Source of the DNA: a virus
Direction: 5' to 3' (one strand)
DNA length: 61,012 bases
IMG/VR virus record: IMGVR_UViG_3300031841_002149
Coordinates: 1 to 61,012 of that record
Shown here: in pieces, positions 1 to 61,012 of the stretch
Layout: each line of letters opens with the position of its first letter
How positions within the stretch are numbered: position 1 is the first letter of the stretch
Notes under the pieces: generated by a model
The model's input: the letters and a program-made list of their open reading frames with translations, nothing else
Told to the model about the DNA's origin: nothing
Database searches by the model: none
Program-made: the position numbers and the translations under genes

Positions 1-26
1 TCTCATCGGAGTGAGGGGGCTAGAGC

Positions 27-3000
27 GTGGCAGACTACTTTTGGAAGGGTGGCTCAGGCTCAAACGGTTGGAGTACCGCAGCGAATTGGGTTAATAGTGG
101 TGGGAGTGCTTACGGTACTCCCCCAACTGCTAGTGATACAGTTATCTTTGATGACACAGGTCAGACTGACTGTGTGTTGGATAACACGAATCTAACGGCA
201 AACTATATCTACATAGATAGCGACTTCGGTCATTCTCTCACCATGAGTGGTTTGAGCGCAAAAGTAGTCATGAACGGTATGGAAGTATCGAAGGCCGCCG
301 TGTTTAACTTTACCGCTTCAACTGAGTTTGAGTTGCGATCAACCGCTTCCGGTTGGACTTCCTATGTCAACAGCAGTAGCACCACATCTAACAACCTCTA
401 CATACGGTATCTCATAGATAGCAGTCCTTTCGCTAACGATACTTCTAGGTATGCTACCATATACGACTTCAATAGCAAGGACTACTGCTTGGTGGATGGT
501 GTTTATCCTACTATAGACAGACCCGGAAACCTAGAGGCCAAGGCCATATTCAAGGACACAAGCGGCGGTGCTTTCAACTCCTACGGGTCAGTCGATCTAC
601 TTGCCTTCACGAACAACGAGTTCACCTCCACAAGCACGAACCCCGACGTGTATGACTACGACAAGGAATTCTACTTTGAGGGTAGGTATGGTTCAGATTC
701 CTCTCTTGCATACAGGATAGGTGAGAACTTCAAGTTCGGTCACACCACCGTCATATTCAGGGCAGGGACAGATTCTAACGGACAACACTTTCAAGTCCCT
801 GTCAAGGGCGACATCATATCATCCGGTTCCCCAAGGGGAAACACCACGACCAATGTGTTCAACGTGCAGTACCACAAGGTAATCATACGTGCGCCCCCTC
901 TCCTATCAGAACCAAGATACTGCTACATAGAGGATGGTAGGACGCTAGAGTGCAACGAGTTGGTCATAGAGGCTGGTGGTAGGCTCTACGGGCCAGCAGA
1001 AGGTGAGCAGGTAGCCTCGTCCAAGATCAAGTCGGTCAAGAGGCCGACGGTGCAGGGTGATTGGAACTTCAAGCAGATAGCCGACGGTATCTACGAGAGC
1101 ATAGACAACATCCCCACGCTTCCCGTCACGGAGGGCGGAACGGGGCTGAACGTCGTTGAGAAGGCTGGAATACTCTACGGCGACGGCCAAAACCCGTTGG
1201 GTGTCTTATCCCTTGGAACGAGGACACAAGTTCTAGTGGTAAACGATAACGAAGACGGGGTTGAATGGGGTCAGCCCGAACATTTGCAGATACAAGTCAG
1301 AAACGATGAAGGAACGACCATTCCCGTTGGTGCGCCCCTCTACTCAAAGGGTGAGATAGGCGGTAGCCAAAGAATACTCGTAGGTATCGCTGACGCTGGC
1401 GATGCGAATAAAATGCCGTGTATAGGCCTAGCAAACGCAGAAATGAATACCACAACCACAAAGGACAACTATGCAACCGTGGGTGGGGTGTATAACATAA
1501 ACTTAGACAGTGGCTTTTCAGGATTAAATGAGGGGGATATTCTTTATGTCAAGAATTGGTCAGGGACACCTACTGCCCCCTCGGACGTTCTAACTACGAC
1601 AAAGCCAACAGGTCCGACTGAATTGGTTCAAAACGTGGGTATCATCCTCAAAACCAACGGAACGATAATTCAAGGTCTTCTCGTATCGGTGATCGGTAGG
1701 ACCAACGACGTTCCCAACACCATCAGCATAGAGGGTGACATCACATCAAACGGCAACATCTCTGCCTTAGACGGAACCATAACCGCAAATACGTTTGTGG
1801 GTGGTTATGACACAGGCGATGCTATATACAGAACATTCAACCCTGCGGATCACCTTAAGTTGCAGACGTATGACGCAGGGACTCCGGGTTTCGTCACGGA
1901 ATTGGAGATTCTCAACGACCAAGGTGGCATTCAGATCACCAATGACCTGACTGTAGGCGGAGACTTGACCGTAAGTGGGACCACGACCACGCTCAACACA
2001 CAGACCGTAGAGGTCGAGGACAACATCTTACAGTTGAACACCACACAAGGTAGCCCTGACACCGCTACCGACCCTGTATCGGGTATCGAGATATACCGAG
2101 GAAGTGGTGTAAACGTCGCCTCCTTCAAGTTCTTAGACAACAGTTCAGACAGGTGGCAGTTATACAATGGAACAGCCGCTATGGACTTCTACATGACGGG
2201 AGGTGTCTCTGAGATGAGTGCCAACAGCAACAGCCTGTATCTCACGACCAAGCGTGACGGTGACGACATCCATCTTAGAACAGGAACGACTGAGACTACG
2301 AGGATGTATATAGATGGTGGGCAAGATTACTCAGGATATGTCGGCATAGGCACTCAGACTCCTGCATCACCACTTCACGTCTATCACACAGACAACACAG
2401 GCATTCCCGGCATAACGATAGAAACTGCTGCGAGCGCAGCACAAAGCGACAGCAAACTTAGGATAAAGGAGAGTCATGGCTCGGCAACGTGGGTCGATTT
2501 CACAGTCAACACCTTTGGTCAGTTGGAGATAACAGGAGGTGCGACCACAAGGAGGCAGATATTCACAGCAGACGACCCTGACACGGATGACCTCGGTGTA
2601 ATCAGTCTGAATAAGGATCACTATGAGTGGGACACTCAGATATTCGGTGACTCAAGCACACCTGTCATTTTTGTTGATGGTACGAACAACAGGATGGGTG
2701 TAGGTCTGACTAATCCATCAACTGAATTAGAGATAGCCTCAACCGGAACGCTAAAACTAGGTAATGCAGAATTGGTAGCCAATCAATTCCGAATCAACAA
2801 CACAGGTGGCTACGCCCAAGTGGAACTAGGTGGTTCACTTGGTGCTTTCATAGACTTGAAAAGTCCATTTTCTACCGATGACTACGACTTGAGACTAATA
2901 TCTAGTGGTTCAGGCGGAACGATACAGACATCAGGCAACGCTAACTTGGGTATCAATGTAGGTACGGGAGCGGTAGCAATAACAGGAAATATGTCGGTAT

Positions 3001-5858
3001 CAACAGGAAATGTGACGGTATCAAGCACACTCCCACTAATATCACTCATAGACACTGATGCCACCAACTCACCAACCGTTAAGATATACAACAACAACGG
3101 CAACATGAGTCTGAGGGCTGACAGTGAGAACGTAGGTACAGGTGGGGTCATTGACTTCCAAACATCCGGTTCCGAGAAGATGAGACTCACTGATGCCGGT
3201 AATCTCGGTATAGGCACTACGAGTCCTGATGCACCACTTCATGTCGAACACTCATCCGGTCTGATAGCCAAGTTCGGAGAGGGCAACGTAGAGACTCAAG
3301 TGACGTTTGCCGATGCTAGGGCCATGATTGGCTATGTCGGTGACTCGTTGATGCTACAAGGTGGAGCAGGTAATAAATTCGTTAGATTCGCAGTCAACAA
3401 CGGGACATTTGGTAGCGGTGAGGTTGCTAGGTTCGATACGTCAGGTAATTTTGGATTAGGCATTACGGGTCCAACCGCTAAATTACACGTAGATGAGGCT
3501 GGCCTGAATGCAGCGTCCTTGACCTTCGATGCGGCTGCCGGACAGATATTCACCAACGAAAACTCACAGTTCGCATTTGGCCTTCACAACGCTTCTCCAT
3601 ACCCACTATACATCCAAGGTAGGACTCATACCAATGGCACTCGACAGATGGTTCTCAACCCGTTGGGGGGCAACGTAGGTATCGGTGCTTTGGATGCTGA
3701 CGATGCCCCGCTCCATGTCAAGCACACAGGGAATGGCGACACTCTAATCCTTGAGTCAACCGATGCTGCCGGTACAGACAATGACATGGCTCCCAACCTC
3801 GTTCTGTTGAGAAGCGGAACCCCGGCTCAAAGCACCAACACCGATGCCGGGAAGATACAGTTCAAGGCATTGGATGATGGTTCGACAACTCGATTGTTGG
3901 GCCACATACAGTCTGAGTTCAACACAGCGAGTGGTAGCAATGGGTCTGCGAGAATGAGATTCAATGTATCATCATCAGGCGGTAGCGGCCACAACGACTA
4001 CGAGTACCTTCGATTCGATGGTGGGGTGCGGGATGTCGTGTTCAACGAGTCTGGAATCGACATAGATGTGAGAATAGAGGGCGATTCGGACACCGCCCTT
4101 TTCTTCACGGATGCTTCGTCTGACCTCATAGGAATTGGGACGACAAGCCCCGCAGCCAAATTGGATGTGAGGACAGGCTCAGGTTTCGCCATCAATATAG
4201 GTGCTGATGTAAATACCACGACCCTTACTGATAGCACTAGGAAGTTCGCAAGAATAGGCTTGCCCCATTACACCAACGCTGAAGAACCCGTCACCATACT
4301 AACAGCAGATTCAGAAAGTAGTTATTCAAGAATATCAATTGGTGGGGGAACAGGTTCAGGCAACGCCCCCTCTCAGATTTTCTTCTACGCAGAATCAAAC
4401 ACCACTACTCTTTCTAACGGTAGCGCAAGAGCGGCAATAACATCAACCGGATTGGGAATAGGCACTACGAGTCCCTCAACAGAACTCCATGTATCGGGTG
4501 CTGACCATCCCTCAATAAGAGTCACAGGAACAGACAACGCAAATGCTGACCCTGCAATCGAGTTATTGGGAACTGATGACTCCTTCGTTGAAGGAGGGCA
4601 ACTGTGGTATGACAACAGCACAGGAGTCCTTCACCTTGCATCGCTCTACAACAACGCTGCCGCAGACATACAATTCCATACGAGAGTGGGAGCAGATAGG
4701 TCAACATCAAACGTGAGAATGACGATAGAGGGAGACGGTAATGTTGGCATAGGAACGTCGAGTCCCTCTAGCAAGTTGGAGGTCGATGGCACGATAACTG
4801 CCACGGCATTCTCAGGTGAGGTGCAACCGAAGGCGACGACGGCGACGGCTGGTGCGGGTACTACAGACTACTATGCGAAGTTGCTCACCTTCAACCCCGG
4901 TGGTAGTACCACACGGGATTGCAACCTCATACTAGGCGTTACCGCCCACGACCAAGGGGCAGTCGGAAGCGCGATAATCAGCGTCAAGTTCCGCTCCAAC
5001 GGAACCACCGCACAATACACCGCCGATGTAGCCTTCATGTCCAAGAGCGGAAATTCCATCTTCGACAAAGATGCCTTTCAGATATTCAGCGACGGCAACC
5101 TCGTAGCGCAAGACAATAACACGGACATCGAACTGTGGGTGAAGAAGAACAACAACTACGGTGCATTAGAGGTACACGAAATATCCAAGGCCATTACGGG
5201 CGGTACTACCACGCTTACCTACCACACTGATTCTGCATGGCAGTCTTCCGCCCCAACCAACAACGCATTCACGACAACCACACAGGGAATTGAGTTGAAC
5301 TTGGATGAGGTTCGCATGGGCGTGGCAGGATCAGATACATACCTGTACTTGCATCCTAATACGCCGAACTCCTACCTTCTTGCCACTACTGCTGGTGATG
5401 TCACGGTACTCGCAGACGACGACCTGACGCTCCACGCTGACAGTGACATCTTCTTCCAATCAGGAGGGGCAAACACAAGGATGACTGTTGCCTCCAATGG
5501 CGATGTCTCAGTTGTAGGGGCCTTCTCAGCCGCTACCAAGTCTTTCGACATAGAACACCCAACAAAGGAGGGAATGAGGCTGCACCACGGCTCGCTTGAG
5601 GGACCGGAGCATGGTGTGTATGTCCGTGGTAGGTTGGAGGGCGATGTCATTGATCTACCTGACTATTGGCTAGGTTTGGTGGATGAAGATACTATAACCG
5701 TTCAACTAACTGCAAACAGAAGTTTCCAACAACTATACGTTGATGAGATAGCAGACAACAAGATATACGTCGGCACACAGACAGATACGCCGATTGACTG
5801 CTTCTACTTCGTACAGGCCGAGAGAAAGGACGTTGACAAGATGGAGGTCGAATACTAA
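27..5858 (+). CDS. Large tail-fibre protein with C-terminal chaperone-like domain
   Basis: This 1943-residue protein is a putative receptor-binding fibre. The region before residue 750 is a beta-rich mosaic. From about residue 770 to 1580 it carries at least eight spaced copies of a G-[IL]-G-x-x-x-P...L-x-V motif, for example GIGTTSPDAPLHV near 1059 and GIGTTSPSTELHV near 1476; such repeats are typical of phage fibre shafts. The last ~105 residues (from KSFDIEHPTKEGMRL, about 1838, with GSLEGPEHGVYVRGR) match the conserved region seen at the end of many marine virus fibres, related to the S74-type intramolecular chaperone domain. A GTG start follows an in-frame TAG and a GGAGTGAGGGGG purine run. 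Its stop TAA overlaps the next start by one base. Confidence 0.85.
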   Translation: MADYFWKGGSGSNGWSTAANWVNSGGSAYGTPPTASDTVIFDDTGQTDCVLDNTNLTANYIYIDSDFGHSLTMSGLSAKVVMNGMEVSKAAVFNFTASTEFELRSTASGWTSYVNSSSTTSNNLYIRYLIDSSPFANDTSRYATIYDFNSKDYCLVDGVYPTIDRPGNLEAKAIFKDTSGGAFNSYGSVDLLAFTNNEFTSTSTNPDVYDYDKEFYFEGRYGSDSSLAYRIGENFKFGHTTVIFRAGTDSNGQHFQVPVKGDIISSGSPRGNTTTNVFNVQYHKVIIRAPPLLSEPRYCYIEDGRTLECNELVIEAGGRLYGPAEGEQVASSKIKSVKRPTVQGDWNFKQIADGIYESIDNIPTLPVTEGGTGLNVVEKAGILYGDGQNPLGVLSLGTRTQVLVVNDNEDGVEWGQPEHLQIQVRNDEGTTIPVGAPLYSKGEIGGSQRILVGIADAGDANKMPCIGLANAEMNTTTTKDNYATVGGVYNINLDSGFSGLNEGDILYVKNWSGTPTAPSDVLTTTKPTGPTELVQNVGIILKTNGTIIQGLLVSVIGRTNDVPNTISIEGDITSNGNISALDGTITANTFVGGYDTGDAIYRTFNPADHLKLQTYDAGTPGFVTELEILNDQGGIQITNDLTVGGDLTVSGTTTTLNTQTVEVEDNILQLNTTQGSPDTATDPVSGIEIYRGSGVNVASFKFLDNSSDRWQLYNGTAAMDFYMTGGVSEMSANSNSLYLTTKRDGDDIHLRTGTTETTRMYIDGGQDYSGYVGIGTQTPASPLHVYHTDNTGIPGITIETAASAAQSDSKLRIKESHGSATWVDFTVNTFGQLEITGGATTRRQIFTADDPDTDDLGVISLNKDHYEWDTQIFGDSSTPVIFVDGTNNRMGVGLTNPSTELEIASTGTLKLGNAELVANQFRINNTGGYAQVELGGSLGAFIDLKSPFSTDDYDLRLISSGSGGTIQTSGNANLGINVGTGAVAITGNMSVSTGNVTVSSTLPLISLIDTDATNSPTVKIYNNNGNMSLRADSENVGTGGVIDFQTSGSEKMRLTDAGNLGIGTTSPDAPLHVEHSSGLIAKFGEGNVETQVTFADARAMIGYVGDSLMLQGGAGNKFVRFAVNNGTFGSGEVARFDTSGNFGLGITGPTAKLHVDEAGLNAASLTFDAAAGQIFTNENSQFAFGLHNASPYPLYIQGRTHTNGTRQMVLNPLGGNVGIGALDADDAPLHVKHTGNGDTLILESTDAAGTDNDMAPNLVLLRSGTPAQSTNTDAGKIQFKALDDGSTTRLLGHIQSEFNTASGSNGSARMRFNVSSSGGSGHNDYEYLRFDGGVRDVVFNESGIDIDVRIEGDSDTALFFTDASSDLIGIGTTSPAAKLDVRTGSGFAINIGADVNTTTLTDSTRKFARIGLPHYTNAEEPVTILTADSESSYSRISIGGGTGSGNAPSQIFFYAESNTTTLSNGSARAAITSTGLGIGTTSPSTELHVSGADHPSIRVTGTDNANADPAIELLGTDDSFVEGGQLWYDNSTGVLHLASLYNNAAADIQFHTRVGADRSTSNVRMTIEGDGNVGIGTSSPSSKLEVDGTITATAFSGEVQPKATTATAGAGTTDYYAKLLTFNPGGSTTRDCNLILGVTAHDQGAVGSAIISVKFRSNGTTAQYTADVAFMSKSGNSIFDKDAFQIFSDGNLVAQDNNTDIELWVKKNNNYGALEVHEISKAITGGTTTLTYHTDSAWQSSAPTNNAFTTTTQGIELNLDEVRMGVAGSDTYLYLHPNTPNSYLLATTAGDVTVLADDDLTLHADSDIFFQSGGANTRMTVASNGDVSVVGAFSAATKSFDIEHPTKEGMRLHHGSLEGPEHGVYVRGRLEGDVIDLPDYWLGLVDEDTITVQLTANRSFQQLYVDEIADNKIYVGTQTDTPIDCFYFVQAERKDVDKMEVEY

Positions 5859-8392
5859 TGGCGACATACACAAGCACACAAAGCGGTGATTGGGATGTGG
5901 CTGCCACTTGGGGCGGGGGCGGTACGCCTAGTGCTAGTGGAGACATCGCCAACATAGCAAGCGGCCACACCGTCACCTACGATCAAGCCGTCAGCAACCA
6001 ATTGGGCGATGTCAACATCAACACCGGAGGTATTCTCGTACATTCGGCAAGCATGGAGTTGAATGGCCGCATGACGATAAACGGCACGTTGCATCAGAAG
6101 CCCGGTTCCAAGATACTGTTCGCAGGAGATGACAACCAAACACACGGGTTGTGGATGGAAAACAACACCAATGCCCACTACATCGCAGAAGGCTCCGATG
6201 GTATGCCTACGACCTTAAGCAACGGTGCTAAGGACATAGGCGACACAGTTCTCACAGTAGATGATGCCACCTACTTCATCGCAGGTGAGTGGATCGCTAT
6301 CTACAACCTAGACAACACATCGACTGAGGGTGACTACGACGATTCCCGTTATGCAGACGAGGGTGTTTGGATTCACGACAAGAACGGCAACGACATCTAC
6401 TTCAAGCAGTTCGTGGGGCCGGATGATGTCACCTTGACTGCGACAGCAGATTCCTCGGCCACCACGATAACCGTCTCCAACGCCAAGGTGTTCAGGGTGG
6501 GCGACAGGATCATCTTCGGGACAGGCAACACCAACCGCAACGTATGTAGGATCAAGACCATCAACTACAAGACAAACGTGATGAGTCTGATGAACCTAGC
6601 AGACACCAACGACTACACAGTGGCGGGAAGCAACGCAAGTGGCACATACGTCTACAAGACGGGCTTCACGAAGCCGCACAGGGACAACAGCCGTGTGAGG
6701 AAGTGCGCCACCGTCACCACAGCCGCAAGCACCTCCACGGACACTACCATTACCCTAGCGCAAGACGAGAAGTTTGAGGCCGGAGACATCATCGTGATAG
6801 AGTGCCACTTGCAGACTGCGGGCAGCACAAGCAACAGGGATTGGAACTCGTATGAAACGAGGCACATAGTCCAAAGCAGGAGCAGCAACACACTGACCCT
6901 GACGGCAGCAATAGGCTACAACGTGCCTGTGGGATCGCTTGTGACGAGGCTTACGAGGGACATAGAGGTGGGGGCCGTGCAATCAGGCTCCACCGCCATA
7001 GACGACTCGACCAACATAGGCTTCTTCTACGCCGAGCATTACAGTGGCAACTACAACAGGTCGCTGTTCCTCAAGGACGTGTTCTTCAACAACGTGGGCA
7101 ACAACAACAACAACTTCTACAGTGGGTTCACGATCAGGGGCTACTTTAGCACCAACGACCTACCTGTGACGTTGAGCAGTCCGGCTGCCGGAAACTACCA
7201 ATCCATGTCCACGGAGCCGTGGATAGAGGGATGCACTGTGATGGTGAACGGCAACGGAAGAAGGGACTACTCCGGTATGTGGGGCTACGACTCTAGGAAC
7301 TCATGCTTCAGGGCGTGTGTCTCCTGCAACGGCGACGAGGGCTTTACCGTCCATTGGGATCCAAGCCAACGAATCTACAACTGCTTCGCCATACAGAACA
7401 ACGACAGGGGCATAAGGTATCAAGGACAGCACTACAACCATGAGGTAGCGTACTGCTACCTCAACAGAAACGGCACTTACGGAATCTACCTAGAGGCGGT
7501 CTACAACGCCGGTAGGGGAATTCATGACATAATCATCAACGTGACTGACATCGCTCCCCTTTGGTTCAACAGGAGCGGAGGCTTCCACGGCAACATATGG
7601 AAGATAGACTCCAAGGACGCTTTGTACGAGGGACCATACCTAGGGGAGACAGGTGGTGCTGACGTGTCCATCCTCTACTCACGCATGAGGCCGATAGAGT
7701 ACCAAAGCAAACTAGGGCCGTTAAGACAAAGTGGTTCCGCCTACGCAGGGAGGCAAGGCTACTCAAGCGACAACATGGTGGCTAGGTTCATAGAGGCAGA
7801 CTTTGAGTATGATAGCGTTATCAACTACACCTACTACATGAGGTACATTTGGATTCCCGAAGAGGGAGCATATCTAATCAGTAGGACGTTCCATGACGAG
7901 AGTGAGAGGGCAGCCCTCGCTGAGTTGTTCTACGTCCCTGCCAACTCCACCGCTAGAATCAGGATTGCGTGTAAACCCACCACGGGCTTCTCAGGAAGTG
8001 AGCCAAACGCCTTCGTGCAGTCCATCTCCGCCTTCACCGACTACTCCGTTGACGGGGGTGATCCCTTCGGTGGTAGCAACGAGGGCGCGAGCAGGGACTC
8101 CGCACTCACGCTTGGTCAAACCTTTGCCTCGTTTGAGAGCAATACGGATTGGCAGAACATAGACCTCACTGTGGATGCCGTGCCGTTCAGCAGGTATCTG
8201 AGAGCGGGTATCGGCGCGTATGACAACGACAACAGCGAGGGCTTCTACATGAGGCCGATAGAGGTCTACCTCGACAATATGCCCGCCCACAGGGACATGA
8301 TGCTAGGAGACACGACAGAAACTACTAAAAATCCTACAAGATATGGTGATAGTCATGGAGTTATCTATAGAAGATGGGGAGGGACGGTATAA
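5858..8392 (+). CDS. Beta-helix tail surface protein, possible depolymerase or adhesin
   Basis: An 844-residue protein translationally coupled to the fibre gene (TAATG overlap). The N-terminus (about 1-110) has the G8-like pattern of short beta strands with W, G and IASGHTV segments seen in cell-surface and fibre proteins. The middle (about 370-600) is rich in N, G and Y with regularly spaced hydrophobic residues, as in right-handed parallel beta-helix folds of tailspikes. I see no certain catalytic site. Position between two fibre genes supports a role at the tail tip in host-surface recognition. It could equally be a purely structural adhesin. Confidence 0.6.
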   Translation: MATYTSTQSGDWDVAATWGGGGTPSASGDIANIASGHTVTYDQAVSNQLGDVNINTGGILVHSASMELNGRMTINGTLHQKPGSKILFAGDDNQTHGLWMENNTNAHYIAEGSDGMPTTLSNGAKDIGDTVLTVDDATYFIAGEWIAIYNLDNTSTEGDYDDSRYADEGVWIHDKNGNDIYFKQFVGPDDVTLTATADSSATTITVSNAKVFRVGDRIIFGTGNTNRNVCRIKTINYKTNVMSLMNLADTNDYTVAGSNASGTYVYKTGFTKPHRDNSRVRKCATVTTAASTSTDTTITLAQDEKFEAGDIIVIECHLQTAGSTSNRDWNSYETRHIVQSRSSNTLTLTAAIGYNVPVGSLVTRLTRDIEVGAVQSGSTAIDDSTNIGFFYAEHYSGNYNRSLFLKDVFFNNVGNNNNNFYSGFTIRGYFSTNDLPVTLSSPAAGNYQSMSTEPWIEGCTVMVNGNGRRDYSGMWGYDSRNSCFRACVSCNGDEGFTVHWDPSQRIYNCFAIQNNDRGIRYQGQHYNHEVAYCYLNRNGTYGIYLEAVYNAGRGIHDIIINVTDIAPLWFNRSGGFHGNIWKIDSKDALYEGPYLGETGGADVSILYSRMRPIEYQSKLGPLRQSGSAYAGRQGYSSDNMVARFIEADFEYDSVINYTYYMRYIWIPEEGAYLISRTFHDESERAALAELFYVPANSTARIRIACKPTTGFSGSEPNAFVQSISAFTDYSVDGGDPFGGSNEGASRDSALTLGQTFASFESNTDWQNIDLTVDAVPFSRYLRAGIGAYDNDNSEGFYMRPIEVYLDNMPAHRDMMLGDTTETTKNPTRYGDSHGVIYRRWGGTV

Positions 8393-10770
8393 TGTCAGAT
8401 GACGTGTTGATTACCCCTGCCTCACGGAAGGTCGAGTTCTTCGATAGCGGTGGCAACATAGACGGTAAGATAGAGTTGGATGCTAGTGGCAACTTGAACA
8501 TCACCTCTACGGGTAGCATAGGCATAGGAGACATCACACAGGACATACACATAGGCGACGGGACGCAAGCCGTTGACTTGGTGTTCGACTTCACAAGCAG
8601 CATCTACTCGGTGGCGAACCAAGACCTCACAATAGGAAAGGGAAGTCTAGGTGGAAATGACATAACTATTGATAGCGCAAGTGCGGTTATCCTCTCCTTA
8701 GCGGGAACGGAACAGGCCCGCCTTACCTCCACGGGGCTAGGCATAGGAACCACAAGCCCTGATACAGCATTGGAGATAATGAATGGCACACTGAAGATAA
8801 CGAGGGAGGAAACAGATGACCCTGCTGGATCAGGAGTGACTGAGGACGATGTTAGCCTCAATGTCGCGGGTGGATTGAGGTGGACGTTCTCAAAGTCCTT
8901 CGATGACCCGAACCCTGTTCCAATAGGAACAACGACTGACAACGATGTAAGGATAATAAGAAACAACCAAACCCACACATATTGGTATTGGGACAGGACT
9001 TATTTCTCCAAGAAAGTTGGGATAGGTACGACAACTATTGACGCACCGCTCCACGTTCAAAGCGCAAGTGACTTACTATCAATATTTGAATCGACAGATG
9101 CTAACGCAGGGATAAGGATAGACTCACCCGATGATGGATATTCAGTGGTTTTCTTTGCGGAAGGAGGAACAGACAAGTGGAGTCTCGGCAAGTTAGCAAA
9201 CAACTCAGACAAGTTCTCCATCTATGATGAGGTGAATAACACACCGAGATTGGTTATTGACACAGATGGTGATATTGGAATTGGCACTTTAACTCCTGAT
9301 GCTAAGTTGGACATAGAGCAGACCGATGGTGCGGTTCACGGCTTGAAGGTGTATAGAAACGATTCAAGCACATCTACCCCATTGGTTTACCTTCATGATG
9401 ACAGCATATATGTGGACAATCCCACTCTCCATGTAAAGAACGATAGAACAGACCAATTCGGATATGCTGCTATCTTTGAGGGTAGTGTCGGTATAAATAA
9501 TACAGCACCCACCGTACCTCTTGATGTCAATGGAGATGTCTTCATTGGCGATAGTAGCGAGACAACCGCACTCTCAGGCTCGGCAGACCTGACGATGCAA
9601 GGAGACACCGCACTTGTCACGTTTAAGGCTGATAATGGCTCATCAGGCGACATAATAGCAGGTATTCGTGTATTCGCAGATTCGTTTCGTTCAGCAGGTA
9701 TGATTATTGGTGACTACAACAACACTACGGGTGCTACTACAGAAGATTGGTTGATTGGAAGGCAATACGCATCTGCGACCAAAGTAGGAATATCAGCAAC
9801 GCCTGAGAATGGGGGCGATGAGTATCTAACCGCCAACTCAGATGGTCAGAAGGCTGTAAAGATAGCAGGTGACAACGACGACATCGACTTCATCATACAC
9901 GGTTCTAGCGGTGAGTATTTCCGAGCGGAAGCATCAACAGGAAGGATCGGAATAGGTGTAAGCGCACCCCTGTCTACTTTGGACATAGGGGCTAGTGGTG
10001 TTCTGACATTCGGAAACGTGAGAACGCAGTTGAAGATAACCAACTCCACAGACCTACAGTTGGGTCACGCCGACAACGCACACATACTCATTGACACCTT
10101 CAACAACTCAACCACGAATTACTTCTCGGTGAGGAAGAACAGCACAACCGCTTCCTCCGCCACCGAGTTGTTCCGTGTTCAAGAGGATGGTAAGGTAAAG
10201 ATCAACGATACCTACACCTTGCCTACCTCGGCTGGAAACAATGACGAGATATTGACCTACGACACAGCCACTTCAGCCGTGTCTTACTCAAACCTAAGCC
10301 GCCTTGCGATGCCAACCGTCTTGATGGATAGCGGATCACATACCATTACCACATCGGCAACCACAATTCCTTTTGACACAGCGACAATAAATGTTGGGAG
10401 CAACGCAACATTAGGAACACTTTCTAATGAAGGCCATATTGCTTTAACCAAAGGCGGCTACTATAGAGTATCATACAGTCTTCCCGTAGACGAGGGTTCC
10501 AATCACCCGTCACAAGACAGAACAATGATATATGCCTACATGGAAACATCCGATCAACCTGACTTCAGTTCAGGGGTAAGCACAGTCACACAATCAAGGG
10601 CGCAGACATATACAAGGGAGAACTCCGGTGGTTCGGGTCTTTCGACTTCGTTTATCTTTCAACACTCAGGAGAAGAATACATTAGGATAAGAGTATTGTC
10701 TCAACAAGCCTTATTCATATCGACTGAAACAAATACAGCACAGATAAGCATAGAGTATCTAGGGTCTTGA
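8392..10770 (+). CDS. Second tail-fibre protein with GIGT shaft repeats
   Basis: A 792-residue fibre protein. The start chosen is the ATG at 8392, overlapping the previous TAA (TAATG) and preceded by GGGGAGGGACGG; an upstream in-frame ATG at 8374 is less likely. It repeats the motif found in the first fibre: GIGTTSPDTALEI (about 114), GIGTTTIDAPLHV (210), GIGTLTPDAKLDI (294) and weaker copies near 366 and 520. The C-terminal ~155 residues differ from the first fibre and look like a beta-sandwich head (GGYYRVSYSL; EEYIRIRVLS), similar in style to C1q/TNF-like fibre knobs. It ends just before a TATA-like promoter for the next unit. Confidence 0.75.
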   Translation: MSDDVLITPASRKVEFFDSGGNIDGKIELDASGNLNITSTGSIGIGDITQDIHIGDGTQAVDLVFDFTSSIYSVANQDLTIGKGSLGGNDITIDSASAVILSLAGTEQARLTSTGLGIGTTSPDTALEIMNGTLKITREETDDPAGSGVTEDDVSLNVAGGLRWTFSKSFDDPNPVPIGTTTDNDVRIIRNNQTHTYWYWDRTYFSKKVGIGTTTIDAPLHVQSASDLLSIFESTDANAGIRIDSPDDGYSVVFFAEGGTDKWSLGKLANNSDKFSIYDEVNNTPRLVIDTDGDIGIGTLTPDAKLDIEQTDGAVHGLKVYRNDSSTSTPLVYLHDDSIYVDNPTLHVKNDRTDQFGYAAIFEGSVGINNTAPTVPLDVNGDVFIGDSSETTALSGSADLTMQGDTALVTFKADNGSSGDIIAGIRVFADSFRSAGMIIGDYNNTTGATTEDWLIGRQYASATKVGISATPENGGDEYLTANSDGQKAVKIAGDNDDIDFIIHGSSGEYFRAEASTGRIGIGVSAPLSTLDIGASGVLTFGNVRTQLKITNSTDLQLGHADNAHILIDTFNNSTTNYFSVRKNSTTASSATELFRVQEDGKVKINDTYTLPTSAGNNDEILTYDTATSAVSYSNLSRLAMPTVLMDSGSHTITTSATTIPFDTATINVGSNATLGTLSNEGHIALTKGGYYRVSYSLPVDEGSNHPSQDRTMIYAYMETSDQPDFSSGVSTVTQSRAQTYTRENSGGSGLSTSFIFQHSGEEYIRIRVLSQQALFISTETNTAQISIEYLGS

Positions 10771-10775
10771 AACAG

Positions 10776-10805
10776 TTTAAGTATTCTACTATGCGTAGGA
10801 GCATC
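10776..10805 (+). promoter_or_regulatory. TATA-like promoter
   Basis: TTTAAGTA lies about 25 nt before the ATG at 10806, the distance expected for an archaeal TATA box of a leaderless or near-leaderless transcript. A short purine run (TAGGAG) also precedes the ATG. Confidence 0.4.
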
Positions 10806-11006
10806 ATGTCTGATAGTGATAGTGAAGTAGACAGGATGAGAGAAGTAGCAACTGACCGCCTTATGTTCATGCGCCTCATGGAGAAGGCCATAAACGACAT
10901 CGACAGCGTTCTTAGCGGCCTCAAGAGGGATGTGCAAGAGTTGTCGATCCAAGTCGCACAGCGAAACGCTGCAAAGGTAGAAGGCGAGCAAGATGAGCAA
11001 GACTAG
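10806..11006 (+). CDS. Small acidic coiled-coil protein
   Basis: A 66-residue protein starting MSDSDSEVDRMREVATDRL. It is highly charged with a heptad-like pattern of M, L, I and V through most of its length and an acidic tail (EGEQDEQD). The start at 10806 is preferred over a TTG at 10767 because it follows TAGGAG and a TATA-like box. Function unknown; position at the junction of fibre and connector genes suggests a virion or assembly accessory protein. Its end overlaps the next gene. Confidence 0.55.
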   Translation: MSDSDSEVDRMREVATDRLMFMRLMEKAINDIDSVLSGLKRDVQELSIQVAQRNAAKVEGEQDEQD

Positions 11007-11169
11007 GAGAGGCAAGATCGTCTACAGACCGCCGGAAAAGTCTTATACCAATGTAAACATTGAAGAAACACCTCATGGGTTTAAGATTTACCGGGACGGT
11101 TCGGCACGCCCATTTGCAGTAATACCACACTCAGCCGTGAAGCAAGTAATATACGAAAGAGGGGAATAA
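10993..11169 (+). CDS. Small unknown protein
   Basis: A 58-residue protein, MSKTRRGKIVYRPPEKSY at its start, ending QVIYERGE. It overlaps the end of the upstream gene by 14 nt and is followed one base later by the next ATG, so it sits inside a tight operon. It has a basic N-terminus and a short beta-rich middle (HGFKIYRDGSARPFAVI). No family recognised. Confidence 0.6.
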   Translation: MSKTRRGKIVYRPPEKSYTNVNIEETPHGFKIYRDGSARPFAVIPHSAVKQVIYERGE

Positions 11170-11170
11170 A

Positions 11171-11518
11171 ATGAACAACAGCACAGAATGTTTAGTGGAC
11201 TGCATCAGCGAGAGTTCCTCGCTACTAGACGAAATAGAGATCATTCTCGTCGGGCTTGTCGCCTTGGTCGGTATCGCCGCATGGGGGTACAGGAAGTACA
11301 AGGCAATGATGGCTGATGGAAGCATTTCCCTCAGTGAGATCGTTGACTCTATGGACGAGATCAAGGAGAAGGTAAAGGAAGCGGAGGACATCGTTGAGGA
11401 TGTCACTGAGGCTGCCGAGTCCGTCAAAGCGAAAGCGGTCAAGAAAGAGCGCAAATGCAGCAGTTGTGGTATGCCGGGTCACACAAAGAAAACGTGTCCG
11501 GTGAAAGATCATGAGTGA
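11171..11518 (+). CDS. Membrane-anchored coiled-coil protein with CCHC zinc knuckle
   Basis: A 115-residue protein with three visible parts: a short N-terminus, one strong membrane segment (about 24-40, IILVGLVALVGIAAWGY), an acidic coiled coil (about 50-88, rich in E, D, K and V), and a C-terminal zinc knuckle C-x2-C-x4-H-x4-C (CSSCGMPGHTKKTC). CCHC knuckles bind nucleic acid in retroviral and eukaryotic proteins, so here a zinc knuckle is tethered to the membrane by a coiled coil. SD is GAGGGG. It overlaps the next gene by 8 nt. Role unknown; DNA injection, lysis or virion assembly are possible. Confidence 0.7.
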   Translation: MNNSTECLVDCISESSSLLDEIEIILVGLVALVGIAAWGYRKYKAMMADGSISLSEIVDSMDEIKEKVKEAEDIVEDVTEAAESVKAKAVKKERKCSSCGMPGHTKKTCPVKDHE

Positions 11519-11759
11519 AGTCGCAGTATTGAAAGTCCGTATGGACAACGCCGAGGCGGATATACGCCGCCACGAAATACTTATTGAACGCATAGCAGAT
11601 ATGCAAGGCGAGATGAAGACGGGGTTGACGGAAGTGGCGACGGAACTCAAGGTGACAAACGGTTTGATCGAGAAGAATATGGGGATGCAGCAGAAGGTGA
11701 TGTTCGGGCTATTAGCCATGCTCGCTTCTGCTCTTGGAATAGGGACACAGGTGATGTAG
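11511..11759 (+). CDS. XhlA-like coiled-coil plus membrane-anchor protein
   Basis: An 82-residue protein: an N-terminal coiled coil with E/D/R/M heptads (about 1-57), then one C-terminal hydrophobic segment (about 64-80, KVMFGLLAMLASALGIG). This layout matches the haemolysin XhlA type of phage accessory protein, often found near lysis genes, but sequence identity cannot be tested here. The stop TAG abuts the ATG of the following gene. Confidence 0.5.
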   Translation: MSEVAVLKVRMDNAEADIRRHEILIERIADMQGEMKTGLTEVATELKVTNGLIEKNMGMQQKVMFGLLAMLASALGIGTQVM

Positions 11760-12128
11760 ATGCCGGAGTATTGTCTAGCAAGTGATGTGGGATCAAGGTT
11801 GGGGTTAAACAGCGCACAGCGCACACAAGCGTCAAGCAGGTTGACGACAGCGATTAGGAGGGCCACGATAGACGTTGACCAATGCTGGCGTGATTATGGG
11901 CGAGACGTTCCCTCCACGGGGGCTACTGATGGGGGTAGCGGCCTCTATACACAAACTGATACGCTAAAAGTAATTCGTGAGATATGCGCTGACCTAGCAG
12001 CCGCCTACTACATGGAGGACGAAGGCACTTTCCAGACAACCGGGCCTGACGGTACGTTGAGAGGTGGAGTGTTGAGAGAGCGTGGCGAGAAGAACCTTAT
12101 GCAGATTGCACACCTCGGATCTATCTGA
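11760..12128 (+). CDS. Putative head-tail connector (adaptor) protein
   Basis: A 122-residue mostly helical protein starting MPEYCLASDVGSRLGLNSAQR. The pattern of an N-terminal helix pair, a hydrophilic loop, and IREICADLAAAYYMEDEG is typical of gp6/gp15-like head-tail adaptors, which begin with a short start such as 'Y-x-x-x-x-D-V' and later carry a 'LAAAYY' helix. It is the first of the neck/tail genes, just as adaptors are in siphoviruses. No gap to the upstream gene. Confidence 0.55.
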   Translation: MPEYCLASDVGSRLGLNSAQRTQASSRLTTAIRRATIDVDQCWRDYGRDVPSTGATDGGSGLYTQTDTLKVIREICADLAAAYYMEDEGTFQTTGPDGTLRGGVLRERGEKNLMQIAHLGSI

Positions 12129-12137
12129 GGTGATTGC

Positions 12138-12884
12138 ATGGTGACTTTGAAAGAAAAAGCAAGGCAGCAAAGGGAAGGTAGAATCTATACTGCTGTTAAT
12201 CTCTACAAACACCCCGGATTTCCAAAGATAAGTGCAATAAACGCACTAAAGACAAACACCACGAAGACGACGGAACAAAAAGTAAACATGGCTGCCAAAG
12301 ACATAGAACTTATGTCAAACCAATACGAGGGTGAAAAAGGGGCAGCCTTGAGAAAGGAGTCTAATAATTTATTCAAGAGTAGAAAGAAGCAGCCTATGGC
12401 TGGTTTTGCCGCTTACTTTAACACAAGAGAAATGAAAAGTGGTATAGAGGCAATCAACAAGGTGATTAGAGAGAAGATGCACTTAGAGATGATAAGGGGT
12501 TCAAATGAAGGTGTATCACAGACTGCATCTCACATAAGAACCATGACAAGGGAATTCAAGTCTAAGTATTTACCCAACAGGGCGGTTGAAGGTGATCTGT
12601 ATCATACCATAGCCGATTCTTTGGAAGCACATGATATGCAAGAGGGAAGACAGAAGAACCAATTCATCAGCCTTAGAGTGGGTTCGTATGATGTCGGTGA
12701 TGATAAGAAGAACCCTACAGGTGTAAGGGGTAGTAGAATGGACAAAGGAGATCCATCTCTCATCGAATTGACAGAAAGGGGAACAGGAACGCTTTCCCGA
12801 ACCACCTCACCAAAGGCAGGGACAAAAAGAATTAAAAGACTCTTAAAGGGTAAGAATATTGCGGGTGTGACTCGTAAGAGGTGA
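12138..12884 (+). CDS. Putative neck/tail-completion protein
   Basis: A 248-residue very basic protein with a GAGGTGA SD before its ATG. The N-terminal half is helical and rich in K and N; the C-terminus is strongly basic (KRIKRLLKGKNIAGVTRKR). Position between the adaptor and the putative tail terminator suggests a head-closure or tail-completion role (HK97 gp10-like slot), but no diagnostic motif was recognised. The A+T content is higher than in the neighbouring tail genes. Confidence 0.4.
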   Translation: MVTLKEKARQQREGRIYTAVNLYKHPGFPKISAINALKTNTTKTTEQKVNMAAKDIELMSNQYEGEKGAALRKESNNLFKSRKKQPMAGFAAYFNTREMKSGIEAINKVIREKMHLEMIRGSNEGVSQTASHIRTMTREFKSKYLPNRAVEGDLYHTIADSLEAHDMQEGRQKNQFISLRVGSYDVGDDKKNPTGVRGSRMDKGDPSLIELTERGTGTLSRTTSPKAGTKRIKRLLKGKNIAGVTRKR

Positions 12885-12888
12885 TAAC

Positions 12889-13947
12889 ATGGCTATAGCA
12901 ACGAAGACACAGTATTGGACCTCCCGCATGAAGGGTGGCGACCCCACCTCCTTGAGCGGCACGTTCAACGACGACTTCACGCTCGCATCGGGTAGCGGGT
13001 CTGCTTCCGGTGGAGATTGGGTAATCACCAACGGCACATACTCGATAGCCCCCACAGGAACGGCTAACACATTGGTAGCGGTCTTGGAATACACGACTGC
13101 CCCTGACGATGACACGGTTCTCATGAGCATAGATGACGGGAGCAAGAGAGTTGAGGTACGTTCCACAGGGAGCAACACCTCGCTCAAACTCGTAGGGACC
13201 ACCACGGTCACTATCAGCGACCTTGACTTGGCTAAGGCGGAGGAAAACCCAACTACCCTTATTTTGCGTCTTACGCTTGACGGGACGGACGCAAAACTCT
13301 ACACGCATGAGATCATCAACGACGACGATGGAACGGCTGTATTCGCTTCTGTGACGGCTTCTAACAGTAGTTCTACGGGAGTAGTGTGGGGCAACACAAG
13401 CGGGTCGGTGAAATGGGGTGCGGTCTACTACTCAAAGTTCGGTGCTTTCGCCCCCGACGAGTTGCTTCTCTCAGACTTCGCACAGGACACGCTCGCACGC
13501 ATGGGCCTCGGTATAGTTGACCAACTCAAGAACTCAACTAGGCCATACCTCAAGACGCAAGTTCCCGACTCTTCAATCGTGTATGGGTACGATCTATCAT
13601 CCGAGATGACCAACAGATTGCACACACCCACGATACACGTTCTCATCAGCGCACTAAACTCCCCTACCTTTGAGTCCTTGGGTGGCGCGAAGATCACGCA
13701 GAACTATGACGTGCAGATATTTGTGGCTACCCGTGGCACGAACTATGAAAACTCCTACAGATCGGGACTGAACATTCTCGGAGAGGTCTTCGATGAGTTA
13801 TACACGCAGACCGGCGTGCAGGGAACGACAGATAGCATCATACAGTATGACGCGCAACTAGATTCCAAGATAGACGACGACGAGACAGTGTGCGTTCACG
13901 TCCTCACAATGACCTATATGCGCCGCATAGATATGCGTCACAGATAA
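12889..13947 (+). CDS. Putative tail-terminator protein with N-terminal beta-sandwich domain
   Basis: A 352-residue protein with two parts. Residues about 20-180 look like a LamG/concanavalin-type beta sandwich (FNDDFTLASGSGSASGGDW, with alternating strands and G/S loops). Residues about 190-350 resemble a tail-terminator fold (helix, then IHVLISAL and NYDVQIFVATRG strands, helix, C-terminal strand VCVHVLTMTYMRRID). It directly precedes the tail-tube gene, the usual terminator slot. The extra beta domain may decorate the neck. SD is GAGGTGATAAC before ATG. Confidence 0.5.
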   Translation: MAIATKTQYWTSRMKGGDPTSLSGTFNDDFTLASGSGSASGGDWVITNGTYSIAPTGTANTLVAVLEYTTAPDDDTVLMSIDDGSKRVEVRSTGSNTSLKLVGTTTVTISDLDLAKAEENPTTLILRLTLDGTDAKLYTHEIINDDDGTAVFASVTASNSSSTGVVWGNTSGSVKWGAVYYSKFGAFAPDELLLSDFAQDTLARMGLGIVDQLKNSTRPYLKTQVPDSSIVYGYDLSSEMTNRLHTPTIHVLISALNSPTFESLGGAKITQNYDVQIFVATRGTNYENSYRSGLNILGEVFDELYTQTGVQGTTDSIIQYDAQLDSKIDDDETVCVHVLTMTYMRRIDMRHR

Positions 13948-13998
13948 GAATATTAATAAAGCAGTCAGTGTGTCCTAAGACCACATAGAGGTGTACCT
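13948..13998 (+). promoter_or_regulatory. Promoter and SD of the tail-tube gene
   Basis: A 51-nt gap holds an AT-rich TATA-like stretch (AATATTAATAAAG) about 45 nt before the ATG and then AGAGGTG as ribosome binding site. This is one of few real gaps in the tail operon and fits a separate strong promoter for the most abundant tail protein. Confidence 0.45.
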
Positions 13999-15030
13999 AT
14001 GGTAGAGTTCCTGAACAGATATGTATCGATAGAAAAAGAATCAACATACGGGACCGAGCCTTCCGGCACTCCGATTTACGGAGAGGTCGATGATGAATCG
14101 CTCGCAACGACGTATGACTTGATGACAAGGCAAGACATGAGCAGACCGATTTCTTCAAAGTCCGTGACCGGCACTGAGAGGTCCGAGGGTGACATCAACC
14201 TCGCTATGCAGGTCGATGACTTTGTAGGTAACTTGCTTTACGCTTTCTTCCCACAAGACACACAGACCACTGACGGCTCACAAGAGCAGCACGTTCTAAC
14301 TGAGCCTTCCTTGACAAGTGCCTCCGGTGGCGTTTACCCATCGTGGACTATCCGTGTCGGTAGAGAGGAAAAAGAACACACATTCACCGGAATGGTGGCT
14401 AACTCACTAAGCGTAAGTGCATCTGTGGGTGAGTACGTCATGATGGGTGTGGGCTTCTTGGGCAAGAGCGAGTCTGCCCCTGCTGCTTTGGCTACGGCCA
14501 CCTTCGACGGTGCTGCGCTCGATGCTCTTTACTTCGCTAACGGCACAGTCAAGTTCGATGATGGTAGCGGAACTGCACCAGCAGCCTCCGCAAGCGTCAA
14601 GTCCATTTCCTTTGACATCAACCTAAACAGGGACACGGACAACGCATACGCAATCGGTAGCCCTTCATATGGGCGTGCGCCACCTGCACAACGCAGGGAG
14701 ATCAGTGGGACCATCGAGTTCAACAAGGTTCTCTATGGCGACCAAAGCCTAGATGAGCCTGACTACGATGCCCTAGTAGCCTCAGACGGTGTGGCATACA
14801 ACGATGGCACTGACGCAGTTATGACCTTGGACTTCCTAGACGAAGCCGGTTCCGACTTCATCAAGTTTGAGTTCTTCAACATTAGGTTTGAAGCCCCCGA
14901 AGCATCTGTAAGCGGCAGGGACACGAACACTATGACTGTAAACTTCATCGGCCTCTATGATGACAATTTGGGTGGAATGAGAGTGACTGCCAAAGGCGCA
15001 CAACTCAGCGCAACCGAATATGACGCATGA
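13999..15030 (+). CDS. Major tail tube protein
   Basis: A 343-residue protein of the siphovirus/myovirus tail-tube type. It starts MVEFLNRYVSIEKESTYGT, the common start of tail-tube subunits ('sYvgigkEsTyGT'), followed by a beta-rich body and repeated G/S/D loops; RAPPAQRREISGTIEFNK resembles the strand pair that forms the tube wall. The location before the tail-assembly chaperones and tape measure is diagnostic. An own promoter and SD suggest high expression. Confidence 0.75.
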   Translation: MVEFLNRYVSIEKESTYGTEPSGTPIYGEVDDESLATTYDLMTRQDMSRPISSKSVTGTERSEGDINLAMQVDDFVGNLLYAFFPQDTQTTDGSQEQHVLTEPSLTSASGGVYPSWTIRVGREEKEHTFTGMVANSLSVSASVGEYVMMGVGFLGKSESAPAALATATFDGAALDALYFANGTVKFDDGSGTAPAASASVKSISFDINLNRDTDNAYAIGSPSYGRAPPAQRREISGTIEFNKVLYGDQSLDEPDYDALVASDGVAYNDGTDAVMTLDFLDEAGSDFIKFEFFNIRFEAPEASVSGRDTNTMTVNFIGLYDDNLGGMRVTAKGAQLSATEYDA

Positions 15031-15039
15031 GGTGATTAA

Positions 15040-15228
15040 TTGCACGAAGACCTAGCAAAAGACTATGACTTAGACGAGAAGGACATGGCTACGCTCTCCA
15101 AGATCGAGTCAAAGAGCGTTGCACTTAGATTCCTCAAGAGGTTCCCTAAGAAGGTAGCCAAGCCCGCTCCTAAGAAGAAAGCACCGGCCAAGAAGGTCGA
15201 GGTCGAGGAAGAGAAGGGTGATGAGTGA
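15040..15228 (+). CDS. Small lysine/alanine/proline-tailed protein
   Basis: A 62-residue protein starting at TTG (15040), chosen because GAGGTGA lies at ideal spacing and no ATG is suitably placed. The N-terminal half is acidic (HEDLAKDYDLDEKDMATLSK) and the C-terminal half is a K/P/A-rich low-complexity arm (PAPKKKAPAKKVEVEEEKGDE). It ends in a TGATG overlap with the next gene. Function unknown; expression is coupled to tail genes. Confidence 0.5.
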   Translation: MHEDLAKDYDLDEKDMATLSKIESKSVALRFLKRFPKKVAKPAPKKKAPAKKVEVEEEKGDE

Positions 15229-15425
15229 TGGCTAACAACGGCGGCACTGTAATCACTGATAAGACTAAGTTGATGGTCAGCAGATTCGCTGGCACGGCTG
15301 CTGAAGTGCAGACTGCGTTCAGGGCAGCCATAGCCAACAACGATGTAGTCATTTCCTGTGACGTATCAAGAAGGAAGAACAGCGAGGACATTGCTCTCAC
15401 TGTCGTTTGGTATGACGTAGCATAA
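15228..15425 (+). CDS. Small unknown tail-operon protein
   Basis: A 65-residue protein, MANNGGTVITDKTKLMVSRF at its start, ending LTVVWYDVA. The start overlaps the upstream stop by one base (TGATG). It appears compact with alternating strands and one helix (AAEVQTAFRAAIANND). No family recognised; position suggests a tail accessory protein. Confidence 0.5.
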   Translation: MANNGGTVITDKTKLMVSRFAGTAAEVQTAFRAAIANNDVVISCDVSRRKNSEDIALTVVWYDVA

Positions 15426-15492
15426 ATATTTATTAATGCTATAATGTTTAATTTATTCTGAGCGGGCCTGTGGGCCATAGAGTAGTGATACC
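15426..15492 (+). promoter_or_regulatory. AT-rich promoter region before tail-assembly chaperone
   Basis: A 67-nt gap starts with an AT-rich stretch holding TATA-like sequences (TAAATATTTATTAA; TATAATGTTTAATTTATT). It then has a small GC hairpin GGGCC-TGT-GGGCC-like repeat just before the ATG of the chaperone gene. No clear SD is present, so the hairpin or a short leader may set translation. Confidence 0.35.
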
Positions 15493-15843
15493 ATGCCGGT
15501 AATGAAGAAAGAGATAGAGTTAGACGACGGACGAAAGATTTGGGTGAGGCAAGCCTCCGGTATGGAGAGGCTCAAGATCACTAACATTCAGGGTAAGGCT
15601 TTCCGCAAGATGCGACACGCCGGAACTCCCGACAAGTGGACTGAGGAACAGAACGAGGAATTTGCCTCTATTGTAGATGACATGGGCGGTGGGATAGAGG
15701 CTCAGATAGAATCATGGGTTCCTGCTTGCATTCTCGATGAGGATGTCGATGTCAATATGCTAACGTTTGAGGAACTGAACAAGATCCTTCAGTTCGTCCG
15801 TGGTGACGATGAGGATGGTGCGGTCCCTTTTCAGAATTCCTGA
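15493..15843 (+). CDS. Tail assembly chaperone, upstream frame
   Basis: A 116-residue protein in the slot of lambda gpG: between the tail tube and the tape measure, followed by a shorter overlapping frame. The N-terminus is a small beta domain (KKEIELDDGRKIWVRQASGMERLKI) followed by helices and an acidic end. Its last codons contain the heptamer C-CCT-TTT in the phase needed for -1 slippage, four sense codons before the TGA. The stop overlaps the next ATG (TGATG). Confidence 0.65.
   Translation: MPVMKKEIELDDGRKIWVRQASGMERLKITNIQGKAFRKMRHAGTPDKWTEEQNEEFASIVDDMGGGIEAQIESWVPACILDEDVDVNMLTFEELNKILQFVRGDDEDGAVPFQNS
15825..15831 (+). promoter_or_regulatory. Putative -1 ribosomal frameshift site (CCCTTTT)
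   Basis: CCCTTTT is a perfect X-XXY-YYZ heptamer in the reading phase of the upstream chaperone gene (codons CCT TTT). Slipping back one base enters the frame of the next ORF, which stays open from here through its ATG. The fused product would be about 217 residues. A 6-bp inverted repeat (CCTTTG...CAAAGG, 15857-15877) lies 25 nt downstream, somewhat farther than usual for a stimulator. Confidence 0.5.
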
Positions 15844-16145
15844 TGGTCGCACCGAGCCTTTGCATGGCCTTCAAAGGGACACTTCCTTCTGACCTATGGC
15901 TCAAGTATTCCGTGGAGGGTGGTCGTCACCTGATGGACATGGACTTGGTTGTGGCTGCTGAGATAAACGACAAGATCAGCGAGGCTACCAGCGAGGTTAA
16001 GAAGCGAGATGCCAAAGGTGCAGTAGCCCGCAGGGACCAAAGGCGTGAGCAACGCAAACTCTTATCAAACAATATGGATCTACTCGACATATTGAGCGAA
16101 AGCGGTGTTCCGGTTGAGGGTAAGCGAAGTGAGGGTTCTGAATGA
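15843..16145 (+). CDS. Tail assembly chaperone, downstream frame (GT-like extension)
   Basis: A 100-residue frame in the -1 phase relative to the upstream chaperone. It can be made as a C-terminal extension by frameshifting at 15825-15831 or independently from the ATG at 15843 (TGATG restart). It starts MVAPSLCMAFKGTLPSDLW and continues with charged helices (EINDKISEATSEVKKRDAKG, then an arginine-rich stretch), as in T extensions that bind the tape measure. Its stop overlaps the tape-measure ATG by four bases (ATGA). Confidence 0.6.
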   Translation: MVAPSLCMAFKGTLPSDLWLKYSVEGGRHLMDMDLVVAAEINDKISEATSEVKKRDAKGAVARRDQRREQRKLLSNNMDLLDILSESGVPVEGKRSEGSE

Positions 16146-19100
16146 TAGAAGCGTTGGGAAGTAGCCTATTGTTGGGGTATCTTTCCCCTGTCGCACTGTT
16201 CACGGCAGCCATCTGTCTCCTTGTTCTTCGCGCTGGTGCGTCTAGGGTTTTCTTCGACATTGTTGGTACTTTCCAAGCCACCAAGATGATCAACGATGCT
16301 CAATCCGCCGGAACTGTGTTTGAGTCGATTTACCTAGATACTCTTACGGGAATACAAGAATCAGCCCAAGAACTAGGCGAGATATTTAATAATCTTACTG
16401 ACAGTGTGGTTCCGATAGCAAGGGAACTAGCCGAGGCAGAGATACAATTAGACAAGTTCCTTGAGGCCGGGTTAGACGTAAGAGAAGTGAGGGAAGACCT
16501 AGAAGGCATCGGTATGGCCTTCGGGTTCGCTGGCGATCAAGCAATGGAAGCAGCCGCTAAGATGGCGCAGATAAGCGGTGTTCTCGGTGCTGGTTCCTTG
16601 GCTACGGGAACGCAAATAGGTATGGAGTTCGGCCTAATTAGCGGTATGGAAACCGAGGCTGCTATGCAGAGGATGATCAACCTTCAACAACAGACTAAGT
16701 TTATGACTGACGGTATCAACGAGAATGCCTCTGCCGAAGAGAGGGCCACTAAGATAAGGCAAAACTCAATGTTAGTTCTCGACCAACTGAACACGATTGA
16801 GAACCGCTCGGCTGCTACGATGGAGCAGATAACCTTCGTCATGAACCAATTCGCTTCACAGGCCCATCTTGCCAATGAGGAAATAAGAAGCATGGCCGCA
16901 CTATCGGCGGTCATGATTGAGACAGGTGAGGAACAGGGTAAGGGTGGTCGAGCCTTGCGTATGATGTTCGCTAGGTTGGGTTCCAACATCGGTGGCGCAA
17001 GAGATGAGATGGAGAGATTCGGTGTTCAGGTTGTGGACGCAGAAGGTAATATGCGACCTCTATCAGTGATGCTAAAAGAACTAGAGGCAGGTTTCTTCGC
17101 CCAAACCAGCGCACAGCAACAGAACACAGCGCAGGTCATAGCCGGAAACAGGCACTACACACGTTTCCTCAAGTTGATGACCAACCTTGATCGCGTGAGG
17201 GAATTGGAAATAGAGTCAGCAATGCGTCTATTCCCCGCTATGGATGAGATAGAAAGAAGAAGAAACAGCGAACTTTTTCAACTTGAGCAATCGGAAGCAG
17301 CATTGAGAAACTACTCTGCTGCTTTAGGTGAGGCACTCATACCACAAATGACAAACGTAAATATGATACAAGCAAATTTCATGAAGACGCTTGCTGAATT
17401 CGCAGAGGGTCCATTAGGATTCATAGTTCCCGCCGTTATGGGCTTGGCTAAGTCCTTTAGCACAGTGTTGGGGCCACTTGTCAACACGGTGATTACCTTC
17501 AAGAGCCTCAGTATATCCATGCAGACGCAACTCGCTGTTATGCGTGCTTTGAACCAACAGCAGCAAACCTCAAACGCATCAACCATAGCAGGGAACGTAG
17601 CGAATAAAGATGCGGCTGTGCAATATCATTTCCAACAACAAGCGTTGCAAGACTTAAATAGAGAAAGAGAAATAGAAAAAGGATTACTTGAGCAGAATAT
17701 GAATTTGGCTTCACTTAGCACGGATGCGCTATATGAATATCTTGCGGCGGCAGAAAGAGACTTGGAAATCTTAAAAGACAAAGATATAATAAAACAAAGA
17801 TTAATAGAAAAAGAAGAAATATTAACTGAATTAATATATAGAAAGGGTGCGGTACTAGAACAAGAGAATGCAGACAAGGAGGCCGCAAATATAAGGGATA
17901 GGCAGCAGATTGAAAACGCAAAGCAAAACGCTGCCGCTATGAACGGTCTGACTATGCAGATGATGGGTGCTGGAACGGCCCTAATGATGTTCGGTAAGAA
18001 TCAAAGGGCAATGAAGGCAGGTATGGTATTGAATACTGCTGCTATAGGGGCGCAGATATTTCAAATGATTATCAAGAATGCAGAATCCATACAGGCCACA
18101 TTCAATACAAGGGCCGAAACACAAGCGTTGCTTGCAAACACAGGAGCATTAGGGGCAAACACAAAAGCAAGAGCGACTAATAATGAGGTGGCGCGTGCAG
18201 GTTCAGCAGCAGTAGGTATGGGAACGAAAGGCTTCGGTAAAGCACTGATGCGTTCTGCTGCTATGATGGGCGGTATGGCTATTGCTGCTGTTGGTGTCAG
18301 TTATGCGTTAGATAAATTCCTATTCAAGACGAAGAAGGCGAAGAAAGAAGTAGACGACTTATCATCTTCCCTGATTAGCGCAACGGATGTATTGGGCATA
18401 ATGGCAGAAGAGGGATTCACAGTCGAATCCTCTCAACAAATAGTAGATGAGCAACAAGCGATAGTAGACTCTATAAGAGTACAGTACAAAGAGGGTGAGA
18501 AACTAAACGCCTTAGATCAACAAAGGCTTGACACGGCAATGAAGTTAAGAGATGAACATCAACTAGCAATAGATCAAACTGAGAATATGGCTAATCTAAC
18601 AAAGGTATTGGCTATGGACTCAGAGGACTTGGCTACCTTTGCTTCAATGGACATAGATCAACTCAGAAGAAGCGCAAGGGGGATGGAAATACACACAGGA
18701 TCAGTTTCAGAAAACTTAGCAGAAACGATAAAAACATATGAAGATACTCAAGATGCCCTAGGTGCTTATGGTGAGGAATTCGTAAGAATATTCAAAGAGA
18801 CAGGCGATATAGAACAAGCCAAGGCCGCACTACAAGGGTATTTGGACATAATAGAAGATGGTCTTGCGGGAAATGGCGCAGGTAGCATCGCTGATTCTGT
18901 TGAGGTGGCGAACAATACCCTTACTGATTTCCTAAACACAAGAGAAGAGATGTTCCACGGCTTCAAGGCCGATAAGTTAACAGGTGACTTGGTTAGACAA
19001 GTCCAACAACAGGGAGTCGAGACATTGATAACAAGCACGGAGGTAGTCATGACCAACGTGTTCAACGGTATGACGATACCGGAGATGGCTGACTTATTGA

Positions 19101-19162
19101 TAGAAGAGATAGAGATTAGAGGTAGGGCGAATGGCTTCAACGTCACCGCTAACGTAGCGTAA
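16142..19162 (+). CDS. Tail tape measure protein
   Basis: A 1006-residue protein that sets tail length and is later involved in DNA delivery. It is mostly long helix: coiled-coil segments (about 50-160, 360-400, 490-600, 740-860), hydrophobic segments near 8-30, 425-445 and 705-725 (MMGGMAIAAVGVSYALDKFLF), and A/Q/N-rich stretches. At roughly 1.5 Angstrom per helical residue this implies a tail near 150 nm. The ATG overlaps the upstream stop. The very hydrophobic first 30 residues are unusual for this family and the true start could be later. Confidence 0.8.
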   Translation: MIEALGSSLLLGYLSPVALFTAAICLLVLRAGASRVFFDIVGTFQATKMINDAQSAGTVFESIYLDTLTGIQESAQELGEIFNNLTDSVVPIARELAEAEIQLDKFLEAGLDVREVREDLEGIGMAFGFAGDQAMEAAAKMAQISGVLGAGSLATGTQIGMEFGLISGMETEAAMQRMINLQQQTKFMTDGINENASAEERATKIRQNSMLVLDQLNTIENRSAATMEQITFVMNQFASQAHLANEEIRSMAALSAVMIETGEEQGKGGRALRMMFARLGSNIGGARDEMERFGVQVVDAEGNMRPLSVMLKELEAGFFAQTSAQQQNTAQVIAGNRHYTRFLKLMTNLDRVRELEIESAMRLFPAMDEIERRRNSELFQLEQSEAALRNYSAALGEALIPQMTNVNMIQANFMKTLAEFAEGPLGFIVPAVMGLAKSFSTVLGPLVNTVITFKSLSISMQTQLAVMRALNQQQQTSNASTIAGNVANKDAAVQYHFQQQALQDLNREREIEKGLLEQNMNLASLSTDALYEYLAAAERDLEILKDKDIIKQRLIEKEEILTELIYRKGAVLEQENADKEAANIRDRQQIENAKQNAAAMNGLTMQMMGAGTALMMFGKNQRAMKAGMVLNTAAIGAQIFQMIIKNAESIQATFNTRAETQALLANTGALGANTKARATNNEVARAGSAAVGMGTKGFGKALMRSAAMMGGMAIAAVGVSYALDKFLFKTKKAKKEVDDLSSSLISATDVLGIMAEEGFTVESSQQIVDEQQAIVDSIRVQYKEGEKLNALDQQRLDTAMKLRDEHQLAIDQTENMANLTKVLAMDSEDLATFASMDIDQLRRSARGMEIHTGSVSENLAETIKTYEDTQDALGAYGEEFVRIFKETGDIEQAKAALQGYLDIIEDGLAGNGAGSIADSVEVANNTLTDFLNTREEMFHGFKADKLTGDLVRQVQQQGVETLITSTEVVMTNVFNGMTIPEMADLLIEEIEIRGRANGFNVTANVA

Positions 19163-19171
19163 GGTGAGTGA

Positions 19172-22100
19172 ATGGTAAGGACTGTCAACAAGAAGTACCA
19201 AGTGTGGCTCGCTGGCTACTACGATGACTTCAACGGAGCGAGAGCCATTCCCGATGACACCAACAGTCCGGGTTCCACAAGAAGTCATAGCAATTCCCAC
19301 CACGGCAACCCGATGAACGGAGAGGCCACGTTGAACCCCCGATACCGATGGGCCGAGCCTGATAGGGATCAGACCGGATCGAATCTCTACGCTTCCTCCA
19401 CCAACAAGTTCTTGCAGAACGACGGTGTGTTTGAGTATATCTCGTATGACGATACAAGGCAAAGCAGCAGCGAATGGGAAGGTAGGGCGCAGTTGCAATA
19501 CCCCGACGGCCACGTTGCCAACAGATACAGGTTCGCAGGGTCAGGTAGCGTGGGCTACCAACGGTTCGTTAACGGCTACGACACCATAGGCTCGTATCTC
19601 GTTCCCACAGGCAGCAACGACGCTACTTTCGGTAGGGCGGCCATGAACGGCTACACAAGCAGCCTGTACGAAGACCCTTTGGAGGCGGATCAGTCAAACG
19701 CTGGTGTCACAGACACCACAGGGGATTTCGTGCAAAGGGCGCACCTCGCTGGTGTGTGGATGGGTGAGCAGTTTCAGGAAACCTCATCAAACACACCCCA
19801 CACCCTGTTTGCCGAGGTCACTTCCCCCGCCAAGAAGCCGTTCCTAGTCGTTCAGTCCTCAAGGTGGGACAGCACCGACAATGAGAACACACCGACTTTG
19901 ATCTACGATGGTCCTTTGAATACAAGACTCGATGGCGATGTGTTTACAACGCGCCTTTGCTTGAGGACGTTGACGGGGGCCGGTACGACGAATTGGAACA
20001 AGATAAACCTTCAGTTTGAGATAGGCTTCGCAGCACCAACAAGCGCACTGACGGACACAGGGTTCAGTGGCACACCAGCCGTTGACTTCACCATACCTAT
20101 CAACGACACAGGACTTGTTATTTCCCCTAACATAACATACGACCAAACAGGTCTGCTATACAATGACCTAGATCAAGAACAATCTTATGACAACGATGAC
20201 GCTTGGCTTGACATAGACTTCGTTATGGACTACACCAACACTAGATACGACATATATGTGAACGGAACAAGGGTCAAGCAAAACCAAGCCATGAACGGAT
20301 CACCCACACCAGCCGATCTATACGGCTATCAAATCACTGTCAAGAACAACAGTTCTCACACCCAAAACGGTTATGTTTCCTACTTGATGGTTGATCGTGT
20401 AGGTGTAGTCAGATACTTGACGGACAACGTGACGGGAGACACAGACGATGCCCCCATCACAAGCCTGAAGATGACCCGATCCACTAATGGTATATCTTCC
20501 TGTCAAGTAAAGGTATCGGACATACCTGACTTACACACAGACGGAGTGAGGGGAAGTGTCGCAGCAAACTACGCACACAACCTCAAAGACCTATTTGTGG
20601 CTACCTCCGCCCTTGATTGGAACTTGCTCATCTTCGGTGACACCGACACAAGAATGGACAGGCCACTGTGGAGGGGTATAGTCGAGAAGTTCAACATTAC
20701 ACAGAAAGCAAGAGACAGGAATCTCACATTCGATGCACGGGACTCTCTTAGCGTCATGGACCGCACCGTTCCCCTGTGGGAAGTAGGACAGGAGGCACTG
20801 AACGACAGCGAGGAAGACACACCCTATTGGCTCTATGAGGCCAAGGGATTCAAGGATGTCATGAACATGGGTGTCACAAAGTTAAAACTTCTCAACAACG
20901 ATTTGGGTTTCGACAAGGATAGCGGCCACATAGAGACATCCACGCAAAGGACGCAGTTGGGTTCCGGCCATCCCATACAGATGTATAACAACGAGAACTC
21001 GGTGTATGGTCCCAACGACGTAGAGAACTATTATGAGGGTCTTGGTGTCACTTGCGTCTACAAGAATGCGAGCGGCCACACAGTAGTAGAATTAGAGCGT
21101 GATCCCGGCACTCTCAGCACGGGAATCAACTTCATCAACTTTACAAACCACAACGCAACAAACAAGACCGTAAGCACTCAATCATCCGATGGTAAGACGC
21201 TGACGTTTGACGGGTCTGTTGCTGCTCAAACACTTACTTTTACGGGAGAAACAGCCAAGATCATCTATATGGGGAAGGCTTGGGGTCCGTTCTTCGATTA
21301 CCAACTATACACCAATATCCCACCATACAACCAACAGTGGCCTAGCATAGACTCCACGCACCCAAACAGCACATACTATGGAACCTTCGGCAACGCTGCT
21401 GACCTACACTTCATCTTCGATGCAGACCCCGGCCTTTCCGTAGGCGATGAGTTTGCGATAAATGGCGTAAACGATGCAGGAACCGCAACAGTTCCTTCTG
21501 CCTACATAGGGAAGCATAAGGTAAAGCAGATACAAACCACCAAGTCATACTTCAATGACACGATAACAGGCACAAACGACGCTAAGATTTGGTGGGTCAA
21601 GACGCACACACAGTATCAAGGTAGCGAACTAGGAGACTATTCTGCGAACACACTACTATACTCAACAGCACGGGTAAGTTGGTCTAAGGATAAAGGTAAT
21701 ATTGACACCGTAGAGGAACTGCCATACAGGGCCTTGCACGCCCGTTGGATGCGTGACCTACCTCAATCGCTGTGGTTCCAATACCACTTCGGAGTGATAA
21801 ACAAAGACGCTGTGAACAACGCCAATCTAGCACAGCAAGCGATCAGTGCCAGCCAAACCCTCACATCATCGAGCAACAAACTACAAGTCACTTCTACGAC
21901 TTACTCAAATGTGCCACAATACGGTGTCGCTGAGATTTGGCAATGGAATGGAACAGGTCCGGTGAACAGCAACAACTTGGTCTTTAGGGGTAAGTTCGTG
22001 TATCAAGGAAAGGTGACATCAGGAAGTGACTACTATCTGATAGGATGCAAGTATATGCCTACTATTACCGTGGGAATAGTATCTACCTACTACTTGAAGG

Positions 22101-25100
22101 TGCGAAGCATACAAGATGACTACAAACACGTTTGGTTGCTATGGTCAGACATGAGGAACAACGGCAAGGCTGATGCAGATGGTAGCGAGAGAAAGAAAGA
22201 CTTCGGATTGCAACACCCTGTCACTGAAAACTACGAGGTCGATATGTTCTACGTCGATCAGACCGACGCAGATGGAAACATCGACAAGTTTGCGAGCCTG
22301 AAAGTGGGAGAGGACATAGATATTTGGAATGTGGACGCAACGGCTGATCCCGTGACAAACATAGCCTTCTCCAAGCCAGCAGATTACTCCACATCGAGAG
22401 CGGTCACAGCAATCAGCAACGTGGCTGGCAAACTAAGAATATCGACAAGCACAACAACAGGAGTAGTAGCCGGTGATTATGTGCATCTAGTAGGAACACA
22501 AGACCACGATGGAGGACATCTCGTTGATTCCGTATCTGCTGGAAGCAGTATAACGACAACTACCACATTTGTCAGCACCACATTGTCTGTTAGCGGCACG
22601 GCTCTATACTACCCGACTACAGGTAGCGAAGAGGACTTGTCGCAATACCAAGATTGGGAGGACAAGGGCGGTGCTTTCCTAGTTGTGGACTCATCTCCTT
22701 TCTTTAATCTTAACACTAACTCTAATGATGGAAAGACCGGACAAGAGGCTGGTGGCGCAACTGACCTCATAGACTACACATCAAACAGCAAGGGCCAACC
22801 TACGTTGATAGACAACTATTGGGCCGAGGCGATTACCTCTCATCTAACAACCGGAGATAAGGGACTAACTCATCCTAATGCACAATACATAATATCAGAT
22901 GCTACGTTTGTATCTGACCTAGATAACAACCAAACTTATCTAAATACGAATTACTTGGGTCTTCCCGTCAACGATGCTAGTATATTTGCACAAAACGGCT
23001 ATGGTCAAATGAGAGCGGTGTTAGATAACAATGAGAATGTGCAAGACTTCTACTTCTCATGGACAGGTAGGATAGAGAGCGAGTTAGGTTCCTACACTGT
23101 AGCCACAGCAGGTTCAAGTGCTACTTTTGAAGGTAGGACAACACAAGAGATAACAGTATCGGGCAGTCCTAATTTTGACTTGAATGGCATAAAAGAAGGT
23201 ATGGTTGTCGTTAGAACCAAGGGAAGTACGGAAACCATACACAATATCATAAACTTAGGAGAAACTGACGACAGTAACCAAGGAAATACACTGATCGTGC
23301 AAGGTAGTGATTGGGCTGCTACTGATACATTTGTAGTGCCGCCGCAGTTGGGCAAAGTGTATATGACACAATTGACTGAAAATGAGATAAACTTGGCTTT
23401 GGCAAGCAGAACGGGCTTTGAAGATGCCATTAGAGACAAATTCAACGCAGAACAGGGGAATACATGGGACATATTTGGATTAAAAGCGTCAAGAGAGGCT
23501 AGCAAGAGGGTCGAAGTTCACCCAACTATAGGTTCTGCTTTTATGCTAAGATTAATGATGCACATGGACGGGTTCATCAAGAGCAGAAACAGTGGTACTT
23601 TCTTTGAGAACGACAAGATACGGACCTTGTGGAATGCAGCCATAACAGACAGTTGGCTGCCACCAACACGTTTGACCGCCATGTATGACATCAACAACGT
23701 GCCAAATACTAGCATCATGACCACATACAACGATACGTCGTCAAACGACAGTTATGGGTCGATGTTGGACACAAGAAACAAGACCTTGGCTTCCATATTG
23801 AATTCTATGAGGCAAAACAGTGGCTTTGGAGATACGAATGAGATAAAGACGACTTTCTCATACTTAATAGGTCACGATGGTAGGTTGGAATTCAGGCCAA
23901 AATACAACTCTCATCTCTCATTCGATAGGCAGAACATGAAGATAGCCAACTTCTCGTCTGTCACGACATCGCAGATCACGAATGTCAGGGTTTACTACAA
24001 CGGAGGTGCTTCTTTCATTGACTATCCCAAACCAGCGACCACTGACACGACAAGATGGCGAATATTGGAGAAACCTGCGATCACAAGCGGAGAGGAAGCA
24101 CGTTTCCTAGCAAAACAAGAATACAACAAAAACCAAAACGCACCCATGAGCCTGTCCATAGAGCCTATCTTAGAGTCAGATGTGGATTACAAGATGATAG
24201 AGAGCGGAAGATACGGCTACATAGCCGATCCATACATCGCCTTGAAGGGCAAAGGTGCAAACGTAGCATCGGAATACAAGTATGTCACGAATTGGACACG
24301 TTTGGGAGGCGGAGGCGCGTTGTTCCCCGGTATGGTCAACGCTCTTGACGGCAACCAAGCGACAACCACGGACATATACGCAAGATACGGGAGTAGCGCA
24401 ATAGACAATACCTCATCTAGCATCACATACACCAACAACTACACATGGTATGGGGCGAACTCGATCTCATATGCCTTGCAGGTAGTGGATGTGACTAACA
24501 AACTACCTTTCGTAAGCGCAACTAGCGGCGAGTCCTTGAGAGTTTGGATAGACTTGAAATCATCACAAGCGTCCGACGCTACAATAGATACGGCAGAATT
24601 CACCATATACTTATACGATTATAGTTTCGCTACTGATAGGGCTAGAGCGGCCACGACAGAAGGGGCGGCAAATATAGACGTGAAACACAGTGGATTCTAC
24701 GAAATATCAGTTCCTACGAGTTATGACAATTCTGCTGGCGGAAAGGTGATAGTATCGTTCAACGCAGAATACTGTCGTGCGCTTCTCAGGCACAGGTGCG
24801 GCGACCCGTCAAGTGCGAACATCCTAGCGAGAAAGGCGACGAACACCAACACTATCTTCCCGATAGGAAAGAGGGAATACGACTTCCAAGCCGGAACGAT
24901 GAACGATAGGGCAGAATGGTACGCTCCACGTATAAATATATGTAGAGACATGGCATATCATCCCGCCACGATAGTATCTGTCACCGATCCGGGTTTGGGA
25001 CTCAACACGGCAACGAACATGGTCGTGCAAGATGTATCGTGGAATGTCATGGCTGGTCAAACTGACCAAGTAATGTTGAAGTTAGAGCGGGATGAATCCA

Positions 25101-25972
25101 TAAAGGTCGGTAGTTTGACTACATATCTGTTCAATCCAAACAGTGCAGGGTCGCAAATGGCTAATGATTGGGGTCAGAATCTAAACCCGCCAATCATAGG
25201 ATCAGACGCACTTGCTCCCACTCCACCTACCAACACACCATCTACCGATGGAACACCAACATTAATAACAGGAGGCAGCACTGACACACAAATAGGCTTC
25301 GGAGACACAAGCGTTAGCATCAACCAATACTCAAGAGGTTCTTTCGGTAGGATTAGAGGTAGGATGAACTTCAATGACTTAGGAAACAGCAAACTAGCAG
25401 TTTTGGGTCAGAACAGAACGGGAGCCACACCAACGGCTATGTTGGGAATAGAAGGTGGAGAGGGGTCTATCATCGCAACCGGAGGTTCTGCCGCTCTAAC
25501 AGCCGATGGCTACGTCTTCGGTGGCAAGGGCAAGAGATACACCGGAGACAGTTTCGCTGGTAACTTGACAAGTCAGAAAGTAAGCCTACAAACGCAGTTC
25601 GTGACACCTGAGAACGTAGTAAATGACGATATTATTGTCACCGCAAAAGTAAGTTGTGGTGATTTCAACACATCTCAGACTGCTGTGCTTGAAACGACTG
25701 TCACTAATACTCAGACAGGAGCAAGTGTGAGTGCGACTACTAACATATCCACGAACACAGACAGAAAGACAGTCGATCTGATACCAAGCACTACTCTATC
25801 AGGTATAAGCAATCCTAAGACTAGATTGGAAGTGAATATCGTCAGAAAGCCCGGAACAGGAAGTGACAACGCAGACTCTACATCTGTGACCCTACACAAC
25901 TTGGATGTGAGGATGAACAGGGCAGCGACCCCAACCGCTTCCAAGTCTGCTCAGTTCTCTACGTTCTCGTAG
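19172..25972 (+). CDS. Giant tail-tip/baseplate hub protein
   Basis: A 2266-residue protein immediately after the tape measure, the position of distal-tail and hub proteins. The N-terminal part (about 1-400) is beta-rich with LamG-like features. Residues about 410-540 resemble a hub domain (VKVSDIPDL; RPLWRGIVEKFNITQKARDR; FDARDSLSVMD), in the style of gp27-like 'tail protein' domains that convert coordinates of rings. Another hub-like segment is near 1570-1640 (SYLIGHDGRLEFRPKY). The C-terminus is repetitive and G/T-rich. SD is AAGGTGAGTG. The C-terminal coding end overlaps the end of a convergent gene by 22 nt. Confidence 0.65.
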   Translation: MVRTVNKKYQVWLAGYYDDFNGARAIPDDTNSPGSTRSHSNSHHGNPMNGEATLNPRYRWAEPDRDQTGSNLYASSTNKFLQNDGVFEYISYDDTRQSSSEWEGRAQLQYPDGHVANRYRFAGSGSVGYQRFVNGYDTIGSYLVPTGSNDATFGRAAMNGYTSSLYEDPLEADQSNAGVTDTTGDFVQRAHLAGVWMGEQFQETSSNTPHTLFAEVTSPAKKPFLVVQSSRWDSTDNENTPTLIYDGPLNTRLDGDVFTTRLCLRTLTGAGTTNWNKINLQFEIGFAAPTSALTDTGFSGTPAVDFTIPINDTGLVISPNITYDQTGLLYNDLDQEQSYDNDDAWLDIDFVMDYTNTRYDIYVNGTRVKQNQAMNGSPTPADLYGYQITVKNNSSHTQNGYVSYLMVDRVGVVRYLTDNVTGDTDDAPITSLKMTRSTNGISSCQVKVSDIPDLHTDGVRGSVAANYAHNLKDLFVATSALDWNLLIFGDTDTRMDRPLWRGIVEKFNITQKARDRNLTFDARDSLSVMDRTVPLWEVGQEALNDSEEDTPYWLYEAKGFKDVMNMGVTKLKLLNNDLGFDKDSGHIETSTQRTQLGSGHPIQMYNNENSVYGPNDVENYYEGLGVTCVYKNASGHTVVELERDPGTLSTGINFINFTNHNATNKTVSTQSSDGKTLTFDGSVAAQTLTFTGETAKIIYMGKAWGPFFDYQLYTNIPPYNQQWPSIDSTHPNSTYYGTFGNAADLHFIFDADPGLSVGDEFAINGVNDAGTATVPSAYIGKHKVKQIQTTKSYFNDTITGTNDAKIWWVKTHTQYQGSELGDYSANTLLYSTARVSWSKDKGNIDTVEELPYRALHARWMRDLPQSLWFQYHFGVINKDAVNNANLAQQAISASQTLTSSSNKLQVTSTTYSNVPQYGVAEIWQWNGTGPVNSNNLVFRGKFVYQGKVTSGSDYYLIGCKYMPTITVGIVSTYYLKVRSIQDDYKHVWLLWSDMRNNGKADADGSERKKDFGLQHPVTENYEVDMFYVDQTDADGNIDKFASLKVGEDIDIWNVDATADPVTNIAFSKPADYSTSRAVTAISNVAGKLRISTSTTTGVVAGDYVHLVGTQDHDGGHLVDSVSAGSSITTTTTFVSTTLSVSGTALYYPTTGSEEDLSQYQDWEDKGGAFLVVDSSPFFNLNTNSNDGKTGQEAGGATDLIDYTSNSKGQPTLIDNYWAEAITSHLTTGDKGLTHPNAQYIISDATFVSDLDNNQTYLNTNYLGLPVNDASIFAQNGYGQMRAVLDNNENVQDFYFSWTGRIESELGSYTVATAGSSATFEGRTTQEITVSGSPNFDLNGIKEGMVVVRTKGSTETIHNIINLGETDDSNQGNTLIVQGSDWAATDTFVVPPQLGKVYMTQLTENEINLALASRTGFEDAIRDKFNAEQGNTWDIFGLKASREASKRVEVHPTIGSAFMLRLMMHMDGFIKSRNSGTFFENDKIRTLWNAAITDSWLPPTRLTAMYDINNVPNTSIMTTYNDTSSNDSYGSMLDTRNKTLASILNSMRQNSGFGDTNEIKTTFSYLIGHDGRLEFRPKYNSHLSFDRQNMKIANFSSVTTSQITNVRVYYNGGASFIDYPKPATTDTTRWRILEKPAITSGEEARFLAKQEYNKNQNAPMSLSIEPILESDVDYKMIESGRYGYIADPYIALKGKGANVASEYKYVTNWTRLGGGGALFPGMVNALDGNQATTTDIYARYGSSAIDNTSSSITYTNNYTWYGANSISYALQVVDVTNKLPFVSATSGESLRVWIDLKSSQASDATIDTAEFTIYLYDYSFATDRARAATTEGAANIDVKHSGFYEISVPTSYDNSAGGKVIVSFNAEYCRALLRHRCGDPSSANILARKATNTNTIFPIGKREYDFQAGTMNDRAEWYAPRINICRDMAYHPATIVSVTDPGLGLNTATNMVVQDVSWNVMAGQTDQVMLKLERDESIKVGSLTTYLFNPNSAGSQMANDWGQNLNPPIIGSDALAPTPPTNTPSTDGTPTLITGGSTDTQIGFGDTSVSINQYSRGSFGRIRGRMNFNDLGNSKLAVLGQNRTGATPTAMLGIEGGEGSIIATGGSAALTADGYVFGGKGKRYTGDSFAGNLTSQKVSLQTQFVTPENVVNDDIIVTAKVSCGDFNTSQTAVLETTVTNTQTGASVSATTNISTNTDRKTVDLIPSTTLSGISNPKTRLEVNIVRKPGTGSDNADSTSVTLHNLDVRMNRAATPTASKSAQFSTFS

Positions 25973-26658
25973 GAATTTCGTAGGGCTAGAATGTCCTTGG
26001 CACGCTTCCTACCGATGCCTTCAATCTCCATCAGTGACTTCTGTGTTGTGCGTGAGCGTAGTATTCCCGGCAGACTACCGAACTTCTTCAAGAGTTTCTC
26101 GGCTGTCGCAGGTGTCACGCCCTGAACTGTGGAAAGAGCGGCTATCCGTGGGTCGAGGTCGAACTTCTTGACGGAGTGTATGATGTCGGGATGGTGGTTG
26201 CTGAGAGCCATGCCGTCCTGTGTGTGGTTGACGACCAACCACTCCACGAAGTCGTCCATGCTGATAACCTCCATGTACTTTATCTTGGGGAATCGCTGAT
26301 AGAATGTGATCTTGAACTGATTTATGACCTTCTTCATCCGGGCCATCTCCATAGCGATCTGCTTGGCCGACGGCCTTCTGCTTCCCTGCACCCACGGCTT
26401 GAGTTTCGTGCCGTAGACGAGCAGCACGGGGTTCTCGTAGTTCTCTTGCAAGTCCCGCAACTGCGCTACAATCGTGCGCGTCCTACCTATTCCCAAGATA
26501 GACCGGTAGAGGTCATTTATCTCCTTGGCCTCTATTCCCCACTTGCCTATCTGATAGTCGGCTGATGCCATCCTACATACTTTTACCTTATCACTACCCA
26601 TTCTCATGAGCAGTTTGTTGACTACTTTGGGATTTTCCCGGTCATCGACCAAGAGCAT
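25951..26658 (-). CDS. XPF/ERCC4-family structure-specific endonuclease
   Basis: A 235-residue nuclease of the Hef/XPF/Mus81 family, which cuts branched DNA during repair or replication-fork processing. The catalytic core is visible: VDDRE at 4-8, ADY at 33-35 and EAKEINDL at 43-50, corresponding to the family D...GDY...ERKxxxDL signature, with ERK here EAK. Tandem helix-hairpin-helix elements follow (PATAEKLLKKFGSLPGI; LMEIEGIGRKRAKDIL). The start at 26658 is leaderless: TTAAATATA lies about 26 nt upstream. Its 3' end overlaps the convergent tail gene. Confidence 0.85.
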   Translation of the reverse strand: MLLVDDRENPKVVNKLLMRMGSDKVKVCRMASADYQIGKWGIEAKEINDLYRSILGIGRTRTIVAQLRDLQENYENPVLLVYGTKLKPWVQGSRRPSAKQIAMEMARMKKVINQFKITFYQRFPKIKYMEVISMDDFVEWLVVNHTQDGMALSNHHPDIIHSVKKFDLDPRIAALSTVQGVTPATAEKLLKKFGSLPGILRSRTTQKSLMEIEGIGRKRAKDILALRNSYENVEN

Positions 26659-26693
26659 GATAGATGTAGTCTTATGGGTATATTTAAGGCGTT
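26659..26693 (-). promoter_or_regulatory. Leaderless TATA promoter of the ERCC4 nuclease
   Basis: TTAAATATA at 26679-26687 (read on the minus strand) is centred about 26 nt before the ATG and no SD is present, the layout of an archaeal leaderless promoter. It starts immediately after the stop of the small zinc-ribbon gene. Confidence 0.55.
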
Positions 26694-26852
26694 TCAAAAT
26701 CCGTAGTGCTGATACACTTCGTCTTGCAACACTACTATGTGCATTTTACAAGTATCGCAGTATTTTTCAGTCGATTTGTCGAGGTGGAACTCGCAGTTGC
26801 AGTTCGGGCAGTTTTGTAGTTCTTCGGGTTTCATTTTTAACATTGTCATCAT
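26694..26852 (-). CDS. Small zinc-ribbon protein
   Basis: A 52-residue protein with two CxxC knuckles (CPNC at 16-19 and CDTC at about 35-38) separated by 15-20 residues, a classical zinc ribbon. The ATG at 26852 is chosen because AAGGAG sits 8 nt upstream; an in-frame ATG at 26876 would overlap the primase gene. Probably a nucleic-acid- or protein-binding adaptor of the replication operon. Confidence 0.6.
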   Translation of the reverse strand: MMTMLKMKPEELQNCPNCNCEFHLDKSTEKYCDTCKMHIVVLQDEVYQHYGF

Positions 26853-26856
26853 TTTA

Positions 26857-27864
26857 TCATCTCCTTGTTCCGTCATCTCGCCAGCATGAGCCGGGACAGC
26901 CTATCTTCGCTGCCAGCCATGAGCAAGTGGGAGTGTTTTCGTGGTCGAGTATGGATCGGACGTGCATACGAGTCTCGGACGGGTTGAAGTCCCTCCAACC
27001 CAACTTTCCGATGAAGTCTGTCATCTCGACGGTTATCTCATCTTTCTGTGCTGCCGTGAGTGAGGCAGGGGGAACGAACCACCTGAGATTCTCATACAAG
27101 TGGTAGGCCAACGCCAATCTTGGTGCGTGCTTGGGATTCTCATGGGCGATGGCTTGTTCTATGCACGGAGGTATGGGAATCTGCCCCGCAGACCCTACCT
27201 TTTCGTGCATGACAGATTGAAATGTCATTTCGATTTGGGGATTGGCTGCGATCCACTTGGTTATGCTGAAATCACTGTGTTTTGGCGTGCCTCGGAACGG
27301 GTCAAGGTCTTTGAACCGAGACTCAGGCTTAGAGGGAATATTGTAGCCAATAGGATTAGCGGCAAATTCTTCTGTGTCTATGTTGACCGCCCACTTCTGA
27401 CGGGTCGGGTTGTAGGTGTCGGGTATGCGAGTCAACTTCTGCGGGTGTCCCACGCCATCGAGGGTCTTGAGTCCCTTCGCCATCTGTCGCTCGTAGCGGT
27501 CAACGTGCTTGGCTATGGCCGTTCCCATGACAGGCTTCTCAAACATCTGATGGATGTGGAAGCCTCGGCCCGTGAACACCGTCCTGATGTCACCATCAAG
27601 CCGATTGATCAGTTCTGCTGCATCTAGTTTCACGTCTTCCAAGGAACCACCTTCTTCTATGTCAAAGTCCCACCAAGCCCGGTCCATGATCACCGAAGCG
27701 ATGTCCATTTTCCAAGGTCTTGTGGGGTCAGCACGCTGGTATGAGTAGAGCGACGTATAGCACGATGCCCTACCATTCACACGACTAACATAATCGTCAA
27801 AGTTCTGTCGGCTGTCACAGGGAGTACGTCGCAAACCTATCTCACGGGGAAATGACAGTAGCAT
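26857..27864 (-). CDS. Archaeo-eukaryotic primase, PriS-like core with PriL-like Fe-S C-terminus
   Basis: A 335-residue DNA primase. AEP motifs: DFD at 67-69 within WWDFDIEEG (metal-binding DxD), GRGFHIH at 99-105 (the sGRGxHxH nucleotide site) and RIPDTYN at 146-152 (third motif). The C-terminal ~110 residues hold four cysteines at 234 (IPPCIEQ), 314, 323 and 327 (TCSWLAAKIGCPGSC), spaced as in the 4Fe-4S domain of the large primase subunit PriL. One polypeptide thus appears to join the two functions. The start at 27864 has GAGGTGT 8 nt upstream. It makes primers for the viral PolB. Confidence 0.8.
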   Translation of the reverse strand: MLLSFPREIGLRRTPCDSRQNFDDYVSRVNGRASCYTSLYSYQRADPTRPWKMDIASVIMDRAWWDFDIEEGGSLEDVKLDAAELINRLDGDIRTVFTGRGFHIHQMFEKPVMGTAIAKHVDRYERQMAKGLKTLDGVGHPQKLTRIPDTYNPTRQKWAVNIDTEEFAANPIGYNIPSKPESRFKDLDPFRGTPKHSDFSITKWIAANPQIEMTFQSVMHEKVGSAGQIPIPPCIEQAIAHENPKHAPRLALAYHLYENLRWFVPPASLTAAQKDEITVEMTDFIGKLGWRDFNPSETRMHVRSILDHENTPTCSWLAAKIGCPGSCWRDDGTRR

Positions 27865-27868
27865 GATA

Positions 27869-28012
27869 TTACACCTCTTGCTGGTGTCCACACTCACATC
27901 CCATCACGGTTATCAACTTAGGGGTCATCCCCTCTTGGCCTGTGACCTGCCAAACGTCTTCTTTGCCTTCCCAACGGTCTTCATGACCGCAAGCGGCACA
28001 TACTACCTTCAT
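27869..28012 (-). CDS. Small zinc-ribbon protein
   Basis: A 47-residue protein, MKVVCAACGHEDRWEG at its start and CECGHQQEV at its end. Two cysteine pairs (CAAC and CEC, each followed by G-H) form a likely zinc ribbon. The ATG overlaps the stop of the Cas4-like nuclease (ATGA) and its own end carries the SD of the primase gene. Function unknown. Confidence 0.6.
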   Translation of the reverse strand: MKVVCAACGHEDRWEGKEDVWQVTGQEGMTPKLITVMGCECGHQQEV

Positions 28013-28857
28013 ACATCCCACTCCGTCATACCGTTTAGTTCAGCCTCGCAGTTAAGCGAAAAATCGCACCAAACAGGGCAGAAATAGTCATTCCATTTCA
28101 TCGGCCACTGTTGGGATGTCAATGACTCTATAGTGTCGTATAAGTTTTCTTCAAAGGTATTAAGAGAACGCTCTCGGAAAGGCTCAAGCAGGGCGAACCC
28201 ACGCTCAGGGCCGACCCACATCGTCTTTCCTCTCTTGTTGCCCTCAAGCAGCAGGTTGTCGTTGAGGTCTTCGGGTATCTCGTAATCAGGCGTGATGTAG
28301 AGGAAATGAGTCACCTCGTCGTAGCCCAAGGCCCTTAGCATACGGGTGTAGTAGACCAACTCCTTGCGTGTCCTACCTAGTTTGCTCATACCCATGTTGC
28401 CTGTCTTTAACTCGACAAGGCACAGGCCACCGTCGGGATGCCGTATCACACCGTCGATGAGGCCGACCCATATGATCTCATGACCGTCGAACTGCTCATA
28501 CACCTGATGCTTTATCTCAGCCTCGACAACCTCAAGGCCACCAAGGTCGTGCGCTATCTGATGTATTAGTAAGGTAAGACTATCTACGCCCTCGTCTTCT
28601 TCCACGCCTTGCTCGGCGGCGACTTCGGGAATGACTTCAGGACCACTTAGAAGACCATGCTCCATCACAGTATGCACGGCTGTTCCCCTAATCATTTCCT
28701 CAGTGGGAGGCGCACGGGGAATGTCAGCGACATACGACCAATAGAACTGACGTGGACACTTCATGTAGGTCATCAAAGAGGACTTGCTGATACGCAAGAT
28801 ACCGTCACCGGGACGGTACGAGGAACGAGATACTTGATCTTCACTCGCTCTCGTCAT
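28009..28857 (-). CDS. PD-(D/E)XK exonuclease, Cas4/RecB-like with Fe-S cysteines
   Basis: A 282-residue nuclease of the Cas4/AddB superfamily. Visible are H62 of GTAVH, D135 (LIDGV), E149-x-K151 (LVELKTG) and the following tyrosine-rich helix (KELVYYTRML) that forms the QxxxY-like motif. Four cysteines at 34 (KCPRQF), 260, 264 and 270 (CPVWCDFSLNC) match the Fe-S cluster of Cas4 enzymes. Such proteins resect or trim DNA ends and are common in archaeal viruses. No other Cas genes are nearby, so a replication or recombination role is more likely than CRISPR adaptation. Confidence 0.85.
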   Translation of the reverse strand: MTRASEDQVSRSSYRPGDGILRISKSSLMTYMKCPRQFYWSYVADIPRAPPTEEMIRGTAVHTVMEHGLLSGPEVIPEVAAEQGVEEDEGVDSLTLLIHQIAHDLGGLEVVEAEIKHQVYEQFDGHEIIWVGLIDGVIRHPDGGLCLVELKTGNMGMSKLGRTRKELVYYTRMLRALGYDEVTHFLYITPDYEIPEDLNDNLLLEGNKRGKTMWVGPERGFALLEPFRERSLNTFEENLYDTIESLTSQQWPMKWNDYFCPVWCDFSLNCEAELNGMTEWDV

Positions 28858-29155
28858 TCATAATCAGCCCGCTATCCCAATCTTCCACTGTCGTTTGCTT
28901 GTTATCAAAAAGGTTCTCTCCACAGGTGGGACATTCATCTTGCTTTGGAAGTCCGTTGATGATAGGTCTTGTGACATGCTCACCACAGTTGGCGCACGTT
29001 ATGTCCTCCGTCTTGCCCATGTCTTTCAACAGGGCAAACAGAACAATGTTTAGTTTGCTTAGTTGGTTGTCAACTATGCTAAACGCTTGCACCGTCTGTC
29101 CCATAAATGTCTGTATCTGTTCTGCAAATTCAGCGAATGTCTTATCCTGCTTCAT
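28841..29155 (-). CDS. Helical zinc-ribbon protein
   Basis: A 104-residue protein: an N-terminal helical part (MKQDKTFAEFAEQIQTFMGQ) then a zinc ribbon with CANCGEH (about 55) and CPTCGEN (about 75). The start at 29155 is preceded by GAGGTGACAAC and by a promoter-like GTTTATAGCCG. It overlaps the next nuclease gene by 17 nt. Possibly a DNA-binding partner of the nuclease. No family recognised. Confidence 0.6.
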   Translation of the reverse strand: MKQDKTFAEFAEQIQTFMGQTVQAFSIVDNQLSKLNIVLFALLKDMGKTEDITCANCGEHVTRPIINGLPKQDECPTCGENLFDNKQTTVEDWDSGLIMNDESE

Positions 29156-29190
29156 GTTGTCACCTCGTCCAACCACGGCTATAAACTATA
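29156..29190 (-). promoter_or_regulatory. Promoter of replication gene, GTTTATAGCCG class
   Basis: Read on the minus strand, TATAGTTTATAGCCGTGGTTGG then GAGGTGA precede the ATG at 29155. The same TTTATAGCCGT-G-GT string recurs before the 36.4-kb gene and a variant before the 33.4-kb gene, so it looks like a shared promoter class of the replication block. Confidence 0.45.
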
Positions 29191-31399
29191 CCCACGTAAG
29201 GTTCCCAAGACCCCTATGCGCATTGATAAGGGGTTGGGTAGGCCACCCCGCAAGATTGAAGTATGGCTCGACTTTCTTGAGGATGAAGCGGTCAGCCAAC
29301 TTGCTGTAGCCGATGGTTGCAATGCCATCTATCTCCGATGGATCATCGAAGGCTAGGTAGTTCCCCTTCTCATCTATGGTGACGAGGAAGAAGTCACCTG
29401 CTCGGTAGCCCTTGCCTAAGAACTCGTTGGCCCATCCAGCACCAGCAGAAGGGCCTGACAGCACCTTGTATTGTGATAGGTCCTTGACTAACTTCCCCTT
29501 CATGCACAGGAGAGCGGGGTCTACGTTCCCACCTACGACGTTTGTGATGAGGTCTGACAGTTCCGTTGTCACCTTGTCGCTTGGGTCGCCGTTTAGTATT
29601 CCCGTTATGGTATTAGTCATAGCCTCCTTCATGACAGGCGGCATACGAGATTGCTTCAACTCGATGCCCTTGACATAGAGGGTAGGATCGTGGTAGGAGC
29701 CGTCAGTCCACGCTGTCATGCCCGTGTACCTGTTCTTGGCGACGAGGATGATACGGGAACACCACTTCTCAAACTCAACCTCTATGGGGGCCATACGTGC
29801 GTTTATCCTGTCTATGACCTCCAACCCCCTCTCAGGCGTGGGTATGACGCAGAATACGCTGTCTGTGTGGCCGTAGAGAACCTTGAAGCCCTCGGCCTCG
29901 GCCTCGTCCATCAACTCATGCAGGGTGCTTCTTGACGTGTAGGTGATCGCCGCAGCGATCTCAGGGTGATACATACCATACTTAGCGTCACCAGCAACCC
30001 CGTACATGGAGGCTACGAGCGTCTTGGCAGCGAACTGCATTGTGTCCCACTTCTTGATATTCTCAGGGTCAGACTTCATGAGGGCCTTGAACTCGTTCCG
30101 CATCTTGGTCATGTAGTCCATCTGTCGGATGAGAACGCCCTTTGTATCGGTCCTGAACTTTGTACCGTTGCCACAATCCTCCCCGTCAGGCGAGAGTGTG
30201 TCCCAAGATATGTTGTACTTATTGGCGTTGCTGTGATACATTGCTTTTATGTCAAGAATACCTACGTTGTCGTAGACACCGGGTTCCACGTCTAAGACAT
30301 CTGCGCCCTCGTAGTTTATCTTGTCGAACTGCGGGCGTGTGGGAATCCTGCGGTCAAAGCCGGGGTCAGTGAGAACGAGGTTGCTGAACATCTTGGTGAT
30401 GAACGGCGTGGATCGTATGTCGCACTGAACGAGGTGCTGCAAGGCTATGAAGTAGTCAAGAGCGTTGACAGCCTCATCAAGACGAGGCAGCAGCCTCACG
30501 TCCTGTCGGCAGTAGTGTATGTATAGGGCCTTGTCCGTGTCCCATGTGTCGTGGCCGTCGGGCAACTCTACCTTGGTTTCCCCTACTATTTCCTCGCCTA
30601 CGTCGCCCAACTTGTAGGAGGGAAGTTTACCGTTCTTCAACTCCCACAACTTAGAGACAGCGAGCATCAGGTCGATGCAGTTGCGGCCTACGATGGGCTG
30701 GTCCCAATCACCGAAGTCATACCTTGCCTGTCGCAAGGGAGACATGGATGAGGCGGGAATGCCACAGACCCTACACCTGTCGAAGAACTGCTTGATGTCT
30801 GCGCCCGTGACATACCAACCTGCGATGATGTCAGGGTCTTGCTTGTTCATGTGCTTGATGAAGTGAGTCAGTAGACTCTTTTCATCCCCGAAGCCTATGG
30901 CCGGTGTGTTATATGAATATTCACCGTATTTATTATAAGGCTTAGAGTTGCCATCACCGAGGTCAGGCTCAAGGAACCAAACAAACTCTCGCTCGGAGAA
31001 GTTGTCGTAGACTACTATTACCCTTATCTTTCCAGTGACAGGCGACCACTCAGCATCGAGATACCAAGTCCTGTGCCTGTAGTTGGGAATCTTCTCGTTC
31101 CCATCGTTGATGTAGTCAGCCAATACACGGTTGACGTAGGGAATGTTCGCCTCCCACGTCTGTCCTGCGTAGCCTATGTCTGATACGTCCTTGGTAGTAG
31201 CACAGACGATCTTGGTCAGGGACTCGCCATACAAGCCTGTATAACCCGACTCTTGGCGAACACAATCTATGAATTCCGCATCCTCGTCACGAACAAAGCA
31301 GTAGGGCCAATAACCCGTAATGCTTTTCTGATAGCGTTCACCTTCCGGCGTGCGGCCACGAACAATGATGTCACGACCTCGCCCCCTCTCAACGATCAT
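29186..31399 (-). CDS. polB: Family B DNA polymerase
   Basis: A 737-residue replicative polymerase with proofreading. Exonuclease motifs: DAE at 114-116 (YLDAEW), an Exo II region (PDIIAGWYVTGADIKQF) and YCRQD for Exo III. Polymerase motif A is DIKAMYHS (about 385), motif B KTLVASMYG (about 460) and motif C YGHTDS (about 508). Two catalytic positions differ from the usual family B pattern: motif C has H instead of the first D of YGDTDS, and motif B has A where N is usual. The second D of motif C is kept. The start at 31399 follows the upstream stop by one base (TGAGATG). It acts with the adjacent clamp, clamp loader and primase. Confidence 0.9.
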   Translation of the reverse strand: MIVERGRGRDIIVRGRTPEGERYQKSITGYWPYCFVRDEDAEFIDCVRQESGYTGLYGESLTKIVCATTKDVSDIGYAGQTWEANIPYVNRVLADYINDGNEKIPNYRHRTWYLDAEWSPVTGKIRVIVVYDNFSEREFVWFLEPDLGDGNSKPYNKYGEYSYNTPAIGFGDEKSLLTHFIKHMNKQDPDIIAGWYVTGADIKQFFDRCRVCGIPASSMSPLRQARYDFGDWDQPIVGRNCIDLMLAVSKLWELKNGKLPSYKLGDVGEEIVGETKVELPDGHDTWDTDKALYIHYCRQDVRLLPRLDEAVNALDYFIALQHLVQCDIRSTPFITKMFSNLVLTDPGFDRRIPTRPQFDKINYEGADVLDVEPGVYDNVGILDIKAMYHSNANKYNISWDTLSPDGEDCGNGTKFRTDTKGVLIRQMDYMTKMRNEFKALMKSDPENIKKWDTMQFAAKTLVASMYGVAGDAKYGMYHPEIAAAITYTSRSTLHELMDEAEAEGFKVLYGHTDSVFCVIPTPERGLEVIDRINARMAPIEVEFEKWCSRIILVAKNRYTGMTAWTDGSYHDPTLYVKGIELKQSRMPPVMKEAMTNTITGILNGDPSDKVTTELSDLITNVVGGNVDPALLCMKGKLVKDLSQYKVLSGPSAGAGWANEFLGKGYRAGDFFLVTIDEKGNYLAFDDPSEIDGIATIGYSKLADRFILKKVEPYFNLAGWPTQPLINAHRGLGNLTWV

Positions 31400-31400
31400 C

Positions 31401-31661
31401 TCACTCGCCTTTCTTTCTTCCACCGCGAGAGCGTGTTTCAATGTTGTGCTTGTTGAGCCACTTGTTTATGGTCATAGGAGAAGTGCCACACTCTAGGGCT
31501 ATATCTGCCATAACCCTGTCGTTTGTGACATACTGCTCGTAGAGCCAATCGTACTCCTGATAGACCTTACCTACGTTTTTCCTGATGTGGACGGTAGCAA
31601 CCGTGTCATCAAAAACAATCTCATGCGTGCCTAGTTCTAGTTCTTTTAAGTTTACCTGCAT
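31401..31661 (-). CDS. Helix-turn-helix DNA-binding protein
   Basis: An 86-residue protein. The C-terminal part (MADIALECGTSPMTINKWLNKHNIETRSRGG) is a clear helix-turn-helix of the kind found at the end of homing-type HNH endonucleases; here no HNH part is present. The N-terminal part is a beta strand region (ELGTHEIVFDD). It sits between the polymerase and clamp genes and its ATG is 4 nt after the clamp stop. It could regulate the replication genes or be the remnant DNA-binding half of a homing endonuclease. Confidence 0.6.
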   Translation of the reverse strand: MQVNLKELELGTHEIVFDDTVATVHIRKNVGKVYQEYDWLYEQYVTNDRVMADIALECGTSPMTINKWLNKHNIETRSRGGRKKGE

Positions 31662-31665
31662 AGTA

Positions 31666-32469
31666 TCATGCCCCCAAGTTTGACGCTTGGAATATGAAGT
31701 CACCGTCGCCAAGGTCGATGAACATCTTGATGCCCTGACCCATCGCGGTGAAGTCGAAGAAAGACATATTCACCTTGTTGTTGAGGTTCTTGAACACATA
31801 GTCAAGGCCGCCGTTGAAGGTGGCTTGGAACTCAACGCTCGGTGTCTGTGTTATCTGCGTAGTAGTTTTACCTTTGATTTCCGTGCCGACGTTGATGAAC
31901 AACCCGTCACTGTTTGACATGACCCGGAACTCGTTGTGCTTCTGCCCGTTCATCTCGTCGCACCTGAAAGCCTCAAACAAGTCTGTGCTGTCAAGTTCTC
32001 CGAAGACAACGGAGGGTTTGTACTCAGTCCCGTCCTTGCCTACATAGGCGTTGAGGGATAGTTTGTCTGCTATGGCGTTGGACTTGGTAGACCATGCGGC
32101 CATAGTGTCAGGTGTGTGTGGGAAGGCAAGTGCCTCCGAGGAAGCAGCCAGCGTGGTCTGTTTCCTACCTGATTTGATCGTCACCTTGTCTTCTTTTGGC
32201 GTAATGGTAAGTGGGCTGCTGTGGTACTTCAGCGCACCGAGCCAAGTGTTGATGTCGGTGACGGGAACAGTGCCTTCTCCCGTGCATGGTATGGAGAGGC
32301 GGTTGAGGGACGACACACCATCCTTGACAAGTGCCGTTCCCGTCAACCTACCGCTTTCCACCTTTAGTAGCACAGAATGGACCTGTGCAAAACTTTTACC
32401 CTCAATGTTCTGCTTTCGCTGCATTAGCGCAAGCAACCACTGTAGGGAGTTCGTATCAAGAGTAATCAT
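31666..32469 (-). CDS. PCNA-like sliding clamp
   Basis: A 267-residue clamp. The repeated two-domain pattern of clamps is visible: an N-terminal strand-helix unit (LDTNSLQWLLALMQRKQ), a domain linker near 125, and C-terminal strands (QITQTPSVEFQATFNGGLDYVFKN; INVGTEIKG; GQGIKMFIDLGDGDFIFQASN). Length fits archaeal PCNA (about 245-260). Placement between the polymerase and RecA-like genes supports the call. The start could also be the GTG at 32478, which overlaps the upstream stop. Confidence 0.75.
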   Translation of the reverse strand: MITLDTNSLQWLLALMQRKQNIEGKSFAQVHSVLLKVESGRLTGTALVKDGVSSLNRLSIPCTGEGTVPVTDINTWLGALKYHSSPLTITPKEDKVTIKSGRKQTTLAASSEALAFPHTPDTMAAWSTKSNAIADKLSLNAYVGKDGTEYKPSVVFGELDSTDLFEAFRCDEMNGQKHNEFRVMSNSDGLFINVGTEIKGKTTTQITQTPSVEFQATFNGGLDYVFKNLNNKVNMSFFDFTAMGQGIKMFIDLGDGDFIFQASNLGA

Positions 32470-32474
32470 CCCAA

Positions 32475-33428
32475 TCACTCAAGCATCCAAGGTAGCCCAA
32501 AGAACTCGACCTTGCCGTTCTTGACGGAAAGTATGTCGTGCGTCGATCCTACCTTCTCAATGTTCTTGCCCTTCATTTCCTCGATAGTCCCACGGACTAC
32601 CCACTCACCGTCACCAAGAGTCCTGTCACCCTCGACACCAGCCGCAGGGTCAGCCTTCTTCATGTAGCGAGATAGGAATATCTGCTGCGAGAACTTTCTC
32701 ATGGTCCCTTTCTCCCACTCCGGGCGGAAGCCTACGGTCATGAGAACCTTCTTTCCTGTGCCGTCGTCCATATATTGAGACACCGGCTTGAGGTGGAAGG
32801 TGAAGTAAACCTTAGCCACGTTCAGGCTGTGTAGACGGGTCAGGATGTTCCTGTAGAGTCTGTTGCGCTCTCTCCACTCTTTCTGATTGAAGGAGTCGCC
32901 CTCTTCTTCTATGATACCCCTTGATAGTAGCGATGCACGCATAGCGTGTTCGCACCACTTCAAGAACGTAGAGCCACCGTCAAAGATGACACCACCAACC
33001 GAGTCAGGGTCTTCTTTGACCTGCTCCGCAAGGATGTTGACATACCAAGATGTCTTGTCAAGGAGAGCCTTGTAGTCCACGTTGTTGTCCTCATCAAAGA
33101 TAGATTCGTCCGTCTCGTCGTGCAAAGGTAGCACGATGACGTTCTGCGCACCGGGATATACGTGGTCAACCGTGGCTTTAGCACTGTTGTCAACATCGAA
33201 GATGAATACCTTCTTACCGGACGTGATCTCAGGCTCAAGCAAGGACAGGGCGAGGCCCGTCTTCGCGGTGTTCTCATGACCCACAAACGCGCACCTGTGG
33301 GTGATCGTGTTCGTGGTGTTCTGTGTGAACATTCTCCTGTAGTATTCTGCATCGAACTTCGACTCAGGCTCGGTTGTAGTGGCGGTTGTCTGCTGTTTCA
33401 CATTGGTTGCTTGTGTTCCCCAACTCAT
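32475..33428 (-). CDS. RecA/RadA-like ATPase
   Basis: A 317-residue P-loop ATPase. The Walker A is GHENTAKT (50-57), with A in place of the usual G before KT; Walker B is GGVIFDGG (145-152, D150). An N-terminal linker rich in T and Q precedes the core. Such ATPases (AAA_24-like) occur widely in phages as recombination or replication accessory proteins. SD is GAGGTGATAAT before the ATG. It is transcribed with the PCNA gene. Confidence 0.7.
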   Translation of the reverse strand: MSWGTQATNVKQQTTATTTEPESKFDAEYYRRMFTQNTTNTITHRCAFVGHENTAKTGLALSLLEPEITSGKKVFIFDVDNSAKATVDHVYPGAQNVIVLPLHDETDESIFDEDNNVDYKALLDKTSWYVNILAEQVKEDPDSVGGVIFDGGSTFLKWCEHAMRASLLSRGIIEEEGDSFNQKEWRERNRLYRNILTRLHSLNVAKVYFTFHLKPVSQYMDDGTGKKVLMTVGFRPEWEKGTMRKFSQQIFLSRYMKKADPAAGVEGDRTLGDGEWVVRGTIEEMKGKNIEKVGSTHDILSVKNGKVEFFGLPWMLE

Positions 33429-33459
33429 ATTATCACCTCATTTGACTATACATATAAAC

Positions 33460-34989
33460 CTACTGTGACGGTGCGGTTATGGCTGCGTCAGTCATGAGAA
33501 TTAGTGCGGCCACGGAAACTGCGGCATCAAGGCTGTTGATGACCACGTTCACAGGGTCGATGACCCCATCCTCCCAAGCATCGCCGGTAGCCCCGGTGAC
33601 ACCGTTGAGATAGGAGCCTTCTTCGCCCTCAAGCGCGTTCAGGAACAGATCACTACCTGCGTTTTCTTTTATCGTAGTAATAGGTCCGGCTAGTGCGGTT
33701 GAGAACAGGTTGAGAATCTCAGCGTTCTCATCCCTCGGATGCTGCTCCAACTGAGAAGCGGCCCGATACAACTCGGACCCACCGCCAGCGATGACACCAT
33801 CGGACAGTGCGTGCTTGCACGCATTGACGGCATCATCGACGCGCTCCTTGCGCTCTATCTGCTCTACCTCGGTCACGCCACCTACATAGATGGTGGATAT
33901 TCCCGTGGTCAGCCGGGTGATCCTGTTCTGATACGCCTCTTTGTCCCACTCATTGTCAGTGCCATCCCTCAACTCGGTGAGAGCGAAGACGGAATCCTCA
34001 ACGTCACCACCACAGTCAACGAGAACGGTGTTCCTCTCGCCAATGAAGGACCGCTTGCAAGTGCCAAGGGTATCTAGTTTTAGCGTGAGTTTATTGAACT
34101 CCGCGTCCATCTTCGTCCCTGTGGCTGCGGCTATGTCCTCCAACCATGACTGTTGCTCATGTGGCATACCGGGAACCTGCACGATGGCGCAGGACACCTT
34201 GCCCTGTATCACGTTGACAAGTAGGTTCTGCAAGACAGTGCTGTTGAGAGAGGCACAGAAGACCACAAGTGGCCTACCTTCTTTTATGCTAATCTCAAGT
34301 GCTGGCACTAGGTCATTGAACGTGTTGATCTTCCTACCTGTGACATAGACGAGGGGGTTCTCATACTCACACATATTGCGTGGTGCGTTTGCCATAGCCC
34401 TGTGCATGAACCCAGCGTAGACCTCAAAGCCGTCAGCCGAGTCAACGTATGTCTCGCCGTTGAGCGACTTCTCTATGGTCACTGTTCCGCTCTCGCCGTT
34501 CTCCTTCATGACGTTGGCGATCAGTCGCCCCAAGTCCTCATCGTTGTTTGAGGCTATGGTCGCCACATCAACGAGGTCGAAGTCCCTGTTCACCTTACTC
34601 TCAAGGTAATCCCTTGTCTGCTCGGTGTAGGAAATCAAAGCGTCACGGATGATCTGCGGGCTGATCTCCTTCTCCATCAACGACAGCGAGCCGTTGGCAA
34701 GGGTCTTAGCGATGATCGTGGCACTCGTAGTACCGTCACCTGAGTTGCCCTGTGCCTCGGAGGAAACCTGCTTCATCAAGTCGATTCCCATTTGCACGTA
34801 GGGGTCAGGGTCAGTGACAGCGCGAGCGATGGTCACACCGTCGTTGAGAATGGCAGGGTAGCCTCCCAACGGATTCTGTAGAATCACGGTGCGAGCCTGT
34901 GGCCCAAGAGTGCCTTTCACCGCATCAGCAACGAGATTGACACCCTTGAGCAACTTGCTCCTTGCTTCCGTTCCTGTCAGCATACTCAT
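33460..34989 (-). CDS. groEL: Group I chaperonin (GroEL/Hsp60)
   Basis: A 509-residue Hsp60. Signature segments: TLGPQAR (27-33), GDGTTSA (84-90), the apical domain, RKERVDDAVNACKHALSDGVIAGGG (about 380-400) and GDAWEDGVIDPVNVVINSL (about 470). The sequence is of the bacterial GroEL type, not the thermosome (group II) type that archaea normally use. Close downstream of a GroES-like gene (TGA-AC-ATG), so the two form a classical groES-groEL unit. It presumably folds viral capsid or tail proteins. The GGM tail found at the end of most GroEL proteins is absent; the end is TDAAITAPSQ. Confidence 0.9.
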   Translation of the reverse strand: MSMLTGTEARSKLLKGVNLVADAVKGTLGPQARTVILQNPLGGYPAILNDGVTIARAVTDPDPYVQMGIDLMKQVSSEAQGNSGDGTTSATIIAKTLANGSLSLMEKEISPQIIRDALISYTEQTRDYLESKVNRDFDLVDVATIASNNDEDLGRLIANVMKENGESGTVTIEKSLNGETYVDSADGFEVYAGFMHRAMANAPRNMCEYENPLVYVTGRKINTFNDLVPALEISIKEGRPLVVFCASLNSTVLQNLLVNVIQGKVSCAIVQVPGMPHEQQSWLEDIAAATGTKMDAEFNKLTLKLDTLGTCKRSFIGERNTVLVDCGGDVEDSVFALTELRDGTDNEWDKEAYQNRITRLTTGISTIYVGGVTEVEQIERKERVDDAVNACKHALSDGVIAGGGSELYRAASQLEQHPRDENAEILNLFSTALAGPITTIKENAGSDLFLNALEGEEGSYLNGVTGATGDAWEDGVIDPVNVVINSLDAAVSVAALILMTDAAITAPSQ

Positions 34990-34991
34990 GT

Positions 34992-35270
34992 TCACGCCTC
35001 AAGTCCAAAAGAAGTGTTGTCGTTGTCGTAGAAAAGGTCTTCGACCCCTATGGCATACAAGTCCTTGTAATGCACACAGATAGTGCGAGCGTCGAGCGAC
35101 ACAGCCTTTTCCTCGTTGTAAAGGATAACATCACCCAAGTTTAGTTTTATGGGAACAGTTTCTCCCACCGACTCCACCACGAAGGCGGTCTTGAGGACAA
35201 GACCCGTCTCTAGGGTGTGTTCGGTAGCCACAAGGATAACGTGGTCGCCCAACGCCCTCAAGCATCCCAC
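34992..35270 (-). CDS. groES: GroES-like co-chaperonin
   Basis: A 92-residue protein with the GroES pattern: LGDHVILV near the N-terminus (family consensus 'L-x-DRVLV'), a mobile-loop region (TLETGLVLKTA), FVVESVGE, then GDVILYNEEKAVSL and a final DLYAIGV (family 'ilaIv'). A GTG start at 35270 is most likely; a TTG at 35252 is possible. It ends 2 nt before the GroEL ATG. It should cap the chaperonin ring. Divergence from bacterial GroES is high, so exact function is inferred from position. Confidence 0.7.
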   Translation of the reverse strand: MGCLRALGDHVILVATEHTLETGLVLKTAFVVESVGETVPIKLNLGDVILYNEEKAVSLDARTICVHYKDLYAIGVEDLFYDNDNTSFGLEA

Positions 35271-36421
35271 CCCTCGGTGAAAGACTCGGTGACGCTGGCA
35301 ACCTCGTCAAAGGCATACCATCCGTTGACGGATAGCCTGTCTTCGCCTTCCCTGCTTCTCCATGCCTGTCCGACGAGCATGAGTTTCGTGCCGACGGCGA
35401 ATGAGACATCCTCATCGCAGTAGACATCCACAGTGCCAGCCATCGAGGTTAGGTCGATGTCACCGCATACTAGGATGCAGCCACCGTTGTCCCGTGGGTC
35501 GATGTGTATGACCTCGGTGTTGACAGCGAGGCTTCGGTCCCACCATCCGTCTTGACCGTTGAACTTGTCGTAGTATGCGCCCAAGTCAGATAGGCCGTTC
35601 AGTAGGTTCTCAGCACCGATCAGATCACCGATCATGTCCATTGGTGGACCGGGGAAGATGTTCGCTAGGTTAGCGTCCGGTGAAGGGACGGAAACCTCGG
35701 CGTTCAGGTATGCTCGGTCAGGACTGCGTGCCGACTTGAGCGGTATGGTCAATGGCGTGAAGGTCGGGTACTGCCTGTCAGCAGCCTTTCCGCTTCCGCT
35801 TACAGTGATGAGTCTGAGGTCAGACTCGCCCTGCTTCCTACCGTAGAAGGCCATGACTCTCTCCCTCTCGTCCTGTGGTCGTGGTGCGCCGAACTTGAAG
35901 TTGCTGTCACCTGATGGGAAGGTTGGGTTGCTCTTGTCCCACACAACGTAGAAGTGTGTGTTGGCATCTAGGGCCATCGTGTGCTTTGGTAGAGCAGGTA
36001 CGTCTGCCTCTTCAGCACCGAAGAAGTCTTCGCGTGCGAGTCTTGTGTAAGTCCCATCGTGGTTGTCCTCAAAGAGAACGACGGAACCAGCGTTGACCAG
36101 CGTGTTCTTGACCTCATCGGATGCACCGACGAGTTGGTTCTTCATCTTGTTGTAGAGAATCTTACCCCACTCTTTAGGTCTTGGCACGGATATGAACATA
36201 CCCTCGTATGTGTCAGCACCAGCACGCCTCATGCGTGAGTTCTCGGAAGTTATGTTGCGGGCAGCGACTCTTAGAGCGAGAATGAAACAATCCTCGTCAG
36301 AGCGTCCGGCTGCTTTCCATGCAGCCCCCTGCTCGGCAAGAACTTCATCAGCCCTCGCTTGCACTACTTCAGGTGCGGCGTTCAGCGTCTTGGCGATATT
36401 ATTAAGCATTTGTTCACTCAT
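35258..36421 (-). CDS. Unknown, possible OB-fold ssDNA-binding protein
   Basis: A 387-residue protein in the replication block. The N-terminus is helical with an alanine-rich region (PEVVQARADEVLAEQGAAWKA). The middle and end are beta-rich with OB-like alternations (GGCILVCGDIDLTSMAGTVDVY; GTKLMLVGQAWRSREGEDRL). An RPA-like single-stranded DNA-binding role would fill the one obvious gap in this replisome, but no diagnostic motif is seen. The last 13 nt overlap the GroES start. SD GAGGGATAAA precedes the ATG and a GTTTATAGCCG promoter lies upstream. Confidence 0.45.
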   Translation of the reverse strand: MSEQMLNNIAKTLNAAPEVVQARADEVLAEQGAAWKAAGRSDEDCFILALRVAARNITSENSRMRRAGADTYEGMFISVPRPKEWGKILYNKMKNQLVGASDEVKNTLVNAGSVVLFEDNHDGTYTRLAREDFFGAEEADVPALPKHTMALDANTHFYVVWDKSNPTFPSGDSNFKFGAPRPQDERERVMAFYGRKQGESDLRLITVSGSGKAADRQYPTFTPLTIPLKSARSPDRAYLNAEVSVPSPDANLANIFPGPPMDMIGDLIGAENLLNGLSDLGAYYDKFNGQDGWWDRSLAVNTEVIHIDPRDNGGCILVCGDIDLTSMAGTVDVYCDEDVSFAVGTKLMLVGQAWRSREGEDRLSVNGWYAFDEVASVTESFTEGWDA

Positions 36422-36468
36422 TTTATCCCTCGCGGTTGTTTGGTGGTCAATTGACTACGGCTATAAAC
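36422..36468 (-). promoter_or_regulatory. Promoter of the OB-fold candidate
   Basis: On the minus strand the gap reads GGTTTATAGCCGTAGTCAATTG, then AAACAACCGCGAGGGATAAA before ATG. The TTTATAG box is shared with the 29.15-kb promoter, supporting a common regulation of replication genes. Confidence 0.4.
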
Positions 36469-37356
36469 CTAACCCTCTATCAGAAGAAGGACGAAGTTCG
36501 ACAGTGCAATGTCGGGATCAACCCCGTCAATGATGTCTCGCTCGGCAGTTATGGCCGCGTCAATGACTCGCATCTTGGATTTAACGGCAGCATCGCCGTT
36601 GACGGCAAATCTGAATATCTGCCTTACTACTTCCCTTGGTTTCTGTCCCTCAAGCATACCGTTGGCTGCATCGAAGTCCTTCTCCTTGAAGCATAGTTTT
36701 AGGAAAAGAGTAGTGTTGAACCCTGTCTCGTTGAGTGAGTGTAGAAATGAAACCGCATCTATCTCCCTCTCAAACGAGGCAAAGGCTTGGAGCGCGTTGA
36801 TGCAGTTGCGTAGGTCGCCGGGATGTGCGTCTGCGATCAGTCCCAACTGCGACATAGTGATGTTCACACTCTCGGAGCCACATATGACAGCGAGCCTGTC
36901 TATGATGTCCTGCTTGGGAACGGGATAGAACGGTATGTCCAAACATCGGGAACGGAGCCACGGGCTGATCTTACTTAGGTCATTGCAGGTCAAGATAAAA
37001 TAACCCTGAGAGTTCTCAATGACACCCTTCAGTGCCGACTGTGCCTCCATCGTCAGTTGGTCTGCCTCGTCAAGAAGTATGATCTGCTCGTTCATGCCCA
37101 TCCTTGTGAGCGGTAGCAGTTCTTCCTCCACGAAGGCAATGCCCCTTGTCTTCTTGCTCGACGCATTGAAGACGTGGATGGGCCAACCCCTCTCCTTTGC
37201 TACTACGTGCGCGAAGGTGGTCTTTCCCGTTCCTGCTTCCCTGCTGTGGACAATGGCGTGCTGTATGTTGTCGAATGCACGGTAGATGTCCCTCGCTGAT
37301 CCTACGAGTTCATCAGGTGTGTCGGGTCGGTACTTGGTAGCCCATGTTGCGTTCAT
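36469..37356 (-). CDS. RFC-like clamp loader ATPase
   Basis: A 295-residue AAA+ clamp loader. N-terminal KYRPDTPDELVG is the clamp loader box; Walker A is REAGTGKT (39-46), Walker B LLDEAD (94-99), sensor/SRC box LRSRC (134-138). Shorter than cellular RFC small subunits (about 320), with a reduced C-terminal collar. It would load the viral PCNA clamp. The start at 37356 is leaderless (TATATAT centred 26 nt upstream). Confidence 0.85.
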   Translation of the reverse strand: MNATWATKYRPDTPDELVGSARDIYRAFDNIQHAIVHSREAGTGKTTFAHVVAKERGWPIHVFNASSKKTRGIAFVEEELLPLTRMGMNEQIILLDEADQLTMEAQSALKGVIENSQGYFILTCNDLSKISPWLRSRCLDIPFYPVPKQDIIDRLAVICGSESVNITMSQLGLIADAHPGDLRNCINALQAFASFEREIDAVSFLHSLNETGFNTTLFLKLCFKEKDFDAANGMLEGQKPREVVRQIFRFAVNGDAAVKSKMRVIDAAITAERDIIDGVDPDIALSNFVLLLIEG

Positions 37357-37386
37357 GACCTGTGCTTGTCGAACACAGATATATAC
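37357..37386 (-). promoter_or_regulatory. Leaderless TATA promoter of the clamp loader
   Basis: ATATATA at 37379-37385 is centred about 26 nt before the ATG. There is no SD between box and ATG, consistent with a leaderless transcript. Confidence 0.55.
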
Positions 37387-37743
37387 TTATTCTAAACACT
37401 CGATCAAGAAGGCCGAGGCTCGCTCGTAGATGTTTGCTAACTCGTTGTGGCTTGGGTTGGGTCCGGTAACACCTGAACGATGATCCGCGTATATGGCGAT
37501 TACCATTCCCGTCATAATACCTCGTAGGTAGTCATGTGATAGTTTGCTATGGGCTAAGTCCGTGACAGCCTCATCGTGTTCGTCCTCATCGTCAGGGTCA
37601 GTGAGTATGTTGAGAGCCGAGCGAACAAAGTTGGCCTCGGCTATGTTGGGGCCGGAAAGTATGGTTTCATAGTCAACGGGCTTACTTAGACCCAAAAGAC
37701 TGTTGAACAAGTGAGATATGTCGCCTCCCATCATACCACTCAT
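37387..37743 (-). CDS. Unknown acidic protein
   Basis: A 118-residue acidic, helical protein (MSGMMGGDISHLFNSLLG start; acidic stretch DPDDEDEHDEAVTDL; long helix ANIYERASAFLIECLE at the end). TTGGAGT precedes the ATG. Downstream of it begins the clamp loader promoter. No family recognised. Confidence 0.5.
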   Translation of the reverse strand: MSGMMGGDISHLFNSLLGLSKPVDYETILSGPNIAEANFVRSALNILTDPDDEDEHDEAVTDLAHSKLSHDYLRGIMTGMVIAIYADHRSGVTGPNPSHNELANIYERASAFLIECLE

Positions 37744-37758
37744 ACTCCAACTGCCTTA

Positions 37759-38157
37759 TCAATTGTTCCTCAAGCAATGTAGGCACTTGTCAAAGCCCGG
37801 AGGGAACACACGAATGCGTCCACAATCACAGGTCTGTGACTCGCCCTTCTGCTTTGGTGTCATAACAGTTGGACTACGGGTATAAACAATGTCATCACGA
37901 CAATGTATCAGGGATCGGTCAATATCGTAGACAAGATGCTTTGCCTTTATGCCAATAGCATTCTCCACCTTCTCGCTGCCGACGGCAACGACCTGTGGAT
38001 TCTTGCTCATGAGAGCGGATAGGCTGTGAGGGGAAGGTACGGTCCTGACGTTCTTCTCGCTTGTCAATCGCTCCGCCATTTCCTCCTTCGTCATCTCACC
38101 GTGTTCCCATAGGATCTCCACGATGAGTCGGCGCACCCGGCGGTTGTTCGCGCTCAT
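37759..38157 (-). CDS. Winged-helix DNA-binding protein with zinc ribbon
   Basis: A 132-residue protein: a winged-helix region at 1-75 (RRLIVEILWEHGEMTKEEMA; SPHSLSALMSKNPQVVAV) and a C-terminal zinc ribbon (CDCGRIRVFP...CLHCLRNN). Probable transcription regulator or DNA adaptor. TTAATAT is centred about 26 nt upstream and no SD is present, so it is probably leaderless. It is the first gene of a transcription unit that also includes the next gene. Confidence 0.6.
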   Translation of the reverse strand: MSANNRRVRRLIVEILWEHGEMTKEEMAERLTSEKNVRTVPSPHSLSALMSKNPQVVAVGSEKVENAIGIKAKHLVYDIDRSLIHCRDDIVYTRSPTVMTPKQKGESQTCDCGRIRVFPPGFDKCLHCLRNN

Positions 38158-38183
38158 ATATCAATATTATTAGGTAAACTATA
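38158..38183 (-). promoter_or_regulatory. Leaderless TATA promoter of the winged-helix gene
   Basis: ATATTAA near 38181-38187 (partly in the upstream gene's end) is centred about 26 nt before the ATG at 38157. The 25-nt gap is otherwise AT-rich without an SD. Confidence 0.5.
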
Positions 38184-38447
38184 TTAATCGTTTCCTAAAT
38201 CAGCCCACATTATGCCGTTTGCGAAGGAATCATCATACTGTTGACTTCTCTTGGCCCATCTCTCCTTCGTCCTCGACTTGGTTTTGATATTGTGGGGTAT
38301 GTTGTCTATACTGAAAGAACTACTATCATCGTAATATAACTTACCATAATCACCAAACAGTTTGTTCAAACTGTCATACACAAACTTGAACAAAGAGAAT
38401 AATACAAGTGTAAAAGCAATACCCATTAAAGTTCCAACGAGATTCAT
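38184..38447 (-). CDS. Single-pass membrane protein
   Basis: An 87-residue protein with one strong N-terminal membrane segment (about 3-24, LVGTLMGIAFTLVLFSLFKFVY) and a charged cytoplasmic tail (KTKSRTKERWAKRSQ). The ATG overlaps the stop of the upstream gene (TGATG). Function unknown. Confidence 0.6.
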   Translation of the reverse strand: MNLVGTLMGIAFTLVLFSLFKFVYDSLNKLFGDYGKLYYDDSSSFSIDNIPHNIKTKSRTKERWAKRSQQYDDSFANGIMWADLGND

Positions 38448-39109
38448 CACAACCACTCGTTCACCTTCTGCTTACGTTTCCTTACATTCTTAGGCAAGTC
38501 ATCGCCACGCGCTCTAACCTCATTGGCTACGGTCTTATAGTTTTCTAAGATAATCTCCCAATGCCTGTCGGTGCTGCGGAAGGAACTTGGTCTGACAGGC
38601 TCCACCTTCTTCTTCTTGGGCCACACGACCTTCATCCTCTTGGGCTTGACCCCGTAAGCCATGATAGCGTAGGAATACTCGTCGTCTAACACGGGAAAAA
38701 CATCATTTAGTCTTCTGATAACATCAATGTGTACGTTGTTTGCCTTGAGAAACGCAATGGCAAGGGGAACGGGAACTACCTTGATCAGTTCACGCACCCT
38801 GTCACGGTCAGACCATGTGAGCATGGCGTTGATGGCGAAGAAGAACTTGTCCTTACTTTTAGCCTTAAGTTTGTCATCCACGATGCACAACTCCTTGGTC
38901 TTCTTGGTGAGTTCCGGTTTGATGTCCGTGACTATGACAAGCCTGTGCCTGATGTAGTCATGCCACCTCTCGACATCACGCGAGCCGAAGTTGTTCGTGT
39001 GTAGGATGTACGTGACGAGAGGTTGTACGGGGAGGCTGCTCATCTTCTCGTACATCACGACAACGGGTGGCTCCATGAAGGGAGAGGGATCGTTGGTGAA
39101 GATAATCAT
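38447..39109 (-). CDS. Unknown protein of replication block
   Basis: A 220-residue protein starting MIIFTNDPSPFMEPPVVVMY and ending with a very basic tail (KNVRKRKQKVNEWL). Strand-helix alternation in the first 70 residues (PLVTYILHTNNF; RLVIVTDI) resembles a Rossmann-like or AAA+ delta-subunit core without a P-loop. A clamp-loader accessory role is possible given its position but unproven. Overlaps both neighbours by 1-4 nt. Confidence 0.45.
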   Translation of the reverse strand: MIIFTNDPSPFMEPPVVVMYEKMSSLPVQPLVTYILHTNNFGSRDVERWHDYIRHRLVIVTDIKPELTKKTKELCIVDDKLKAKSKDKFFFAINAMLTWSDRDRVRELIKVVPVPLAIAFLKANNVHIDVIRRLNDVFPVLDDEYSYAIMAYGVKPKRMKVVWPKKKKVEPVRPSSFRSTDRHWEIILENYKTVANEVRARGDDLPKNVRKRKQKVNEWL

Positions 39110-39366
39110 TCGTACAACTCCATGAACGGGTCATTGCTCACAATGTAATCGTGGATTCGTCGCATCTGATTCATTGTCAGGCCCCATACTTCTGCCACTG
39201 ACCTAGATGTGACGGCGTAATCGCCAACGTGCCACTTCACGCCCTCGTAGGTTATCATTGCGATAAGACCATCTTCCTTCATGGCCGCCATCAGTTTCGG
39301 CAACTCCTTCTTGGTGATGCCACGGGTGGCGAAGTATTTACCGGATGCCGACCTCCACTTTCTCAC
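39106..39366 (-). CDS. Small putative winged-helix protein
   Basis: An 86-residue protein. KYFATRGITKKELPKLMAAMKEDGLIAMITYEG resembles a winged helix (helix-turn-helix plus beta wing). It overlaps the neighbours by 4 nt on both sides (ATGA). Function unknown. Confidence 0.5.
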   Translation of the reverse strand: MRKWRSASGKYFATRGITKKELPKLMAAMKEDGLIAMITYEGVKWHVGDYAVTSRSVAEVWGLTMNQMRRIHDYIVSNDPFMELYE

Positions 39367-39758
39367 ACGAATCTCCCCTTGTTTCGGTACTGCTCTTTGA
39401 ATCCCCTGCGCTCTATGAGGTGATACTTGTAGTCACACGACGCGGTGTTCCACTTAGTTTGCCCTTTACTTTTCTCAAGTGGTAGCCTCTCAAACATGAG
39501 CGTGCCACCATCGAGATACTCAAGGTACTCCATAGCCTCGTCCCACCTGTTGAGCGAGAAGAACATGGCGGGGAATCTCGCCATAGTATTCTTACCGTTA
39601 TCCTTCTGTCCTGAAATCTTGATGAACGGGTAGTCCCTGTCCTTCTCCATTGTGAAGCAATGCAACTCAGCGAGGTCTTTCGTCGTAAGGTGGACTATCT
39701 TGCCATCGTGTGATTTGAAGTCCCTGTCTCCATACGTCATGACCCGCTCATCGCTCAC
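39363..39758 (-). CDS. Unknown small protein
   Basis: A 131-residue protein, MSDERVMTYGDRDFKSHDGK at its start. A conserved-looking core (FPAMFFSLNRWDEAMEYLEYL) is mixed alpha/beta. It lies in a run of 4-nt overlapping genes, so it is translated with its neighbours. No family recognised. Confidence 0.5.
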   Translation of the reverse strand: MSDERVMTYGDRDFKSHDGKIVHLTTKDLAELHCFTMEKDRDYPFIKISGQKDNGKNTMARFPAMFFSLNRWDEAMEYLEYLDGGTLMFERLPLEKSKGQTKWNTASCDYKYHLIERRGFKEQYRNKGRFV

Positions 39759-40372
39759 TCCACCACCTCGTACTCGGTGTCTATGACCGTGTTCATGGCG
39801 AGCATTCTGCGCTCAACGAGATCAAGCAGGTGCGGTTGGTCGCGTAGTGTGTCAACTAGTATTCTGCTAATATCATTCATCTGCGCTTGCGCGAGTAGCA
39901 GTTGCGAGTCCACGCCGATCTCACGCTTGAGTTGACCGACAAGTTTCAGGGCCGAGTTTGCCTGACCGATCAGACGGGAAGCGTCGGCTACGAACTCGGA
40001 TGTGATGCCGCCCTGTGCCTCCTTCTGTTCCTCCAACTCATCGAGGTAGGAACGTATTCTTATGACAATATCTTCTGCGGAGTCCAGCGTGTCGATTGAC
40101 TTCGACCTCGCATCCTCGATGTGCTTGGCCTCATCGGGATCGAACTCAACGTGGTTGTCCATGTGGTACATGACCGTGCCTTCAGGCCAATTGTACCTTG
40201 TCTCTAGGTAGACGGGATCACTCTCGCCGTTCTGCACCTGAACCTCAAGGTCCTTGCGCTTCTTGTGGTCGCACATGGCGCAGCCACCCGCGAGAACCCA
40301 CCGCAATACCTCTATCGCAAAAGCATCGTTCTCTTGTGCCAACCGTGTCTCTATCTCTCGTCTTGTCCTCAT
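39755..40372 (-). CDS. Putative small terminase-like DNA-binding protein
   Basis: A 205-residue helical protein with an N-terminal zinc finger (CAMCDHKKRKDLE), a helix-turn-helix-like stretch (SDPVYLETRYNWPEGTVMYHM) and a long C-terminal coiled region with ADASRLIGQANSALKLVGQLKRE, a pattern I associate with small terminase subunits of tailed viruses. The alternative candidate is the gene beside the large terminase. Overlaps neighbours by 4 nt. Confidence 0.4.
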   Translation of the reverse strand: MRTRREIETRLAQENDAFAIEVLRWVLAGGCAMCDHKKRKDLEVQVQNGESDPVYLETRYNWPEGTVMYHMDNHVEFDPDEAKHIEDARSKSIDTLDSAEDIVIRIRSYLDELEEQKEAQGGITSEFVADASRLIGQANSALKLVGQLKREIGVDSQLLLAQAQMNDISRILVDTLRDQPHLLDLVERRMLAMNTVIDTEYEVVE

Positions 40373-40725
40373 GCTGAAAACCTCTTGTTGTTGTCCCTCG
40401 ATCTCTCTTTGCCATCAGTTCGCCGTAGCATCGGGTCTATTGGGAATAGAGTGTCGTATTTAGCCTTTGTCATCCTGAACTCCATTGGGTGCTTGTCTCT
40501 CTTTTCGATGCCCTTGATTCTCCTGATCCTCGCGGCAAATTGGTTGAAGTGCATGGTGTGTCTAGTTTGACGGTAAAGGTTTCCGTTGCGGTAGGTCATG
40601 TTGTGGTATATCTCGTCTGCCGTCATCCACCTGTCTTCTTCAACGAGGTAGCGGGCAGCGCACTCCATAGCCTTGCTGTTCTTCATTCTCCTAGCGTTTC
40701 GTCCTGTCAATTCATTCATTTTCAT
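40369..40725 (-). CDS. Small basic winged-helix protein
   Basis: A 118-residue basic protein with a winged-helix-like region (AARYLVEEDRWMTADEIYHNM; FNQFAARIRRIKG) and a basic C-terminus (RRTDGKERSRDNNKRF). GGGGG AATG gives a SD. It follows the MCM-like gene with a 4-nt overlap. Likely a DNA-binding regulator. Confidence 0.5.
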   Translation of the reverse strand: MKMNELTGRNARRMKNSKAMECAARYLVEEDRWMTADEIYHNMTYRNGNLYRQTRHTMHFNQFAARIRRIKGIEKRDKHPMEFRMTKAKYDTLFPIDPMLRRTDGKERSRDNNKRFSA

Positions 40726-42008
40726 TCCCCCGTCCCGAAGCAGCAGTAAACGCCGGGTCTTCCGCGTCCACTTGGCTTGACTTTCTTCTCATGATACCAT
40801 TCCTGATCCTGTAGGTTCTCGATGATCCATCTCTTTGCTGTGGGGTAGTCCACGCTCAAGGCTTTCACGATGGCCTGAACCAATGCGCTTCTCTTGACCT
40901 CTTGCATCCAATACATATCCTTGATGAGTTTGAGGTTCTCGTCCATGACCTCACGGCGCATGGCGAGCGATTGATCTAGTATTGTCCTAAGAGTATCATC
41001 AAGCCTGATGATGAGAGGACCGCCACCGTGATACTCAGGCTTCATCATGGCGTAGCCGATGCACAACTTTCGGAACAGGTTGGCCTCAAAGCCCCTGACT
41101 TGAGGTTGGTCAAGCCATTCCGCCACGTCATCATCGAAGATAATCCCTGTCGGTGGGTTGGCGATGGCTTCTCTCATACGGTTGCGAATCCAATCTTTTA
41201 TCTCAATATTAAGGTTGGCTAACTCTAGTCTTTCGGCGGTTGTCATGTTGGATTGAGCGTGCTGCGCTTTCTTGTATAGTCTCTCCTTCTCAGGTGTCAT
41301 CTCTATGTCGATGATGAAGAACCTGCGGTCAAGCCCGGAGTCCAACTCAAACCGTGCGGGCTGTGTGCCAGCCCAACAGGTGTATCGTGTGGTGTATTGC
41401 ACCCACCCGGCACGCATGGCCTTCTGCACACGGCCATTGTCAAGGGATGTCAGTAGTTGGTTCTTCATGTCCATGCTGTGATCCTTCTTGGAAGCATCCG
41501 ACATACTGCTGAATTCCTCAAAGCCGAGGAAGCCACCGCACATCTCACGGGCGATGGGTCGCCCCATGATGTCGCCTTCTTCATTCACACTACCGAACAA
41601 ACCAGCCTCAGTGATGCTGTTCGGACCCATCATCGTGCGGAACCCTTCACCGAGATCCGAGTTGTTGCTGTGGATGAGTCCTGTCCCTTCAGCGAGGAAC
41701 ATTAGTATTAGGACTGATTTACCTGAACCCTTCGGGCCTCGCATCAGGATGTGAATGCGAGTGTCGGCCACCTGTGTCATCGGTGTATAGATTGGGATGT
41801 TGTCGTGCCTAAGCGGGCAGTTCTCTATGACGAAATCAGTTTCCTCATCGACCAACGGGCTGTCAGGATCGAAGTCACACCGGGAACACTTGTTGATGGC
41901 GTTGAAGATGTGGCCCCCTATGCTACACAGGAAGATGGGTACTTTGTCCTCTATGTCAACAAAGTGGTTTCTCTTTGCGAAGTCAATAGTTTTATCGAAA
42001 ATGTTCAT
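40722..42008 (-). CDS. MCM-like AAA+ DNA helicase
   Basis: A 428-residue AAA+ protein with MCM features. Cysteines near the N-terminus (28, 41, 44, 64) suggest a zinc site. Walker A is GPKGSGKS (91-98), Walker B GFEEFSSM (162-169, acidic pair EE), an arginine-finger-like LDRRF at 226-230, and a C-terminal winged helix (SALVQAIVKALSVDYPTAKRWIIENL). It lacks most of the N-terminal oligomerisation domain of cellular MCM (about 650 residues), so it is a compact viral form. It presumably unwinds the viral DNA for PolB. Confidence 0.75.
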   Translation of the reverse strand: MNIFDKTIDFAKRNHFVDIEDKVPIFLCSIGGHIFNAINKCSRCDFDPDSPLVDEETDFVIENCPLRHDNIPIYTPMTQVADTRIHILMRGPKGSGKSVLILMFLAEGTGLIHSNNSDLGEGFRTMMGPNSITEAGLFGSVNEEGDIMGRPIAREMCGGFLGFEEFSSMSDASKKDHSMDMKNQLLTSLDNGRVQKAMRAGWVQYTTRYTCWAGTQPARFELDSGLDRRFFIIDIEMTPEKERLYKKAQHAQSNMTTAERLELANLNIEIKDWIRNRMREAIANPPTGIIFDDDVAEWLDQPQVRGFEANLFRKLCIGYAMMKPEYHGGGPLIIRLDDTLRTILDQSLAMRREVMDENLKLIKDMYWMQEVKRSALVQAIVKALSVDYPTAKRWIIENLQDQEWYHEKKVKPSGRGRPGVYCCFGTGE

Positions 42009-42793
42009 GCGTAGAAACCTCCATCGAGTAGTGTCTTCAAGTCAGCAGTCTCGCCCATATGCTCAACCTGCGTGATCATCTCGTATATCTCGCCTACCTT
42101 GGCGTGGTTGACTCCGAGCGCGTGAACATCGGATAAGAAGTTGATTAGCATATCTGAACCCCTCTCATTGACAAACACATTCTCGTCGTGCGAACAGATA
42201 GCGACCCAATTACCCTTAATAACATTGTGGTTAAAGTTCCCAAAGATGTTAGCGAACATCCAACAGGGCGGGGCTATCAACATATCTTCTTCTATGCGCG
42301 AGCCATCCGTCAGGTAAGCGTCTTCTTCCGGGTTCAGGTAGTCGAAGACAACGAGTTGGTCATCAGGAACGTAAGCCTGTTCTGCTGCCGGGTAGCCGCC
42401 CATGAGGTGAGATGTGAGATAGAGCGACTCATCCACACCGTAGGACGAGAGGTGCATGGTTATGTCCCTGAACACCGGGTAGTTGTAGAGCCATGCCTTT
42501 GTCATGTTTGCGCCGACGATGTATGTGTGGCTTAGTCTTAGGATGAAATAACGTCGCCCGTCATCGTTTCTGCGCTCGTACACACGCCATTCGGGGAAGG
42601 TTGGATCGGGGAAGGTGTTCATCGGATCGACTGAGTGCAACTTGCTGAAGATTTTTGCGACAGGTTCCTCGTCACCGATAAGTCCCATGCCAGCGACAAA
42701 CGAGGCAAAGCCCTGCTCGCCTTGATAGAACGTGATGAGCGTGGTAGGTTCATGCGTGGGTGTCTTTGTCCACACTATGTCTGTGTCTCCCAT
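42005..42793 (-). CDS. Unknown protein next to MCM-like helicase
   Basis: A 262-residue protein. The start at 42793 (MGDTDIVWTKTP) follows the previous stop with a two-base gap. It has mixed alpha/beta composition and a helical C-terminus (YEMITQVEHMGETADLKTL). No recognisable motif. Because it is translated with the MCM-like helicase through a 4-nt overlap it may be a helicase partner or loader. Confidence 0.45.
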   Translation of the reverse strand: MGDTDIVWTKTPTHEPTTLITFYQGEQGFASFVAGMGLIGDEEPVAKIFSKLHSVDPMNTFPDPTFPEWRVYERRNDDGRRYFILRLSHTYIVGANMTKAWLYNYPVFRDITMHLSSYGVDESLYLTSHLMGGYPAAEQAYVPDDQLVVFDYLNPEEDAYLTDGSRIEEDMLIAPPCWMFANIFGNFNHNVIKGNWVAICSHDENVFVNERGSDMLINFLSDVHALGVNHAKVGEIYEMITQVEHMGETADLKTLLDGGFYA

Positions 42794-42795
42794 GT

Positions 42796-43290
42796 TCACG
42801 ATTTCGATAGCAACACCTCCTTGCGAATCTCCTTGACAGTCTCCCAAAACGGATGCTCGCCTCTCGCTTGCCAATTCTTAGGGCAATCGGGGTAGGCTTT
42901 ATACACTTGCTCTCGGAAGAAGGACGGGAACTTTGCTAGGGGTCTACCGGAACATACTATTCTCTTTACAATATCCTCGATGGGTCGTGCGTGCCACACT
43001 GTCATCGCACAACTGCTTGTCGATACATCACTGTAGTATGTGACCTTGACCCTTTCCTCATCCGTGCCTTGGTAGAAGTAGTATGGGTTCTTAGTCATTA
43101 TACCCGTGATACTTTGCGAGGTCATGCCGTACCATATCCCTCTCCTGTGCCTACCTGAGTATGCCTTCCTGTTTAACAGGTGGTCGCGTATCTCGGACAT
43201 GGTAGCGGGACCGTTCTCCATGAGATAGTCCCAAACGTGCTGTATCGGTTGCTTGTTTCTCGCTTGGTGGTACTCACTTCTCTTGGTCAT
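42796..43290 (-). CDS. Winged-helix-like protein heading the helicase operon
   Basis: A 164-residue protein with N-terminal helices (HVWDYLMENGPATMSEIRDHL, a winged-helix start) and a basic C-terminus. ATG at 43290 follows GAGGGTGTAAT. It is the first gene of the unit with the MCM-like helicase and is headed by a copy of the conserved GACGCTTGCGAAAC box 55 nt upstream. Probably a DNA-binding regulator. Confidence 0.6.
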   Translation of the reverse strand: MTKRSEYHQARNKQPIQHVWDYLMENGPATMSEIRDHLLNRKAYSGRHRRGIWYGMTSQSITGIMTKNPYYFYQGTDEERVKVTYYSDVSTSSCAMTVWHARPIEDIVKRIVCSGRPLAKFPSFFREQVYKAYPDCPKNWQARGEHPFWETVKEIRKEVLLSKS

Positions 43291-43345
43291 ATTACACCCT
43301 CGTTTTACCACGCTTATTAATTTTTATTTCTGTTTCGCAAGCGTC
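43291..43345 (-). promoter_or_regulatory. Conserved promoter module (GACGCTTGCGA class)
   Basis: The box GACGCTTGCGAAAC (minus strand, ending at 43345) is 55 nt before the ATG at 43290, with AATAAAAATTAATAAG as AT element and GAGGGTG as SD. This is the leftmost copy of the repeated module and precedes the helicase operon. Confidence 0.7.
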
Positions 43346-43499
43346 AAAAAAATAAAACGGGGTACTGCTCTCATATCGTTTATTTTTTTTATTTGTTCTT
43401 TAATGTTTTAGATTACTTACCTATTAACTAAAAACACTATACACGAAATAAAAGAATTAGCAAACAGGCTCGCAGCACCACGTTTATTTTTTTATGGCA
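43344..43499. repeat. Noncoding AT-rich element, copy A of a diverged repeat
   Basis: A gap of about 155 nt with blocks shared with 57804-57960: TCAAAAAAATAAAACGGGG...ACTGC (43344-43368) and GAAATAAAAGAATTAGCAAA (43445-43464), then a T-rich end. It lies between two minus-strand genes. No ORF. It may be an origin, a noncoding RNA or a mobile repeat; see the copy at 57.9 kb. Confidence 0.5.
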
Positions 43500-44303
43500 T
43501 TATTGAGACAATTGAAAATAATCCTCTCGCTCGATCTTGTTGCGTGGGTAGAACGGTATGTTGTTGGCCCTGCCCCTCGATGGGGATTCGATCTCAGTGC
43601 CGTCTATCCTTGCCTTTGCGTGTGTCACAGTATGAACTTGAGTCTCACTTAACCTGTCTATTTCCTCATACAACTCATCGGAGGGTATCAGGTGAATCCA
43701 TCCGTGTATGGTCATGGTTGCCAATGGTTGCACGAAACCCCTACCTACTTTCATCCTCAAAGTAAGATGAGTCTTTTGCTGATCGCATACGATCTCTATT
43801 ATACGAGAGTCTCTTTCAATACATATGGCGGGCCTCTTGTTCGGCCCCATGTCCACGGTCCTGAGATAAACACGATGAGGATAGTAATACTCAAACAACT
43901 CGTCGTGTATGGTCAAGAGGTATTCGCTGTTGGTCTGCCACGCGCCATCGTCTATGGCGTTGATCTCTTGGCCCACGGTCCACACAGGGATAGATAGACC
44001 CGGTGCGCTCTCGATGAAATCCTCGATCATACTCTTAAGGTCAAAGTGATCTAGGAAACGATTGAAGTCCACGAACTTGAATTCTGAGTCAATGGTCTTC
44101 AAGAACCTGAACAGCACCGACCTATCGTATATGTATAGGTGCAAGCCACCACAATCCATCTCGACTTCAGGTTGCTTTCTAACCTCGCCGTTTACCCTAC
44201 GGACGGGGCTTGCGTGTAGTATCTCTATCTCATCCAAATCTAGGATCAGGTAGTCATTCGTCGTTTGGTTTCTTTGCATCACTCTTGTCTCTAAGTCACT
44301 CAT
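43500..44303 (-). CDS. Unknown protein with basic C-terminus
   Basis: A 267-residue protein. The N-terminus carries YLILDLDEIEILH and the middle is alternating strand/helix (LTIHDELFEYYYPHRVYLRTVDM); the end is basic with a low-complexity segment (IESPSRGRANNIPF). No domain recognised. The ATG overlaps the next gene's stop by several nt. Confidence 0.5.
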   Translation of the reverse strand: MSDLETRVMQRNQTTNDYLILDLDEIEILHASPVRRVNGEVRKQPEVEMDCGGLHLYIYDRSVLFRFLKTIDSEFKFVDFNRFLDHFDLKSMIEDFIESAPGLSIPVWTVGQEINAIDDGAWQTNSEYLLTIHDELFEYYYPHRVYLRTVDMGPNKRPAICIERDSRIIEIVCDQQKTHLTLRMKVGRGFVQPLATMTIHGWIHLIPSDELYEEIDRLSETQVHTVTHAKARIDGTEIESPSRGRANNIPFYPRNKIEREDYFQLSQ

Positions 44304-44478
44304 TCTTCTCGCCTCTTTCGTATCTTTCCCTTGAAACTTTGTTTGCCTTGCTCATCACCATTCTGAAGTCCTTCAAGACCTTCTGCGGTGTGTTGCGAGC
44401 GTATGAGCCAACGCTCATGTACTTTCTCATGCCGTCGATCAACTCCCTGTACTCGACGCACTTCTCGCACTCGCTCAT
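44296..44478 (-). CDS. Small protein with CxxC motif
   Basis: A 60-residue helical protein starting MSECEKCVEYRELIDGMRKY with CEKC. The rest is basic helix (KVLKDFRMVMSKANKVSRER). It overlaps both neighbours (ATGA). A single CxxC could bind metal by dimerising. Function unknown. Confidence 0.5.
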   Translation of the reverse strand: MSECEKCVEYRELIDGMRKYMSVGSYARNTPQKVLKDFRMVMSKANKVSRERYERGEKNE

Positions 44479-44720
44479 ACCTCGGCCCCCTCATCATCTA
44501 GGTAGTAGGTGTTTACTCGGTATGAGTTGCTGATGGAGTATGCCGTGGCAAGTCGCTTCTTCACGTTGGTCATACCGCGTAGTATTATGCTAATATGACG
44601 TGCATCCTTGATGGCATTCTTCATCGTCACCTTATCGAATATCTGCTGTGCCGTCATCGGTTCGGAAGCGGCTCGCAGTACGTTGATTATTGCCGCTTTC
44701 TTTCTACTGTTTCTTACCAT
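44475..44720 (-). CDS. Small winged-helix-like protein
   Basis: An 81-residue protein: KAAIINVLRAASEPMTAQQIFDKVTMKNA is a probable winged helix, with a C-terminal beta wing (NSYRVNTYYLDD). Headed by TTATATA about 24 nt upstream and by a diverged copy of the conserved promoter box. Likely a small transcription factor. Confidence 0.55.
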   Translation of the reverse strand: MVRNSRKKAAIINVLRAASEPMTAQQIFDKVTMKNAIKDARHISIILRGMTNVKKRLATAYSISNSYRVNTYYLDDEGAEV

Positions 44721-44775
44721 GTCCTAACCTCTTTCTGCTGATATATAAGGTGTTGTATCATGCCTCACTAGCGTC
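44721..44775 (-). promoter_or_regulatory. Diverged conserved promoter module
   Basis: GACGCTAGTGAGGC (ending at 44775) keeps most of the box and its 55-nt distance to the ATG at 44720, and TTATATA serves as AT element. The box is also the end of the coding region of the upstream gene. Confidence 0.5.
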
Positions 44776-45048
44776 CTGTCGCATGATTACGAGTAGTGGT
44801 ATGAGGTAGCCGAGCAAGTCCTTGATCGTGTCTTCCTCAGACTCAAAGGACATGTTGCCACGCGCCATCCTTGCGAGTTTGTCATCTATTCTCACACGGA
44901 TGAGCCGGGTGCGGTCATCCCCCTTGGCGAAGATGCCGATGGGATTCTGAAGGCTGTTGCCATATGACAGGTTCTTTTCCCGTAATAGTTCGACAACCTC
45001 ATTGGCGATCTCTTGGCAAGCGTCGATAAACTCTTTGTTCTCCTTCAT
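44758..45048 (-). CDS. Nucleotide-modification-associated (DUF1599-like) protein
   Basis: A 96-residue protein: an N-terminal helix (FIDACQEIANEVVELLREKN), then KNLSYGNSLQNP and ARMARG...EDTIKDLLGYLI. This pattern fits the DUF1599/Nmad family found in phages with modified bases, though the assignment is from memory. Its C-terminal codons run into the conserved promoter box of the next unit (MRQDASEA end). Confidence 0.5.
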   Translation of the reverse strand: MKENKEFIDACQEIANEVVELLREKNLSYGNSLQNPIGIFAKGDDRTRLIRVRIDDKLARMARGNMSFESEEDTIKDLLGYLIPLLVIMRQDASEA

Positions 45049-45194
45049 TCGTATTCCTCCCTAATATCCTCAACGATAACCAATGCTCTTTGTAACTCAA
45101 GTGTGTTTCCGTTTAATCCTTCTTGGATTGCCCAATGAATCCAATTCAATTTTTCTACCATAGGAAGAAGTTTAAGTTCGTCTTTCAATGTCAT
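45045..45194 (-). CDS. Small helical protein
   Basis: A 49-residue protein, MTLKDELKLLPMVEKLNWIH at its start. It is amphipathic helical and ends IREEYE. The start overlaps the upstream stop (ATGA) and its end overlaps the next ATG (ATGA). No family recognised. Confidence 0.5.
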   Translation of the reverse strand: MTLKDELKLLPMVEKLNWIHWAIQEGLNGNTLELQRALVIVEDIREEYE

Positions 45195-45490
45195 TCGTCA
45201 TCCCACTCCTTGTGTGCCGGTGGTATCAAGTCGTCGCCCATTTGCCAACCCTCGTATTCGTGGCCCTTGGGCAAGTTCTTGACTCTCTTGGATGCCATAT
45301 TCAGGATCACGGCCCGGACATTTTGTGCGGCGGTCCTTGCTCTCTTTAGTGCTATGAAGTCGTCTGCATCTCTAGGTGATCGGATGCCGGGTACACCGGA
45401 CTCCGCCCACTCCTGTATGTCCACCTTTCTCAAGATGTTCATGAGCAGTTCAAACTCCGCGTGCTTGACGTTGGTGAATCTGTCGGTCAT
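45191..45490 (-). CDS. Small unknown protein
   Basis: A 99-residue protein, MTDRFTNVKHAEFELLMNILR at its start. Helical first half, a loop with R-S-P-R-D, and a second helix region (KRARTAAQNVRAVILNMASKR). The ATG overlaps the upstream stop (ATGA). Function unknown. Confidence 0.5.
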   Translation of the reverse strand: MTDRFTNVKHAEFELLMNILRKVDIQEWAESGVPGIRSPRDADDFIALKRARTAAQNVRAVILNMASKRVKNLPKGHEYEGWQMGDDLIPPAHKEWDDE

Positions 45491-45624
45491 TCGGGCCTCA
45501 CCAACCATCCATATTCGTCAGCGTATTCTGACCATCGTTCTTCATTCTCACCTAAGCCGGAGTAGCCTATCAAGAAAAATATTTGCGATCTTAGTTGTTC
45601 TATCGTTTTGTATTCGTCTTTCAT
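45487..45624 (-). CDS. Very small acidic protein
   Basis: A 45-residue protein, MKDEYKTIEQLRSQIFFLIG at its start and ending YGWLVRPE. Start and stop overlap neighbours by 4 nt. It resembles small accessory proteins of viruses but no family is known to me. Confidence 0.45.
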   Translation of the reverse strand: MKDEYKTIEQLRSQIFFLIGYSGLGENEERWSEYADEYGWLVRPE

Positions 45625-45881
45625 GCCGTCACCTCTTTCTCGACTATCGTGTAGTAGCCGGGGGGCGGGGTGAACAATGAATTCGTGTCGTCGCCTGTTG
45701 GCACGAATTTCACTGTCAGACCTGCTTCGTCTAACATTTTCGCATATTTCTGTTGTAGGAGTTCCATCCTTTCACCGATGCCCCTGCCCAAGTAAGGCTT
45801 GTTCCACTCCTGTTTAACGAAGGTGCGTATGTCCTCCATCTCGTCCGTCGGTATTGTTCTGTATGGTTGTTTGTCTGCCAT
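45621..45881 (-). CDS. Small unknown protein
   Basis: An 86-residue protein: a helical N-terminal half (MEDIRTFVKQEWNKPYLGRG; MELLQQKYAKMLDEAG) and a short beta C-terminus (YYTIVEKEVTA). It heads a unit with a conserved promoter module. No recognised domain. Confidence 0.5.
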   Translation of the reverse strand: MADKQPYRTIPTDEMEDIRTFVKQEWNKPYLGRGIGERMELLQQKYAKMLDEAGLTVKFVPTGDDTNSLFTPPPGYYTIVEKEVTA

Positions 45882-45936
45882 GTTCTGTCCTCTCGTCCTT
45901 AGTATTTAGTCATTTGTATTCTGCTTCGCAAGCGTC
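45882..45936 (-). promoter_or_regulatory. Conserved promoter module
   Basis: GACGCTTGCGAAGC ends at 45936, 55 nt before the ATG at 45881; CTAAATACTAAG is the AT element. An AGAGGACAG run precedes the start. The box is also the end of the preceding coding frame (TLAKQNTND). Confidence 0.7.
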
Positions 45937-46091
45937 GGTATGAGCATGGTGATGAATGCGACGTTGACGTATGAGAGAAACAGGTGCTTGATCTCAATGT
46001 TGGGCGATTGCGATACGCGCAGTAAGTAGTATATGGTCAGCGTTACCAAACTTACTATCACCATGAAAGTAGCGAGCCGGTACTGATTCAT
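45906..46091 (-). CDS. Small two-pass membrane protein
   Basis: A 61-residue protein with two hydrophobic segments: LATFMVIVSLVTLTIYYLL (about 6-24) and VNVAFITMLIPTLA (about 42-55). It overlaps the upstream stop (TGATG-like) and its C-terminal end is formed by the promoter box of the next unit. Function unknown; a holin-like or membrane-modifying role is possible. Confidence 0.5.
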   Translation of the reverse strand: MNQYRLATFMVIVSLVTLTIYYLLRVSQSPNIEIKHLFLSYVNVAFITMLIPTLAKQNTND

Positions 46092-46270
46092 TCCCCGAAC
46101 AACTCCTTGCGAAGCATTTGGAACTCGGATTGAGTTTGTTTTAGGGTGAAGATAGTTCCTGAACACATATGCACATGGGTATCGTCGTGCATCGGATCGA
46201 AGACCATCGCAGCAATACTCTCAGGGTTGAAGTAAGTTATGCCGCTCACGGTTCTGTATGGTCCCTTCAT
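46088..46270 (-). CDS. Small unknown protein
   Basis: A 60-residue protein, MKGPYRTVSGITYFNPESIA at its start and ending FQMLRKELFGE. Contains a histidine-rich centre (DPMHDDTHVHM). Overlaps both neighbours by 1-4 nt. No family recognised. Confidence 0.45.
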   Translation of the reverse strand: MKGPYRTVSGITYFNPESIAAMVFDPMHDDTHVHMCSGTIFTLKQTQSEFQMLRKELFGE

Positions 46271-46425
46271 TCTGTCACCGCCATGTAGTCCCTGTCCTGT
46301 ATCATATCGAATCGCGCCATGATTACGTTTATGTTGCACTTGTCACAGCATCGTCCGGCTGCTACGGGCATTGCGTTGTTGCCGAGGCCGGAATAGTTTT
46401 TCCCGCAAAGTACGCACAGTGTCAT
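46267..46425 (-). CDS. Small zinc-finger protein of a conserved phage family
   Basis: A 52-residue protein: CVLCGKNYSGLGNNAMPV then GRCCDKCN and VIMARFDM. This 'CxxCGKxxSGxGNNxxPV...GxCCDxCN' arrangement is a widespread small viral family in my recollection, with two zinc-binding pairs. Function unknown. ATGA overlap at both ends. Confidence 0.65.
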   Translation of the reverse strand: MTLCVLCGKNYSGLGNNAMPVAAGRCCDKCNINVIMARFDMIQDRDYMAVTE

Positions 46426-46748
46426 ACAAACACCTTCTCGGTGCTGAATCCGTGTTCAGCGTTCCATACATGGTCGAACTCCTTGCAAGTATCAACGTCC
46501 CTGTCCATCATCCACTGATAGAATTCGGCAAAGTATTTTCTCTCCCACTCTTTCGTGGTCATCTCTCGGTCTTGGGCTTCAGCGTTGCCGACCCAATGTT
46601 CCTCAAGGTTCTTTGTGCTGTAGTATTCACCGTGACCGTTGGCCGTGTTGACCCCGTAGTACAGGATCGTGCCTGTGTCGGTCACAAGTTTTTCCTCAAT
46701 CTCAATCGTCTTTCCGTTGTGCTTGTTTACGTAGGTGCTGCCTATCAT
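46422..46748 (-). CDS. Unknown protein heading an operon
   Basis: A 108-residue protein, MIGSTYVNKHNGKTIEIEEK at its start: a small beta domain first (YVNKHNGKTIEIEEKLVTDTG) then a helical part rich in W, E and M (EFYQWMMDRDVDTCKEFDH). It is the first gene of a unit with a conserved promoter module. Function unknown. Confidence 0.5.
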   Translation of the reverse strand: MIGSTYVNKHNGKTIEIEEKLVTDTGTILYYGVNTANGHGEYYSTKNLEEHWVGNAEAQDREMTTKEWERKYFAEFYQWMMDRDVDTCKEFDHVWNAEHGFSTEKVFV

Positions 46749-46803
46749 GTTATGTCCTCCACTACTATGTATTTAATCTTATGCTTATTGCTTCGCAAGC
46801 GTC
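46749..46803 (-). promoter_or_regulatory. Conserved promoter module
   Basis: GACGCTTGCGAAGC ends at 46803, 55 nt before the ATG at 46748, with ATTAAATACATAG and GTGGAGGACATAAC. The upstream gene's frame ends in the box (TLAKQ). Confidence 0.7.
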
Positions 46804-47003
46804 CATTCTGCTTGGACGTTTCTCCCCTTGTTGATGTTGCGAACCCTCTTGTCCTGTGAGAGCAACGTGCCGATGGACGTTCTCATTGGCGTGATCTTCG
46901 GCCAATTGTCGTAGCAGTATTCGTAAATCTCGGAGGTGCTACACCCCTGATTACTTTTGACGTAATTGTAAAGTACGTCGGCCCACATTTTTCTGCCGCC
47001 CAT
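46785..47003 (-). CDS. Small winged-helix-like protein
   Basis: A 72-residue protein. MWADVLYNYVKSNQGCSTSEIYEYCYDNW and MRTSIGTLLSQDKRVRNI look like a winged helix. The start is the ATG at 47003, overlapping the previous stop by one base. The C-terminus (AEWTLAKQ) is encoded by the conserved promoter box of the next unit. Confidence 0.5.
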   Translation of the reverse strand: MGGRKMWADVLYNYVKSNQGCSTSEIYEYCYDNWPKITPMRTSIGTLLSQDKRVRNINKGRNVQAEWTLAKQ

Positions 47004-47173
47004 CAAACCACGTCCTCGTCATCGAACTCCCATGAGCAATCGGTGTTTCCGTATTCCCCGCACTCGGTACAGTATATCTGAACATCGACATGGACGACAC
47101 GGCTACCTGCCATGCCCCAATCGGTCACTCGGTCAACCTCCCACTCATGGTCGCATACTTCTTCTTCGCTCAT
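47003..47173 (-). CDS. Small acidic zinc-binding protein
   Basis: A 56-residue protein, MSEEEVCDHEWEVDRVTDWG at its start, with C-x-H and a later CTECGEYGNTDC, giving likely metal ligands. Overlap with both neighbours (ATG within TGATG and upstream TGA). It is headed by a conserved promoter module. Function unknown. Confidence 0.5.
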   Translation of the reverse strand: MSEEEVCDHEWEVDRVTDWGMAGSRVVHVDVQIYCTECGEYGNTDCSWEFDDEDVV

Positions 47174-47733
47174 ATTGTCATCTCCTTGACGCTAGTATTT
47201 AGTTTTATACCTTCTGCTACGCAAGCGTAAACAGGCTCGCCCCACCACCACGGCGGAGACACACCCTTCTCCCACTTAGCGAAGTCCTTGCTGTGGTAGT
47301 ATTGACGGTATGCGGTCACGGCATCTTCGTGCTTGTACTCGTCGGGCATGGCCTGTGCGAATGGCGTTGTCTTGCCCCTCGGTATGATCTCAAACATCTT
47401 TTTCATGTGCATGATCGGTTCTTCGCAAGCGTGCTTCTTGTGTTTATTAAAACGGTGAAAGTATTCCGCCAGCAATGTCTCGGCGTGTGACGCGAGCCAA
47501 AGGAAATTGTTTCTCGTATCTCCCGCCCAACGGGTGCAAGGGTGATGATGGTAGCCTCCCCGGTATCGGCTTTTTCCGTCCTTGCGAAACGGCATCATGT
47601 CGGGTGTGGCTCCGTGCCTGATGAGAGCCGAGGCCATCATCTGTGCCGACTCCACAATTAATTTAGGAATATGCTTGTCGCACATCATCTGTGCCGACTT
47701 CCACGGGGTCCGATCAAGCACAAAGATGTTCAT
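47170..47733 (-). CDS. Conserved viral hypothetical protein
   Basis: A 187-residue protein with MNIFVLDRTPWKSAQMMCDK followed by H-I-P-K...E-SAQMM. The motif LDRxPxxxAxxxCDKHxxKxxxExAQM is one I recall from many marine and cyanophage hypothetical proteins, so it is probably a conserved family of unknown function. Histidine-rich centre (YHHHP, DTRNNFLW) could be metal-binding. The C-terminal tail is encoded by the promoter module of the next gene. Confidence 0.6.
   Translation of the reverse strand: MNIFVLDRTPWKSAQMMCDKHIPKLIVESAQMMASALIRHGATPDMMPFRKDGKSRYRGGYHHHPCTRWAGDTRNNFLWLASHAETLLAEYFHRFNKHKKHACEEPIMHMKKMFEIIPRGKTTPFAQAMPDEYKHEDAVTAYRQYYHSKDFAKWEKGVSPPWWWGEPVYACVAEGIKLNTSVKEMTI
47174..47229 (-). 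promoter_or_regulatory. Conserved promoter module (variant box)
   Basis: A box reading TACGCTTGCGTAGC ends at 47229, 56 nt before the ATG at 47173. AACTAAATACTAG is the AT element and AAGGAGATGAC the SD. The upstream reading frame runs through it. Confidence 0.6.
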
Positions 47734-47834
47734 TCTTCTTCATCCCCCTTCTTCTTGCGGTATAGTCCCGCATCGGCGTGCTTCTTTCGGGCTTTGAACT
47801 TTGTGTTGTATCTTGCTCGTATTGCTGGCTTCAT
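47730..47834 (-). CDS. Tiny basic protein
   Basis: A 34-residue protein, MKPAIRARYNTKFKARKKHA start and an acidic end (GDEEE). Very basic first part (R, K). Overlaps both neighbours by 4 nt. It could bind nucleic acid; it may also be a spacer peptide. Small size makes it uncertain. Confidence 0.4.
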   Translation of the reverse strand: MKPAIRARYNTKFKARKKHADAGLYRKKKGDEEE

Positions 47835-47989
47835 TCTTCTTCACTCCTTTTGGCGTAATACTCATCGGTTGCTATGAATTCCGCTAGGGCTACGCAATCA
47901 TGATTGTTGTAGTGTTCAAACAATCTCTTATATGCTGCCGCTTTCTTTTCTAACACTTCTATGTAATACTCTTGTGTTGTTTGTGTCAT
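47831..47989 (-). CDS. Small helical protein
   Basis: A 52-residue protein: MTQTTQEYYIEVLEKKAAAY then a short helix with HDC and ALAEF and an acidic C-terminus (KRSEEE). It begins with a conserved promoter module and ends with ATGA overlap. No family recognised. Confidence 0.5.
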   Translation of the reverse strand: MTQTTQEYYIEVLEKKAAAYKRLFEHYNNHDCVALAEFIATDEYYAKRSEEE

Positions 47990-48044
47990 ATTTGTCCCTC
48001 TTGTCTCTAGTATTTAGTCGTGGTGTTTGTGTGTCGCAAGCGTG
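47990..48044 (-). promoter_or_regulatory. Conserved promoter module
   Basis: A box reading CACGCTTGCGACAC ends at 48044, 55 nt before the ATG at 47989, with CTAAATACTAG. The 48.1-kb hairpin starts immediately upstream. Confidence 0.6.
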
Positions 48045-48132
48045 AAACTCTAGGTGGGCGGGGGCCGCCGCATTGAACACGACGACAGAAAACAAGGAGG
48101 CAAGCGACCCCCAACCCATGAGTTTCTTTCAC
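48042..48132. other. Structured intergenic element with inverted repeat
   Basis: GTGAAACTC (48042-48050) is inverted as GAGTTTC-TTT-CAC (48120-48132), enclosing about 70 nt that is GC-rich (GTGGGCGGGGGCCGCC) and then A-rich. A 63-residue frame (minus strand, 47928-48119) passes through but has weak support and runs into the next gene. A transcript would fold into a long hairpin at the end of the DUF932 gene. Confidence 0.4.
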
Positions 48133-49115
48133 GCTAATAGTTCGATAGCCCCCTGCCATGCTCGGTCCTTCATCCTCATGCCTGTGCCTAGCAGGGACGA
48201 CTCGACGCGCTTCTCGTTGACCTTCTCTCCCTTTCGGTCATAGACCCAACCGTGGTCAAGGAATTCGGTAACAGTGTTGAATGATCCCCAAACAGTGCCG
48301 CCGATTCCGCCGGTTGTGTTTGTCTCGGATGCTTCCAACTCTAGGAGCCGGTCAAGTGTGTTTCTTCCGCGAGTCGTCAGGCCGTATGGATTTTCAACCT
48401 TGTCGATGAGTTCCTCATCGGTCTTCAGTCCAACCGCGTCGATGTAGTAGCCGATTCTGTCAGCGAGTTCAAGTTCAACCTTCATCATGTCCTCGGCGGT
48501 GTTTGCGAATGTCTCATTGAGATGGTCAACCACTTTCAAGGCTGCTCGCAACTCGCTTACTCTTTCGTTAATTTTACTGCTGTGCCTGATGGATAAGATC
48601 TTTGGATTGATCCCGGCCTTTCTGAGTAGGCTCTCAAGGTACGCAAATTGATTTGAGCAAGCGAGGCGGAAGTTCGCGGGTATGACCCTGACTCCACTTG
48701 AACCGTCGTGGCTGTTCATCAGGTAAACGTGCTGCTCGATGTCATCCCATCCGGCGATAGAGAAGCCTTCAGGCATCCTGAAGGATGCGACGATTTTGCG
48801 GCCTATGTCGATGTTTGCGATCCGGTCCCACTCGATGAGTCCCTCGCTAACCAATGAGTTTGCGATGCCTAGCGTGTCGCTGTTTTGATAGACGTGGTAT
48901 GTCTTGCCTACTTGACCGAGGGGCAGCCCTGTGTCATCTCGCACGGTGACGAAATGGCCGGGGTTGCCGACGAATCGGCCTTCGTGGTTCATGTACCCGG
49001 ATGGGTGCTTGCTCACGTTAAAATCCAATCCGGCATTTCGCAACACCTCTTGGGCAGTCGTTCCTTGGGCTTCTTCTCCGAGCAGCATATAACTGCTCAT
49101 TAGGTTTCGTGTCAT
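48129..49115 (-). CDS. DUF932-family protein
   Basis: A 328-residue protein of the DUF932 phage/plasmid family. Characteristic parts: N-terminal AQEVLRNAGLDFNVSKHP, then DTGLPLGQVGKTYHVYQN, and the repeated NSHDGSSGVRVIPANFRLACSNQFAYL with an H-x-S-x-I loop (IRHSSKIN). The family is of unknown function and occurs on phages and plasmids. The ATG at 49115 is preferred to an upstream in-frame ATG because AAGGAG precedes it and a conserved promoter box lies 56 nt upstream. Confidence 0.8.
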   Translation of the reverse strand: MTRNLMSSYMLLGEEAQGTTAQEVLRNAGLDFNVSKHPSGYMNHEGRFVGNPGHFVTVRDDTGLPLGQVGKTYHVYQNSDTLGIANSLVSEGLIEWDRIANIDIGRKIVASFRMPEGFSIAGWDDIEQHVYLMNSHDGSSGVRVIPANFRLACSNQFAYLESLLRKAGINPKILSIRHSSKINERVSELRAALKVVDHLNETFANTAEDMMKVELELADRIGYYIDAVGLKTDEELIDKVENPYGLTTRGRNTLDRLLELEASETNTTGGIGGTVWGSFNTVTEFLDHGWVYDRKGEKVNEKRVESSLLGTGMRMKDRAWQGAIELLA

Positions 49116-49171
49116 GTTTCTCACTCCTTCCCCATTGTCTTTAAAGTTTGGGAATCTGATTCGCAAGCGTC
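49116..49171 (-). promoter_or_regulatory. Conserved promoter module of the DUF932 gene
   Basis: GACGCTTGCGAATC ends at 49171, 56 nt before the ATG at 49115, with ACTTTAAAGACAATG as AT element and AAGGAG as SD. The box is inside the last codons of the upstream gene. Confidence 0.7.
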
Positions 49172-49288
49172 ATACTTCTTCAGTTCTTCGGCGGCCCACT
49201 CTCGGTCTTCTTGCTTCGTGCTGTCTCTTGCTATGATCGTAAGGGCGGCTTTATACCATCCCTTGCTCGGTGTTATGTCTACTGTCAT
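49121..49288 (-). CDS. Small unknown protein
   Basis: A 55-residue protein, MTVDITPSKGWYKAALTIIA at its start. Its C-terminal codons (KYDACESDSQTLKTMGKE) are formed by the next gene's promoter box and SD, an extreme case of coding overlap with regulation. Helical; function unknown. Confidence 0.5.
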   Translation of the reverse strand: MTVDITPSKGWYKAALTIIARDSTKQEDREWAAEELKKYDACESDSQTLKTMGKE

Positions 49289-49345
49289 GTTTTTGTCTCC
49301 TTGTATTTTAGTGATAAAGTTATTTATTGTGCCTCACAAGCGTCA
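49289..49345 (-). promoter_or_regulatory. Conserved promoter module (GACGCTTGTGA variant)
   Basis: GACGCTTGTGAGGC ends at 49345, 57 nt before the ATG at 49288, with AAAATACAAGGAGAC. The box core differs by one base and the spacing is one longer than usual. Confidence 0.6.
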
Positions 49346-49588
49346 TAGAATGTTCACCATAATGTGCATCGCAATTATTCTGAGTTCTTCTTTTGTGAAG
49401 TAGGCGTGCATGGATTTAGCATCTCCATCCGTAAAGGACATGAATGCAACGAGGTTTTCACCGTCGGCATTTTCACCATAACAGCCCCGCTTTAGGGTGA
49501 ATCTCCCCCAACCGTCATATGCCTGACTGTATCGATCAAATGTCATCACTTTCGATATTGGTTCCTCGTCTATTAGTTCTGTTCCCAT
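49343..49588 (-). CDS. Small unknown protein
   Basis: An 81-residue protein, MGTELIDEEPISKVMTFDRY at its start; a beta-rich centre and final helix (EELRIIAMHIMVNIL). Its stop TGA overlaps the start of the next promoter box (TGACGC). No family recognised. Confidence 0.5.
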   Translation of the reverse strand: MGTELIDEEPISKVMTFDRYSQAYDGWGRFTLKRGCYGENADGENLVAFMSFTDGDAKSMHAYFTKEELRIIAMHIMVNIL

Positions 49589-49644
49589 GTTTCTCTCTCC
49601 TTGTTCATTCTATTTAATATCTTGTTTTATGTCTCGCAAGCGTC
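49589..49644 (-). promoter_or_regulatory. Conserved promoter module
   Basis: GACGCTTGCGAGAC ends at 49644, 56 nt before the ATG at 49588, with ATATTAAATAGAATG and AACAAGGAGAG. Confidence 0.7.
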
Positions 49645-49828
49645 AGAAATGCTCCTGCTTCAGTGCGTGTGTTGCGCATGATCGGCAATAATGACAACCT
49701 GCATACGTTCCCTCATTTTGGACATATAAGCGGCAATTTTCTTTTCCGCACATACTACAATATTGTCTAGTGAATACACCATTCTCAATAGCCTGTTTCA
49801 TTGTCATGTTCGTCCTCTTGTTTGTCAT
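49643..49828 (-). CDS. Small zinc-ribbon protein
   Basis: A 61-residue protein with CSMCGKENC (about 21-29) and CHYCRSC (about 47-53), a zinc ribbon. The start at 49828 (MTNKRTNMTMKQAIEN) follows AGAAGGAGACAC. Its stop is fused to the promoter box of the next unit. Function unknown. Confidence 0.6.
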   Translation of the reverse strand: MTNKRTNMTMKQAIENGVFTRQYCSMCGKENCRLYVQNEGTYAGCHYCRSCATHALKQEHF

Positions 49829-49884
49829 ATTTGTGTCTCCTTCTATTTTACTGATAAAGTTATTCATTGTGAGTCGCAAGCGTT
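49829..49884 (-). promoter_or_regulatory. Conserved promoter module (variant first base)
   Basis: AACGCTTGCGACTC ends at 49884, 56 nt before the ATG at 49828, with AGTAAAATAGAAGGAGACAC. Confidence 0.65.
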
Positions 49885-50140
49885 ATTTGATCCTCTTTAT
49901 TGTCATGTTGTCGCATTCGATTTTATCATTGATCTCGGACATTTGATCGAATTCTCTCATGGTCACGCCGCCGCCCGTTAGATATTCATATCCACCATCG
50001 GTAGCATCAACGGAGAAGTCCCAAGCGAACCATTCTTCAACATTGGGATCAAGGTCGGTAAAGGTTCTTAGTATCTCGTCCATAGTGCCAATAAAATCAG
50101 CATGGTAATTTTCGGCCCAACTGCATCTGTATTCTTTCAT
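49883..50140 (-). CDS. Small unknown protein
   Basis: An 85-residue protein, MKEYRCSWAENYHADFIGTM at its start. Contains a D/G-rich loop (DATDGGYEYLTGGG). The start at 50140 is headed by AAGGAGAC. Small acidic protein of unknown function. Confidence 0.5.
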   Translation of the reverse strand: MKEYRCSWAENYHADFIGTMDEILRTFTDLDPNVEEWFAWDFSVDATDGGYEYLTGGGVTMREFDQMSEINDKIECDNMTIKRIK

Positions 50141-50196
50141 ATTTCTGTCTCCTTGTTCATAGTATTTAGATACTCTTATCATGCCTCGCAAGCGTC
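50141..50196 (-). promoter_or_regulatory. Conserved promoter module
   Basis: GACGCTTGCGAGGC ends at 50196, 56 nt before the ATG at 50140, with ATCTAAATACTATG and AACAAGGAGACAG. Confidence 0.75.
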
Positions 50197-50204
50197 AGTG
50201 CGCC

Positions 50205-50477
50205 TCAAATATGGCACACTATGAATTGATCCTCGTCGTACTCCGCGCAAACCATGTGATCATCAGGATCGCAGTCCTCGCCGTAATCGTTTTGATAGGC
50301 TTCTAGGTTCTCGTATTCTGTAAACTCGCAGCATATCGCTATTGGGTCAAATTCAATGTCTCCATCAATGTCATTCAGGTAGTCGAATAACTCAAAGAGT
50401 CCTGCGCGGCTGAAATTGTCGGGCCTGATGGCCGTCATCTGATTCACGAAATCGTGGGCTGTTAGGGTCATTTTCAT
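50205..50477 (-). CDS. Conserved phage hypothetical protein
   Basis: A 90-residue acidic protein whose motif R-x-D-N-F-S...GLFELFDYL...EFDPIAICCEFTEY is one I recall as a widespread conserved family of unknown function in phages and prophages. Its ATG overlaps the upstream stop (ATGA). Possibly a host-modifying or regulatory small protein. Confidence 0.65.
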   Translation of the reverse strand: MKMTLTAHDFVNQMTAIRPDNFSRAGLFELFDYLNDIDGDIEFDPIAICCEFTEYENLEAYQNDYGEDCDPDDHMVCAEYDEDQFIVCHI

Positions 50478-50617
50478 TGCAACCCCTCCACATAATCATC
50501 AGCCTCCATGCGGGCCATAGCCTCGCTGAAGCCCGCCTTCAACATCTCATTATATCGGCGTTGCCATGCTTTCTTCAGTCGTGCCTGTCTCTCGTATTTT
50601 TCATCGTGTGTTGTCAT
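50474..50617 (-). CDS. Small helical protein
   Basis: A 47-residue basic, helical protein (MTTHDEKYERQARLKKAWQR...). ATG at 50617 with GGAGATAG; its end overlaps the next ATG. Headed by a conserved promoter module. No family recognised. Confidence 0.5.
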   Translation of the reverse strand: MTTHDEKYERQARLKKAWQRRYNEMLKAGFSEAMARMEADDYVEGLQ

Positions 50618-50673
50618 ATTTCTATCTCCTTGTCCATTTTATTTAAGGGTAATTATCCTGCTTCTCAAGCGTC
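50618..50673 (-). promoter_or_regulatory. Conserved promoter module (GACGCTTGAGA variant)
   Basis: GACGCTTGAGAAGC ends at 50673, 56 nt before the ATG at 50617, with CCTTAAATAAAATG and GACAAGGAGATAG. Confidence 0.7.
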
Positions 50674-51048
50674 CTCCGGCCTGAATTTTGGGAATTTCAT
50701 GAGGATGAAGTCGATCATTGCCTGATGAGATTCTAAATCCTTGTCGATGCGAATTGAACAGGCCGTGTAATTCTCATAGTTAGCGATGTACCAACAATCC
50801 GTGAGGGCGTCCATCATTTCTTTTTTAGTGGGGTTTTCCTCCATGATCGTTCGCCATGTCTCTTGATATGTCGCCTCCGGGTACTCGCTATATGGGTCGG
50901 GTTCGCTAAGTAAGTCAAACTTGTAGGCGATGATAGCCGCCACTTGATCAACCGTGAATGCTCTCGGTTCGGGTCGGATTGTCATCCTTATTCTGTCGTC
51001 GGTCCATGTATTTATTGAGCCATGTGCGCCCATTCTTCTTCGTGCCAT
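50665..51048 (-). CDS. Unknown protein
   Basis: A 127-residue protein, MARRRMGAHGSINTWTDDRI at its start with a basic N-terminus. Middle part helical and acidic (DPYSEYPEATYQETWRTIME). Its last codons (FRPEDA) overlap the promoter box of the next gene. Function unknown. Confidence 0.5.
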   Translation of the reverse strand: MARRRMGAHGSINTWTDDRIRMTIRPEPRAFTVDQVAAIIAYKFDLLSEPDPYSEYPEATYQETWRTIMEENPTKKEMMDALTDCWYIANYENYTACSIRIDKDLESHQAMIDFILMKFPKFRPEDA

Positions 51049-51104
51049 ATTTTTCTCTCCTTGTTCATTTCTTTTAACTGTTTTTATCCTGCTTCACAAG
51101 CGTC
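51049..51104 (-). promoter_or_regulatory. Conserved promoter module (GACGCTTGTGA variant)
   Basis: GACGCTTGTGAAGC ends at 51104, 56 nt before the ATG at 51048, with AGTTAAAAGAAATG and AACAAGGAGAG. Confidence 0.65.
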
Positions 51105-51270
51105 TATTGTATGTCTTTGTAATTATGGAAAATTCGGCATTCGGGGATTGCTGGTGTTTTTCGTTCACAAATGCCTGAGCGTCTTCAAGGTTGTCAAAGA
51201 TAATCCCCTTCATTCTTGTGGCAAATCCCCCGCCTCTTAGTCCACGGTATATCCAATATTTTGTTGTCAT
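51094..51270 (-). CDS. Small unknown protein
   Basis: A 58-residue protein, MTTKYWIYRGLRGGGFATRM at its start. Mixed; the C-terminus is basic (FSIITKTYNRRL). The start at 51270 is the ATG with AAGGAGAC; an in-frame upstream ATG at 51321 is less likely. Confidence 0.5.
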   Translation of the reverse strand: MTTKYWIYRGLRGGGFATRMKGIIFDNLEDAQAFVNEKHQQSPNAEFSIITKTYNRRL

Positions 51271-51326
51271 GTTTTTGTCTCCTTCTTCATTTCTTTTAAG
51301 GGTATTGTTCACGCTTCGCAAGCGTC
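51271..51326 (-). promoter_or_regulatory. Conserved promoter module
   Basis: GACGCTTGCGAAGC ends at 51326, 56 nt before the ATG at 51270, with CCTTAAAAGAAATG and AAGAAGGAGAC. Confidence 0.7.
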
Positions 51327-51725
51327 AGGCCTACAACAATCACGATTGCATACTAAGTGCCTCACGGTTTGATAATTGTAGTTAGATGAGCCGCCGAATG
51401 GGTACGTCTTAGGCACGTTTCTAGTGTCTCGGACATACCATTCAAAATCCTTTTGAAAGACTTGAATGCCGAGGGGGGCATATTGGTTGATCCGTGCTTT
51501 TGTGGTTTGTGTCATCCAACCGCCATGATTTAGAAGGACGTTGCCCTGTCCGTCGTAAGTGACTATATCAGTGCCGTGGTATCGAACCGCGACAGTCCAT
51601 TGACTCTCATCGGCATAGTGCGTATTATAGCACTTGATGTATGTGCCAACCTGCCCGGTTGGTTTGCCCTTTTCGGGGTTTCGTGCGGTCTTCCATCTTT
51701 CTATTAGGTGTTGTCTCCTGTTCAT
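51309..51725 (-). CDS. Conserved phage hypothetical protein
   Basis: A 138-residue protein. The core GGWMTQTTKARINQY...VFQKDFEWYV resembles a conserved phage family of unknown function ('GGW...TTxxRIN...V-x-Q-x-x-x-W-Y-V'). Its last residues (CCRPDACEA) are encoded by the promoter box of the next gene. ATG with AAGGAG. Confidence 0.65.
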   Translation of the reverse strand: MNRRQHLIERWKTARNPEKGKPTGQVGTYIKCYNTHYADESQWTVAVRYHGTDIVTYDGQGNVLLNHGGWMTQTTKARINQYAPLGIQVFQKDFEWYVRDTRNVPKTYPFGGSSNYNYQTVRHLVCNRDCCRPDACEA

Positions 51726-51781
51726 ATTTTTCTCTCCTTGTTCATTTTATTTAAAGTCGTCTCTCATGCCTCGCAAGCGTC
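51726..51781 (-). promoter_or_regulatory. Conserved promoter module (reference copy)
   Basis: GACGCTTGCGAGGC ends at 51781, 56 nt before the ATG at 51725. TTTAAATA centred 26 nt upstream of the ATG and AACAAGGAGAG follow. This is the best-conserved example used to define the module. Confidence 0.8.
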
Positions 51782-51890
51782 ACCACTTTGGCTCCAACCA
51801 ACCGAGGCCGAATAGAACCGCGAGCGGCAGGATTCCAAAGCCCATTGTTACTATCACCGTAAAATAAAATCTGATTGGTCCGATCTTCAT
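51780..51890 (-). CDS. Tiny membrane protein
   Basis: A 36-residue protein, MKIGPIRFYFTVIVTMGFGI start; one hydrophobic segment through about 7-29 and a short WLEPKW tail. Its ATG overlaps the upstream stop (ATGA). A stop codon TGA begins the next promoter box. Single-pass microprotein; function unknown. Confidence 0.5.
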   Translation of the reverse strand: MKIGPIRFYFTVIVTMGFGILPLAVLFGLGWLEPKW

Positions 51891-52363
51891 GCGTCACACC
51901 CCTGACAAACTGAACGAATCGGATTTTGGTTAAAGTCCTTTGGGTGAATTTTGGCCGCCTCGGTTGCTTTGTGAGGGGTTCCACACATCACACAAACCGC
52001 CGATACGCCTCTGATCATGGCGTGGATCATGCCGGGATTATGGCCCTGCTGATACCATTCAGGTAGGTTGAGTATTTTTCGGGCTTGACGTGCCACGGTT
52101 TTGATCTCCCTGAAATTGACGGGGCCACGGCTGAAGGCGAGCGAGCAGGTCTTGAGGTGCTGTCTCTTTGGGCATCCACATGGACGGACCCCGGTGAAGC
52201 GTCCATTTTGGTCGCCGTCGCGGGCTTTTGTCCATGCGGTCCCACCCTTCCCGCCTTTTGAGCCTCTTGAGGCTGCGACGGGGCATTTCTCATTATGGGC
52301 GTGGTGATCGCGTCCCTTACACGCCTTGTAGCGGCAGGGTTTGGTTGTCGTCGTGGTCGTCAT
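51887..52363 (-). CDS. Basic zinc-finger protein heading the minus-strand small-gene block
   Basis: A 158-residue protein with an unusual N-terminus (MTTTTTTKPCRYKACKGRDH) and cysteine/histidine clusters: CRYKAC, HHAHNEKC, CGCPKRQHLKTC and C-terminal CVMCG...CQGC. It is strongly basic and probably nucleic-acid-binding. The ATG at 52363 is chosen because a TTATATAC box is centred about 26 nt upstream and there is no SD: a leaderless start. It is the last minus-strand gene before the strand switch at the control region. Confidence 0.55.
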   Translation of the reverse strand: MTTTTTTKPCRYKACKGRDHHAHNEKCPVAASRGSKGGKGGTAWTKARDGDQNGRFTGVRPCGCPKRQHLKTCSLAFSRGPVNFREIKTVARQARKILNLPEWYQQGHNPGMIHAMIRGVSAVCVMCGTPHKATEAAKIHPKDFNQNPIRSVCQGCDA

Positions 52364-52393
52364 CAGAAAGAAAATATTAGTCATAGTATATAA
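52364..52393 (-). promoter_or_regulatory. Leaderless TATA promoter for the zinc-finger gene
   Basis: GTATATAA at 52386-52393 (TTATATAC on the minus strand) is centred about 26 nt before the ATG at 52363. No SD. Confidence 0.55.
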
Positions 52394-52639
52394 TATGTTG
52401 TTTATCACCATGAGCGCGCGGTTCGGGTTCCATAGGGTGAGGAAAAACTTCGCCTATATACTTTGTGTTAGGGTGGTCCGGGTTTCCATGCAATTTGAAG
52501 TTATAGTATTTAAATTATTGTTTTTTGGTTTTATTTTCGGTTTTGGCGGTTTCAGTTTCAACACCTACCCACACAATGACACTAGGTTTCATTTTTACAC
52601 TTAGCCCTTAGTACGGGCCACCTCCGCTCCCATGTATAT

Positions 52640-52668
52640 ATGGGCTGGCGGTATATATACTTTATTGC
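52640..52668 (+). promoter_or_regulatory. TATA module copy 2
   Basis: ATGGGCTGGCGG-TATATATACTTTATTGC. It is preceded by the perfect inverted repeat CCCAT-GTATAT-ATGGG. No gene follows within 280 nt, so this promoter may drive a noncoding transcript. Confidence 0.45.
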
Positions 52669-52873
52669 ACTCACAAATTGATACGAAAAGTTTATATTCT
52701 ATTAAAATATTTTCACATTAATAATAATTTTACCGAATTTAATAAAAAAACAGGAGTAAAGTAAGTGTAATTTTTACACCACTTACGCCCGGTCTAATCA
52801 TCCTCAACGTATGGCTGTCAGTCTATAAACCTTGTGTTGGCCCCCCATGCGCGGCCCCGGTTGCCTATACTAG

Positions 52874-52901
52874 ATGGGCTGTCGGTATATATACTTTGTT
52901 A
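52874..52901 (+). promoter_or_regulatory. TATA module copy 4
   Basis: ATGGGCTGTCGG-TATATATACTTTGTTA, the closest to the module consensus. A further TATA-like box GATATAC (52925-52931), 25 nt before the ATG at 52952, is the likely true promoter of the following gene. Confidence 0.5.
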
Positions 52902-52951
52902 TTATGTGGCAATAAACAAACATTGATATACTCATACCCCGACTCGGAATC

Positions 52952-53128
52952 ATGGCGACAATTGAAGTCACATACATGGTTGATTTGACAGACAAAAGAG
53001 CAGAAATGACGGAGGATGAATTCTATGAATGGATCGATGAGAACCTTATTCAAGGTGGACTTGATGTCGGTCTAGGTGAAGACGCGGAATTATACTATAT
53101 GCCTGTAGTCGATCCAGACAATGAGTAA
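52952..53128 (+). CDS. Small acidic protein
   Basis: A 58-residue protein, MATIEVTYMVDLTDKRAEMT at its start, ending VVDPDNE. Strongly acidic. The start at 52952 is leaderless (GATATAC 25 nt upstream). First gene of the plus-strand early block. No family recognised. Confidence 0.55.
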   Translation: MATIEVTYMVDLTDKRAEMTEDEFYEWIDENLIQGGLDVGLGEDAELYYMPVVDPDNE

Positions 53129-53130
53129 AG

Positions 53131-53160
53131 TATATAAGCGAGATATTATGAGGGACTAAC
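53131..53160 (+). promoter_or_regulatory. Leaderless TATA promoter
   Basis: TATATAA at 53131-53137 is centred about 27 nt before the ATG at 53161. A GAGGGA run is also present before the ATG. Confidence 0.5.
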
Positions 53161-53472
53161 ATGCTTGAAGATGGCACTTACGACAAAGACGGACTAAGGA
53201 TCGCGTACCCCGACGGTTATCAAGTCGGAATATGGGATCGACCCACAAACGCCGACGGACAGACCTTTCAATGGATCATTGAGAACATGACGCGAACCAC
53301 TGAGAATTTCGGGGCATGGGTGGATCAAGAAACGGGGAAACTATGGGTTGAGCCATGCGTATGGATTCAAGACCTAGACAGCGCGTTAAGGATTGCCCGC
53401 GCCTTGAACCAAATCGCAATATGGGATTGGTCAGAGATGAAGGAAATCCGACTTAGCGATAGGGTTATATAG
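53161..53472 (+). CDS. Unknown small protein
   Basis: A 103-residue protein, MLEDGTYDKDGLRIAYPDGYQ at its start: a beta-strand-rich first half (RIAYPDGYQVGIWDRP) and a helical end (LRIARALNQIAIWDWSEMKEIR). Follows a TATA-like box. No family recognised. Confidence 0.5.
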   Translation: MLEDGTYDKDGLRIAYPDGYQVGIWDRPTNADGQTFQWIIENMTRTTENFGAWVDQETGKLWVEPCVWIQDLDSALRIARALNQIAIWDWSEMKEIRLSDRVI

Positions 53473-53506
53473 GCATACCCTATCCCATATACAGGAGCGA
53501 ACAAAC

Positions 53507-53638
53507 ATGGCGCGAAAAATGACCAAGGCTGAATTTGATGAAGAATGTAGAGACGTAATAGACGACGGACTGACCGAGTTTGAGTTGATGATGTATTACC
53601 GTTTCTATTTGATGGGGAGGCAATCAGTCAGGGCATGA
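53507..53638 (+). CDS. Tiny helical protein
   Basis: A 43-residue protein, MARKMTKAEFDEECRDVIDD start with helical second half (FELMMYYRFYLMGRQSVRA). CAGGAG precedes the ATG. Function unknown; small size makes the call tentative. Confidence 0.45.
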   Translation: MARKMTKAEFDEECRDVIDDGLTEFELMMYYRFYLMGRQSVRA

Positions 53639-53654
53639 TTTCCGAATCGGATTT

Positions 53655-53683
53655 TTCCGGGGGGTTTTCCCCCCCCCCCGGAA
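53655..53683 (+). terminator. Hairpin terminator
   Basis: TTCCGGGGGG and CCCCCCGGAA form a perfect 10-bp stem around TTTTCCCCC, followed by TTTT and a T-rich stretch. It ends the unit of the 53.5-kb gene. The long C run may also be a polymerase slippage site. Confidence 0.6.
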
Positions 53684-53718
53684 TTTTCCCGCCCTGGATT
53701 TTACATTTTTCATTTAGT

Positions 53719-53766
53719 GTGTAAATGAAACCGAGTGTAAAAATGAAAGTGGTGTAAAAATGAAAC
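53719..53766 (+). repeat. Iteron-like GTGTAAAAATGAAA repeats
   Basis: Three direct copies of GTGTAAAAATGAAA (first one shortened to GTGTAAATGAAA) start at 53719, 53735 and 53752, spaced 16-17 nt. A reverse copy (GGTTTCATTTTTACAC) is at 52583-52597 and a palindromic form near 52769. Candidate initiator- or repressor-binding sites. Confidence 0.55.
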
Positions 53767-53834
53767 CGCTCTCGGCTTGCGCCCGCCCGCGCCCGTCTAT
53801 ATACGAGATGGAGGTATATATACATTGTTATAAA

Positions 53835-53872
53835 ACCGTAACTGTTATATAGGACCGTAACTGTTATATAGG
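53835..53872 (+). repeat. Tandem 19-bp repeat (two perfect copies)
   Basis: ACCGTAACTGTTATATAGG occurs twice without interruption at 53835-53853 and 53854-53872. The next 10 bases contain the palindrome GGTTATAACC (53871-53880), followed by the TATA box of the next gene. Confidence 0.65.
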
Positions 53873-53938
53873 TTATAACCCTAGCTTGGAATACGGTGAT
53901 AAACAACCCTTTATAACCAAATACGCCTAGGATCATAC

Positions 53939-54241
53939 ATGCCTCAGAGAGCATACACCCAGAACGCCCGATGGAGAAAGCAAAACTGGAATCAGGACCT
54001 ATATCATCTTGATTCCGTGGTGAGGGGTCGATTGACCATTGTCGATAACGACCCTTCGACCATCAAAGTTTCATTTGAGCAGTCCGCATATCATACGCTT
54101 GACTGGTGGGAGAGCGTCGGGGATTTGCACTGTATCGACTTCGGCCAAAATTGGTGGATAACGGATGTCCGGTCAAAGGTCGCAGCGATCAAGAAAGAAG
54201 TCAACGGCTTCATCCTTGAAAAAATGGGCCTACCGCTTTGA
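53939..54241 (+). CDS. Small unknown protein
   Basis: A 100-residue protein, MPQRAYTQNARWRKQNWNQD at its start: an aromatic, tryptophan-rich N-terminus and a later W-W motif (QNWWITDVRSKVAAIKK). Leaderless start: TTTATAA (53910-53916) is centred 26 nt upstream. It is followed by a strong hairpin. No family recognised. Confidence 0.55.
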   Translation: MPQRAYTQNARWRKQNWNQDLYHLDSVVRGRLTIVDNDPSTIKVSFEQSAYHTLDWWESVGDLHCIDFGQNWWITDVRSKVAAIKKEVNGFILEKMGLPL

Positions 54242-54255
54242 ACCGGATGGATTGG

Positions 54256-54277
54256 GGGGGGGTCTTCGGACCCCCCC
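54256..54277. terminator. Strong TTCG-loop hairpin between convergent genes
   Basis: GGGGGGGTC-TTCG-GACCCCCCC forms a 9-bp perfect stem closed by a TTCG tetraloop, just after the 53.94-kb gene and before the minus-strand gene ending at 54368. T-rich tracts follow at 54344-54360. It probably terminates transcription in one or both directions. Confidence 0.65.
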
Positions 54278-54367
54278 ACCCTCTCAAATCCCGCCAAAAA
54301 TCAAACATACCCGGCGACACACCCCGCCTACCCCCACGCGAAATTTTTTACAAAATTTTTCAAAAAC

Positions 54368-54667
54368 CTAAAGTTTATATTCATACGGGGCCAATTGACT
54401 CGTTTTTCGCTCCTTCATCTCCAACCCCGCCTTCATGAGATACCGTCGCACCGTGCTTGGGTGTATCTGCCGCCACGTCCTACTCACCCGCTTGTTCGCC
54501 TCAAACGCAATCTCAAAGGGTGTCCTCCACTCATCGAAGAACCCCTCTTCCGCCAAGCACTTCATCAGGAACGGGTACAGTGTCTTCTTGTTCATCGGTC
54601 CTCTCGTCTGACTCTTGGCTAACTCTTCCTTCCACATATCGCAAAACTCCCCCTCGGCATTCCTCAC
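54368..54667 (-). CDS. Small DNA-binding candidate next to the large terminase
   Basis: A 99-residue helical protein starting at GTG (54667), overlapping the large-terminase TAG by one base (TAGTG) with GGAGGCG as SD. FEIAFEANKRVSRTWRQIHPSTVRRYLMK is a probable helix-turn-helix/winged helix. It may be a small terminase subunit or a regulator. Confidence 0.5.
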   Translation of the reverse strand: MRNAEGEFCDMWKEELAKSQTRGPMNKKTLYPFLMKCLAEEGFFDEWRTPFEIAFEANKRVSRTWRQIHPSTVRRYLMKAGLEMKERKTSQLAPYEYKL

Positions 54668-56169
54668 TAGAACCGCCTCCGGTTGATTACCTTTCCACCG
54701 GCTCCCTCAAAGTCCCTTCTTATCTTGGACGGGCCTCCACCCAACCACGCTCCGCCGCTCATGGTCGTCATGACCACCGGCATATCCTGTTTCTTGTAGG
54801 TGAATTGGTCTATGGCGTGAGCGAAGGCCATCACACAGTCGTTGTGCTTGCCCAAGTCAACGATCAGCCCGTTTCGCCATGCGTGAGTCTCTAGTTCCTC
54901 CAACAGTATGCTGACCTGCCGCCTTGTCTCGTCGTCGCCGTATGGGAAGCAGACCATCTCCCGCTCAAACCAAACCCGCAGCCTGTTCATCAACCCCTGC
55001 TTCAGCGTCCTGTTGCTCGCCTTGCTCTTTCGGTAGTCAACGACTGCGCCCTTCTGAATCAAAATGCTCTCGTACAACTGCTGGAAGCCCACGTCCTCCG
55101 CAGCAATAGGCGCACCGAACCGCTTCGACCACTCGATCAGCATATCCGCTTGCTTGTCAGGTGGGAAGTCATTCCGCCTCCACATGTTTACGAAGTGGAC
55201 GTAGCCCTCCGGGTCCTGTGCCAAGCACACGATAACCGAGTAGTCCTGACCAACGCCGTGCGCTGGATCGAAGCCCAACACGTATCGCCAATCGTCTTGC
55301 TTCTCGACAGCCAGCACCCGCTCCATCTGCAAGTTCTTCCTCGTCTGACCCCGTGGGAACACCGCAGCCTCGTCGTCCACGACCCGGCATAGGTACTCCT
55401 GCACGAATGACAACTCGCCCATCGCCTCCTTCTGCTCAAGTAGGAAGTCAATCGGACGGTACTCGCCCCACAGTGGCTTCGGCTTCACGTTCTCCGGGTC
55501 TGCACGATGCTCGTCCCAATTCGGTATCGCGCTCCAAACCCCCGTACTCCACGTCTTGTTGCCTAGCATCTCCGTGTGATACAGGTCGTTCATGCTCAAC
55601 GGCGTGCCGACCACGTACAGGCTTGTGCCGGGACTCAGCATCGGTGTGATCTTCTTTCGGAACCAATTCCTGATCTCGTTCCAATTCGTGTCACCGGAGT
55701 CATCGAGAACGTCATCGAATGCGATGCAAGCGGGATGCTCACCACGGATCGCAGCACCAACCGACGTGGCCCGAATCCAAGAGCCGTTGGTCAACCGCAA
55801 CTCCAACTTGTTGCCCCTCTTGTTGTCGAGGTATCTGCTCAACTGCGGGTGACGCTTCAAGTCCTCCCGTATCTCTTCAAGCCTACGTGTAGCCAAGTCC
55901 TTGCTCGCTGAGAACAGCCAAATCGTCATGGGCTTGTCACGCCACTTCTCAAACAGGCACTTGTGCAGTAGTTTTATCCTCAATGTAGTTGACTTGGAGT
56001 GGTCCCTCGGTGCGATCACACAGACCCTTTGGACCTGCGCCCCCCTCCTGTCGCCGTACATATCCATCCACTCTCCGATGTGACCTCCCCATGTGTAGCC
56101 CAACCACTTGTAGAAATACTCAACGTCGTTGCGGGAACGCTCCATCGCAAAGTCCTGCATGAACCCCAT
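54667..56169 (-). CDS. terL: Terminase large subunit
   Basis: A 500-residue packaging motor. ATPase: Walker A APRDHSKST (53-61), IRGEHPACIAFDDVLDD (about 141-157) giving the Walker B with DD, and a coupling region after it. Nuclease: FDPAHGVGQDYSVI (first acid, about 300), AAEDVGFQQLY (about 350) and KHNDCVMAFAHAID (last acid, about 440), as in RNase-H-like nucleases of TerL. GAGGTGATTCG precedes the ATG. It packages concatemeric DNA into the procapsid through the portal. Confidence 0.9.
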   Translation of the reverse strand: MGFMQDFAMERSRNDVEYFYKWLGYTWGGHIGEWMDMYGDRRGAQVQRVCVIAPRDHSKSTTLRIKLLHKCLFEKWRDKPMTIWLFSASKDLATRRLEEIREDLKRHPQLSRYLDNKRGNKLELRLTNGSWIRATSVGAAIRGEHPACIAFDDVLDDSGDTNWNEIRNWFRKKITPMLSPGTSLYVVGTPLSMNDLYHTEMLGNKTWSTGVWSAIPNWDEHRADPENVKPKPLWGEYRPIDFLLEQKEAMGELSFVQEYLCRVVDDEAAVFPRGQTRKNLQMERVLAVEKQDDWRYVLGFDPAHGVGQDYSVIVCLAQDPEGYVHFVNMWRRNDFPPDKQADMLIEWSKRFGAPIAAEDVGFQQLYESILIQKGAVVDYRKSKASNRTLKQGLMNRLRVWFEREMVCFPYGDDETRRQVSILLEELETHAWRNGLIVDLGKHNDCVMAFAHAIDQFTYKKQDMPVVMTTMSGGAWLGGGPSKIRRDFEGAGGKVINRRRF

Positions 56170-56173
56170 CGAA

Positions 56174-56296
56174 TCACCTCGGATGCAAGTCCCTCTTGCC
56201 GCAATGTGGGCATACGCCCGTGACCGCCTTCGACCTTAGCATACGCGGGGCTACCCAACCACAGGACCAGCACTTCGCACTCGTCCACTCACTCAT
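56174..56296 (-). CDS. Small zinc ribbon
   Basis: A 40-residue protein with CWSC (9-12) and CPHC (29-32), a minimal zinc ribbon with a basic core. The ATG is inside the end of the upstream gene (8-nt overlap). Its last codons contain the large-terminase SD. Function unknown; a packaging accessory role is possible. Confidence 0.55.
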   Translation of the reverse strand: MSEWTSAKCWSCGWVAPRMLRSKAVTGVCPHCGKRDLHPR

Positions 56297-57731
56297 CGGG
56301 CATCACCGGCGCAAACATAGTTCCGACAAGTCCTAACTCCTTGTCGATCATGTGGGCGCACAGACCGGCTCTCGCCATAGTGTAACCATGCCTTGCATGA
56401 TACCTGTCCTCTCCGGCCAAACTCGGCAACTGTATGATCATACAGCCGCCCCGCTCGACCATCTGCTGATGATGCAGGTGTCCGTGGAACCACATATGGT
56501 TCTGCGTCGAACCCCAATCTCTTCTCGCTTCGTGCGCCATCAATGAGTGTAGTTTGTTCATGACCTTGCCATCGCCATGTGTGAACCCGATCAGGTTGTT
56601 TCCGTAGGTGATGTACTGCCTGATGTGCGGGCTGACGATAACCTTCACGTCGTCTGCGCCCTTGTAGTACGCATCGAGGTACATCATGAGCATCAGGGAA
56701 CTGTGCCTGTCGTGGTTGCCGCCCATGAACACGATCTCGACGGGGGCCACAGCCCTCAGACTGTCGATATGCTCCTGTGCCAACTGACAGCCCTGCATGA
56801 GAATCTGCGCCGGACTACCGGCCATGTCCTGTGGTGTGCCTTTCGTGGTCGTGCCGAGGTCGTTGTCAACGTGGAACCAATCGGAACCCGCCGTCACGTA
56901 TATCTTCTCAGGTTGGCTAGGTAGCCTCTCGACCAACTGACTCGTCTTCTCAAGCAGCCTCTCCCTTGCCTCATCGAAGTCATAGGACTCTCCGACCTCC
57001 AACTTCCAGCCCGACTTGCCGTAGTGCAGGTCCGTTGGGGAAATGACCACCGCGTAGTCCCTGTCAGACGACTTCAACTTGAACGGCCTGACTGCCTTCG
57101 CCTTGTGGTCCTTGAGCAACTCCCTGAACTCGTCACCGATAGTCTCCTTGTGATACCTGTATAGGTCAGCCTCCTTCTCGATCTGCCTCCACCGCTTCTG
57201 CTCCGCACGCCTGACGACATCGATCCTGCGTAGGGAAACCATCTCGTCAACCATGTCATCCACGGTTCGCATCTTGATCTCATGGTCCGTGAACGGGTCC
57301 ATCGCGTGCTTCCAATCATGTATGCGTATGTATTCTTGTAGTATCACGATGGGCATATCGAACTCACGGCTCATGTCGTCCACGGTCTGACCACCGCCCG
57401 CGTTGGAGTATGCCCTTCGCATGGCCCTGTGCTTCTCGCCGGTCATTACATACATACCCTCAACGGTGTCCATCATGCAGATGTACCTGTCGTTGGCCTC
57501 GTCGTAGTAGTGCTTCGCTGTAATCAAGGTGTTTTCCTCGTAGTCTTCAGCCGTCAGCCTGAACTCGTTGCCCTTCTTCGTCCAACGCTGTATGGCCTTG
57601 CGCCATGCGTCCGGGCTTCGCCTTGGCTCTATCTCATGTAGGAACCTAGCAAACTGTCTCTCGTTGGCAAACGCTCTATCGTTGGCATATTTCTCGATCA
57701 GGTCAACCCCGCCGGTAAATCGCTCTCCCAT
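56289..57731 (-). CDS. Metallophosphoesterase with N-terminal helical/HTH region
   Basis: A 480-residue protein. Residues about 1-200 are helical and may include a DNA-binding region (TVDDMSREFDMPIVILQEYI). Residues about 225-470 contain the calcineurin-like phosphoesterase signature: SPTDLHYGK (D-x-H), GSDWFH (GD-like), GGNHDRH, a later FTHGDGK and WFHGHLHH (GHLH). Such enzymes act as DNA nucleases or phosphatases. It heads the packaging operon, and its start is leaderless (TTAATAA centred 26 nt upstream). Confidence 0.8.
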   Translation of the reverse strand: MGERFTGGVDLIEKYANDRAFANERQFARFLHEIEPRRSPDAWRKAIQRWTKKGNEFRLTAEDYEENTLITAKHYYDEANDRYICMMDTVEGMYVMTGEKHRAMRRAYSNAGGGQTVDDMSREFDMPIVILQEYIRIHDWKHAMDPFTDHEIKMRTVDDMVDEMVSLRRIDVVRRAEQKRWRQIEKEADLYRYHKETIGDEFRELLKDHKAKAVRPFKLKSSDRDYAVVISPTDLHYGKSGWKLEVGESYDFDEARERLLEKTSQLVERLPSQPEKIYVTAGSDWFHVDNDLGTTTKGTPQDMAGSPAQILMQGCQLAQEHIDSLRAVAPVEIVFMGGNHDRHSSLMLMMYLDAYYKGADDVKVIVSPHIRQYITYGNNLIGFTHGDGKVMNKLHSLMAHEARRDWGSTQNHMWFHGHLHHQQMVERGGCMIIQLPSLAGEDRYHARHGYTMARAGLCAHMIDKELGLVGTMFAPVMPDE

Positions 57732-58043
57732 GCCGTAAACACGGATTCTGTGCCTTATTAACGTATGGCCCCGATAATTATTTTTGAATCTTTTGCGATT
57801 TTTTCAAAAAAAATAAACAGGTGACTGCGCCGATGCGTCGGAATTATTTTATTTTGTTTATAGTATGTTTGGAAAAAAAGGTTAACTAACCTTTAGGTTA
57901 GTGTTCTGCACTAAAGAAGAAATAAAAAAATTAGCAAAATTTAGAGCAGTATTACGGTTATTTCTTTTGAAAAGGTCCAAAAACAATAAAAATAATTAAA
58001 ATGCACCCCAACCATTAATAAACACCCCCGCTAACATAGCATT
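57732..58043. promoter_or_regulatory. Divergent AT-rich control region and putative origin
   Basis: 312 nt between the divergent packaging and portal operons. Left and right promoters use the same TTAATAA box about 26 nt before each ATG (57755-57761 for minus, 58015-58021 for plus). The middle (57804-57960) is copy B of the repeat also found at 43.34-43.5 kb. It contains GGTTA-AC-TAACC and CTAACC-TTTA-GGTTAG overlapping inverted repeats (57880-57901), and runs of A and T. No gene. Confidence 0.65.
57804..57960. repeat. Noncoding AT-rich element, copy B of a diverged repeat
   Basis: Shares TCAAAAAAAATAAAC...ACTGC (57804-57828) and GAAATAAAAAAATTAGCAAA (57919-57938) in order with 43344-43499, then a T-rich end (GTTATTTCTTTTG). 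Blocks are in the same orientation and order, indicating duplication of one element. No ORF. Confidence 0.55.
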
Positions 58044-59435
58044 ATGGCCGAGGGTAGCCGATGGAATGTCTTTCGCGCACGAAGGAAGGAGAACCCCAAC
58101 CCCATGATAGAGAGAATGGGCATGATGGTTGAGCCATTCAACCAAGTGGCGGGTATTCCTGACATCACGCGGGACACGGAGCGAATGAGAAAGGACAGCA
58201 ACTTTGACAACGAGTTTGACTTGTACGACCAAATGCTGAAGACGGACCCGGAGTTGAACGGTGCGGTCAGGGCCGTCAGCCTCACCGCCAACAACTACGA
58301 GATAAACTACTCACGCGGGCGCAACGCAAGCATACGCAACGCCATACGCGAACTCGTTGAAGAGACAATCGACTTCGATGACATCATGATCAACGCCATG
58401 CGCTCGCTCATGGTCTACGGCAACGACATCAACAAGATCGTCGGCAGGGCAGGGGTCGGCATAACCGACATACAATCGCTTCCCGTCAAGCAGATTACCA
58501 TCGTTGACGAGCGAGGTGGCCTTGGCTCCTACTTCGTCGCAGACGAGGACAACCCGATCATCAGGGCAGACAAGTACATGGTGCGCGAGGGTACGATGTA
58601 CGAGCGCGACATTCCCGCCAAAGAGATCATGCACATCAAGATCGACTACCGATCCAATTGGTTCACCGACAACAAGGGCCGCCGAACCTACGGTGTGTGG
58701 GGCGCGTCCCGGTTCACCGCCCTCAAGCAGCCCATACGCATGAAGTACAACAGCATGAACAACCGGATCAGCCTTGAGGACAGCATGACCAAGCAGTTCA
58801 TCACCATCGACAAGTCGGCCATCGAGCATATCCAAGACCCCGCCGAGCAGCAGGACCGACTCAAGCACATCATGGACGAGGTAATCAGTCTGTTTGAGGG
58901 ACTGCGAGGCGATCAGATACCGATCCTCCCCCACTACGTTCAACTGCACCACGTCGATGTCGGCAACTCCGTGCCGAACAACACAGACTTCCTCGACACC
59001 ATCAACGCTGACATCGCCGCCGTTCTACAGGTTCCCCGTGTCGCTGCGGGCCAAGAGCGAGGGTCCACCTTCGCGGCGACCTACAACGCGAACTTGTGGG
59101 CCGTTGGTGCTATCAGCAGGATGCACCGAATACTCGGTGAGGCCGCCACCAAGATGTTCATGATGCACCTAGACCTGCTCGACATCCCGTACCGGAGGCA
59201 GGACCTACCCACGATCAAGTTCGACGCTATGGACTCCGAGACACCGCTCAACATCATGCAGCGTGTCGCCCTCGGATGGAACTCAGGGATCATCACCCTC
59301 AACCAAGCCCTCGATGAGTTGAACCTGCCCACCGTCGGCAAGGACGGCGACATGAGGAAGGACGAGCCATCGAGCGGTGGCGTAGGCGAACTACCGAGAG
59401 AGAACTCACAACCGGGTGCAGCAGATGGCAATTGA
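58044..59435 (+). CDS. Portal protein
   Basis: A 463-residue portal subunit. It has the alpha/beta stem pattern (VSLTANNYEINYSRGRNA...), a long helical wing, and IDVLLQVPRVAAGQ-like region 'INADIAAVLQVPRVAAGQERG', followed by IMQRVALGWNSGIITLNQALDELNLP, a crown-like helix with 'G-x-I-x-x-N-x-x-L', a feature of many portals. The C-terminus is low-complexity and disordered. Leaderless start at 58044. Forms the DNA entry vertex that docks TerL. It is overlapped by the next gene. Confidence 0.85.
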   Translation: MAEGSRWNVFRARRKENPNPMIERMGMMVEPFNQVAGIPDITRDTERMRKDSNFDNEFDLYDQMLKTDPELNGAVRAVSLTANNYEINYSRGRNASIRNAIRELVEETIDFDDIMINAMRSLMVYGNDINKIVGRAGVGITDIQSLPVKQITIVDERGGLGSYFVADEDNPIIRADKYMVREGTMYERDIPAKEIMHIKIDYRSNWFTDNKGRRTYGVWGASRFTALKQPIRMKYNSMNNRISLEDSMTKQFITIDKSAIEHIQDPAEQQDRLKHIMDEVISLFEGLRGDQIPILPHYVQLHHVDVGNSVPNNTDFLDTINADIAAVLQVPRVAAGQERGSTFAATYNANLWAVGAISRMHRILGEAATKMFMMHLDLLDIPYRRQDLPTIKFDAMDSETPLNIMQRVALGWNSGIITLNQALDELNLPTVGKDGDMRKDEPSSGGVGELPRENSQPGAADGN

Positions 59436-59973
59436 TCTAGGAACAACGGGGTCGTTCTTCTCCGACCTTCTCTTCTACGGGTTCTACGGATTGGCGTTCA
59501 GCCTAGTCCTTATTTTAATGGGTGAAATGTTAATAAGACGCAAGAATGCTCGTATGGACATGGCGCGTAAACCAAACGGTCCTAACGACAGGCTCATGCT
59601 AGTCTTCGGCCTCGGCGTTGTCCTATCTTGGGTCATAATCGCATCGACGGCCTCCTACTTCAGCATCGTTCAGGAGAGGGAAATCACCGACTCGCAACTC
59701 ACCGTGATCGGTCTTCTCGGCGGTCCCGCACTTCTCATGATAACCTCGGTCCTCGATCTGTTCAAGGGCAAGGAGTCTGCCAAAATCAACATCCTACCTG
59801 ACCAACTCGCATCCGACGTGGCCTCCGCCGACGCTGAGAAGGATCACGTCAGGGCCTTGGAGATGGCTCGGATAACTCACGAACTAGAGATGGAGAAGAT
59901 GCAGAAGTCCCACGAACTCAAGATGGATGAGTACGTCACGACGAGCGGTGGAAAGAGCGGGGGCAAGAAGTGA
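59425..59973 (+). CDS. Multi-pass membrane protein with basic helical tail
   Basis: A 182-residue protein. Three hydrophobic segments are likely: about 11-31 (FSDLLFYGFYGLAFSLVLILMG), 54-75 (LMLVFGLGVVLSWVIIASTASYF) and 93-110 (VIGLLGGPALLMITSVL), followed by a charged coiled-coil C-terminus (ALEMARITHELEMEKMQ). ATG at 59425 overlaps the portal stop. Holin-like or an injection-channel protein is possible. Tiny membrane ORFs follow immediately. Confidence 0.6.
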   Translation: MAIDLGTTGSFFSDLLFYGFYGLAFSLVLILMGEMLIRRKNARMDMARKPNGPNDRLMLVFGLGVVLSWVIIASTASYFSIVQEREITDSQLTVIGLLGGPALLMITSVLDLFKGKESAKINILPDQLASDVASADAEKDHVRALEMARITHELEMEKMQKSHELKMDEYVTTSGGKSGGKK

Positions 59974-60053
59974 ATGACTTCATCTTCTTCGTTGTGTTCT
60001 TTGTGTCCATTTCAATTATGCTCGATATGTGGCTTACTAGGCGAGGACTCTAA
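59970..60053 (+). CDS. Membrane microprotein 1
   Basis: A 27-residue frame starting with GTG at 59970, overlapping the upstream stop by three bases (GTGA). It is a single hydrophobic helix (FIFFVVFFVSISIMLDMW) with a short R-R end. Coded inside a run of three tiny membrane frames. Too short to be certain, but the overlap is of the type used elsewhere in this genome. Confidence 0.45.
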   Translation: MNDFIFFVVFFVSISIMLDMWLTRRGL

Positions 60054-60152
60054 TTGACCACGCCTCTAATGTTCTGTCTCCTGTGGGTAGGGGTTGGCGT
60101 GCTTCTGTGGGCCAAAGTCCTTGAATATACGAGGCTATTCAATGATCGGTGA
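60054..60152 (+). CDS. Membrane microprotein 2
   Basis: A 32-residue frame starting at TTG (60054), directly after the previous stop, or ATG at 60069 giving 27 residues. It has one hydrophobic segment (MFCLLWVGVGVLLWAKVLE) and a basic end. The ATG of the next frame lies inside it. Confidence 0.4.
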   Translation: MTTPLMFCLLWVGVGVLLWAKVLEYTRLFNDR

Positions 60153-60243
60153 CTCATGCCTTCTTCTCGTCTTCCTCTTTACCATATCCCTGATGATCAA
60201 TGACCTTGACGATTGGTATCGCTTCATCTTTAAGCGTCGATAA
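60142..60243 (+). CDS. Membrane microprotein 3
   Basis: A 33-residue frame, MIGDSCLLLVFLFTISLMIN then DLDDWYRFIFKRR. One hydrophobic helix with a basic end, typical of a single-pass microprotein. Overlaps the previous frame by 11 nt. Confidence 0.45.
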   Translation: MIGDSCLLLVFLFTISLMINDLDDWYRFIFKRR

Positions 60244-60277
60244 CCTTTATCAGACATATGGCTACCATTCTCATATC

Positions 60278-60793
60278 ATGCCTACGCGAAGGTCTGACGA
60301 GAACCGAGCCGCCTTCATCAACAGGTGCATGGCCGACACGAAGATGAACCGTGAGTTCCCTGAGCGTGAGCAGAGGTACGCGGTCTGCCTGAGTTATGCA
60401 GACAAGACCGCAGACGAGCGTTCCACTCCCGCACCTAAGAAAGACAGGATCAAGGGCAGCCCGAAGAACAAGCCCGGTTCTGCGCGTCCCGGCGGTAAGG
60501 TGACATTCAGTGAAAGTGTGACCAATAGCCTAAAGGAAAAAGTAAAAAGCCACAACGAGAAGTCTGACCGCAAGGTGACTCTCAGAATGCTCAAGGCGGT
60601 TTACCGTCGGGGCGCAGGTGCATACTCCACTTCCCACAGGCCCGGTGTCAGCAGGGCCGCTTGGTCGATGGCGAGGGTCAACGCCTTCCTCCGGCTCGTC
60701 AGGTCGGGTAGGCCATCCAACCCCAAATACGTTCAAGACAACGACCTGTTGCCAAGGGGCCACCCACGCAAGGGTAGCGGTAAGAAGGATTAA
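60278..60793 (+). CDS. Conserved marine-virus protein (DUF5824-like)
   Basis: A 171-residue protein whose N-terminus (RCMADTKMNREFPEREQRYAV) and C-terminus (LRMLKAVYRRGAGAYSTSHR; MARVNAFLRLVRSGRPSNPKY; DNDLLPRGHP) match, from memory, a family widespread in marine tailed viruses (DUF5824-type). A central basic linker rich in K, P and S joins them. Often encoded near capsid or portal genes; function unknown to me. The ATG at 60278 is chosen because the conserved region begins there; an in-frame upstream start at 60200 is less likely. Confidence 0.6.
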   Translation: MPTRRSDENRAAFINRCMADTKMNREFPEREQRYAVCLSYADKTADERSTPAPKKDRIKGSPKNKPGSARPGGKVTFSESVTNSLKEKVKSHNEKSDRKVTLRMLKAVYRRGAGAYSTSHRPGVSRAAWSMARVNAFLRLVRSGRPSNPKYVQDNDLLPRGHPRKGSGKKD

Positions 60794-60819
60794 TAAGACA
60801 CTGTTTTGCTTGAAAGGCC

Positions 60820-61012
60820 ATGTCGTGCGGTTGCGGTTGCGGTGGCGAGAAGGTAGCCTACGAGGATTGGGGTGACATTGATGTTTCTGCCGCCGAGTAT
60901 CGAGGTCGCACTGTCACACTCAATAAGCCGTTCCGCACTCCCGGTGCTAATAAGAAATTCGGAGTATATACTAAAAACGGTAGCGGCAATGTTGTTTTGG
61001 TGAGATTTGGCG
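60820..61012 (+). CDS. Truncated gene at window edge, conserved virion-region protein
   Basis: Only the first 64 residues are in the window (MSCGCGCGGEKVAYEDWGDI start). An N-terminal cysteine/glycine run and a later LNKPFRTPGANKKFGVYTKN, a pattern I recall from proteins encoded beside capsid-protease genes in marine viruses. The gene runs off the right end, so the capsid region probably lies beyond. Confidence 0.5.
   Translation, partial: MSCGCGCGGEKVAYEDWGDIDVSAAEYRGRTVTLNKPFRTPGANKKFGVYTKNGSGNVVLVRFG

Follow-up and report, generated by a model that had tools for sequence, protein, structure and literature searches.

The question raised by this locus is how two overlapping reading frames, situated between the tail tube gene and the tape measure gene of a tailed virus, are translated. 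The locus belongs to the IMG/VR record IMGVR_UViG_3300031841_002149, of which the whole stretch of 61,012 nucleotides was analysed (referred to as the window). The first frame, G (15493–15843, + strand, TGA stop included), encodes 116 amino acids by ordinary translation and carries the heptamer CCCTTTT (15825–15831) near its end, in phase as C_CCT_TTT within the zero-frame codons GTC CCT TTT CAG AAT TCC TGA. The -1 frame is preceded by a TGA at 15810–15812 and is open from 15813 to 16142, and a shift is thereby confined to the region from 15813 through the zero-frame stop at 15841–15843. The original prediction of a programmed -1 frameshift had already noted that the heptamer is in phase and that the downstream frame is -1 and open from this point, and both statements hold. 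Beyond the predicted shift, the -1 frame encodes the T domain (15831–16145, + strand; 104 codons and a stop, beginning with S-E-F-L-M-V-A-P-S-L-C-M), and the predicted GT fusion would comprise about 217 amino acids. The G stop also overlaps an ATG (15843–15845, + strand, TGATG), at which translation of T alone could restart.

Such a heptamer would seldom be expected at this position by chance. Among the 7,916 codons of the window's structural genes on the + strand, 21 carry in-phase words of the type X_XXY_YYZ with X different from Y (0.27%), and in-phase CCCTTT occurs twice. At this background frequency, the nine-codon overlap is expected to hold about 0.02–0.03 such words, and the heptamer found there is already unusual.

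The proposed gene order of tail tube, chaperone pair and tape measure is confirmed by profile matches. The upstream gene (13999–15030, + strand) encodes a tail tube protein (PF18906, E 2e-21), and the downstream gene (16142–19162, + strand), whose ATG overlaps the T stop, encodes a tape measure protein (PF10145, E 1.2e-13; also matched by tape measure families of PHROG). Two small open reading frames lie between the tail tube gene and G (15040–15425); one encodes 62 amino acids, rich in Lys and Glu, with a TTG start, and the other 66. In the leader before G (15425–15492), an AT-rich TTTATTAA-like stretch, common to the subclade of the window, is located about 60 nt upstream of the gene and is a possible archaeal TATA box. 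The leader also contains a GGGCCTGTGGGCC inverted repeat, which is shared by the window and its closest relatives.

Further matches in the window were obtained for PolB, an RFC-like AAA ATPase, an ERCC4 nuclease, a Cpn60 chaperonin and a portal protein. The combination, in a tailed virus, of archaeal-type replication genes and a chaperonin of the Cpn60/GroEL type matches the gene set given for the magroviruses, the tailed viruses of Poseidoniales (PMC10768690). The virus family probably infects abundant marine archaea. Among the phage relatives of the Cpn60 chaperonin (33460–34995) listed by tblastn, most were GroEL proteins of Vibrio and Flavobacterium phages (32–34% identity).

Neither G nor T belongs convincingly to a Pfam or PHROG family, weak matches at most being obtained. 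The AlphaFold model of G (pLDDT 87.5) gave the HK97 tail assembly chaperone 2ob9 as first match in a Foldseek search of the PDB, although with a modest E value of 0.079 and a probability of 0.72. The best two rows of the VIA-align comparison were YqbN (3klu, Z 5.0) and 2ob9 (Z 4.8), which are likewise modest values, and several of the matches among viral models (BFVD) are annotated as tail assembly chaperones. These modest matches of a predicted fold are consistent with the position of the gene. The model of T is helical, and the fold search with the T domain returned only one close viral match, which carries no name.

Relatives were collected in five scans of IMG/VR, for which the first open reading frame and its alignments served as queries. 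These yielded 227 loci, the window included, and 128 distinct junctions after identical copies had been removed; distinct junctions are not independent of each other, and counts on the tree correct for their kinship only in part. Searches of INPHARED with G and with the tail tube protein gave no match, and a first scan of genome contigs with the G alignment gave no relatives. The IMG/VR contigs are metagenomic, and single odd ones (L147, perhaps L022) may carry sequence errors. The T frame crosses the G stop in the -1 frame in 127 of the 128 distinct junctions, four of these being open only as far as their short contig extends. Within the region permitted for the shift, 116 of 128 junctions hold a strict in-phase X_XXY_YYZ heptamer (CCCTTTG in 71, CCCTTTA and CCCTTTT in 17 each, TTTTTTG in 11).

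The check proposed with the original prediction, whether related viruses retain CCCTTTT or have a different heptamer here, has a clear outcome: C_CCT_TT[G/A/T] is present in 105 of 128 junctions, and a clade of 11 carries T_TTT_TTG. The heptamer stands family-wide, but its strict form is partly lost among the close relatives of the window. The 12 junctions without a strict heptamer are L147 and 11 members of the window's own subclade, in which CCT_TTT is preceded by A (five), G (three) or T (one) or in which CAT_TTT is found (L022 and L019). U_UUU is retained throughout these close relatives, even where the strict heptamer is relaxed. In L147 (4001–4460), T follows G in the +1 frame (GTA TCC TTT CGT TGA, +1 reading PFVEFLQVAPALC); this reflects either a +1 shift at UUU_C, for which the +1 shift proposed in HSTV-2 offers a parallel, or an error of one base in the sequence.

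The slippery word might also be a by-product of constraint on the protein (V/I-P-F/L), with an incidental overlap of the frames, and the residues around the heptamer are indeed fairly conserved in G. The codons point in another direction. The residue before the proline varies (Val, Ile, Leu, Pro, Cys, Thr), yet the third base of its codon is C in 88 of 88 C_CCT_TTR junctions, regardless of the amino acid. Isoleucine at this position is encoded by ATC in 40 of 40 cases (15% elsewhere in the same genes), the heptamer proline by CCT in 113 of 113 (33% elsewhere) and the heptamer leucine by TTG or TTA in 87 of 87 (52% elsewhere) and never by CTN, whereas the heptamer phenylalanine is TTT in every case. 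Of 205 columns compared in divergent pairs, that of P112 has the most constant codon. On the maximum-likelihood tree (106 rows), the codon of P112 underwent no synonymous change (CCT in 94 of 94 sequences), compared to 31 changes for P2 and 33 for P46. Selection therefore acts on the nucleotides of the slippery word, beyond the protein alone, and the probability of a mere by-product is close to negligible. Codon constancy was also observed further downstream: among 77 relatives on the tree, 76 have TTA as the leucine codon at 16062–16064 (T residue 191), and residues 192, 193 and 202 are similarly constant, which points to a possible nucleotide signal within the coding sequence, some 80 nt upstream of the tape measure start.

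The 11 junctions with T_TTT_TTG form a monophyletic clade (support 100/100), in which P-F is changed to N-F-L (codons GT[T/A/C] AAT TTT TTG) and the site lies one codon further on than C_CCT_TTN. That this amino acid change came together with another valid heptamer likewise argues against a by-product. In most members, T_TTT_TTG is the only site left for a shift because a TAA in the -1 frame lies just before TTT; AAATTTT is additionally present in two of the 11.

The runs of T at these sites, four at the end of the window's heptamer and six in the T_TTT_TTG clade, would suit slippage of the RNA polymerase instead of the ribosome. Most of the family, however, possesses a run of only three T (CCCTTTG or CCCTTTA), which is too short for polymerase slippage of a known kind, and the CCC half of the word is under equal constraint. 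Transcriptional slippage is therefore highly improbable.

The T_TTT_TTG clade is also the only one with a strong hairpin (GTGAGGG-TNGCN-CCCTCAC), which is separated from the heptamer by a 5-nt spacer (mean z -2.5). Its stem is constant and its loop variable in L141, L148, L149, L150, L152 and their kin. A stem-loop at a distance of 5–9 nt downstream was found in this clade and not in the subclade of the window, and the hairpin was thus rejected as a family-wide stimulator. In the window's subclade, no conserved downstream hairpin was detected (mean z about 0 in pseudoknot-free folding), and the consensus fold downstream was weak and lacked covariation support. Complementarity of the Shine-Dalgarno (SD) type peaks upstream of the site at about -13 and -26 nt. 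A dnaX-type stimulator was nevertheless rejected, since the observed value in the window's subclade (-6.1 kcal/mol) hardly differs from that of synonymously randomized sequences (-5.9 kcal/mol); the peaks follow from the encoded residues RGDD and EGA, which give such complementarity anyway.

A continuous transframe product is indicated by the residues that are read in the -1 frame only. In the transframe alignment of 127 relatives, the residues (S/I/L)(E/D)F(L/I/V), which lie before any possible start codon, are conserved in front of VAPSLCMAFKG and lead into VAPSLCMAFKGTLPSDLW. The same region bears on termination and reinitiation, by which ribosomes would stop at the TGA (15841–15843) and restart at the ATG at 15843, giving a separate T of 100 amino acids and no fusion. 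Most members of the window's subclade have TGATG or TAATG, and the genome commonly shows overlapping starts (e.g. at 5858 and 16142). However, the ATG is missing in L006, L022 and L046 of this subclade and in nearly all other clades, so that a restart is not the shared mechanism of the family. In many relatives, the vicinity of the junction lacks a start codon, and the first ATG in the -1 frame often lies 32–218 nt past the G stop (elsewhere than in the window's subclade often 47–218 nt downstream), within the conserved T domain. Moreover, neither the conserved heptamer nor the -1 residues before the ATG would be needed for a restart, and reinitiation as the sole mechanism is very unlikely. 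The original prediction had regarded both a TGATG restart and a shift as possible; the relatives support the shift, but the restart is not conserved across the family. In the window's subclade, it may add free T.

Taken together, the -1 frame kept in 127 of the 128 junctions, the heptamer kept in 116, the codon constancy, the heptamer replacement and the gene order make a lambda-type G/GT programmed -1 frameshift in the tail chaperone pair very probable. The anatomy of the junction, the heptamer with its conservation and replacement, and purifying selection on the codons are observed; slippage, its efficiency and the function of the products are inferred. Most ribosomes would make G and stop at 15841–15843. 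In a minority, the P site would hold tRNA-Pro on CCU and the A site tRNA-Phe on UUU when the ribosome slips by -1 onto CCC and UUU, and translation would continue with P-F-S-E-F-L-M-V-A-P to give the GT fusion. By analogy to lambda, G would bind the tape measure protein and T would recruit tail tube subunits; given such roles, the ratio of G to GT would matter. Regarding the tRNA-Pro that reads CCU, a Poseidoniales genome was found to encode tRNAs for Phe-GAA, Leu-UAA, Leu-CAA and Pro-UGG, and tRNA-finding programs did not detect Pro-GGG in it.

The two kinds of A-site codon differ in what surrounds them. In members with UUR, the leucine tRNA in the A site would, after the slip, mispair only at the wobble base, and all 88 of them have C as first base of the heptamer; in members with UUU, re-pairing in the A site would be perfect, and the first base is relaxed in 9 of 26. 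This difference is significant if kinship is ignored (Fisher p 5e-7), and the tree requires several separate changes. It is conceivable, though rather doubtful, that the window's subclade relies mainly on an A-site-driven slip on U_UUU, for which P-site pairing hardly counts, and has gained the TGATG restart in addition. If this is true, a single junction could yield three products on an archaeal ribosome, namely G, GT and separate T.

The predicted frameshift resembles that of lambda G/GT (PMC5009743) in its site between tail tube and tape measure, in its -1 direction near the end of the first frame, and in a second frame without a conserved start of its own. It differs in the slippery word, C_CCU_UUN or U_UUU_UUG here and G_GGA_AAG in lambda, and the heptamer is thus not of the lambda type, as had been stated beforehand. 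Closer in host domain are the haloarchaeal viruses HVTV-1, HCTV-1, HCTV-2 and HCTV-5, which are archaeal tailed viruses with a -1 frameshift predicted in the chaperone pair (PMC5009743, PMC8211752). HVTV-1 has its chaperone annotated as a joined CDS that precedes the tape measure gene, and G_GGA_AAG lies 27 nt before the stop, but its G showed no detectable relationship to the G family of the window. The sites reported for the HCTV viruses also differ from those found here (GGGAAAC, AAAAAAC and GGGAAAG; PMC5009743, PMC8211752).

A heptamer identical to that of the window, C_CCU_UUU, is the NS1' site of West Nile virus, for which U_CCU_UUU occurs naturally, other changes of the first base still permit the shift, and the A-site codon counts most (PMC11507841). 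This tolerance resembles the N_CCT_TTT variants in the window's subclade. West Nile virus is, however, an unrelated RNA virus whose shift takes place on a eukaryotic ribosome and depends on a pseudoknot, whereas a structure of this kind was not detected in the subclade of the window. According to a review from 2021, the alpha-fucosidase of Sulfolobus is the only archaeal -1 frameshift shown experimentally (PMC8211752). It shares the -1 slip by an archaeal ribosome, but concerns a cellular gene and an A-rich site.

A literature search for Poseidoniales in combination with ribosomal frameshifting found nothing, and no mention of the shift was found in the open-access papers on magroviruses that were consulted; an earlier notice elsewhere is possible. 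The kind of event, a -1 shift in the chaperone pair, is already known; as far as could be found, the novelty lies in the family, in the use of these heptamers in such a setting and in the turnover documented for the site. The conserved sites of the family are comparative evidence for the use of C_CCU_UUN and U_UUU_UUG by ribosomes in uncultured marine archaea. With 128 natural variants of the site, among them a subclade with a relaxed heptamer and a clade in which the heptamer was replaced, predictions about the rules of P- and A-site pairing on archaeal ribosomes become directly testable.
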